From a virus, in IMG/VR virus record IMGVR_UViG_3300017751_000045, positions 1-42,430 of that record: a stretch of 42,430 bases of DNA; one strand, written 5' to 3'. A program made the position numbers and the translations under genes. Below are positions 1-42,430 of this stretch, in pieces. Numbering within the stretch: position 1 is the first letter of the stretch; every line of letters starts with the position of its first letter. The notes below the pieces were generated by a model. It saw nothing but the letters and a program-made list of their open reading frames with translations. It ran no database searches and was not told where the DNA came from.

Positions 1-960
1 CATATCGACTGCGGGCAAAGAATAACTTGAAGCCATTTCTTCTTCAAGTCTTTGAATCTCTTCTCGTGCATCGCTTAAAATTTGTTCTCCATTGAACTGA
101 ACGCCACCGGGCAATGTCATGCCGTTGAACTTGGTAAGATTTGAACCCCACTGATATTTGATTTTTGCTGTTGCATAGTTTTGTAAGAAACGATCTTTCC
201 ACAAGTCTGGATATGTAGTACCATCAACGACCTGATACGCTTCGATTACAACGTGATTACCTACAGTCAAATCAGCTAAGTTAGTATCTAGGAATAATTT
301 GTTCGTGTGTCTATTATATCTAAGCGGAACTGGTCCAACAAGAAGGTCTTCCATAAGACTTAGGTGCGCCATTGACATATAGAAGTGAGTTATGTTATAA
401 TGCAACATATCGTGTAGATTATGTAAGACAAATTGATACTTTGCGTTAAAGATTCCAGAACCAAGAGATGCATTAGACTCTGGTGTAAATAGATTCACAG
501 CGCCTATGATATTATCTGGAATCTCGATATAACCAAGTTCAAAGATTCCTTTTGTAACACCTAAGTTCGCTGAAGATTCAATTGTTGCTGTTGTGGTAGA
601 GTCTTCTCCAGTTATAGCTTCACTAGGCAGAAATTCTGTATCAGTGGTTGGCTTTCTATATGTAATCTCTGCGCCAGATGTCGCTAGAATTACTGCTTTA
701 GCCCCACCTGCACCTGTAATCACTTCACCCACAGTGAAGTTTTCTGCTGTACTTGTAGTTAGTTTGAGTATTGAATTAGATACTTTGTGCTTAAAATAAG
801 TCTTTTCTACGCCATCAAAGTGGTAGTCGTTATAATACGACAATGCTTCATCAACACGGTCATCAATTTGATCTGGGTCAACATTGATTTCTATAACTGG
901 TTTGCCCAGTTTTCTGAGACAAAACTCTTTGAACTCTGCTTTAGTTGTTGGCTGTGCCAT
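1..960 (-). CDS. gp13: Neck / head-completion protein gp13-like (3' end beyond window)
   Basis: Probable gp13, the neck protein that in T4 closes the filled head and helps form the site for tail joining. The frame is open from an ATG at 960 to base 1, giving 320 residues with no stop, so the C-terminus lies outside the window. The N-terminus carries LGKPVIEINVDPDQIDDR and DEALSYYNDYHFDG (about residues 18-50), which fit the gp13 pattern (T4 gp13 has a similar LG.PII..ELTPDQI and LYGEYHFDG stretch, from memory). Residues about 70-130 contain two related segments, FTVGEVITG and FLPSEAITG, that look like an inserted beta module; the family-like sequence resumes at about residue 133. A Shine-Dalgarno-like AGGAT precedes the ATG, and a perfect late-promoter box TATAAATA lies at 998-991. 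In T4, gp13 also follows the baseplate and fibre genes. The family is likely but rests on motif memory. Confidence 0.8.
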   Translation of the reverse strand, partial: MAQPTTKAEFKEFCLRKLGKPVIEINVDPDQIDDRVDEALSYYNDYHFDGVEKTYFKHKVSNSILKLTTSTAENFTVGEVITGAGGAKAVILATSGAEITYRKPTTDTEFLPSEAITGEDSTTTATIESSANLGVTKGIFELGYIEIPDNIIGAVNLFTPESNASLGSGIFNAKYQFVLHNLHDMLHYNITHFYMSMAHLSLMEDLLVGPVPLRYNRHTNKLFLDTNLADLTVGNHVVIEAYQVVDGTTYPDLWKDRFLQNYATAKIKYQWGSNLTKFNGMTLPGGVQFNGEQILSDAREEIQRLEEEMASSYSLPAVDM

Positions 961-990
961 GTTTATATCCTAAATTTTATTGATATTATA

Positions 991-998
991 TATTTATA
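991..998 (-). promoter_or_regulatory. T4-type late promoter for gp13
   Basis: The minus strand reads TATAAATA, an exact match to the T4 late -10 box recognised by the phage sigma factor gp55. It lies in the 47-base gap between the 121-residue gene and gp13, with its last base 30 bases before the gp13 ATG. No -35 element is needed for this promoter class. The box is exact; its use is inferred. Confidence 0.75.
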
Positions 999-1007
999 AC
1001 GATAAAG

Positions 1008-1373
1008 TTATCTAGTTACTCCACCAGTAACAGTAACTGTACCCTGAACGACACGAGTTACAGTATTGTTACCAGACACTATCTCAACGTCATAAAGATA
1101 TCTGCCGGGTTCTATAGAATTTGTTCCAACCTGAGTTACTGTAGTTCCGTCAACAACATCCGAATTGGGTAGTGACAAAGTAATGACACCGCCTTCACTA
1201 TTATGAGTAGTGATAAACTGTGCAGTAACTGTCGCTGTTGCATAATTTTTACGCATCTGACCCCTAGTGGTGTATCCACCAAGATTGAATGGTTGATCAC
1301 TAGAGTCTAGAACATCAACTGTTGCTGAAAAATCTGAACCCTGATCGATTGTTAAGTTTGCTTTAATTGCCAT
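1008..1373 (-). CDS. Small beta-sandwich virion protein (BppU-like)
   Basis: A 121-residue protein of unknown exact role, probably a small virion component. It is rich in beta-branched residues, has no signal peptide or membrane segment, and reads as one immunoglobulin-like or BppU-N-like beta-sandwich: an N-terminal strand MAIKANLTIDQGSDF, a central GGYTTRGQMRK, and the closing strands EPGRYLYDVEI and VVQGTVTVTGGVTR. I recall similar short proteins as common in marine T4-like phages near the neck and fibre genes. The start is supported by GGAGA nine bases before the ATG and by a late-promoter box at 1408-1401. It lies between the oppositely oriented fibre-like gene and gp13. The fold assignment is by pattern only. 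Confidence 0.75.
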   Translation of the reverse strand: MAIKANLTIDQGSDFSATVDVLDSSDQPFNLGGYTTRGQMRKNYATATVTAQFITTHNSEGGVITLSLPNSDVVDGTTVTQVGTNSIEPGRYLYDVEIVSGNNTVTRVVQGTVTVTGGVTR

Positions 1374-1398
1374 GAATTTGTCTCCAATAGATACTACA

Positions 1399-1414
1399 GT
1401 TATTTATAAATAAC
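1399..1414. promoter_or_regulatory. Palindromic divergent pair of late promoters
   Basis: The sequence gttatttataaataac is a perfect 16-base palindrome. It contains the exact T4 late box TATAAATA on the plus strand (1405-1412) and on the minus strand (1408-1401), with four shared bases. The plus box ends 35 bases before the ATG at 1448. The minus box ends 27 bases before the ATG at 1373. Because the boxes overlap, two polymerases could not occupy both at once. The 74-base gap holds nothing else recognisable apart from the two ribosome-binding regions. Confidence 0.75.
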
Positions 1415-1447
1415 AGAATAACCCTATTTGAACTAATTGGAAAAAAC

Positions 1448-4400
1448 ATGGCTAACAGAAGATATATAAAATTTGGTCTTAGAGCAGATAAAAATCTAAT
1501 CGATCTCGGTAATACCGCAGAAGCAGTAGATAATCTAATAGACGGCTTGGCTGTAGGCTCAGACATTTTTGGAAATCCATATCGATTCACTTCTGTAGAT
1601 TTAGCACCATTAAGAACTCTTTCATCAACAGACTTAGGTGCAATTCTTAATCCGACAGATAACTTACCACAAATTCTAAGAAATTTGAGTGGTTCTGTAA
1701 AAACAATCTCTTCAGCAGAATTAGATTCAGACCTTATCGATGTTGTTGGTCAGTTGGTAGTACAGCCACAAGTAACGCTTCAAGACAGAATAAACAGGTT
1801 TAAATCTGTTCTAGGTGATCCACCATTCATCAGCGGTGGCTCAGGACCTTATGTTGAATATGTACACCCGATTAGACTAACACAATTCACTGGTGCTTAT
1901 GATGATCTATTAATCAACATTAAGCCTTTCACACAAGCGAGTGATATTGCTAACGGAACAGATCAAACTGAAAATAGAGATTTAGTTATAGGCGACACAT
2001 ATAAAATAGTCAATCTTGGCGACATTACTAACGATGAGTGGAATGATATAGCGGACACTACTAGTGTAACCTATGGCGTAGGCGATGTTTTCGTTTGCGT
2101 AAACAACGCCTCAACTCAAGTTGGGCACGACACAACAGCGATTGTTAGAGATGTGACAACTCCGTCAGGTAACTTTGCTACTTCTATATCTGGTCAAAAA
2201 GCAGACACGCTTCCCGCAAAATTCTTATTTACTAAAACCTCTGCTAGTAATTATCCACCATCAGTTATTTCTGAAAACGACTGGGAAAACGGAAATTTTG
2301 AATGGGACGGTCCTATCAATAGAACATTCATAGCACAGGGTGGGTTGGTTCAGTTTAATGCATTTCAGGTTGGTGGATTCAACCCACAGATCGAAACAAA
2401 CGGCCTACTTTTAGTTGAAGAAAATGTGACTGAACAAAGTGACGGTTGGAGATTAGTAAAAGGTACAAATACCTATAACTTTAAGCCAGTATACAGCACT
2501 ACTGTTGCGACAGTAAATGAAAGAACTGTAATCACTTTCTCCAATAAAGACGACTGGAGAAGGGTCGCCAGATATATGAGTTGCACCATAAATGGACAAG
2601 GAGATACAGTAATCTCCGAATCTAGTGCAGGAACAATTTCTCTTGGAAGTGATCTTCAGATAACTGACTCTAATGCTGATATAGAATTTTCTTATAATGA
2701 AAGTGCTGTTGTAGAGTTTAATTCGTTTGACTTCACTAGACCCCCAGGAGATACTCGAAGACAGGTAAGATATAGCGTTTGGTGGCCTAGTGGATATGGA
2801 GAGAACTACTCCAAAATCTTTAGGGACTCTGGAGATAGTGGATCAGATCCTTTCAATAAACTAAACTTTTACAAAGAACAAAGAGATTTACTTTTCTATA
2901 GTAGAAAATTTAGCTTTCCATATTTTAGGGATAATAGAATATATGAGTTAAATCAAACAGGCAACACAAAAGTAGAAGTGCAACACACTTTCTTAAATAG
3001 ATATCTAAATCCACAGGTTCCGACTAATCTTTCTATATTAGAAAGCCCAAACATTTTTCCAAGAAGTACAGGTAGTGGAGCAACTGTAGAATCAATTCCT
3101 GTAAAAGTATCTGACGATGGCACAATAGAATCAAGCATCGAAGTATTTCAGGATTTTGAAGTTGGTGATTGGGTGGTATCATCAAGAAATGATGGAACAC
3201 AAAGATATTACGCATATCAAATAATTGAAAAGATTGGCGAAGATGATGAGATATCGGGAGATAGTACTAAGACAAAAGCGTATGTATCTCCGCAATATTT
3301 ACAGCAAACAGGCATAGCCGCTGATACTTTACATCATGTTCTTTTAGCAAAGAATCAAGGATTAATTGCTATCTACAATTCGTTTCAGGGCACAGATGCT
3401 GATGCAAATAGTGTAAAGAAAATCAAAATACTAGACTATACTTCTTTAGATTCTCCATCTAGACCCTATAGTATCAGAGCAGAAGATATTATATACAAAG
3501 TAGATTTTGTCCCAGCAAATCCATCAAACACTTTGGCTGATGCAGTGGTTTCAAATAATACTCACAGATATGGTATGAAACTCACCGAAATAGACCATAA
3601 TGACTCTGCTACACCAGTAGAAGCTATATTTGATGTAGAGTCCAATCCTAGTGACTCTTCAGGGTATACATTATCTACTAATCAGGGTGTGGCTTTTGCT
3701 TATGCATCAAGAGGATTGATAGACAGATCAACCCTTCAAGAGTGCGTAGATGTTTACGGTAAAGAAGTTACGAATAATGTTACTGGTACAACTGCAATAG
3801 AACTCAACAACGTAACAGGTATTACTCCAAGAAGTTCTGCAACTGCAATAACAAATGTGGTTATAGGTACAGATGGTAATATATCATTTGATCAAATGGA
3901 TATGAAGCATGGAGATCATATTGTAGTTTCTGGTACACCAACTGGTACAGGCGATATTACTGGATATACAAACTCTACGACATATCTTGTTGACGAAATA
4001 GTCACAGGTAATTCGCCAAATATTAGCGCAATTAAATTATCTGAACTTAACGGAGATGTATTAGTAACAACTAGTGGAGACTCTGCCGGGTTAACATTTA
4101 ACTTACATACTACTGGAGACTTTGCGTTTTTTGAGGGAAAAATTCCATATAACATCGATAATATGGTTCAAGTAGGTACAGTAAATAGTGGGAACAACAC
4201 GATAACATTGGTTGACTATAATGGTACAGCAGTATCTTTAAGTGGAACTTTAGGAGCAGGTGGCACTGTCGTATTTGCGCCTGCAGATGCAGGACCTGAT
4301 GCTAATGGATGGGATAAGCTGAATAAAGAATACTGCATCATTCCTTTGAATACTGCGCCGCCTTGGGAAGGTACTACTCTAGGCCTAAGAAGTCCAGTTG

Positions 4401-4555
4401 GAGATGTTACCAATAAACCTTTGAGCGTTCAGGCAAAAGAACTTAGATTTGTCAAACTATCTTTCACTGTTCCTACAGTTAATGTAGAATCTTATGTCGA
4501 AGATGCTAGTAACAGAACACAATTCATGAAGGTGAAGTATACTCCACCAACTTAA
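1448..4555 (+). CDS. Large virion / fibre-like protein on opposite strand
   Basis: A 1035-residue protein I do not recognise as a named T4 protein; probably a tail or fibre component. It is the only gene here on the plus strand. The N-terminus (MANRRYIKFGLRADKNLIDL) is followed by a helical stretch to about residue 150. A copy of the recurrent Y-I-G-W module is at about residues 182-218 (GDTYKIVNLG ... DEWNDIA ... GVGDVFVCV). A region like the second recurrent module is at about 820-880 (HGDHIVVSG ... TTYLVDEI ... AIKLSE). A charged, aromatic block around residues 440-500 (RYSVWWPSGYGENY ... FYKEQRDLLFY) has no match I know. There is no signal peptide or membrane segment. The two shared modules tie it to the minus-strand tail genes. 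It has its own late promoter at 1405-1412 and a weak GGAAA before the ATG. Its TAA is immediately followed by the stop of the convergent gene. Confidence 0.8.
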   Translation: MANRRYIKFGLRADKNLIDLGNTAEAVDNLIDGLAVGSDIFGNPYRFTSVDLAPLRTLSSTDLGAILNPTDNLPQILRNLSGSVKTISSAELDSDLIDVVGQLVVQPQVTLQDRINRFKSVLGDPPFISGGSGPYVEYVHPIRLTQFTGAYDDLLINIKPFTQASDIANGTDQTENRDLVIGDTYKIVNLGDITNDEWNDIADTTSVTYGVGDVFVCVNNASTQVGHDTTAIVRDVTTPSGNFATSISGQKADTLPAKFLFTKTSASNYPPSVISENDWENGNFEWDGPINRTFIAQGGLVQFNAFQVGGFNPQIETNGLLLVEENVTEQSDGWRLVKGTNTYNFKPVYSTTVATVNERTVITFSNKDDWRRVARYMSCTINGQGDTVISESSAGTISLGSDLQITDSNADIEFSYNESAVVEFNSFDFTRPPGDTRRQVRYSVWWPSGYGENYSKIFRDSGDSGSDPFNKLNFYKEQRDLLFYSRKFSFPYFRDNRIYELNQTGNTKVEVQHTFLNRYLNPQVPTNLSILESPNIFPRSTGSGATVESIPVKVSDDGTIESSIEVFQDFEVGDWVVSSRNDGTQRYYAYQIIEKIGEDDEISGDSTKTKAYVSPQYLQQTGIAADTLHHVLLAKNQGLIAIYNSFQGTDADANSVKKIKILDYTSLDSPSRPYSIRAEDIIYKVDFVPANPSNTLADAVVSNNTHRYGMKLTEIDHNDSATPVEAIFDVESNPSDSSGYTLSTNQGVAFAYASRGLIDRSTLQECVDVYGKEVTNNVTGTTAIELNNVTGITPRSSATAITNVVIGTDGNISFDQMDMKHGDHIVVSGTPTGTGDITGYTNSTTYLVDEIVTGNSPNISAIKLSELNGDVLVTTSGDSAGLTFNLHTTGDFAFFEGKIPYNIDNMVQVGTVNSGNNTITLVDYNGTAVSLSGTLGAGGTVVFAPADAGPDANGWDKLNKEYCIIPLNTAPPWEGTTLGLRSPVGDVTNKPLSVQAKELRFVKLSFTVPTVNVESYVEDASNRTQFMKVKYTPPT

Positions 4556-6892
4556 TCACATCACGAGAACTTTATATATCCCGTCTCTTACATCTGCTTC
4601 GTCTGCATACGCAAGCAACTGATAAGATTCACCATTTACTGTTATGGGTATCATATGGGTAAAGTTGTTGGTTAGGAATTGAGCATTGTTTGTAACAATA
4701 TCTGCTCCATCTACAATGCTAGTCTGATAAAGATTCTGTAATCCATTTCCGTTTATGGAATCTTGATTAGCATTAGTAAATAAAAGTTTTGGTTCACCTA
4801 CAGCTTCGCCACCAGTACCACTCAATCCATTACCACTATGTGTTGCTCGGAAACTATCACCGACAAGATAGGATACTCCAGTTGTTCCAGATACGTCATT
4901 CCAGTCAGTATTGTTGTCTCCAACATCGGTAATAATGTAGCTTTCACTTACAACAAAGTTGCCCCAAGTAGTGACATCTTTTCTGTCGAAAATAAAGTCG
5001 CCCGCCTGAGCAGTATCAGAAGTTGTCTTTAGGGCAGGAACATTCAGTGTTCTACTTCCAGAAGTGCCAACTACACCAGGCTTATTAGTACCACCAAGCG
5101 TACCATCTAGCGTGTAGTTTGTTTCTACTGAGCCGGGAATATCAAGATTGTTAGATAGTGAGCCAGTGGCTTCTTCAACTTTCTGCCAAGGATTGTCTGT
5201 ACCAGTAAATGCTCTTTTTGCTTCACCATTAGCTGGGTTTCTAATATATAATCCAACACTATCTACAATTAGTGCTGTAGAGCCAGTATCTACACTACCA
5301 CCTGCTGTTGTTGCTTTGAACACTATATGTTTCACTATAGCGTTAGATAGTGAGCCACCATGAGTCTGAGCAGTAAAGTAGGTACCTCTTACTACAGGAA
5401 TACCTTGCGATCTTGCAACATATGTAACACCAGTTGAACCTACTATTGCATTCCAATTGGCTTGAGGATTAGTATCAAGTCTATATTCTCCAACTTGATT
5501 TGACACACTCATGGCCATGTCTACTTGATCTTGATCTACATCACTAGAATTTTTAGACAGCTTTATCTGAGTACTGTTTACCACTTTAACATAGTATATT
5601 GTTTCTACCATGTCTCCTGTAACGCCATTGTCTCCTATACTTTCACCACTAATTCTAGTATAGAACACTTCGTCACTATCAGAAAGACCATGTGGACTGT
5701 CAAATGTTATCGTGTCATTTACGTCATCGACATCATCAAATGAAAATGATAAAACTCCTTCAACACCAATACCAGTTCTGTATCCCAAATTTATTATTTC
5801 ATATACTTCTCCTGGTATAATATTTCCACCAGTAATTTCTGGAGATTCATACTTTGTTATAGAACCTACACTCTCCCAAGAAGAAGTTCCAAGTTTTACA
5901 ACTTTATATATCTCACCTGCAACAAGGTCTCCGAAATTAGTTTCAACGCCGATCTTTCTGACTTTACCTGCGGCGTTTTGATTGTTTACTACTCTAACTC
6001 CACCGTCAAATCTTACACCAGAGTCTAATTTAAATATATTAGGAGAGTATCCGACAATCACATTAGACTTCTTAACTTCGACACCTGAAATATTTTGATC
6101 AAGTATCGCTAGTTGCCCAACACCACCACTGGCGGGGTCAGTGTCCCAAGGGTCGGGAGAGATTAGGACTATAGTCTCTTCATTAATTTCGCTGAAGCCA
6201 CCGAATAGCTGATCTTGTTGCCCCAATGACTCAACGTGAGCATTTTTTAAGTTTTCTATGGTAATTGTATCATCTCTGGTCAACGTAAGTGTGTCAACAT
6301 TACCCGGAGTATTCCCATTAGCACTTGTGGCAAAGTTAAAAGCTGGTCCTGTTGGGTCGGAAATAGGCGCAAGTTGAAATCTAGATACTGCATCACTATT
6401 TACTACGATGTAATCATAATTTGATCCACCATCAATAGACAGTAGTGTACCTTCAGTAAATGCGATTCTAGCTATTCTAGGTCTTACTACTAATGTCCAA
6501 CCATCTAATGAATCAAATACTGCATCAAATTCTCTTTTTGGGGATATCTCTATTGCAAGTCCACCACTACCTGTCGAAATATCTCCCTCACCTGTAGCAG
6601 TAAAGATTTCATTTACGTCACCAGTACTTGCACCTATAGAAGTCCAACCTCTATCGCTTCCAGAGTCAAATATTTTATAATTTTTATCTTGCTCGAAACT
6701 TCCGAACTGAACAAGCTGTCCTTCAGCAAAAGGATCATTAATGAGCCTAGACCTGTGCTGGGTATTTCCACTAAAAAGTTGTAAATCGCCAGAGACTCCC
6801 CCATCTTGCACGAGATTCGTTAAGATTAGCCTATCTGAATCTGGTGATGCGCTTTCTCTTAAATTTAAACTTGTTACGAAACCTTGAGCCAT
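4556..6892 (-). CDS. Module-rich tail / decoration protein
   Basis: A 778-residue protein built largely from short recurrent beta modules; probably a virion surface component, exact role unknown. Copies of the Y-I-G-W module are at about residues 65-100 (NYKIFDSG ... GWTSIG), 324-347 (EIYKVVKLGTSSWESVG), 359-514 (EVYEIINLG ... NWNAIVG ... RGTYFTA) and 646-697 (SYIITDVGDNNTDWNDVSG ... VGDSFRA). The third copy is split by a complete second module (PHGLSDSDEVFYTRISG ... TIYYVKVVNSTQIKLS). The N-terminus MAQGFVTSLNLRESASPDSDRL may be the attachment part. AGAGGA precedes the ATG at 6892; another ATG five bases upstream is out of frame. It is the last gene of the minus-strand series before the plus-strand gene, and the two stop codons abut. 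Confidence 0.8.
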   Translation of the reverse strand: MAQGFVTSLNLRESASPDSDRLILTNLVQDGGVSGDLQLFSGNTQHRSRLINDPFAEGQLVQFGSFEQDKNYKIFDSGSDRGWTSIGASTGDVNEIFTATGEGDISTGSGGLAIEISPKREFDAVFDSLDGWTLVVRPRIARIAFTEGTLLSIDGGSNYDYIVVNSDAVSRFQLAPISDPTGPAFNFATSANGNTPGNVDTLTLTRDDTITIENLKNAHVESLGQQDQLFGGFSEINEETIVLISPDPWDTDPASGGVGQLAILDQNISGVEVKKSNVIVGYSPNIFKLDSGVRFDGGVRVVNNQNAAGKVRKIGVETNFGDLVAGEIYKVVKLGTSSWESVGSITKYESPEITGGNIIPGEVYEIINLGYRTGIGVEGVLSFSFDDVDDVNDTITFDSPHGLSDSDEVFYTRISGESIGDNGVTGDMVETIYYVKVVNSTQIKLSKNSSDVDQDQVDMAMSVSNQVGEYRLDTNPQANWNAIVGSTGVTYVARSQGIPVVRGTYFTAQTHGGSLSNAIVKHIVFKATTAGGSVDTGSTALIVDSVGLYIRNPANGEAKRAFTGTDNPWQKVEEATGSLSNNLDIPGSVETNYTLDGTLGGTNKPGVVGTSGSRTLNVPALKTTSDTAQAGDFIFDRKDVTTWGNFVVSESYIITDVGDNNTDWNDVSGTTGVSYLVGDSFRATHSGNGLSGTGGEAVGEPKLLFTNANQDSINGNGLQNLYQTSIVDGADIVTNNAQFLTNNFTHMIPITVNGESYQLLAYADEADVRDGIYKVLVM

Positions 6893-6904
6893 TTCATTTC
6901 CTCT

Positions 6905-9900
6905 TTACGGCAATTGATCTAATTGGAATGACCAACCACGTTGGACAAGAACAGTATACTTATCATTAATCGCCGAATTACCGGCTTGTTGAAGCCACGA
7001 TAGATTAAGTCTGTTTCCGCTATCTGGAGTCTGGTTATAAAGTCTGACAGTAATATTGCTATTACTACTTCTAGCATTTGAGTTTAAGTATAGATCATTA
7101 ATTATAGGACCTAAGTGGTAGTCATTTAATTTATTATCATTCATATAGAATTTCTTACAATATACAGCAGTAGACAAACTCCCACTTGTATAGCCATCAA
7201 ATAGATTATTATTAACTGTGTAAGACTCACATGAATTCACGCCACTGATATCAGGAAGAGGCCCGCTGAACTTATTATCTGTCACATTAAGTGTCGCAAA
7301 TTCATCACTACTTTGACTGAATACAGGAAAGTCACCTTCCATGTTAGTAATCCTAACACTAACATTTCTTAGTTTTTCCATATCCTTTATTTCATTATTG
7401 GTATCTGTGATAAATTCACTCAATCCTTGAGAAATCAACGGCTGCATACATCTATCTCTCACCACCTTACCAGTGCCGTAATCAACAGCAGGATCAGTAT
7501 TACCTGCAACCCCAGTTCTTTTCATTACGACTGTTCCATTATTAGTAGTTGTGAAACTACTGGTAGTACTGGTTGGATTGAATTCTTGTTTCCAATCGGT
7601 ATCGTCTACTCCGCTAATAGTAGAATCCATTCCCTGAATGACAGAAAGATTTGATGATGTACCACTTCTTATAAAGAGATAGTTGCCTCCGGCTACACAC
7701 CCTGTCAGAAAGATTCTATTTGCGGCAGAACTGGCTTTAAACGTGTCGCCCTTTGCTGGGTTATTTCCTGTTACATAATGACCCCACTCACTAGCCCCTC
7801 CATTTGGGATGTAGTTGGCTACCCAACCCATGGCTTCCCATTGTGCCTTTGTCGAGCCTGATGGGTCAACAATTACATACTCTTGATCGTGTATACAAGT
7901 GTTTATATCTGGGTCTTGATATTCGAACCAATCTTCTTCCTTTGGTTTTCCTGTGCTTCCGCCTGCAACCAAAGTACCTCTAGATGTATTATCTCCCCAA
8001 CTTACAAAATCAGAATTTACGTCAGAACCGCTCCACCCCATATCTTCATACTCTTGAAACGACATAGAATGGTTTCTCTTGGAAGAAATAAACCCAGTAG
8101 GTCTCCATCCCTGAATAAAATCTGATCTCGGAACAGCAATGTCCATATTTTCTGCCACCTGATAATTCTTACCAGGAGTAATTGACTGATTTGGATCGAC
8201 TAATCTCCGAAGACTACTTATCGTTACCTTTGACATTTTCTCGCACCCAGATAAATTGGGGAACCTACCATGCACATGACAACCACTTACGGTTATCGTG
8301 CAATCAGTACTCTGTGTACCAGTAGGATTAGGGTTCCATGTTTCAAATTTAAGAGCATTTATCGGTGGTTGTACGGTTTCGTTGATTAAGTATCCAGACC
8401 CCGCAGACCCAGTCAATATTACAACACATAGTCGAGGGTCTGATCCTGTTTGATCTGGTAAAATATTTCCCTGTCTTGCACTGGTGCTTCCATCAACTGC
8501 AAACTGATCATAATTAAGGGCCTCTCTATATAAATAAACTGAGCGAGAGGTGCCGGTGCTTTGGACATCATAGAAGTCGAACTTTCTTAGCTTAGAACAA
8601 TCTTTTAAAAAGTTGCCATCAAGAGTAAGTTGAGCATATGCGGCAGGACCGAAGTCTAATGTTTGTAACTCTGTCTGACCATGTAGTAAAGTGGTCGCAT
8701 CTCCCCACATAGTTTTATCTAGATCAGTTGATCTTCCATTGGCACTTGCGCTTGCATTATTACTAGATGACATATGTACAATCATAGTTTCAAGTTTAGT
8801 AGTAGTGTTTAGACCACCAAACATATTTTGCTGAGACAACTCCCTATCTTCAAGCCTATAACCAAAACCTATGCTAGTATTAGCCCCAAAACTAAGATAT
8901 TTTAAGTTGGGCATATCATGAATGTTAGGAACATGGGTTTTGCAACCACTCAAGCCCAATGATTCAAGATTCGCTTTATTTTCAAATTTGAACTTTCTAT
9001 CTTCATTACTGATGTCCATAGTAGTAGCGTTTGTAGTATCGACAAACCTATAATCAGCAACACAGTCTGTTCTGAATGATCTATTCGATGTCGAACCAGT
9101 AGGACCCCACTGAATTAGGTTAGTACTGTTTAAATATGCAACAGGAACGAATCTATAATCTACATAGTCTGGATTATAGATTTCAACGCCTCTACCTGCC
9201 TCGATGTGCAGTTTATTGTTAACATCATCCCACTTTTCAAATGTGTGAAAAGTGCCTGTATCAGCCGCTAATGTATATGATGATATAACATTACCTGCTC
9301 CATACGGGCTTTGTCTCAGTTTAATAGTATTCAAATCTACTACTTCAACCTGCAAAATATCATTTCTGCTAAGAGGAGATAGTTCTTCACACAAGGTTCC
9401 TGCAAGCATAGTACTGTCTTGACCACCAGTACCGACATTACCACCACCCATTACAAAATTTGGATTATCTGGTGCTACCCTATTTTTATATCGAACTTTG
9501 TCACCACTCACGAACCTGTGAGCAACAAGAGTAAATTCTCCTGTGCTTGGGTCTAAAACATTCGAGTCAGTTGGGTCAAATTTTAACTTATAATTAGGAT
9601 CATAAACGGCGGGTGCTACACCGTCACCACCAGTCTGTAAGTTAGTCGTTGACCCAGGGAATGAAGTCTCACCAAAGTCAAGATTAACCAAATCTGGAAA
9701 TCTTTCATAGCTTATATCGAGATTACCCGGCAAATCTTCCCAAGACCCTAGATCATTAATTGACTCCATTGAAAGTGGCAATCTCGCTAGTTGCTCGTTA
9801 GGTGTTCCTGTATATCCAGTGACAAACTGAAGTTCAGCAACTTCGGCGCTATTAGGCGCTAGGCCTAATTTGTTATTGGATAAATCAATGTGTTTGAGAT

Positions 9901-10936
9901 TAGGTGCAATAAAATTGAAGTTTGGAATATTCTCGAACTTATTGTTTGATATGTCTAAATCTTCTAAGCCAGTAAAAACAGTTTCGGCAAAAGAAGTCAG
10001 ATTATTATTTCTCAACCTCAATTTACTAATCAAAGAGGGGTTATAGAAAACATCCAAATATACATTACCACTGACACTCGCATTGTCTATACTGGCTTGA
10101 ACATGATATTCACTAGTTCCATTCGCACTCTTATTTGGTACAAACTCAGAAGTATTGTTGTTACTAATAGGGATAGTTGTTACACCATCCAGGTTAGTTT
10201 TCTCAAACTCAACTGGTATGTAGCCCAGAAAATCTTCAATAAGATCACCACCAGACTCGATTAGATGTGCATCAAATTCAAGAGTGGCTCCGCCTGCCGT
10301 AAATCTAAATGGTATACCTCTCATTACTGGAAACTGAACATCTGTTCCATTAATGTTTAATGTTAGTTTATCTGTAGGTACCTGAGATCGTTTTGCTTTT
10401 TGCTGAGGTTGTGTTGTTAATGCTAATTCTGTGAGAGCAAGAAATTCGCCACTATTAATAACTTCTGAGTTATATGTGATAAGTTGATCTGGATTGTCTT
10501 CAGGTCCGAAAGGAGACCAAGAAGATACTCTAGATGTAGAGATGTCAGCACTTTTCAGATTCCATTGCGAATTACCACTACCGTCATTTCCATCAAAATT
10601 TACATAGTTGTACTTTATTGTACCTGCTATAAGTTTGCTGTTTATTGCAAAGTTGTATCTTTGATCATTAGCAACACTTCTTATGTTGTCACTTATTTCA
10701 CCTGCGGCAACAGAAGAGGCCTCTAAAGAATCTAGAACTCTTTTTTGATCGTCAACAAGACCGGATATGTTATGAAACTCTTGAGTCGTTATTAGCCCAC
10801 CTAAACCTTTTATTAAGTTTAAGTTATCCCTTCTCAGACCCAAGTTGCTTAGTGCGATATCTCGATCACTTATATCGCTTAGAGACTTAGCTACATTCAA
10901 GCCCCTATAAACATTATCACCAAAAGCGTTAGCCAT
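6905..10936 (-). CDS. Leucine-rich-repeat virion protein
   Basis: A 1343-residue protein with several blocks of leucine-rich-repeat-like sequence, probably a tail-attached binding protein. Residues 1-60 are helical, then a mixed region follows. Clear LRRs are at about 300-350 (LRLRNNNLTSF, LEDLDISNNKFENIP, LKHIDLSNNKLGL). Weaker repeats lie at about 648-790 (LESLGLSGC, LKYLSFGANT, LQTLDFGPA, LRKFDFYD), 875-912 and 1182-1290 (FATLNVTDNKFSGPLPDISG, FYMNDNKLNDY). A Y-I-G-W module lies at about 1015-1073 (EYVIVDPSG ... QWEAMGW ... KGDTFKA). A segment like the second module is at about 470-560 (HRFVSGDKVRY ... VVDLNTIKLRQ). It ends in TVLVQRGWSF. The ATG overlaps the upstream stop as TAATG and is preceded by AAGGAG. 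LRRs commonly bind proteins or glycans; a receptor role here is inference. Confidence 0.85.
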   Translation of the reverse strand: MANAFGDNVYRGLNVAKSLSDISDRDIALSNLGLRRDNLNLIKGLGGLITTQEFHNISGLVDDQKRVLDSLEASSVAAGEISDNIRSVANDQRYNFAINSKLIAGTIKYNYVNFDGNDGSGNSQWNLKSADISTSRVSSWSPFGPEDNPDQLITYNSEVINSGEFLALTELALTTQPQQKAKRSQVPTDKLTLNINGTDVQFPVMRGIPFRFTAGGATLEFDAHLIESGGDLIEDFLGYIPVEFEKTNLDGVTTIPISNNNTSEFVPNKSANGTSEYHVQASIDNASVSGNVYLDVFYNPSLISKLRLRNNNLTSFAETVFTGLEDLDISNNKFENIPNFNFIAPNLKHIDLSNNKLGLAPNSAEVAELQFVTGYTGTPNEQLARLPLSMESINDLGSWEDLPGNLDISYERFPDLVNLDFGETSFPGSTTNLQTGGDGVAPAVYDPNYKLKFDPTDSNVLDPSTGEFTLVAHRFVSGDKVRYKNRVAPDNPNFVMGGGNVGTGGQDSTMLAGTLCEELSPLSRNDILQVEVVDLNTIKLRQSPYGAGNVISSYTLAADTGTFHTFEKWDDVNNKLHIEAGRGVEIYNPDYVDYRFVPVAYLNSTNLIQWGPTGSTSNRSFRTDCVADYRFVDTTNATTMDISNEDRKFKFENKANLESLGLSGCKTHVPNIHDMPNLKYLSFGANTSIGFGYRLEDRELSQQNMFGGLNTTTKLETMIVHMSSSNNASASANGRSTDLDKTMWGDATTLLHGQTELQTLDFGPAAYAQLTLDGNFLKDCSKLRKFDFYDVQSTGTSRSVYLYREALNYDQFAVDGSTSARQGNILPDQTGSDPRLCVVILTGSAGSGYLINETVQPPINALKFETWNPNPTGTQSTDCTITVSGCHVHGRFPNLSGCEKMSKVTISSLRRLVDPNQSITPGKNYQVAENMDIAVPRSDFIQGWRPTGFISSKRNHSMSFQEYEDMGWSGSDVNSDFVSWGDNTSRGTLVAGGSTGKPKEEDWFEYQDPDINTCIHDQEYVIVDPSGSTKAQWEAMGWVANYIPNGGASEWGHYVTGNNPAKGDTFKASSAANRIFLTGCVAGGNYLFIRSGTSSNLSVIQGMDSTISGVDDTDWKQEFNPTSTTSSFTTTNNGTVVMKRTGVAGNTDPAVDYGTGKVVRDRCMQPLISQGLSEFITDTNNEIKDMEKLRNVSVRITNMEGDFPVFSQSSDEFATLNVTDNKFSGPLPDISGVNSCESYTVNNNLFDGYTSGSLSTAVYCKKFYMNDNKLNDYHLGPIINDLYLNSNARSSNSNITVRLYNQTPDSGNRLNLSWLQQAGNSAINDKYTVLVQRGWSFQLDQLP

Positions 10937-13900
10937 TATTGCTCCTTACTAGTAACAGATAGTTGCATACTTCCAATACTACCATCCAAAGACGATGCGG
11001 TTAAGTATACTGCCCTATTATTTAGCGAACCTCTGGTAATACCTTTTCTATCCCTAGAAAATATATTTTCTAAATCAACAGTAACGGTTTCGTTTTCTCC
11101 CACATAGCAAGAGTATAATTCTACTCCCGGTCTAAGTGGGTTAGAATTAGTAATATCATATCTGGAAGAAGCCATATCAGCATTATCATTGAAAGCAGAA
11201 GAACTATTAAGAGAGTTTGATCCACCACTATTAGCAATAGAGACATTCGGGTTTAATGAACTGGATTCTATTACGAACTCTGGTGTATGAGTTCTAACGA
11301 CCCCTTGCTCAAGTATCTCTTCTACTACTACACCATTAACATGAGCATAGTCACCTAAAGCAAAAACTGGATATAGTGGTTGGGCATCATTAAATGAAAC
11401 AGCCCTAGAGACTGTAAATCTTTGATCGTCAAACAATCGTCTACCGCTAGAGTCTACAGCGAAAGGCTTCCAGTCGTCTGTAATTGTAATGGTTTTTGAC
11501 TGTATGTTTCTATTTTCAGGGGTCATATTAGCTATTTGAGACTGAAAAGTTGGGTCGTAGTCTATGAGTATAGCGGCAACTATTCTTACTTCTGCATCAC
11601 TGCCTTGGTTCAATACTTCTTGATCTTCTGCGGCATACTCTATCAAATCAGACCTGTAAACTAGTGACCTTCCCACGAATTGAAATCCAACTTCAGAGAT
11701 GCCTGGCTCAATAACCCCTGCGGGTGGTGGACTATTAGATGGGTCACTACTGAATTTAACCACACTAACTTGACGACCATCAACTATAACCGGTCCTGTT
11801 ACTGAATCATACCTATAATCATTTACAGTGACTTCGCAAGATACAGTAGAGGCTATACCTCTATCAGAACCCTGTATTCTATTCTCTCTTCTATCTAATC
11901 TGGGATCTATTTGTAATCTGTTTCCATAAAGAGTGTCATTTTCTTTGATCTCAAGTTTCTTATTTTGATCATAGTCTCGTGTTGCATGAGAGTACTCTAT
12001 AGACGGAAACCGAGTTCTATCATATTCTACGCAATCATAACTGCTACTCGCACCAACTTTAAATAGAACCTCGTGATCATCGACTTTATTCGCAGGTCTA
12101 TTGGTAGCATCTCCAGTTTCTGTTGGCAAATACGGTGTCACGCCAACAGAGAACTCTCCAAAATGCTTGTACCAAAGATCGCTATCATTACCAGAAACGT
12201 CATAGTCTAAGCCTTTGTCCTTTATCTGTGGATTCAGAAAATGTATCTTGAATTTATTTGCATACACTGGAGTCTTTGATGCGACAACTGTTCTGTAACT
12301 ATTTAATCTTGCTAGGAACGATTCAGGTGCTGTTCCGGCTAGTTGAGTATAGCTGAATACCGATTCGTCAACTTTCTCAGAGTTTGTTGCTGTTCTTGGT
12401 ATTATAGAATACTCGGGCTTGGAGTAATCGGGGTCGTCCCCTCTTCCATACAAATCGCCTAGATTTTCTAGAGTATCGACATATGATCCATAAACCCCAT
12501 CTGCTATTATGTGAGCCATATGATCACTAGGTTGGAATCTGTAGACTAGAGTCGCCTCGTAACTATTAGTAACGCCAGAAAATGGAGTCTCTAAAACCAG
12601 ACCGTCAGTATCACTAGAACTGACATAAACTACTGTACTTCCATTTTTAAATGACTTAATTACATACTCGTTTCCACCTATACTTAAACTATCTCCTACT
12701 TGAAGTCCTTTATAGTTATTACCAAAGCCAGCGGTACTTGATTGTGGATGAGTAATTGAATCAGAACCATTGGTCGCAGTTACACCAAACTTTAGTGCTG
12801 TTGGTGCTATTGGATTGCCTTGATAGTCATCGAACCGAATTAACTGTCTCGAATTTGTGGCTGATACCATATTTACGCCATTAGCTACACTGGAATCAGA
12901 TTCGTCTAGTCTATAACTCAGTGCCACTGTTCTATTTTTCGGATGCACTCCATCCATATGAATAGATGGAGAGTAGTGAAAATGAACGCCCTGAGATGTA
13001 CCCGCAATCTCTTCGAATGTTAATTTAGCCGCAGTGTCAGAAGAAACAGAAAGACTTGATGGATAAATCTTTTTAAAGTTTAGTTTAGGTACGCCCTTAC
13101 TATTTTTCAGCACTTCTTTGGGCATAATACCAATCATAGATGTTCGTGATTGAAATGGTTTTTGTGGTGATGATTCAGAATTTAGTCTAATAGTTCCCTC
13201 GTCACCACCATCAATATAGCAACTACTACCAAACTTATAAAGATATATTGGTTGCTTAATATCTTCTGTAAAGTTGGTGTATAGTAAATATTTAAATCTA
13301 AAATCTGGATTCTCTAGAACCGGTTGACCAAGACCATTCTCAATGACAAATGTGTGCATAAGCACCCATCGACAATCTCCATTACCAACAGGAATATATG
13401 CGTAAAACTTTGCTCCAATAGCACCATACCAAGAGAACTCGATCTTGTACATCGTAACATCTTCAAATGACAATGCGTATCTAGTATCACCAGTTCCGTC
13501 TAATGGGTCGCCAGTAAAGTCAGTTCTTTCTATAATGGTTTCCCATATTTCTCTCGTTTCTTCACTTTTGATCCCAGGCATATACGATTTTGTTTGCTTG
13601 AGTGGAGATATCCCTTGTCGCTGAAGTAGTTCATCGGGCATCTTAATGGTACTTCTTCGTACCAAACTGAGTCTTTCGCCTTGAAGTTGGAACATATATT
13701 CATCAGTGTCATTTGAGCAACCCCACTCAGCAATCGCTCCTTGACCACCTGCAATCATTCTCGAACCAAATGTGAAACCACTTGCTCGACCTGGCTGATA
13801 TCTAAATGTTCTTTTACTTTGAAGGATTCCATAATATTCATCACCAGTGTAATTTTCATCAGTATCTTTACCTGGTAATGCTTCTTTTGTTTGAATCATA

Positions 13901-14868
13901 TCAACAATTTTATTATATTCCCGAAATCCCTTGTAGCCATTTTCTTGAACCTGAAAGGTATTCTCGTTGCTAAAATTCGTCATTGTTGGATAGCTGTCTG
14001 TAGCAGACCGAATTTTATCCCAAAAAGCTGTCCATCTTTCTATAGAGTCAAAAACGCCTTGAATATCATCGTTGACATACTCGACATCGAAAAAGCCGTC
14101 TGCCATAACTTCCATTCTAAATTGTAAGGGACCATCGTTGATAATAAGATCGTAGGCGCCCAGTGTTAATGCATCACCAAATTGATTTACGATACGAACA
14201 TCTTCTATTCGTAAAAAATTGTTTTTTGCAAATCTTCTACCATCGGGACCTTGAGCAGAGAACAGTCTATATAAATGTATTCCAAGTGCTATAAATCGCA
14301 TATAGCGTTTAAACTTTGCAGTAGGCTCACTTCTTTTTTCGAAAACTGTTCCGTAAGGAAAAGACCATTGACTAGGAAATGCTTTTAGGTATAATGCTTG
14401 TTGATCGGACCCCTCGTAAAACTTTACGTTTGATCTTCTACCAAAGACTGGGTGCTTTTTCGTATACCATTCTGGTGGATCATTTCTATGACTACTGTAG
14501 ATATCAGAAGCATCCCAATTATCTATGTCTAAACCATAAGTCGCAACATCAGAAAATAAACTTAATTGCTCTTCTGCTCTAGCAACACCTAAAAGAGAAC
14601 TACTGACTTCAGAAACTTCTTTAAATTGCTCTACGATTGGAATGGCGCCGCCACCAACTTCTGCAGGTTGGCTGCCGTCATTGTTAACGTGAACCGATAA
14701 CGAATTTTGCGATAAAGTGAGGCTCGTTAAAGCCGCACTTTCTTCGGTTACAAGAGGGTTGCCCGCATCATCAAAGAGTAGCGTTCCCTCGATATCTACC
14801 AGTTGCTGAAACTGCTTTGTGACTGGTGCCGGAGTTTTGTCCAGACCAATCTTTATCTTTCTGCTCAT
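10936..14868 (-). CDS. Giant virion protein B, paralogue of the next upstream gene
   Basis: A 1310-residue structural protein, unnamed. It is clearly paralogous to the upstream neighbour (14872-19524). Shared blocks here are IPVVEQFKEVSEV and SLLGVARAE with FSDVATY (about residues 75-115), RTFRYQPGRASGFTFG (about 352), FSWYGAIGAKFYAYIPVGNG (about 475) and YKFGSSCYIDGGDEGTIRL (about 540). Between the first and second blocks it has some 230 residues (HPVFGRRSNVKFYEGSD ... RYMRFIALGIHLYRLF) that the paralogue lacks. The C-terminal 750 residues are beta-rich and mostly unlike the paralogue. There is no signal peptide or membrane segment. GAAGAG lies upstream of the ATG at 14868, three bases after the preceding stop. 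The family looks like one I recall from marine T4-like phages without assigned function. Confidence 0.82.
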   Translation of the reverse strand: MSRKIKIGLDKTPAPVTKQFQQLVDIEGTLLFDDAGNPLVTEESAALTSLTLSQNSLSVHVNNDGSQPAEVGGGAIPIVEQFKEVSEVSSSLLGVARAEEQLSLFSDVATYGLDIDNWDASDIYSSHRNDPPEWYTKKHPVFGRRSNVKFYEGSDQQALYLKAFPSQWSFPYGTVFEKRSEPTAKFKRYMRFIALGIHLYRLFSAQGPDGRRFAKNNFLRIEDVRIVNQFGDALTLGAYDLIINDGPLQFRMEVMADGFFDVEYVNDDIQGVFDSIERWTAFWDKIRSATDSYPTMTNFSNENTFQVQENGYKGFREYNKIVDMIQTKEALPGKDTDENYTGDEYYGILQSKRTFRYQPGRASGFTFGSRMIAGGQGAIAEWGCSNDTDEYMFQLQGERLSLVRRSTIKMPDELLQRQGISPLKQTKSYMPGIKSEETREIWETIIERTDFTGDPLDGTGDTRYALSFEDVTMYKIEFSWYGAIGAKFYAYIPVGNGDCRWVLMHTFVIENGLGQPVLENPDFRFKYLLYTNFTEDIKQPIYLYKFGSSCYIDGGDEGTIRLNSESSPQKPFQSRTSMIGIMPKEVLKNSKGVPKLNFKKIYPSSLSVSSDTAAKLTFEEIAGTSQGVHFHYSPSIHMDGVHPKNRTVALSYRLDESDSSVANGVNMVSATNSRQLIRFDDYQGNPIAPTALKFGVTATNGSDSITHPQSSTAGFGNNYKGLQVGDSLSIGGNEYVIKSFKNGSTVVYVSSSDTDGLVLETPFSGVTNSYEATLVYRFQPSDHMAHIIADGVYGSYVDTLENLGDLYGRGDDPDYSKPEYSIIPRTATNSEKVDESVFSYTQLAGTAPESFLARLNSYRTVVASKTPVYANKFKIHFLNPQIKDKGLDYDVSGNDSDLWYKHFGEFSVGVTPYLPTETGDATNRPANKVDDHEVLFKVGASSSYDCVEYDRTRFPSIEYSHATRDYDQNKKLEIKENDTLYGNRLQIDPRLDRRENRIQGSDRGIASTVSCEVTVNDYRYDSVTGPVIVDGRQVSVVKFSSDPSNSPPPAGVIEPGISEVGFQFVGRSLVYRSDLIEYAAEDQEVLNQGSDAEVRIVAAILIDYDPTFQSQIANMTPENRNIQSKTITITDDWKPFAVDSSGRRLFDDQRFTVSRAVSFNDAQPLYPVFALGDYAHVNGVVVEEILEQGVVRTHTPEFVIESSSLNPNVSIANSGGSNSLNSSSAFNDNADMASSRYDITNSNPLRPGVELYSCYVGENETVTVDLENIFSRDRKGITRGSLNNRAVYLTASSLDGSIGSMQLSVTSKEQ

Positions 14869-14871
14869 AGA

Positions 14872-17800
14872 TTACTGCTCTTCCCATGTCACACCCAAAC
14901 TTATTCCATCTCCGCTAGCCGCAATGTTAGTATCTGAATCAACGGCAAAGTATAGAGTATCTGCTATATCAGTAAGAGGAAACGACAGATATTCTTTGTT
15001 ATAGTCAAAGTAAGTTGCTAGATCAAACTGCTCTGTTCCCGCCCTTAAATATGTAGTAGCAACATTAATTCCAGTATTTGGAATTGGTACTACTGGATTG
15101 GTTGCTATCTTAACAGAACTTAATCCTTCTTTTTCATAAGAAAACTTAGTGTCGCTCGATGTTGCTTCAACACCACTAGCTAAGAATTTTTTATCTGCTA
15201 AGAAACTTCCACCAGAAGCTAGAACAACGGCTCCCTCATAACTTTCTAAAAGTTCAAAATAATACTGATCAGTATCTTTATATAGTCTACCAAATACAGT
15301 CAAGAACTCAGCACTAATTCTCGCTCTGAACCAACCATAGGTTTCTTGACCATTAGCCAAATAGTTAGCACTTCCGGCTGTTACTGTTAGTGGAGTATTT
15401 GTATTATCCACTGTATACTCTGTATTTAATTCGAATGAACCAGTAGGAGTAACATCAGTCTGGAATAAAGGAGTTTTCTTAAATATCAATCTCACTGGGT
15501 TGCTACCAATATTGGCAGAAGAAAGTTTAGTTGGATATACCTGAACTCTATTTCTAACTGCGTTTTGCTCACGAGTACTTAGAATAGTTTTCTTGGTTTC
15601 GATTCCGTAAATTGTTGTCGCTCTATCTGGAATAATTTTGATATCCGCCGCCGCACCTTGTATTTGACTAGAGAGATACAGTTTACTTCCATCAATCCAA
15701 ACCACCTTAATGTTAGTGTCAGATAGGTTACCAGTTTTTATCGATGCTCCCATAAAGAACTCGGCATCTTGATAGGTAGAACCATCAACAGTTATATAGT
15801 ACAGACTACTACCTGATCCAGTAAATGATTCTTGAGTGGTGGTGTTAACAGATGTTGATGGGAACTGCTTTCCAAGAGCATCAATAACAGAATCATTGTT
15901 ATGAGAGTACAGACGAACAGTACCTCGGTCACCACCATCGATGTAGTATGAAGCACCATATTTAACAATGTGGTGTGAGGTTGAACCATAGCCCTGTTCA
16001 ACTGCCACAGCAGGCACATCTTCCCCATCACCTAAACAATACGCTGATCCACCGCCATAAGTTGTGTATGTAATAGGCAATGTTGCGTTACCAAGAGATG
16101 CAATCTTCAACTGATTCGATGCTCGTAAGTGATGTACTCTTACCCATCGTGCTTCACCGTTACCAACAGGAATGTATGCTAAGAACAATGCACCTACCGC
16201 ACCATACCACGAGAACTCAACTTTAAGCATCGTTACTTTTGTAAAATCAAAATCATATTCACTGTTCTGGAACTCTGCGATACCTAATGTTTCGAAGAAA
16301 TTCTGACCTGGTCTGACAATAGTATTAGTGCCTGCTGAGTTCAAGCCAGTTACAATATCACTATAGACACGCTTTCTAGCACCAGGATTACCTGCACTCT
16401 TAGCGGCCGCATTTGATTTAATGCCATCAAGAGCATCATGACTGAATCTTGAGCGAGGAATACGATACTCGTAAACACCCCAGTATTCTGGCTTAACATT
16501 ATTCTTAACCCAGTTTACATATTCTGGATAGAAGTTTACGTTATCAATCTGTGATCTAATTCTATCAATATTAAGACCACCGTCAGAAGCATTTGGATCA
16601 AGAGAGGTATTAATGAATCCAACATAGTCGCCTACGTTTTGATTGATAGTACCTGTACCCATATTAGCATCAAGTAGATCGTCTGTCACGCTGTACATAT
16701 ATGGGAACATGGCGCCAACTGGAGTAGCCCCAGTATTAAACTCTGTTCCGAAAGTTCTAAACTGTCTTTGATCGCCTTGATCTCCACTATCACTCGCATC
16801 GTTAGTCAATGTAGCATAAGTGGTATCTATTTCTGATACATGAACAACATTTGCCAATGATCCTTGACCAGGATTAATTGTATCGAGATCATAATCTTTA
16901 GGGAAAATGAATGGTACAACTGTTTCAAAGAAGAATGTACCAGTACCCGAGGCATCATCTATATCAGCTTGTTCTATTGATACTAATTGATACTCATAGT
17001 TATTATCTTGATTGACTACCTTGTTTGCTTTTTGAAGCGTGAACTCGTTACCCTTAGGTCCTATAACTCTTCTTACTCTTAGAACTTCTCCGTTATATAT
17101 TTCTTCTGTAGTTGCGCCGTTGTCCACTATGGTAATACTAGGACTATCACCAGTCCAGTGTATCTTAACGTGCTGACCAAAAGTTACATTACCTTTAGTT
17201 AGCTTAAATACAGTACCTACTTGGTTTGCTACATTAGTAGTTTGTACGCCACCAGTTGCTACTGCTTTAATCTTCTCAGCATCTTTCAGTAAAGAGGGGT
17301 CATAGATAGCCGCATGAGTATGAATCAACCCATCTCTTAATACGACCAAGTTGCCTGGAAAAGGTTTAGAGCCATTTATAAGAGTATTGGTGTTTTCATT
17401 ATTAAAGTTTGTAACAATCAGCTCGGAAAGTTCATTAAACGATCCGCCGTCACCAGAACCACCATGAACTGATTCGTAGTTTGTCTGAACCCCGTTATCC
17501 GCACTATCGAATGCCTTGAGTTCTCTGGACATTAGAGTTTTTAGATATTCATGTCTCTTGATTTCGGAAAGAGTTGCTGTACCATCACCGTTGAAGTCTT
17601 CTTTTTGCGAATATACTGAAAGTCCAGTACCTCTCGTGAACATAGAAGCATTGTATGTGGTTTCAGCATTGCCACCACCTAGAATATCGTTTTTATAACC
17701 ATCAATTATGTAACCAACATCACGCTGACATTTATCTGCGATTAGTTGTTTTATTCTATCATCGCCTGCGGCACCTAGATTCCTAAACTGGAATAATTGA

Positions 17801-19524
17801 GTAGCAGAATCAGCACTACTAGTACCAAAGTTAGGCTGGGTGTAGACTATGTTTTCATAAATCTCTGCACTCGCACCAGTAACGCTTAAAGGTGAATTGT
17901 TACCGCTGAATACTCTACCCACATAAGGATCACTAATTGATAGAGAGTTCCAAGTGTTACTCATACTAGTACCGACACTTTTGATAGTATACTTTTTATC
18001 ACTAGAAAGAACCATGCCGTTTGCCAATGCAACAGGGGCTTTTTTAGTGGTTACGAAGTAAGACCAGAAGTTTCTTTTAACTTCAAAGAATGTTTCCAAC
18101 TTATCTTTAGTTCCGTAATCAATGGCATAAAAAGTAACGCCAGAGACTGCCGAAGGTACTGCTGTGGAATTAACATTAGCGGGTACAAAGGTATCTGAAT
18201 AATTTGAGGCAGAAGCATCATCAGAGTTACCAAATGAATTTGCGACTATTGTTTGCAAAGCAACCAATCTATCTTTTGCCGAAGTGCTTAGACCATCAGT
18301 AGTATGAATACTCGTGAAGTAATCTAATAATGCCTTATGGACAGGTGCTTCAAATATACTAATTTTTGGGAATACTCCAACATTATGCAAAGGGGTTTCC
18401 CATTCGTTTCCAACCTGCGAATCTGCCAAGGCAAAGTTTGTGGTATTCCATGCAGTGTGTGCATTACCACCAAACTCTAAATCTAGTAAGAAGTTATCTA
18501 TCCAGTAGTCTAGATCACGTTTACATTTTGCTTCCATCTTTGCGGCATCTAATAGGTTTGGATATCCAACAGACTGATTGAATGCTGTTGCCAAATCGGC
18601 ATAATAAGATGTGTTAGTTGCTAGAATAGATGCACTAGTAGTACCAGAAGTCCAACCCTTTTTAATACCAGTCAATGTCTGTGGAGTACTTAACAAAGCA
18701 CTACAGTGTGCGGCATGATTTCCAACAACACCTGCTAGTACACTATCAACAATTTCAAATCTTTTTTCAGTAAGTATTTTTCTATCTGTTTCTAATACGC
18801 CTGTATAATCTTCTGACTCACTTTTACCATAACCAACAATTCTATAGTCATCTAACTGAGTGTTAGATAGCTTGGTCGGAGTAGCAGATGCTGTGTTGGA
18901 TTCACCTCTTAATTTAGTCTGCTGACTAATACCATATGGACTAACAGCACCATACTGTAATGACTGTGTTCTTCTTACCACAGAGAAGTTATCTTCCTTA
19001 CCACTGTTTCTAGTTTCCCAGTAGTAACCATCATACTTATCGTAAATGCCGTACTTACGAATAACTGGATTTTGAGCAAAGTCTGCAATAGACACAGAAC
19101 TCTTAATACCAAACGTAGCCGCAGATACACGACCAGGTTGATATCTGAAGAAACGCTTAGAGGTCAGTACTGCTGTTTTATTTCGAGATGCTTCCACAAG
19201 CGCACCGGCTTCAGTTGGAAGATGCGCTACACCATCGCCCGAAATATGATATGCAGGTTTCATTGACCACTCTGATGGGTTAACATCATAAGTGTTTACA
19301 TCAGCGAAGATACCGAGTGCAATCTCTGCTCTGGGTATACCCAGAAGCGATAGAGCAACTTCAGACTGAATCTTATTCTGTTCGACAACAGGGATAGAAG
19401 TCTGGTCTGATGCCATTACGACAGGAATAGACTTAGATGCAGGTTGTGCGCCAGGAGAAACTGGAGTCGTTCTGCCTACATTTACTACTGCTGAATTTAT
19501 GTTAGAATTTGTTATACTTGACAT
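14872..19524 (-). CDS. Giant virion protein A, paralogue of the following gene
   Basis: A 1550-residue structural protein of unassigned role. It shares with the 1310-residue neighbour the blocks SIPVVEQNKIQSEV and SLLGIPRAE with FADVNTY (about residues 45-80), KRFFRYQPGRVSAATFG (about 118), FSWYGAVGALFLAYIPVGNG (about 1102) and KYGASYYIDGGDRGTVRL (about 1185). Nearly 1000 residues lie between the second and third blocks, against about 120 in the neighbour. This insert holds two copies of an RD-x-x-Y-x-I-D ... GGN element (about 333-360, KCKRDLDYWIDNF; and 598-625, KCQRDVGYIIDGY), a Y-I-G-W module at about 506-555, and an EF-hand-like loop DFNGDGTATLSE at 643-654. AGGAAA precedes the ATG. It is very probably tail-associated, since it lies between a beta-helix fibre gene and its own paralogue. 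Confidence 0.82.
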   Translation of the reverse strand: MSSITNSNINSAVVNVGRTTPVSPGAQPASKSIPVVMASDQTSIPVVEQNKIQSEVALSLLGIPRAEIALGIFADVNTYDVNPSEWSMKPAYHISGDGVAHLPTEAGALVEASRNKTAVLTSKRFFRYQPGRVSAATFGIKSSVSIADFAQNPVIRKYGIYDKYDGYYWETRNSGKEDNFSVVRRTQSLQYGAVSPYGISQQTKLRGESNTASATPTKLSNTQLDDYRIVGYGKSESEDYTGVLETDRKILTEKRFEIVDSVLAGVVGNHAAHCSALLSTPQTLTGIKKGWTSGTTSASILATNTSYYADLATAFNQSVGYPNLLDAAKMEAKCKRDLDYWIDNFLLDLEFGGNAHTAWNTTNFALADSQVGNEWETPLHNVGVFPKISIFEAPVHKALLDYFTSIHTTDGLSTSAKDRLVALQTIVANSFGNSDDASASNYSDTFVPANVNSTAVPSAVSGVTFYAIDYGTKDKLETFFEVKRNFWSYFVTTKKAPVALANGMVLSSDKKYTIKSVGTSMSNTWNSLSISDPYVGRVFSGNNSPLSVTGASAEIYENIVYTQPNFGTSSADSATQLFQFRNLGAAGDDRIKQLIADKCQRDVGYIIDGYKNDILGGGNAETTYNASMFTRGTGLSVYSQKEDFNGDGTATLSEIKRHEYLKTLMSRELKAFDSADNGVQTNYESVHGGSGDGGSFNELSELIVTNFNNENTNTLINGSKPFPGNLVVLRDGLIHTHAAIYDPSLLKDAEKIKAVATGGVQTTNVANQVGTVFKLTKGNVTFGQHVKIHWTGDSPSITIVDNGATTEEIYNGEVLRVRRVIGPKGNEFTLQKANKVVNQDNNYEYQLVSIEQADIDDASGTGTFFFETVVPFIFPKDYDLDTINPGQGSLANVVHVSEIDTTYATLTNDASDSGDQGDQRQFRTFGTEFNTGATPVGAMFPYMYSVTDDLLDANMGTGTINQNVGDYVGFINTSLDPNASDGGLNIDRIRSQIDNVNFYPEYVNWVKNNVKPEYWGVYEYRIPRSRFSHDALDGIKSNAAAKSAGNPGARKRVYSDIVTGLNSAGTNTIVRPGQNFFETLGIAEFQNSEYDFDFTKVTMLKVEFSWYGAVGALFLAYIPVGNGEARWVRVHHLRASNQLKIASLGNATLPITYTTYGGGSAYCLGDGEDVPAVAVEQGYGSTSHHIVKYGASYYIDGGDRGTVRLYSHNNDSVIDALGKQFPSTSVNTTTQESFTGSGSSLYYITVDGSTYQDAEFFMGASIKTGNLSDTNIKVVWIDGSKLYLSSQIQGAAADIKIIPDRATTIYGIETKKTILSTREQNAVRNRVQVYPTKLSSANIGSNPVRLIFKKTPLFQTDVTPTGSFELNTEYTVDNTNTPLTVTAGSANYLANGQETYGWFRARISAEFLTVFGRLYKDTDQYYFELLESYEGAVVLASGGSFLADKKFLASGVEATSSDTKFSYEKEGLSSVKIATNPVVPIPNTGINVATTYLRAGTEQFDLATYFDYNKEYLSFPLTDIADTLYFAVDSDTNIAASGDGISLGVTWEEQ
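17563..17598 (-). other. EF-hand-like calcium-binding loop in giant protein A
   Basis: The twelve residues DFNGDGTATLSE have Asp, Asn and Asp at positions 1, 3 and 5, Gly at 6 and Glu at 12, the pattern of an EF-hand loop. Position 8, usually hydrophobic, is Ala. Similar isolated loops occur in bacterial dockerin-like and phage adhesin domains. Calcium binding is inferred from pattern only. Confidence 0.5.
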
Positions 19525-19533
19525 TTATTTTTC

Positions 19534-22500
19534 CTATTTAATAAGCCCTGATGCTAATACAAAATCATCCATTATATGTATATATCCATTTTCGGCGGTA
19601 GTTCCAGTTACTAATACACTTGAATCGATTGCATTGCCTGAATCAGCACCATAGTATCTGATTACACAAAGTGTTGTTGTTTGACCTAAGACTGGAGTCA
19701 TTTTCCACATGAACCCATTATATGGATTGTATGTTACGTTACTACCTGTGACATATGGATTAAATGCTGTTCCTCTTTTAAACACGACATGATCACCTTC
19801 TTGAATATGATCAATCTTGTCTATTAATACAGTGAAGTCAACAAAATGTCTATTCGCATTCATTGGATCGTTGATTGCTTGCCCGTTTACATTATTACCG
19901 GCATTCGGAATATTAGAGGCATCTGAATATTGAGCAGGAGTCCTTCCGTTGGTATCTAGTTGACCATGTTTAAAAGACCCATTATCGGTAGCAATACCAC
20001 CAATGAAACTGTCGCCCTGCTTTTCGCCCGCTATTGAATAATATCTATAACTAGCAGACCATTGAAGAGCAAAGTGCTTAGTCCCGAAGTTATGTATTCT
20101 ACCTGCTGTAACATCAGAAAGAGACTGCTTTACATGACTCGCATACATATTTTTAAGTGCAGTTGAAGTATAGGCTCCAGTTGAGTCATCTGTAAGATCA
20201 GTATAAGTAGTATGATCTGTACCATCTTCTATTCTAAACTGGAATTCACCATTAGTTTTATCAGTACCACTAAGATCAGTAAATGCTAATGGAGACTTGC
20301 GAGTACCGCCATCTGTGGTGTAGCCTGTAAATTCTCTTGCATGAATCGCACCAGAAGTAGCTGAACCGAACGACTGAGAAGTTCCATTATATACAAACTT
20401 TGCGCCTATTTTATTTACACAGGCTCCCCACTCTGTCCAGTCAACATCTCCAACTTGAGATATTTCATACAATCTATCTGTTCTTAGATTCTGGTATGTA
20501 AATGCTGTATTGTTTGCATCAGTAATTCCAGGACCTATGCCCCTACCATATACATTATGATCTCCATCAGTATCAACATTAACTGCATCTACTCTATAAA
20601 TTAGTTCGCCAGGAGTATCTTCAATGTTGTCAGTAAGATTGCTGATAGAGTTTTGGGTTAAATCGAATACAGATGGAGTAGGACCTTCTTGATACACCAA
20701 TGGATCACTAGTGAACGGAGAACTTTTTACTATTGTCTGTCTAAGTAGATTAATTAAATCGAACTCGCTATTCAATATATCTGGCGTAGATAAAAACTCG
20801 TTTGCTGGGCCCATAAGAACATTCGGGCTACTAACGATAAATCTAGAGCCATAGATATCTAAACCAGTACCAACATTCTTAATAACATTATTCGCAAAAA
20901 CAGACTCTTTACTAACAGTTGCATCAACATTTGTAGTAAAGTTTTGTATTACATTTCCTGTTAGCATTGTGTTCTCACCAGAGTCTACGATCAATGGGAA
21001 GAAGTCGTGTCTATCTGTCAAACCACTATTAGAGATTTCGGAAAGACTCATTTTGAATCTTAGCGGAATACTTGCAAATATTCCATCACCAATAATGTTT
21101 TTAACCTTACAATTATTTACTGTAATGTCTGTGGATGTGTTACCAAAGTCAATGAATCTATTTCTAGATTCACCAAGATGGTATTGATTTAACGAGTTTC
21201 CGTCAAAATCTACACTATCCAGTGTAACATTTTTAGCATTATCACCAGGTATATCTATCACACTATTCGTAGCATTTATTCCGTCTGGATACCCACTCCA
21301 AGGCAGTTTAGTGACTTTCGTCATACCCAAAACACCGATTAGACCAAACTCAGATGGTAAATTAATCTTAGTGACATTATATGTTTTTGCATTAATACTT
21401 AGACTTTTAATTTTGTTGCTAATTTTTGTACTTATTCCAGTATTAATTTTGCTTGTATCATTATGAGCAATACTAACAGTGTGTCCAAATTGACCACCCA
21501 CGTTATTGACGAAAATTGGGTTATTTGGATTTAACACTATTGTAAAGAACTGTGTTGGGTCTGCCTCATTTACCTCAACACTTGTTATTTCAGCATCTAT
21601 CCAACCCCTGAATGTTTCATTTTGACCGGTCACCTCACCAACGTCAGATGGTGTTACTGGCAATTCGGCGGGGAAATGGATAGTCTTATCTACTGGATAT
21701 GTATTATCTGCTTCAATCTTATCAGACCATGCCGCATAGTCAAAAGTATAATAGTCTTTCCATAGAGGTAAGTCAATACCACTAACAACAGAAGCTAACT
21801 TATATACACTTTCGTCAGCCTGAGTAGAAGTTTTTCTATACACTAAGACTCCCTCGGTATCACTAACAACGCCAGCAAGGTTGAAACTAATATAGTTATC
21901 TCTACTGAATGATTCATAAATGTCATTCGCATCGGCATTACCATTAACACTTATGGTCGCTGTGTATGGCTCACTTCTAGGACCTACTTCGCCGGTAGTT
22001 AGATTAAACTTAGCAAGTACATATGTGAGAGTAACACCAATATCATCAGTCTCGCCAGTGTTGAAACCACCTAGATCACTTATTAAACTTGCCGATGTAA
22101 TTTTACTGGGTGAGTTTAATAACGAACTACTAGAACCACCATAAATTCTGATAACTTGACCCGGACTAAATGATGTTGAATCGGGCCCACCTTGAGCAGA
22201 ACTAGGGACTTGTAAAACAGTACAATTCTGGTTTGGATATGTTCCGGCGAGATTTTCTTGTCGCCAAGTTGCGCTTACATTTGTTAAACTAGGAGAGGTG
22301 TTACCATCATCAAAGATGTCACTATATGTGTTAAACAAGTCTCTAAACTGATCTTGAAGTGCTAATTCTACAGATTCTGCACTAAAGTACAGATTTGTAC
22401 TACCCTCTCTAATATCATCTGTAGTAATTACGCCTTGATTTGGTGCGCCTGATTGATCTTGTGGGTTTCCGATACCAAGTTCTAAACCATTTGCGCTACC

Positions 22501-22887
22501 AAAATTGATTTTCTTTATATAACCTTCACTGTTAGCTATCTGACTATTCTGAGTAATAGCTATAGGCTTATTACCCCCAATATTAGAGTAATCTAAAAGT
22601 TGTTCTGGTGTTTGATAACTTCCATTTAAGAATAAAGTTGCGGCACGAACACCGTTAGATACATTGGCGGCACCATTAATTGCTGCCTTTAGATTTGTTA
22701 AATTATCTCCAGACAGAACACTAGTACCCGTACCAGATGCATCGAAAGAATACATATACCGTGATATGTTTTCCGCAGTTATCTGTTTACTATTTTGTTG
22801 AGCATTGAGATCATCAACGATAGCAAATATATCATTATCTGAAAGTAATGAAGTAACCGGTAATTCTGTAAATTTTTTGTTAGCCAT
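19534..22887 (-). CDS. Tail fibre / tailspike-like protein with beta-helix
   Basis: A 1117-residue probable tail fibre or spike. The N-terminus MANKKFTELPVTSLLSDNDI resembles the short attachment domain found on many phage tail proteins. At about residues 155-170 is TTDDIREGSTNLYFS, a motif common in phage fibres. Residues about 540-690 look like a right-handed beta-helix of the pectate-lyase type: repeated short rungs such as KNVTLDSVDFDGNSL, DITVNNCKVKNIIGDGIF, TMLTGNVIQNF and SVFANNVIKNVGTGLDI, with Asn and Gly at turns. A Y-I-G-W module follows at about 801-850 (LYEISQVGDVDWTEWG). Such helices often bind or cleave surface polysaccharide, but no catalytic residues can be named here. AAGGAT precedes the ATG at 22887, and a 33-base gap separates it from the collar-fibre gene. 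Confidence 0.8.
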   Translation of the reverse strand: MANKKFTELPVTSLLSDNDIFAIVDDLNAQQNSKQITAENISRYMYSFDASGTGTSVLSGDNLTNLKAAINGAANVSNGVRAATLFLNGSYQTPEQLLDYSNIGGNKPIAITQNSQIANSEGYIKKINFGSANGLELGIGNPQDQSGAPNQGVITTDDIREGSTNLYFSAESVELALQDQFRDLFNTYSDIFDDGNTSPSLTNVSATWRQENLAGTYPNQNCTVLQVPSSAQGGPDSTSFSPGQVIRIYGGSSSSLLNSPSKITSASLISDLGGFNTGETDDIGVTLTYVLAKFNLTTGEVGPRSEPYTATISVNGNADANDIYESFSRDNYISFNLAGVVSDTEGVLVYRKTSTQADESVYKLASVVSGIDLPLWKDYYTFDYAAWSDKIEADNTYPVDKTIHFPAELPVTPSDVGEVTGQNETFRGWIDAEITSVEVNEADPTQFFTIVLNPNNPIFVNNVGGQFGHTVSIAHNDTSKINTGISTKISNKIKSLSINAKTYNVTKINLPSEFGLIGVLGMTKVTKLPWSGYPDGINATNSVIDIPGDNAKNVTLDSVDFDGNSLNQYHLGESRNRFIDFGNTSTDITVNNCKVKNIIGDGIFASIPLRFKMSLSEISNSGLTDRHDFFPLIVDSGENTMLTGNVIQNFTTNVDATVSKESVFANNVIKNVGTGLDIYGSRFIVSSPNVLMGPANEFLSTPDILNSEFDLINLLRQTIVKSSPFTSDPLVYQEGPTPSVFDLTQNSISNLTDNIEDTPGELIYRVDAVNVDTDGDHNVYGRGIGPGITDANNTAFTYQNLRTDRLYEISQVGDVDWTEWGACVNKIGAKFVYNGTSQSFGSATSGAIHAREFTGYTTDGGTRKSPLAFTDLSGTDKTNGEFQFRIEDGTDHTTYTDLTDDSTGAYTSTALKNMYASHVKQSLSDVTAGRIHNFGTKHFALQWSASYRYYSIAGEKQGDSFIGGIATDNGSFKHGQLDTNGRTPAQYSDASNIPNAGNNVNGQAINDPMNANRHFVDFTVLIDKIDHIQEGDHVVFKRGTAFNPYVTGSNVTYNPYNGFMWKMTPVLGQTTTLCVIRYYGADSGNAIDSSVLVTGTTAENGYIHIMDDFVLASGLIK

Positions 22888-22920
22888 TTATTTTATATCC
22901 TTTAATTAATCCTATACTCG

Positions 22921-25128
22921 TTACGATACTCGTACCCAATATGCGACAACGACATATGACTGCAATATGCTGAACGACTTACCTGAACCGGACGTTGAGG
23001 TTGTTTGATCTGAATAATTTAGTGTAACCCCATTACTACCCTGAGTAACTCCATTAGCCGCAGATTTACCACTTTTCTTAAAACTACGACCTGCTCTAAT
23101 TCTATATGTATGACTGTGAGCGGGTAATTGACTAGCACCTAAAGTAACTTTATCAGCGCCACCTTTAACTCCAGTAAACTTACTGCCGCCAAAGTTGATT
23201 TCTTTTCTGTATGGACTAAAACCAGATGATTTAGACCCGTCACCACCTACAAGTGTTTTACCCTTACCAAATCTGTGCCATGTACCCGCAGACAGATAGG
23301 TATTTGGATCATTATCATTAGCCATACAGATTACTGAGCCTTCAGGCCACATATTGTCTATATGAACAAATCCTTTAAGTTCCGCTTCAAGATTCGAGAT
23401 ATCACTGAGTGTGTGCGTATGCGAATTATTTTGAACTTTACATGATAGACTCGCCGCGGCATCACCTCGAATGTTGACCGACCCCGTAACATCTCCTGTC
23501 AGGCTCAAAGTTCTTGCTGTTGTCCACCTTCCGGCATGGCCTGCGCTTCCGGCTGTACCTGCTGTACCTGCTGAAGTTGCCGCGGTTGCTAAGTCTGCTT
23601 TAGTAGCTTTAGTTGCTTTAGTAGCATGAGTTGCTTTATCGGCATTACCAGATGTATTTTGATTACCGGCGGAGTCAACGCCTGGCAAGCTAATAGATTT
23701 TGTACCATCAAAAGCTACACCACCAACCTTTAAACCTGAGACAGAAAGAGCCGCCGCTTTGTCTGCATGACCCGCAGTAGCCGCCTTACCAGATGTGTTT
23801 TGATTACCACCTTCGTTAACGCCCGGCAAGCTAATAGGCCCAGAACCATCGAAAGATACTCCACCAATATTAACTGCACTTTTCAGTTTGTTTGCAGAAG
23901 CGGCATTACCAGACAGTTCTCCATCAAATACTGGATTATTAGAAGTCCATGAAGTGCCTCTGATTTTTATATCTCCACCACTTCGAAGTACAATATGATC
24001 TACAGTTAATGTATTATTACTTGCATTGAACTCCATTCCCAAATCAGCTTCAAGTGTTCTATATCTATCACTTGAATTATCATGATCAGTTAATACAACA
24101 CTATATTGGCTGCCCGTCAACTGCTTTTCAGTATCTTTTACCATGACTTGTTTAGCGTAGTCAGCAATACCAGATGTGTTTTGATTACCATCTTCGCTAA
24201 CACCGGGCAAGCTAATATCTTGAGAGCCATCAAATTCAACACCACCGATATTTCTAGGAGTTGCGAGTGTGTTTGCATCACCGGCAAGTGTGGCAGTATC
24301 AGCATTACCAAATAGTGATCCAGTAACATTACCACTGAATGTTGCATTACTACCATCTGTGCCGTTGTTCAAAATGGTTTGACCACCCTCGGCTAGTATT
24401 TTACCTATAAATGACGAATCATTATTCTCTGTGCCATTTTCAAGTACTTTGAAAGTACCATTACTGGCGTAGATGTCACCGGATACATTACCAGTGACAT
24501 TACCCTGTATATTACCCATGAATGCAGTGCTTGCCGTGATAGTTGTACCGTTTAATGTAGTAAAGTTACCAGTAGTTTGCGAATTAGCACCAATTGTAAC
24601 ACCACTAATGTCAGGACCTAACATGGAATTGTCGATAATCAAATTCTGAGAAGTTATCGTGTTATTGGTGTGCAACATAAGATTATGAGTACCATCACCA
24701 ATAGTCAGTTGTGAGTGATCAGAATTAGCAGACAAGAACCAAGTGTCTTCAGAACCAGTGTTTGCGGGGTTAGAAAACTGTAACTTAATAGAAGCATCGG
24801 CCGCATCACTACTAGGTGAAGATAATTTTAGATACTCACCAGAAACCTCTGTAGAATTTTCGATAAGAACAAATGGGGTTGCCTCTGCCGCCGCTCTAAT
24901 CCTATCAGTCTTTAAAAAGTTGGTCGGATTTCCTGCCAAATCTTCGCCTATTAGTGATAGGGTTCCAGTGACAGTGATATCTCCAGTTGTGCTACCAGAG
25001 CCAGTTCCTACGGTAACAGTGTCCTCAAGAATGTCAACAATATTGTTTGTCAACTCTCTCCATTCTTCGAACGTATTACTCCCGAATACTTTATCTTGAG
25101 AAATATCTTGTTTGGTTCTTTGTGTCAT
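22921..25128 (-). CDS. Tail fibre with phage tail-collar tip (gp12-like)
   Basis: A 735-residue fibre protein, probably a receptor-contacting short tail fibre analogous to T4 gp12. Residues 1-40 (DKVFGSNTFEEWRELTNNIVDILED) form a likely attachment helix. Residues 45-280 are beta-rich, with TGNVSG-type repeats. Three near-identical repeats of about 27 residues (GGVxFDGxxxISLPGV, then GNQNTSG) start at about residues 292, 419 and 466, followed by an Ala/Lys/Thr and Ala/Gly low-complexity stretch (about 495-535). The C-terminal tail-collar domain begins near residue 595 (PEGSVICMANDNDPNTYLSA) and includes LPAHSHTYRIR near 668, whose HSH pair resembles the metal-binding histidines of the gp12 tip. 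It ends QSYVVVAYWVRVS. It is separated by three bases from the 60-residue gene, with AAAGAGA upstream of the ATG. Confidence 0.87.
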   Translation of the reverse strand: MTQRTKQDISQDKVFGSNTFEEWRELTNNIVDILEDTVTVGTGSGSTTGDITVTGTLSLIGEDLAGNPTNFLKTDRIRAAAEATPFVLIENSTEVSGEYLKLSSPSSDAADASIKLQFSNPANTGSEDTWFLSANSDHSQLTIGDGTHNLMLHTNNTITSQNLIIDNSMLGPDISGVTIGANSQTTGNFTTLNGTTITASTAFMGNIQGNVTGNVSGDIYASNGTFKVLENGTENNDSSFIGKILAEGGQTILNNGTDGSNATFSGNVTGSLFGNADTATLAGDANTLATPRNIGGVEFDGSQDISLPGVSEDGNQNTSGIADYAKQVMVKDTEKQLTGSQYSVVLTDHDNSSDRYRTLEADLGMEFNASNNTLTVDHIVLRSGGDIKIRGTSWTSNNPVFDGELSGNAASANKLKSAVNIGGVSFDGSGPISLPGVNEGGNQNTSGKAATAGHADKAAALSVSGLKVGGVAFDGTKSISLPGVDSAGNQNTSGNADKATHATKATKATKADLATAATSAGTAGTAGSAGHAGRWTTARTLSLTGDVTGSVNIRGDAAASLSCKVQNNSHTHTLSDISNLEAELKGFVHIDNMWPEGSVICMANDNDPNTYLSAGTWHRFGKGKTLVGGDGSKSSGFSPYRKEINFGGSKFTGVKGGADKVTLGASQLPAHSHTYRIRAGRSFKKSGKSAANGVTQGSNGVTLNYSDQTTSTSGSGKSFSILQSYVVVAYWVRVS
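23648..24252 (-). repeat. Three in-frame repeats within the collar-fibre gene
   Basis: Three copies of an 82-83 base unit lie at 24252-24170, 23871-23789 and 23729-23648, each encoding GGVxFDG ... ISLPGV ... GNQNTSG. The second and third are 141 bases apart and the first and second 381 bases apart. Both distances are multiples of three, so loss or gain of a unit would keep the reading frame. Confidence 0.85.
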
Positions 25129-25131
25129 TTT

Positions 25132-25314
25132 TTATATCTCTTTAATTATATTTTGTAATAATTCCATAGAGGATTCTAGTCTTTGTATCCTGCTTTCCAA
25201 TCCCTTGATATATTTATCTTGTTTTCTTTTCGCCAATGCGCTTCTGTATGCAGAAACATCAGTGTTTATCAAACTCTTTCCATCACTAGTTCTTACGAAA
25301 GTATTATCATTCAT
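25132..25314 (-). CDS. Short coiled-coil protein
   Basis: A 60-residue protein of unknown function. Its ATG shares one base with the stop of the DUF4815-type gene (TAATG), and its stop is three bases before the fibre ATG, so it is translated within the operon. The first half reads MNDNTFVRTSDGKSLINTD. The second half, from about residue 22, is a charged amphipathic helix with heptad-like hydrophobic spacing (YIKGLESRIQRLESSMELL), suggesting a small coiled coil. I recall similar short proteins with an FVR or ALINTD-like start in marine T4-like phages. It could be a connector or chaperone for the neighbouring fibre, but nothing visible settles this. Confidence 0.72.
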   Translation of the reverse strand: MNDNTFVRTSDGKSLINTDVSAYRSALAKRKQDKYIKGLESRIQRLESSMELLQNIIKEI

Positions 25315-28300
25315 TATGTGACTGCCACAGCCGTTAACTTATTAAAGTGTATGAATGTATTAATTTGACGATCAACATCGGTGATTTCCATTTCGGGAAC
25401 ACTGTCAATGTTAGCATCAGTCATATGTCTAAGCGTAAGCCTAATCTGGAATGTCGCAAACTCTTCGCCCAAGAATGTATTTTCACTTGTAGGCACTTCA
25501 GATAGATCAAACTTGTACGTCTTAAAATCACTGATATTATCAGAACTTGAAAAGAGTCTTTCATTTTCTGGATGGTGAATTAGTTTCACCCAATCAGTTT
25601 TCAAGTCTGGATTATCCACATAAGTAAATCTACCATAAACAGAGAAGTTAGTACCTGGTGGTCTATATGCATCTACAACAGCATGAAGTCCTACTGCAGG
25701 CAAATCCTTATCCAGAATAACTTCTTTAGTTATCCAGTTTGACGAAGTAGTGTCATCTTGAGTTAGATCATATTGGTACACGTTTAACTCAGAAACATCC
25801 ACATCTATCATAGGGGTTGTTGCGTTATTAGTCGTGTTTAATGTTGTGCTAATAACAAAGTCTTCGGATAAATTTTCTTTGATTCTCTTACTCTTACTTA
25901 CTAGCTTCCTAACATCTACTGGAGAATAGTTATTGTTCGTAATAGAGACCGGTCGAGATTGGACAGTATTATCGTTCTCATCATCATACTCTTTTAATCT
26001 TAGAGCAGTGCTAGAAGTAATCGAATTGTCGATAGTAATCTGTGGTTGGAAGTAAGATATTACTTCTTCAGTTACTTCTGTTATTGTCGCTTCTGCTCCG
26101 CTTTCTAAACCTATTATCGCTCTATGGTGTGGTCTGGCTTCTCCATCTCCGTAACCAGAAGATTCAGTAGAATCACTTGTACCTTCATCGGTGCATACGA
26201 ACTTAGTACCCACAACTTCTTTTCCGACTGGAACTCCCACAGATTGCCAGGCTAACTTTCTATCATTAATGTTGACGGGGTTATCTCCTAGATCGGTGAT
26301 AGTATATACTTGACCAACATCAAAACCACCAAAAGAATCTCTTGTTGCGCTGTTGTCTAGGAAATTGTTTGTTCCTGCAACCATTCCTCTAGCACTACTT
26401 TCCTTTATCTGTAATCTAGTGGGGTCTTTTGAATCGTAATGAGACACTATACCAGAAACGACAAGAGTAACACTAACAGAGGGAGTCTGTCCTGTTGGTA
26501 TGCTAAAGAATGCACCACTTATCGTATACTCGGTAAATTCTCCGTCAAGTCTAATACCCTCTATTGTGGCAACAGTTTTCTGCACACCTAACTCAATTAA
26601 AACGCTATCGTCAACTTGGAAAGCAACTCCATAGCTAGTGAGTTCTGTTGTTCTTATTCTTAAAAGATTCGGAGCATTTGCAGGTCCGGACAAATCCATT
26701 GAAACTGGAGTATCCGGAGTAACTAAACCAAGAGTGTTGGTCGAGGCACCAGAATACACAAGTTCGCCCGGGGTAAAGTCAACAATGTCTACGATACTCT
26801 CGTTAGTTTCGTTTTCTGGCCTCACTGCTTTGTTTAATCTGACATCTAAAAACTCGATATCGTTTGGTACTAAATCTATAGACCCAGATGTTTTAAATTC
26901 TAATCTACTCAAAGTAAATTTGATGTCTTCATCTTGATATGACTTCCAAGCACTATCGTTAGTGGAAGTGAATAGAACACCATCACCCCAGTCGTTAGTA
27001 ACGGCAACCTGAGAAGACAGTGTGCCTTTAGACTTACTCGTATTACCGACTTTAGATGTCCAAACTAAGTAGTCTGGTGAATTACCTTCAGGTACGATTA
27101 CAAAGCAATATTCTTCGTCTGCTTTCAGTTTTATCGGATCATCAAACGTAAATCTGGTTGGAGTTCTACCATCGTCACTAACATTAACTAGATGTGGTCT
27201 TAACGTGACAGTTGCGCCAGGTAAAACATTTTTCGTAGGCAATCCATTCTGAGTTTCTCTTATCTGAACTGTAACACCTGCTGTGGTACTTTTGCTCTTA
27301 AAGTGAACTTGAAGATCACTCACATACATATAAGATGCTTCTTTAATCATAGCAGAAGATATTCTAAATGTTTGTGCAATAGGGTCTCTTCGTAGTCTCT
27401 GGAACTCTCTAAGAACTACTGTATTTGTTTGAGTGTCAAAATCTACAGTTCTAGTTGTTGCATTAAGTTCAGACTTCTCAATTCCAAATGCATATCCTCT
27501 ATGAGAGGCTCTAGCATAAGATGCGCCGCCAGAGTCTATCGAACTATATTGATCGACATCACTAACTTCTAGTAAGTTTTCACCTGAATAGAAAGTATTT
27601 TTGGGTATTCTAAATTGAGCAACAAGTCTACCATTAGCATCAGAATATACTGCTCTACCTTTTGTATTGAGATTAGCGTATCTTGTCAACTGCTTCGATC
27701 TTGTCAGATAGTCTGGTATTAGCATATTGTTGACATCATAGACAGGACCAACATGAGCATTAACATCTTGCTCATCGAAGTAGAAATAGTGTCTAGTGTT
27801 AGGTCTTAAACCACCAATTAAAATTTGAACATTCTGTGATCTAACGAATGGCTTCATACTTATGTCGGTAACAAAGTTTCCTACAACTTGTGTAGTACTT
27901 GATTCACTACTGACCAAATTGGTGATATCTTGCATTTCAGTGAAGCTATCAACCCTAGTCATCCATGTAGGTCTTTGTGGGAAGTCAGGCCAAGCTAATC
28001 TTTCCCAAGTTCTTTCATTATGAACTTCAGTGATTTCACCCTCTCTTGTAAGAGGAATCAATTGCTGAATATTGTCTACCAAATCTAATAATGGAGTGGC
28101 AAAGTCTACTTCAAAGTTTATATCGGGATTTTGTGTAACATCATATCCAACATCGAACTTAGGATATATGTCTGCTACTCCTTGATAGTTGTAGTAGTTA
28201 GACACACAGCTTCTGAAATCTGTAGCAAATGGTTGTGTTAAAAACTCTACAGTTTTTTCTGGTTGCAAAGTGGTGAAGTTTTCAAAAGTAAACTCAGAAG

Positions 28301-31300
28301 AGTTATCAGAAACATTTACTGTACCTGCAGAATTTTCGTCAATCTTCAAGTCCACTGGGAACTGTCTCAACTTAGGAGTTGCTACAGTTCGTGTCTTGTT
28401 GATACTTGCACTAAATTGTGGATCACTAATGTCTGCGCCACCAAGGTCTTTAAATGAATCAGCCATGATACCGTTCTTAAATCTATCGACTCCATCAGGA
28501 CCGGTTATCAACATATTCTTAGCATCTTGTTCTGCCAAACTTAAAGTAACCAAACTGGTAAGATTATCTAGTTTAGTCTCTAACGTACTGATGTCACTCA
28601 TCTTATAATTTCTTTGAGTTGCACCCTTCAGCTTGATTCCATCCTTACCAGTAATCTCAGTTGTACTACTAGGAACAATGATATCTGCAAGTTTGTATTC
28701 TTTACCGACAGGTGGCGCAACTGGAGATTCTGATTCAACTCCAGTGACTATGCTCATATTACCATACTCATCTAGAACAACAGTGTCTAATCTTGCTAAA
28801 AAGTAAGATTGTTTGCTGTTGATGGTAAAGCCATTCGCAAAATCTGCGTATCTAACGATGCCTGGTGGATGATCTATGCCTATCTGTCCCAAGTATGCTT
28901 GTGCAGAATCTGTTAAGTCTATACCCGCATTAACTTCCTTAACTTCACTAAGCAAGTTGCTAACACTCTCAATCTTCGTTTTGGCATAGGGTCTTAAATC
29001 GAAACAATTTAATACATTATACGATCTAACATTTTTAGCAGTATATCTACCAATTAAAGCCTTGTCTTCATCAGTAACACTAGAGTAACTGTTCGCAACC
29101 AAGTATCCACCAGAATAAGTTCTGTTCAGATATTTAATTTCAACGATCAAGTCATTTACTGTTAACTGAGACTGTCCCTGCTTTAACTGAATATAAGATA
29201 GATCATAAAAGGTATCTTTTTGGTTATTAACTAATCTAAATTTTTTGGTTACATCTTCTAGAGTACCATTACCATCGTCAGTAAGAATCCTCAATACTTT
29301 GATGACATTTGGAACACCCAAATCTGCTGTTCTAGAAGCAGTTGAGTATGTCGTTTTAATGTATCCAACAGTTGGTGTTAATGTATCTGGAGAAACATCC
29401 ATATATCTTTTGTTATAATAGATATAATCAAATGTTTGTGTTGCCGAAACTCCAGTACTAGCACCAAACTCTACAGATATTCCATCACTTCTACCAACTA
29501 AGTTTGAATCAGGCAACTGATCTATCGATGTTGGTTTAACAATTCTTTGTTTTGCGGGAGTACCAGTTGTAGTGATACCAACAACATCAGTAGACCTCTG
29601 AGGAACGTGTGGGTTGGCGTTAGACCCAGTGGTGGGTATGTTTGTTGTACGAGCAACAGCACCATCAGCACCCAACTGTTTACCTTCTATTCTTTCTCTT
29701 CTAACGACATTAACAGATTCGATACTATCTAGACTTAGTTTACCAGTATCAAAAATCATAACGCCTTCAGATTGATTCTGTAGACCAAGATAGCGTTTAT
29801 TACCAATCGCATCAGTATCAGTAACGTACTTTAATGGTAAGCAACCAGTTGCAACTGAAGCGCCTTGTACATAATCAGGTGGAGCAATATGCGATGGTGA
29901 AACTGCTTCCATACCATCTTTCTTTTTAATATTGAATGCAAATACTTTACCATCACCAATATTGTTAATATTACAAGTTCCGATTATTTGATTATTATCA
30001 GGACTTGCAGTTTGACCAACAAGTTTATACTGAGCCAGTACATTACTTACTCCACCAGATATATCAAAAGCTACTGTTGTAGGCCAGTCACCTGCTTCTG
30101 CTTGACTATCACTACTTAAATCAAACAAATAGTGTTGATCATACTGAACTGTAGTAAGTTCATTCTTCTTTACTTGTTTTGCAGTTAGTGGTGGAATTTC
30201 GATTTTCTTAGTCTGTATGTTTCTAACTTCTTTACCGAATATATACGCTTTACCTGGGCTAATCGAAACTTTGGGTATAGCATTGTCGTTTTCTAATGAA
30301 GCATTGTATCCACTAAGAACATAGTGACCAGATTCATCGTAAGTTCTTCTAGCTAGTTCTTCTCCCAAAATATTAAGTTCTGTTCTATCACGAAGCCTAA
30401 TAGTTTTACCATCAACATATCTTATTAGTGCAAAGAAGTCTGTTGGCTCTGACGAAGTAGTGTAAGAAGCTAATGTAGGAATAAGTTGTAATCTATCAGC
30501 ACCGGGTGCTTGATAATTATTGAATCCATTAGCGTTATCTAGTAGAGTGTTGTCTAAGTTCGAGTTGACTATATTTTCTTGAATATCAAAACCAACTGAA
30601 ACTGGATTTATTTTATTTACGTCTTCTGGGTCTAGACCATCTTGACCAGGTATATTGCTATATCTAGTTACAATGATAAGTTGTCTCTCAACATAAATGA
30701 AGTGACCTCTTTGGAAAATAACTCCTTCTTCACAAGAGATACCGTATGATTTACCTACTTGATTTTGAGAATCAGATGCTGTGGTAAAAGAAATGGCATC
30801 ACCATTTGCATCAGCAACTGGTGCTAAGTCACGGTCTAATAGTTCAATGAGTTCGCCAGGACCAAACTGCTTTACGTCTCTAGTTCCATCGTTTGTGGTG
30901 TTCAAGTATGTAATATAAAAAGTTTTAAGGTTTGGAGCAGATGTCTCAAAGCCAGGAAGACCCTTAACAACTTCTGCAAGCAAACCAGAATCCTGTCCTC
31001 TTAAAACAAATCTTGTAGCAGAGCCGTCATCGCCAATAACTTCATTATATAGCGCAGGATTGGTGAACCCAGGTTGATCCTTTACCTTAACAAAGAAAAG
31101 ATCGTCACGAGTGGTAAGGTTGACACCACTAATGATAGTGCCTTCTTTATATACATTTGACCCAAATCTTTCTACTTGTTTTTGTAGAATAGTTTGAAGC
31201 TGAGTTAACTCTCTTGCTTGTACAGCTTTAGATGGCTTAAAGAGAATACGATTAAACTGCTTCTCTTCATTAAAGTCATCATAATACGGATCTACATTTA

Positions 31301-31319
31301 AGTTTTTGTTGATACCCAT
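25314..31319 (-). CDS. Giant DUF4815-type structural protein
   Basis: At 2001 residues, this is the largest protein in the window. The N-terminus (NVDPYYDDFNEEKQFNRILF, then PSKAVQARELTQLQTILQ and ERFGSNVYKEGTIISG) matches the DUF4815 family of phage virion proteins as I remember it; the domain probably covers roughly the first 500-600 residues. A recognisable block lies near residue 1173 (GLRPNTRHYFYFDEQDVNAH). Another spans about 1307-1400 (RDPIAQTFRI, YVSDLQVHFKSK, VQIRETQNGLP), a jelly-roll-like segment seen in other phage structural proteins. A Y-I-G-W module lies at about 1666-1715 (QVYTITDLGDN ... AWQSVGVP ... VGTKFVC). It sits directly after gp8, where T4 has gp9, gp10 and gp11, so it may do a similar peripheral baseplate job. 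That is inference from position. AAGAGAA lies upstream of the ATG. Confidence 0.85.
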   Translation of the reverse strand: MGINKNLNVDPYYDDFNEEKQFNRILFKPSKAVQARELTQLQTILQKQVERFGSNVYKEGTIISGVNLTTRDDLFFVKVKDQPGFTNPALYNEVIGDDGSATRFVLRGQDSGLLAEVVKGLPGFETSAPNLKTFYITYLNTTNDGTRDVKQFGPGELIELLDRDLAPVADANGDAISFTTASDSQNQVGKSYGISCEEGVIFQRGHFIYVERQLIIVTRYSNIPGQDGLDPEDVNKINPVSVGFDIQENIVNSNLDNTLLDNANGFNNYQAPGADRLQLIPTLASYTTSSEPTDFFALIRYVDGKTIRLRDRTELNILGEELARRTYDESGHYVLSGYNASLENDNAIPKVSISPGKAYIFGKEVRNIQTKKIEIPPLTAKQVKKNELTTVQYDQHYLFDLSSDSQAEAGDWPTTVAFDISGGVSNVLAQYKLVGQTASPDNNQIIGTCNINNIGDGKVFAFNIKKKDGMEAVSPSHIAPPDYVQGASVATGCLPLKYVTDTDAIGNKRYLGLQNQSEGVMIFDTGKLSLDSIESVNVVRRERIEGKQLGADGAVARTTNIPTTGSNANPHVPQRSTDVVGITTTGTPAKQRIVKPTSIDQLPDSNLVGRSDGISVEFGASTGVSATQTFDYIYYNKRYMDVSPDTLTPTVGYIKTTYSTASRTADLGVPNVIKVLRILTDDGNGTLEDVTKKFRLVNNQKDTFYDLSYIQLKQGQSQLTVNDLIVEIKYLNRTYSGGYLVANSYSSVTDEDKALIGRYTAKNVRSYNVLNCFDLRPYAKTKIESVSNLLSEVKEVNAGIDLTDSAQAYLGQIGIDHPPGIVRYADFANGFTINSKQSYFLARLDTVVLDEYGNMSIVTGVESESPVAPPVGKEYKLADIIVPSSTTEITGKDGIKLKGATQRNYKMSDISTLETKLDNLTSLVTLSLAEQDAKNMLITGPDGVDRFKNGIMADSFKDLGGADISDPQFSASINKTRTVATPKLRQFPVDLKIDENSAGTVNVSDNSSEFTFENFTTLQPEKTVEFLTQPFATDFRSCVSNYYNYQGVADIYPKFDVGYDVTQNPDINFEVDFATPLLDLVDNIQQLIPLTREGEITEVHNERTWERLAWPDFPQRPTWMTRVDSFTEMQDITNLVSSESSTTQVVGNFVTDISMKPFVRSQNVQILIGGLRPNTRHYFYFDEQDVNAHVGPVYDVNNMLIPDYLTRSKQLTRYANLNTKGRAVYSDANGRLVAQFRIPKNTFYSGENLLEVSDVDQYSSIDSGGASYARASHRGYAFGIEKSELNATTRTVDFDTQTNTVVLREFQRLRRDPIAQTFRISSAMIKEASYMYVSDLQVHFKSKSTTAGVTVQIRETQNGLPTKNVLPGATVTLRPHLVNVSDDGRTPTRFTFDDPIKLKADEEYCFVIVPEGNSPDYLVWTSKVGNTSKSKGTLSSQVAVTNDWGDGVLFTSTNDSAWKSYQDEDIKFTLSRLEFKTSGSIDLVPNDIEFLDVRLNKAVRPENETNESIVDIVDFTPGELVYSGASTNTLGLVTPDTPVSMDLSGPANAPNLLRIRTTELTSYGVAFQVDDSVLIELGVQKTVATIEGIRLDGEFTEYTISGAFFSIPTGQTPSVSVTLVVSGIVSHYDSKDPTRLQIKESSARGMVAGTNNFLDNSATRDSFGGFDVGQVYTITDLGDNPVNINDRKLAWQSVGVPVGKEVVGTKFVCTDEGTSDSTESSGYGDGEARPHHRAIIGLESGAEATITEVTEEVISYFQPQITIDNSITSSTALRLKEYDDENDNTVQSRPVSITNNNYSPVDVRKLVSKSKRIKENLSEDFVISTTLNTTNNATTPMIDVDVSELNVYQYDLTQDDTTSSNWITKEVILDKDLPAVGLHAVVDAYRPPGTNFSVYGRFTYVDNPDLKTDWVKLIHHPENERLFSSSDNISDFKTYKFDLSEVPTSENTFLGEEFATFQIRLTLRHMTDANIDSVPEMEITDVDRQINTFIHFNKLTAVAVT

Positions 31320-31338
31320 GTGTTATATTCTCTTTCCC

Positions 31339-33393
31339 TTAAAAATCAAACGTGAATTTTATTTTTTCACTTTTATCTGCTTCTCTAGTGATAGGAGCAA
31401 AGTCTATAAAGTGTAAAAGATCACCACTATACACTTCGTACTCTCCATACACAATTTCATCTGCTATCTCATTATTTATACTGACTGAAGACGAAAGGTT
31501 ATCTTTAATGTAGAATATACCCTTCTGTAGTTTATGTGCGAAGTTTCCATGATAGTCAACTAAATATATTTCAGTCTTGTCTACTGGAGTGCCTATGTCA
31601 TCTGTGGCTACATATCTCAACTCACTTATTCGAGCAGTTATGATATCTAGAGAGTAGTCATAGTTATTATCCGAAACATTCTGCTTAGTTGTCGCAAATG
31701 CAACCTTTGCTACTCTAGAGCCGTCTATCTGACTTCTGTTTTGCATTGTGAATACTGTTCCAATCTCTCCACCCAAAACTCCCTCAGCTTGGAACGCCGA
31801 CCAATCGTCAGTTGTGGTCATATTGCCTTGATCTACAATAGTATAACTGACTCCATCAACAGCCGCCTGTATGTCTATCGTCTTGATATATTGCTCTACA
31901 TATTGGTTTACCTTACCACCCTGATTTAGCGAATCACTTCTGCCGTCGGAATCAACTGGTGTCTGTAATTCATTACCAGGTAATCTAATAATCGCTCTGT
32001 TATCAAAAGAGTGCCCCAATGTTGGATTTGTTGGTATAGTAGATACACCATTAGCATCTGTTATTGTTGGATTTTTAAGTAGTCCGACAATAGTATATGT
32101 GTTAAAGTCTGGAACGAACTCGTTTGCTCCATCAAAGTTAGTCACTAGAGCCAAACGACTCATTGCTAATTCAGAAATTGGATCTGAACCATGGCCGCCC
32201 ACAGGAGAAACAATTGCTCTAAGAATAGTTGGGTTATCAGCAACAGATTGTGAACCCTTCAAAAGCGGTGGATAGACTACTTCAGCAGTGGCGTGTTTAT
32301 AGTGTCTTCCTCTCGACTCAAAAGCAACTCGCTTTAGTGTTCCAGTTTCATCCAAAACTCCATATGCTTTACAACGAAAGTCTTTTTTTCTGGCGTTGCT
32401 TACGCCTTCTTCTGTGTAAAACCCTAGTTTACTTGCTGATACATTAATCTTAATAACTAATTGACACTCTACGGGTCCGTCAACAGGAACAAAACTATCT
32501 GTTGAGCCTTCGGGCATTCTAACGAAAAGAGTTAATTGATTACTACCAATTGAAGTAATAGAATCAACAACATCATACAAAGTACCAGATGAGTTGTGAC
32601 GTAAGTACATATTCTTGTATGCACCATCAACACTATACAATGCCCTGCCAGTTTTAGGCGTGGTAGACACAACAATTCTCTTTACTCCAGGTGTGGCAGA
32701 GTCGATAGAAGATATAGATTGAACAGAAGATGTGTTAGCAGAAGAGGTTGCCTCACCAAATAGATACTGACTAAACTGACCTTCGTATGTTGATTCTATT
32801 TTAATGTTAGATATATCTTCTTGCGCTTTCTTTGCGACTTCTGGATCACCATAAGATAACCCATCAGCACCTTGATAAGTTGGTAGTGGCAGGTGACTCC
32901 CAGTTTTGTACTGGTCAATCTCTGCTTTGTCCACAGTAAATAAATACTGCCAAACATATCCATCTTGTGTTGTTACCTTACTATAGACTGTATCGTCTAC
33001 AGCGCCAGGCACTTCATAAGATATAGCACCATTATTGTTATCAATACATTTAAGTACCAGAAAGTTATTACTACCATCTTCTTGTACGGTAATCACCATA
33101 TTTGAAGATTCTGTATTTTTGGCATCATCAAATTCATCATAAACTCTTCCGCTTTGATATGGGTTTTCCAGAAACATATATCTAGCATTGGCTTTGTTTA
33201 TTTTGTTTCCAAATATAACCTTTCTCTGGAAGTCTCTCTTCTCGATTTGCGTGTTGTTGATTCCTGGCTCACCCTCAAACTCAATCCCATCAAGAGATTG
33301 ACTAGCCATAACATAAAAGTTATCAGTAGCCAATGAATCGAATAGACGATCAGTAGTTTCAACTTTAAAATTTTCTGTAATTATCTTTGCCAT
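31339..33393 (-). CDS. gp8: Baseplate wedge protein gp8 (enlarged)
   Basis: Probable gp8, a subunit of the T4-type baseplate wedge. At 684 residues it is about twice the length of T4 gp8 (334). Conserved points are FGNKINKANARYMF and NPYQSGRVYDEFDD early on, DGYVWQYLFTV at about residue 142 (T4 has DGYVWEYLFEI), and the C-terminal block YSGDLLHFIDFAPITR ending in KIKFTFDF (T4 ends NILFTF). Much extra length lies between these points, including a Y-I-G-W module at about 511-554 (SYTIVDQGNMTTTDDWSAF ... IGTVFTM). The gene follows the YHYH gene by 14 bases with AGAGAAAAG before its ATG. The core assignment rests on the two matching ends plus position after gp6 and the gp7-like gene. Confidence 0.85.
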   Translation of the reverse strand: MAKIITENFKVETTDRLFDSLATDNFYVMASQSLDGIEFEGEPGINNTQIEKRDFQRKVIFGNKINKANARYMFLENPYQSGRVYDEFDDAKNTESSNMVITVQEDGSNNFLVLKCIDNNNGAISYEVPGAVDDTVYSKVTTQDGYVWQYLFTVDKAEIDQYKTGSHLPLPTYQGADGLSYGDPEVAKKAQEDISNIKIESTYEGQFSQYLFGEATSSANTSSVQSISSIDSATPGVKRIVVSTTPKTGRALYSVDGAYKNMYLRHNSSGTLYDVVDSITSIGSNQLTLFVRMPEGSTDSFVPVDGPVECQLVIKINVSASKLGFYTEEGVSNARKKDFRCKAYGVLDETGTLKRVAFESRGRHYKHATAEVVYPPLLKGSQSVADNPTILRAIVSPVGGHGSDPISELAMSRLALVTNFDGANEFVPDFNTYTIVGLLKNPTITDANGVSTIPTNPTLGHSFDNRAIIRLPGNELQTPVDSDGRSDSLNQGGKVNQYVEQYIKTIDIQAAVDGVSYTIVDQGNMTTTDDWSAFQAEGVLGGEIGTVFTMQNRSQIDGSRVAKVAFATTKQNVSDNNYDYSLDIITARISELRYVATDDIGTPVDKTEIYLVDYHGNFAHKLQKGIFYIKDNLSSSVSINNEIADEIVYGEYEVYSGDLLHFIDFAPITREADKSEKIKFTFDF
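31473..31480 (-). promoter_or_regulatory. Possible internal late promoter before the DUF4815-type gene
   Basis: The minus strand reads TATAAATA inside the 3' end of the gp8 gene, 153 bases before the ATG of the 2001-residue gene. It is an exact match to the late box but lies within coding sequence (encoding S-I-N-N), so chance is possible. Confidence 0.35.
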
Positions 33394-33407
33394 TTCTTTT
33401 CTCTATG

Positions 33408-34388
33408 TTAATCTAAAGTGCGTTGCTCTTTAGTGAATTCTCCTATTATGTATGGGTAAGCAGGAGTTGTAAGATTGTTATCGCTAAATGTTAAAAAGTA
33501 TGCATATGTTCCACTCTGAAATTCTGGAGTTATACAATATCTTCCATTGAACACATCTAAGTCTGATCCTATAGACGAGTCATAAAAATAGTCTACAGTA
33601 TATGTACCTCTGGGAGCAGAAAAAGTATCCGGTCTTCCAACCACGTTTTCCAATATGTCTTCACTCTTTAGTGCATATCCACTAGACATAACCTTAACAC
33701 CACTATCATTGTCTGGTGCATTAGCATTTGTAAATCCATAGGGTCCATAGATTGGATGCCCATCAAGCGCCCAGCCAACTATCTTAGAATGACCCAATGG
33801 TAAACCATTTGATGATTCTACTCCATGTCGCATATAATCCGAACTAAAGCTACTATCATTAAAATAAGGACTAGATGTCTTAAATCTATTATTAGGAGAT
33901 AATGGTGTTCCGAACCCCTTAGTATAGAACGAACAACTTCTATACCTGTATTCGTTATTATCGCCTTCTGGTCTTCCGCCAGCTTGATCCAATGCGCTAT
34001 TATCAGGAAACACTGCATCCCATCGCAAACCAGTTGGAGAAGGGTTGCCGCTACTTGGACTATAGTTCACTCCAGGTGGATATATAGGAACACCATTTAC
34101 TGTGACTCCTATAGCCCCATCATCGCTATAAACGCTCTGTGGAGTTGCTGCCGCAATATTTCTCATTCCTGCTCTATATCTAAAATTAAAATTATGATCT
34201 TGGTCTTCTATTTGCTTGTCTCTAACCATAGCCGCATTAGGATCGTCTCCTATATCACGAGCAAACTTTCTTATCGAATTATCATTTACTGCTGTGTTAA
34301 CGCTGAGGGTATTACCCACTCTCACGACACCGCCAGCACTAGCCGGAAAGGGGTCACCATCTGATTTTACTTTTAAAATTTTAGACAT
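33408..34388 (-). CDS. YHYH-domain virion protein
   Basis: A 326-residue protein with a YHYH domain (Pfam family named for a conserved Tyr-His motif). Key stretches are GLPLGHSKIVGWALDGHP and PIYGPYGF at about residues 194-218, GTYTVDYFYD, and LDVFNGRYCITPEFQSGTYA with YFLTF near the C-terminus. The domain occurs in secreted and surface proteins of bacteria and in marine T4-like phages; its biochemical role is not established to my knowledge. The N-terminus (SKILKVKSDGDPFPASAGGV) is followed by a region around residues 40-75 suited to attachment. The ATG overlaps the upstream stop as TAATG, so it is translated together with the gp7-like and gp8 genes, which supports a baseplate location. Confidence 0.85.
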   Translation of the reverse strand: MSKILKVKSDGDPFPASAGGVVRVGNTLSVNTAVNDNSIRKFARDIGDDPNAAMVRDKQIEDQDHNFNFRYRAGMRNIAAATPQSVYSDDGAIGVTVNGVPIYPPGVNYSPSSGNPSPTGLRWDAVFPDNSALDQAGGRPEGDNNEYRYRSCSFYTKGFGTPLSPNNRFKTSSPYFNDSSFSSDYMRHGVESSNGLPLGHSKIVGWALDGHPIYGPYGFTNANAPDNDSGVKVMSSGYALKSEDILENVVGRPDTFSAPRGTYTVDYFYDSSIGSDLDVFNGRYCITPEFQSGTYAYFLTFSDNNLTTPAYPYIIGEFTKEQRTLD

Positions 34389-37300
34389 TATTCTTGAACC
34401 TTCTCAACAGTAACTGCGATATATCTTTGATCGTTATCTTGATCTGCATCATCGTTAACACCAGGTCCGTCTAGAATCAAGTCTTTGTTTTCAATATTTC
34501 CATTGACTGTATCTATTTGACCATTCAAACCAGTAACAGTAGACTCTGATTTTAAGATATCTTTTAGTAGTTCGAATCTGGTAATTACCGCATCAACATT
34601 AGACTCTAGTGTATTATTACTATTTATCAAAGGCGTACTAAACATTTTTGTACCAGAAACTCCAACAACATCTTTTACCAAAGGCCCATAGATTTCTGGA
34701 TCGATCATAGAAGATATATCATAAGAGTATTCTTGATAATAATCATTGTCTGGGATTCTGGCACTTATTTCACTGGCAAAAGAGTTTTTGCTTTTCCATC
34801 TGCCCAAAGTCTTGCCTTGCCCTAAAACTCTTAACTGTGCAGAGCCGATAACTTTATTGTATCTGGGGCTTTCTGGCATTGTGTTTATTATGTCAACAAC
34901 TTCACCATCTTCGAACTTGTATCCTGTGTGACTTACAGCCAATTCAGTAATCTGTCCAGTGTCATAATAAGCAGGCCCGATGACATTAGCATTGGCGCCC
35001 ATAGGAAGAGATTCTCTATCTCTTTTGAGTGCCATAATGTTTCTATCTTGTGCCCTAATGTTTACTGGTAAAGTTTGGTCAAATTCATGAAAACTCATAT
35101 GTCTGAAGTAGAAATCTTCTTCTTCTCTTCTTACAAACTCTGCTCGAACTTCGTATGTCTCATCAACCAGTTCAAAAGTTGTTGCGCTTAAAGAATATGT
35201 AATCTGGGAATTAGCAACAGCAACACTGGCAGGTATTGCGGCAATCTGCTCAGGGGTATACTGAAGACTGTAATTCACATCTGATGATTCTAAGATTCTC
35301 TCTTGCGTTACTATTTCGCCTGGGCTTAATGTAAAATCAGATGAATCAAAGTTGACAATGTAGTCTTGTTTATTGAATCTTGCTATTACGTCATTTACAA
35401 CACGAACGCCGACATCATTTTCATAGTCTGTTCCTGGTCTATCTTCTGTCAACTCAGCAATACTTCCTAGAGTAAACGTGACCTTATTAAACGCATCTCG
35501 ATACTCTGTGTTTGCAGTTTCTAGACCCGGACCAGATAGATCGTAAACACCATCTCTGAATATGTCTGCACCACTTGAGTCTTGAATAGAGATCGTATCC
35601 AATGCAATATCAGAAAGTAAGTCAGTAATAATAGTAACAGTTTCTTCATTATCTACTTTATTGATTTCGAAAGAAGAACTGTCATTGAATGCGCCGATGT
35701 TCATACACCTAACTGTTTGATCTGGCTTTCCGTTAATCAAACCAATAAACGAAACATTGTTACCTAGACCGGTAGATGGAAGTCTGTCTCTTTCTTGCGA
35801 CCCCGCCATTACTGGGTCTGTCATCATACCTTCCATATTATATGTACCAAGTTTAATATTGGAAGTTTCTGCTACAACTTGACCAGTATTTGCATCTGTA
35901 GTGAGATATGTTATAGGCGATGATACTTGATCATTTACTTTCAAGTGATCTAGTACGATACCTGTTCCAGTTATTTCTTCTGTTGGCTCAAGTGCAGTAA
36001 ACTTTTTATTATGCTGAAGTAATGCATGAGGGTCGACTGCTTTAGGAGTTCCATATGTTTTTACTAAATTGTGAGGTCCTGTTTGAACATTTTCATCTTG
36101 ATAACGAACAAGGTTGTTATCAAATAACTCATAACTTGTATAAAGCTGAATATGGTCATTATCCAGTTTTTTGATGAAGTAAACTCCATCGTCTAAAGTC
36201 TGAACTCCACCAACAAGTCCAATCTGACCAGTACCCTTTGTAAGTGTAACTTTATCTTGGCTTTCAAATCCATGATCAGCAATGTTTATAGAATGATTAA
36301 GAGTGGTGTCACTCGGTCTAACTGTACCAAAAACATTTAGTCCATCAAACTGCTGTGTGATTACTGGCATAGCTGGCACAGGATATGCGCCAATAAATCT
36401 ATCTCCAACTTGAGGAGTCGAGTCGCTATCAGCACCACTCCATCCAAGTTTACTCCAATCAACAGGACTCATCTCTCCTAGATCATGAATAAAATACGTT
36501 CTTCTTGCTGTCAGCGCACTTGCCGCCGCGGCTCCACTAAGAGCATTTACTCTCAAAGTTGCATCTGTGTTTAGTGGTAATCCTAGACTAATCCACTCAG
36601 CATATGAAGTAGTACCCAGATCAAACAAAACATATTCTTTACCAGTAACCAAATTACATTTGATAGATGTACTAAATCCATCTGAAGAATAATTCGTTGG
36701 AGCAAGAGGAATGTGATATGCATCGTATTGCTCGTAGTTTGGAGTTCTTCTTCTTGGGTGAGCCATTCCGTCTGCAAGGGGAAGTCCAGTAGCTATATCA
36801 TCAGCAGGGAACTCTGCCGAAACTAGATCAGGGTATAGTGGTGGAGTCTCAAGAGAAGCACCAATAGTTAGCTGTGGTAAAATTGAGTTAAATGATAACC
36901 AACGATATAGTCTAGCAAGAATTTGCTTATTATTAGCAAAAACTGCATCATGTCTAGCAAGTGTTGTCGGTGTTACACTAGCCGGTGTCTGACCTTCAAT
37001 CGTTACAAAATGTAAGTCTGCATCAGCAAATTTAAAATCAGTACCAATCATTCCCTTTTCTGCACCAATCAAATTCCAGTCAGCTTCTGTAAGAGTAGTT
37101 CCTGGGTGGACAATCGTATAGAATTGTCCATTTTCAAGATCACCTAAAGATAGATTCATGAAGCCACTAAGACCTAGAGTATCATTAGCACTACCATTTC
37201 CACCTGGTCCTGCGGGAACTGGAGCGATTGTTGGCATACGATCAGCAGTTTCTGCTTGAAGAAGCGTGTTGTTCACAACGCCAGTACCAGATAGAGGTGG

Positions 37301-38764
37301 AATGTCTCCACCAGTTCTAATTATAGCATTAATTGTCTCTACATTATTAATTAGTTCAGCATCTTGAATACCATTGTTTACGCTCTGAAGAAACTTAAAT
37401 ACAATTTCAAAGTCTCTGTCATTTACCTTTACTGATGGTTGTGATAAGTCACCATCTTGACTGTCTCCAGTAAAGTTACCCAATATATTACCATTGTCGT
37501 CTGGTAGCTTGTTGTATATTTCTTTAACCTGATCTGACTTTTCTGGTGGAACTTGGAATACTCTACTGGCGGCATTATTATTAAATTTAGCAAGGGCATT
37601 AAAATAGTTATCGTAAAGCACATTACGAACTTGTCCATTTGCATTGGTGTATGTATCAGTAAGATAGTCAAACACATCATCTCTCAGAGACCTAGTTTCA
37701 ATGAAAAGCATTGGGTGTCTGTAATCGACAACTCGTGCCGCACCAGTTACACTATAATGAACTCCATTTGCTACTCTGTTATCATGGTCTACAGTTGACC
37801 CAGGAAAGATGATTGTATCTCCACCCTTAATATCTAATACCTGATCATTATGTAACACAATTACTCTGTTACTTACAGCAATGTCATTGAAGTATTCATC
37901 AGTGAGACTAAACTGTAGTGTCCCAGGTTTGATATATCCAAATCCACCATCTACGATTTCGTAGTCAATACTACCAATAGACTCTGAACTCACCTCTGCT
38001 ATTGTGCCTGTTGCACCAAGACCATTTTTCCTTGATGCTAAAAGTACTTCGTCACCAACTCTGTTTGATGGTAGTCGATTTGCATTAGATACTTCAATAC
38101 TCGATATCGAACCATTAATAAGTTTACCCACGTTGACAATAGTTTCTACGTTTTCGTTATCAGCAGAGATAACCTCAAGCGAGTCGTTTACAGTAAACTT
38201 ACCTTTAAGATTAGACATATAGACAATGGGGGTGACAGAGCCACTGATATTAACAAATACAATATCATCGACAAACGCAGAAGCAGACGACAAGTCACCA
38301 CGAATCGTATTACCACGCCTTATAGGATATCCACCAACATCAAAGACTGACTTCATCTCAAGAAACTGTTCACCGCCCCATAGTGAGTCACTTGGTCTAA
38401 AGATGTTTCTAGATGGATATTGAATTTCAATGTTCTCATTAAAGAACATACGGAACAATAGTTGTAAACTTTCTTCTGTACCCTTTCTTACATAGAAGTC
38501 TTTAATGTGTTTAAGAATAAAACGAACATCTACACTAGGCTCGAATGGTAAACCAGAAAGATACTTCTTCTTATAATAGACAAGAAAGCTATTGAGAGTT
38601 TTATCAATGTCACCTATTTTGGGAACATCACGAGTAATCTTTTCATCAAGATGCTTATAATAAGCCTCGATAAATTCAACGAAGACCTCGTTATTCTCAC
38701 GATAGACAGCAGGGAACTGGCTCGCTATGTCAGAATAGATATTGTCTCTTACTTCAACGGGCAT
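34388..38764 (-). CDS. gp7: Baseplate wedge initiator gp7-like protein
   Basis: A 1458-residue protein between gp6 and gp8, in the position of T4 gp7 (about 1030 residues), the wedge scaffold. The N-terminal 140 residues are charged and conserved-looking (SQFPAVYRENNEVFVEFIEA, RDVPKIGDIDKTLNSFLVYY, KDFYVRKGTEESLQLLFRMF), a pattern I associate with this slot in marine T4-like phages. Three Y-I-G-W modules are at about residues 544-585, 705-740 and 750-790 (FYTIVHPG ... ADWNLIG; EYVLFDLGTTSYAEW; TYFIHDLGEMSPVDWSKLGW). A second-type module is at about 825-880 (DHGFESQDKVTL ... VYFIKKLDNDHIQLY). These explain much of the excess length. The gp7 name is by position and N-terminus, not by clear similarity to T4 gp7. 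The ATG is two bases beyond the gp6 stop on the minus strand side, leaving a one-base gap. Confidence 0.78.
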   Translation of the reverse strand: MPVEVRDNIYSDIASQFPAVYRENNEVFVEFIEAYYKHLDEKITRDVPKIGDIDKTLNSFLVYYKKKYLSGLPFEPSVDVRFILKHIKDFYVRKGTEESLQLLFRMFFNENIEIQYPSRNIFRPSDSLWGGEQFLEMKSVFDVGGYPIRRGNTIRGDLSSASAFVDDIVFVNISGSVTPIVYMSNLKGKFTVNDSLEVISADNENVETIVNVGKLINGSISSIEVSNANRLPSNRVGDEVLLASRKNGLGATGTIAEVSSESIGSIDYEIVDGGFGYIKPGTLQFSLTDEYFNDIAVSNRVIVLHNDQVLDIKGGDTIIFPGSTVDHDNRVANGVHYSVTGAARVVDYRHPMLFIETRSLRDDVFDYLTDTYTNANGQVRNVLYDNYFNALAKFNNNAASRVFQVPPEKSDQVKEIYNKLPDDNGNILGNFTGDSQDGDLSQPSVKVNDRDFEIVFKFLQSVNNGIQDAELINNVETINAIIRTGGDIPPLSGTGVVNNTLLQAETADRMPTIAPVPAGPGGNGSANDTLGLSGFMNLSLGDLENGQFYTIVHPGTTLTEADWNLIGAEKGMIGTDFKFADADLHFVTIEGQTPASVTPTTLARHDAVFANNKQILARLYRWLSFNSILPQLTIGASLETPPLYPDLVSAEFPADDIATGLPLADGMAHPRRRTPNYEQYDAYHIPLAPTNYSSDGFSTSIKCNLVTGKEYVLFDLGTTSYAEWISLGLPLNTDATLRVNALSGAAAASALTARRTYFIHDLGEMSPVDWSKLGWSGADSDSTPQVGDRFIGAYPVPAMPVITQQFDGLNVFGTVRPSDTTLNHSINIADHGFESQDKVTLTKGTGQIGLVGGVQTLDDGVYFIKKLDNDHIQLYTSYELFDNNLVRYQDENVQTGPHNLVKTYGTPKAVDPHALLQHNKKFTALEPTEEITGTGIVLDHLKVNDQVSSPITYLTTDANTGQVVAETSNIKLGTYNMEGMMTDPVMAGSQERDRLPSTGLGNNVSFIGLINGKPDQTVRCMNIGAFNDSSSFEINKVDNEETVTIITDLLSDIALDTISIQDSSGADIFRDGVYDLSGPGLETANTEYRDAFNKVTFTLGSIAELTEDRPGTDYENDVGVRVVNDVIARFNKQDYIVNFDSSDFTLSPGEIVTQERILESSDVNYSLQYTPEQIAAIPASVAVANSQITYSLSATTFELVDETYEVRAEFVRREEEDFYFRHMSFHEFDQTLPVNIRAQDRNIMALKRDRESLPMGANANVIGPAYYDTGQITELAVSHTGYKFEDGEVVDIINTMPESPRYNKVIGSAQLRVLGQGKTLGRWKSKNSFASEISARIPDNDYYQEYSYDISSMIDPEIYGPLVKDVVGVSGTKMFSTPLINSNNTLESNVDAVITRFELLKDILKSESTVTGLNGQIDTVNGNIENKDLILDGPGVNDDADQDNDQRYIAVTVEKVQE

Positions 38765-38765
38765 A

Positions 38766-40523
38766 TTATGATTCCAATGGAGTTACTGTGACTGTTACAT
38801 CTTCACCACGAATCATAATGATACGATCTTTTGGTGGCTTGATATCTTTATTTACTGTGTTTGCCGTGAACTTAATTGCTTTGCCTGAGAACGAACTGAT
38901 TGTTAGATCAATAAGTTTAACGTCACCAGTTAGATAATCAACAGTTCCAACAATAGGCTTGAATACTCTCTCGGTGTTACCATCAGCAACAGCAAGCATC
39001 ATGTTACCTCGACCATCATCTTTACAAGTCACGACTTCATTCTCAATAGTGAATGGAGTACTTATAATAGCAGGTTGGAATGTATCAAAGCCATTGTCTT
39101 CATCAAATGGATATGGTTGAACTAGTTTCGTTTCAAACGAGAATGCCGGAGACTTAGTAATGTCTAGATCAGGCGAGTACTCAATAATAGGTTGAGTAAA
39201 GATATCAGTAGATACAATCGAAGGATCAAGACCATCTAGATAAGCCGCTAGTCTTGATTGTCTTAATGTCTTATTAAAGTCATTTAAATTCGTATTCTGA
39301 TATTCTGTAACGGCAAGATCAACTTCACTTTGTATTTGACCCGGTGACTTACTTGTTAACTGTGGATCATATGTAATGCCTACATTTGTATCTACAAACA
39401 TAAACTTCGCAGTTAGAAAGATAGGCTCAATCGTTAGTGGAGTCTTATCAGATAGATAGCGTTTAAAGTTAGCAATCTCATAGTCAGCAACACCCTCACC
39501 ACCTACTACGTCAACAGAGATAATGACCTTACCAAACTGTGGTGGATAAATCTCATCACCACCATATACTGATATAGCCTGAATGTTAGGAAAACGAGAA
39601 CGCAGTAGAGTCTCATAGTCTTTTCTTGTAATTGCTCTCTCTTGTACTTGAGTCGCCTTTGGTGCAAACGCTCGAATCGATTCAATATCTTCTGCATCTC
39701 TTCCACCCGAAGATGGTGAATGCACCACAACGTCTATCGAACTAGCGCCGCCAAAAGCGCCTAGAGTCAATGATTCGATGCCGTTGGCATCGGCGCCGGA
39801 AGTTATTCTATACTCTGCTACAATAGAGTCAGTGACGATTGGCTGTTTACCAAACTTGTCCTTTCCGAACTGTACTGAATACTTCCCATCATTCTCGGGC
39901 TGTAAATAGAATACATTGTCAACTTGTGCTACACCAGTTACATCAGAGCGATAAGTGTACTCAGTACCATTGACAGTCAGTTCAAGACTTCGTGTGTCTA
40001 TATTAGGGTTAGACAATACAGTGTCATTGATATTAATAGTTTCTTTTATTAAACGACCTTCATATACATCAATGTCCATAGTAAATACATTATTGTTATT
40101 CGGGTCTCGTACAGCATTATATGCCTTATCTGTCAGAAGGTTATATGTCTTATTACCACAGCGACCAATTAATGGCAATCCCTTTGGTAGTGGAAAGTAG
40201 TTGCTATCTCGCCCAGGATATGATATACTAATAGTTGCTCTAGCAGTTGCACTACGTCTACTCGTAGGCAGATAGTTAAGTTCCTTTGCATGAGAGATAA
40301 CACTATTACGCTGTGTAGCACTATCAAGAAACATTTCACTAATAGCAACATTATAGTAATAGCTATTATAGAATGTGTTATACGATAGCACATCTAATAG
40401 TACATTCATATTAGAGCCTTCGTAGTCATAGTCTTTAAACTGGTCTTGGCTCTTTAGAAATGTCTTGAGTTCTTCTTTAATAGCATCAAAGTCAAGATTT
40501 GTTGCCGGTGATATATCTGCCAT
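38766..40523 (-). CDS. gp6: Baseplate wedge protein gp6
   Basis: A 585-residue homologue of T4 gp6, the wedge component whose dimers form the inner ring of the baseplate and whose C-terminal part belongs to the baseplate J family. The N-terminus is diagnostic: NLDFDAIKEELKTFLKSQDQ, then FKDYDYEGSNMNVLLDVLSY and NVAISEMFLDSATQRNSVIS, followed by AKELNYLP (residues about 8-87). The central region holds an ordinary baseplate-J-like stretch (RAFAPKATQVQERAITRKDY). No recurrent fibre module is seen, unlike its neighbours, and the length is close to that of the T4 protein (660). It starts one base after the gp25 stop, so the two are translationally linked. Confidence 0.93.
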   Translation of the reverse strand: MADISPATNLDFDAIKEELKTFLKSQDQFKDYDYEGSNMNVLLDVLSYNTFYNSYYYNVAISEMFLDSATQRNSVISHAKELNYLPTSRRSATARATISISYPGRDSNYFPLPKGLPLIGRCGNKTYNLLTDKAYNAVRDPNNNNVFTMDIDVYEGRLIKETININDTVLSNPNIDTRSLELTVNGTEYTYRSDVTGVAQVDNVFYLQPENDGKYSVQFGKDKFGKQPIVTDSIVAEYRITSGADANGIESLTLGAFGGASSIDVVVHSPSSGGRDAEDIESIRAFAPKATQVQERAITRKDYETLLRSRFPNIQAISVYGGDEIYPPQFGKVIISVDVVGGEGVADYEIANFKRYLSDKTPLTIEPIFLTAKFMFVDTNVGITYDPQLTSKSPGQIQSEVDLAVTEYQNTNLNDFNKTLRQSRLAAYLDGLDPSIVSTDIFTQPIIEYSPDLDITKSPAFSFETKLVQPYPFDEDNGFDTFQPAIISTPFTIENEVVTCKDDGRGNMMLAVADGNTERVFKPIVGTVDYLTGDVKLIDLTISSFSGKAIKFTANTVNKDIKPPKDRIIMIRGEDVTVTVTPLES

Positions 40524-40524
40524 G

Positions 40525-40932
40525 TTATCTTACCCTACTAAGATCGATTGTAATTGATGAGTCTCTGTTACTATTTATTACACTGAATATAATCTCAACA
40601 GATATCTCATTTCTATCTACATTGCCCTGTACGACTACATCTTTTACTACAATGCGAGGCTCGTATGTTCTCAATGTTGTTCTTATGTTCTCTTTGAGTA
40701 TTAGAATAGTATTAGGCGTAGCGAGTTCAAATAGACTACCTCTTATATCACACCCTATCTCTGGTTGCATTAATCGCTCTCCACGATCTGTCAACACAAG
40801 ATTCTTTACACTTTCTTTTACAGCGGCTTCATTAACCTTTCGTGCAAGATCAGATCGACCTGGGATCTTCTCTAAATTTGATCCAAAGTCTGAAAAGAAT
40901 TCTCTTGTTTTAGTTCTTGGTGTGATTGCCAT
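40525..40932 (-). CDS. gp25: Baseplate wedge protein gp25
   Basis: A 135-residue gp25/GPW family protein, the most conserved part of contractile-tail wedges; in T4 it contacts the gp6 core at the sheath-initiation end of the baseplate. The family signature is at about residues 43-70: NLVLTDRGERLMQPEIGCDI then RGSLFE. The C-terminal part has the expected alternating strands (RIVVKDVVVQGNVDRNEISV). Length agrees with T4 gp25 (132). AGGA precedes the ATG at 40932, and a near-consensus late box is just upstream, so the wedge operon may have its own start here. Confidence 0.94.
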   Translation of the reverse strand: MAITPRTKTREFFSDFGSNLEKIPGRSDLARKVNEAAVKESVKNLVLTDRGERLMQPEIGCDIRGSLFELATPNTILILKENIRTTLRTYEPRIVVKDVVVQGNVDRNEISVEIIFSVINSNRDSSITIDLSRVR

Positions 40933-40957
40933 TATAGTTCCTATCTATACCGTTATA

Positions 40958-40965
40958 TATTTATG
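40958..40965 (-). promoter_or_regulatory. Near-consensus late promoter before gp25
   Basis: The minus strand reads CATAAATA, one mismatch from TATAAATA, 25 bases before the gp25 ATG in a 39-base gap, which is the widest on the minus strand before the fibre genes end. Position makes it plausible as the start of the wedge and fibre transcript. Confidence 0.5.
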
Positions 40966-40971
40966 CGTATA

Positions 40972-42430
40972 TTATGAACGCTTCTTTCTAAATCCATCTA
41001 TATCATGCTTCTCTGTAAGCTGTTTTATATCCACAAGTGCTTGTCCACTATATCCAGATACCCATGATCGTCGGGCACTTGTATCAAGATGTATATGATT
41101 CTTATATACACCAATACCAGTAATGCCTGCTCTACTAGCGGCTACTATAGTGTCATCTCTTTGTGCTTCTGTTACCTTAATGTCAACAGCATATCCAGTG
41201 TTGTGTATTGTATTACCAATAGCACCCATACGCTTTGGATTACCACTCTTCTTTGTTCTACCAGAGATGATCTCATAACTATGCCCTGTCTGCTTCTGTA
41301 CTCTTATTACTCGGGCTAATAGCTTATCACTTAGATTCTGAAACTCTTTATTAGATATTACCTTAGAAGAGAAGGTTATCTGTGGTGTTAAAAAGGTTGC
41401 TTCTGGATTACCCTGAAGAGCAAGTATATCTGACATCTCTTCTTGTGTAATACCCTCATTCGTAAGATAGTCTGCTTCTCTATTAGATGGGGGTGTGGAT
41501 TGTTGCTTGGCGATAATCTTATCTTTCTTTGCCTTTCTATCTTCATCACTCACTCGTAAAGCACCATACTTAACTGCTTTCTGTGTGTTCACGGCATTCT
41601 GACTTTTAAGTACAGCACTCTCACTAAACAAACTACCCGCAAATCTCTGCATCTTAATCGCAGGCGCCATGAGTATCATCTGTAGATCACGAGCCATTTG
41701 ACATAATCTAAACATAAGATTCGCAATGTTCTCTGGTGTAAGTCTCTCGAATGAAGAGGCTAACTCAGCAACTAGCTTCTCCATATCTTCTATCATACCC
41801 CTTACAGTAGCACTTTGCATATAGTTCTGTATGTCTTGTAGTATCTTACCTGCCTTCTTCATTACAGCCATTGATGCTTTAGCAACTCCATATACAGCAC
41901 CTAGTACAGCGGCAATAGCGGCTGTGGCTGCCTTTCTAGCGGCATTCACTGCTTCCTCAATAATCTGCTTGAGTATATCTAATAGTGTCTGTAGTATGCC
42001 CTTCTGTTTAATACTCTCGGCTAACTTCTTAACATCTTTCTCTAGTAGATTCTCGACTTGACTTAATAGTGCCTTGCCTGCTTTTACAACAGCAAATACT
42101 TTAGTTAAGTCTTCTAGTATATCGTTATAAGCACCACATAGCTTACCTGTTAAGTCTTGACCAATATTACTTGCTAGATGAAAGTCTAAGTCTCCAAGTA
42201 AATTAGCTATGATAGTAGGAAAGATAGATACAGTGCCACCTAAACCAAGTAGGGCAGCCTTGTCAGATATTGATAATCCGACACTCTGATTATATGTTAG
42301 ACCCGGGGCAGTTGCTCCTAATTGATTCAATGCATTTGGATTCACGCCACTCGTTCCACCAGTAACACCACCAATAGTACCCTGTAGTCCAGTAGCACCA
42401 ACTCCAGTACCACCACTAGTAGTAGTAGTA
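40972..42430 (-). CDS. gp5: gp5-like tail hub protein with C-terminal M15 peptidase (5' end beyond window)
   Basis: Visible part is 485 residues; the frame is open to the right edge. A GTG at 42345 could be read as a start, but the frame continues upstream as a Thr/Gly-rich linker (TTTTSGGTGVGATGLQGTIG), so the true start is outside. Next comes a long helical region with an Ala-rich hydrophobic stretch at 41867-41945 (AATAAIAAVLGAVYGVA). The C-terminal 130 residues look like an M15 D,D-peptidase or endolysin domain: the zinc-ligand patterns are His at 41205-41203 with Asp at 41184-41182 (HNTGYAVD), and HIHLD at 41097-41083. It would cut cell-wall peptide links during tail penetration, as the gp5 lysozyme does in T4. 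The gp5 name rests on position just before gp25 and on the cell-wall enzyme; no gp5 core is visible. Confidence 0.7.
   Translation of the reverse strand, partial: TTTTSGGTGVGATGLQGTIGGVTGGTSGVNPNALNQLGATAPGLTYNQSVGLSISDKAALLGLGGTVSIFPTIIANLLGDLDFHLASNIGQDLTGKLCGAYNDILEDLTKVFAVVKAGKALLSQVENLLEKDVKKLAESIKQKGILQTLLDILKQIIEEAVNAARKAATAAIAAVLGAVYGVAKASMAVMKKAGKILQDIQNYMQSATVRGMIEDMEKLVAELASSFERLTPENIANLMFRLCQMARDLQMILMAPAIKMQRFAGSLFSESAVLKSQNAVNTQKAVKYGALRVSDEDRKAKKDKIIAKQQSTPPSNREADYLTNEGITQEEMSDILALQGNPEATFLTPQITFSSKVISNKEFQNLSDKLLARVIRVQKQTGHSYEIISGRTKKSGNPKRMGAIGNTIHNTGYAVDIKVTEAQRDDTIVAASRAGITGIGVYKNHIHLDTSARRSWVSGYSGQALVDIKQLTEKHDIDGFRKKRS

Follow-up and report, generated by a model that had tools for sequence, protein, structure and literature searches.

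In the late promoters of phage T4, an 8-bp box with no accompanying -35 element precedes the transcription start by about one helical turn (PMC2988020), and this box spans positions -13 to -6 (PMC1524935). In the T4 genome (NC_000866) the 12-mer TATTTATAAATA lies at 116450-116461, between the divergent late genes 26 and 51, and GenBank entry M77695 annotates the TATA boxes of both 26 and 51 at the positions of the 12-mer. It is exact at the 26/51 junction in ten of the 11 T4-like genus-level groups sampled; the Krischvirus representative has a changed box on the gene 26 side. Regarding cellular systems, prokaryotic bidirectional promoters have been described in which one symmetric -10 region serves both strands (PMC12825309, PMC10268837). 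Where E. coli promoters of this kind share a -10 element, the preferred distances between starts are 18, 10 and 23 bp, and competition between the directions appears only when one of them is strongly activated (PMC12825309). Sigma-70 bidirectional promoters can be biased by -35 elements; gp55 promoters, which lack these, rely on the sliding clamp.

A palindromic box pair between divergent genes

We analysed a 42,430-base IMG/VR fragment of a T4-like marine virus (the window), whose T4-like gene content includes gp6- and gp25-like baseplate genes, a phrog_438 baseplate wedge protein and a gp13-like neck gene. The window holds many very large genes, almost all on the minus strand; only one large gene, at 1448-4555, is encoded on the plus strand. 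The sequence GTTATTTATAAATAAC at 1399-1414 is its own reverse complement. As the original prediction had described, this perfect 16-bp palindrome carries an exact TATAAATA box on each strand, and the two boxes have positions 1405-1408 in common (four of eight bases, with perfect dyad symmetry). The predicted spacing to the oppositely oriented ATGs was also reproduced on measurement, with 35 nt from the plus-strand box to the ATG at 1448 and 27 nt from the minus-strand box to the ATG at 1373. The features of the junction are collected in Table 1.

Single TATAAATA boxes occur in the window at chance level (5 against 4.96 expected), and there are three palindromes of at least 16 bp against 0.85 expected per shuffled window. 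The overlapped pair TATTTATAAATA, on the other hand, has a mean of 0.01 per shuffled window and was present in one of 100 shuffles. A single box or a 16-bp palindrome alone is thus unremarkable, and the overlapping pair is what is remarkable. The two further perfect palindromes, of 18 bp at 11055-11072 (TAGAAAATATATTTTCTA) and 16 bp at 19330-19345 (TCTGGGTATACCCAGA), lie within coding sequence.

Table 1. Positions of the palindrome, its boxes and the adjoining genes in the window
Feature	Position	Strand	Remarks
16-bp perfect palindrome GTTATTTATAAATAAC	1399..1414		Outer 2 bp on each side vary in relatives
Conserved 12-bp core TATTTATAAATA, a pair of overlapping late boxes	1401..1412		Exact copy at 51/69 loci from the large-protein search
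TATAAATA late box, large gene	1405..1412	+	Predicted start ~1418 (T4 convention, box -13 to -6)
TATAAATA late box, small gene	1401..1408	-	Predicted start ~1395
Large virion-type protein, 1035 aa	1448..4555	+	Lone gene, opposite to its neighbours in orientation; convergent with the gene at 4556
Small 121-aa protein, phrog_1084 / phrog_3304 (L-shaped tail fiber protein assembly)	1008..1373	-	Predicted Ig-like beta-sandwich
Separate single TATAAATA box of the neck gene	991..998	-	
Neck protein, gp13-like (phrog_211 head-tail adaptor Ad2)	1..960	-	3' end beyond the window edge
Convergent gene	4556..6892	-	Stop abuts the large-gene stop (4555/4556, 0-nt gap)

Compared with a single T4-type late promoter (TATAAATA, gp55), the element of the window has the same 8-bp box at the same position before the ORF, but the box is doubled on opposite strands with bases in common. 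With the prokaryotic bidirectional promoters it shares the single symmetric -10 region for both strands, and its predicted start spacing of 23 bp is among their common spacings (10, 18 and 23). The T4 26/51 junction is the strongest independent case: it has the same 12-mer, the same 4-bp overlap and two divergent late genes, with both boxes annotated in T4, but it serves a baseplate hub gene pair, has shorter leaders (21 and 17 nt) and lies at another place in the genome. Judged from sequence, the element is therefore real and of a kind already known, the same arrangement being present at a different gene pair in T4. Among open-licence papers on T4 late, bidirectional or overlapping promoters, a body of literature from which older T4 work is mostly absent, we could identify no paper describing the arrangement.

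Conservation across viral relatives

A search with the neck gene gave 80 viral loci, and 586 kb of sequence, window included, was scanned for the 12-mer. All 28 occurrences (28/28) lie at a divergent junction; in six contigs the 12-mer is far from the neck gene, and in each of the six it stands between the same large gene/small gene pair. The search with the small protein, which is independent of the neck-gene search, revealed overlapping boxes in 24 of 24 loci with an inverted large gene (21 with the 12-mer and three with TATTTATATAAATA, a 2-bp overlap) and an opposing box in none of the 53 loci with a co-directional neighbour; besides these 24 and 53, the set holds one locus that is "divergent" only with respect to a spurious short ORF and two loci without a neighbour. 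The large protein, used as query, retrieved 69 viral loci, of which 51 have the 12-mer in front of the divergent large gene (47 by script, plus four hidden by miscalled upstream starts), and because the loci are related these counts overstate independence, 42 unique junctions reducing to 17 flank clusters (15 plus 2) at 75% identity. The other 18 loci comprise one without a divergent neighbour, two genes without an N-terminus and 15 distant members, most of which have separated inverted boxes, for example TATTTATCAAAGCTGATAAATA. The original prediction had asked whether the palindrome is kept in related genomes: its 12-bp core is, but the two outermost base pairs on either side vary.

Each scanned contig with the overlapped form has exactly one 12-mer, and contigs without the large gene usually have zero. 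The one exception is contig G063, with TATTTATAAATA at 29111-29122 and a co-directional small gene. In contigs G031 and G032 (131 and 144 kb) no back-to-back boxes other than those of the 12-mer lie within 24 bases of each other. In cultured Kyanoviridae relatives the neighbours of the small gene are co-directional, and the 12-mer is absent. Leaders are near-constant in the close relatives of the window, at 26-28 nt for the small gene and 33-36 nt for the large gene, and the starts of TATAAATA boxes peak 31-50 nt upstream of ORFs in relatives, with 115 falling in two 10-nt bins and 3-17 in each of the other bins (687 ORFs).

Two variants of the arrangement were observed. At L003-L007, L059 and L062-L064 a third overlapping box is included in the palindrome (TATAAATATTTATAAATA; L003 4909-4926), which here separates the neck gene from a different small gene; the neck gene also has its own box, and in those loci that extend far enough the large gene follows later on the same strand. 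In distant members, at L247, L250-L253, L258 and contig G033 (29758-29779), GATAAATA boxes are inverted with a 6-bp gap (TATTTATCAAAGCTGATAAATA), next to a different small neighbour (MAVELVNIGRIANDGTGDDLREAF).

Since the boxes of some relatives overlap by 2 bp or stand apart in inverted orientation, what is conserved, as far as sequence comparison goes, is two boxes and not one dimer-spaced site. Strict overlap is likewise not obligatory, because some relatives separate the boxes. Its retention may reflect lock-in and not selection for overlap, because indels in an overlapped pair destroy a box.

The inverted large gene

Relatives of the large protein share 22-32% protein identity with that of the window. 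The family ranges from about 750 to 1450 aa, with the N-terminus xKYxKFGLRADKNLSDL, a conserved PLNTAPP motif and stop codons that often overlap that of the neighbour. In all 50 relatives whose 3' neighbour could be resolved, the gene converges on it tail-to-tail, leaving a gap of -12 to +14 nt. In the window, nothing exceeding shuffle level was found in the search for an intrinsic terminator between the converging genes, and an Rfam search of window 900-1700 matched no RNA element. The original prediction had called the gene fibre-like, a label left without homology support: the protein matched 0 Pfam or PHROG families, and its AlphaFold model, with a mean pLDDT of 59.6 (low confidence), had no PDB fold match at E 0.001.

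Large-gene viruses found here are all uncultured. A DNA search of phage isolates with the junction gave no match, and a protein search of 50,697 phage records with a large-gene relative retrieved no cultured carrier at that sensitivity. Elsewhere in the window, the minus-strand gene at 6905-10936 encodes a tail-region protein of 1343 aa that contains leucine-rich repeats (LRR_4 scoring above the Pfam cutoff), a feature that seemed unusual for a phage structural gene, and a YHYH-domain protein is encoded at 33408-34388 (minus strand) within the baseplate gene cluster.

Promoter function, alternatives and meaning

The junction combines an exact 8-bp box on both strands, a short and constant distance from box to ORF and a shared symmetric -10 element. 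We consider it very probable that this is a bidirectional gp55-type late promoter, which would serve the lone inverted virion gene and restart the operon on its other side. The original prediction of two overlapping divergent T4-type late promoters is borne out by the peak of boxes 31-50 nt before ORFs and by the near-perfect tracking of the divergent layout. Its assignment to the gp55 type gains from the gp55 homologues of palindrome-bearing relatives (contigs G014, G031 and G032; the window, a 42-kb fragment, has none) and from the annotation of the T4 26/51 12-mer as the TATA boxes of both genes. Sequence, conservation, the link with gene orientation and the T4 precedent are the observations on which this reading is built, and from them we infer promoter activity, start sites and exclusion.

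Two gp55-type promoters can share bases as a palindrome because each is only an 8-bp TATAAATA box without a -35 element. The late RNA polymerase would bind the same DNA stretch in either orientation and initiate at ~1418 for the large gene or at ~1395 for the small gene, 23 bp apart. The large gene stands alone in its orientation, tail-to-tail with its neighbour within the late structural operon, so that it would need its own promoter and the genes on its other side would need a restart. The palindrome would provide for both, expressing the large gene in one direction and restarting transcription in the other, with the small protein first. Each initiation would go one way only, because both complexes occupy the same DNA.

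This last step bears on a further part of the original prediction, that the two directions compete and so provide a built-in either/or choice. Mutual exclusion of two polymerases at the palindrome is likely on steric grounds; the built-in choice is unsupported, given that basal initiation at E. coli bidirectional promoters is too low for competition (PMC12825309) and that some relatives have separated boxes. As a regulatory switch, competition between the overlapping promoters would fix how much large protein is made relative to the small protein and to expression on the neck side. In favour of this, the two initiation complexes must use the same DNA, the opposite direction of a bidirectional promoter is suppressed under strong activation (PMC12825309), and clamp-activated late promoters could be strong. 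We nevertheless regard such a switch as rather unlikely: basal activity was too low for competition at five of five E. coli bidirectional promoters tested (PMC12825309), distant relatives have the divergent layout with separated boxes, and the neck gene has its own box, so it is not under the palindrome promoter alone.

Alternatively, replication could set the direction, the symmetric core being unbiased and the orientation of the loaded gp45 clamp (the nicked or primed strand) deciding which way the late polymerase goes. The polarity of clamp activation in T4 depends on which strand is nicked (PMC2988020), and a palindrome without a -35 element is a natural case for such an effect to show. 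Clamps of both orientations may, however, be abundant late in infection, and the bases flanking the core are not symmetric; we hold this control to be unlikely. If true, fork or nick polarity would set the ratio of two structural proteins from divergent late genes.

Perfect dyad symmetry would also suit a site for a dimeric repressor or another palindrome-recognising protein in place of a promoter, and AT-rich sites overlapping two late promoters have been reported for T4 DsbA (PMC2988020). A dimer site would have a fixed spacing, but that of the half-sites varies (4-bp overlap, 2-bp overlap, 6-bp gap) with both boxes intact, and the opposing box is missing whenever the upstream neighbour is co-directional, which makes this reading highly improbable. 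A chance palindrome in AT-rich DNA, which the expectation of 0.85 palindromes of at least 16 bp per window would allow, has a negligible probability and is ruled out by conservation, the core being kept across distant relatives despite diverged flanks and proteins. An invertible (phase-variable) segment was rejected as well: the 12-mer has no second copy, and the large gene is not bordered by long inverted repeats.

Under the bidirectional late promoter reading, palindromic late promoters that share bases would be a recurrent and well-kept solution in T4-like phages, found at two or more unrelated gene pairs. Consistent inversion inside the late operon marks out an unnamed virion-type gene family. 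As gp55 promoters have no -35 element, the palindrome would also be a clean natural example with which to study how a symmetric promoter acquires its direction, a question that can already be tested in a laboratory system with the T4 26/51 promoter.
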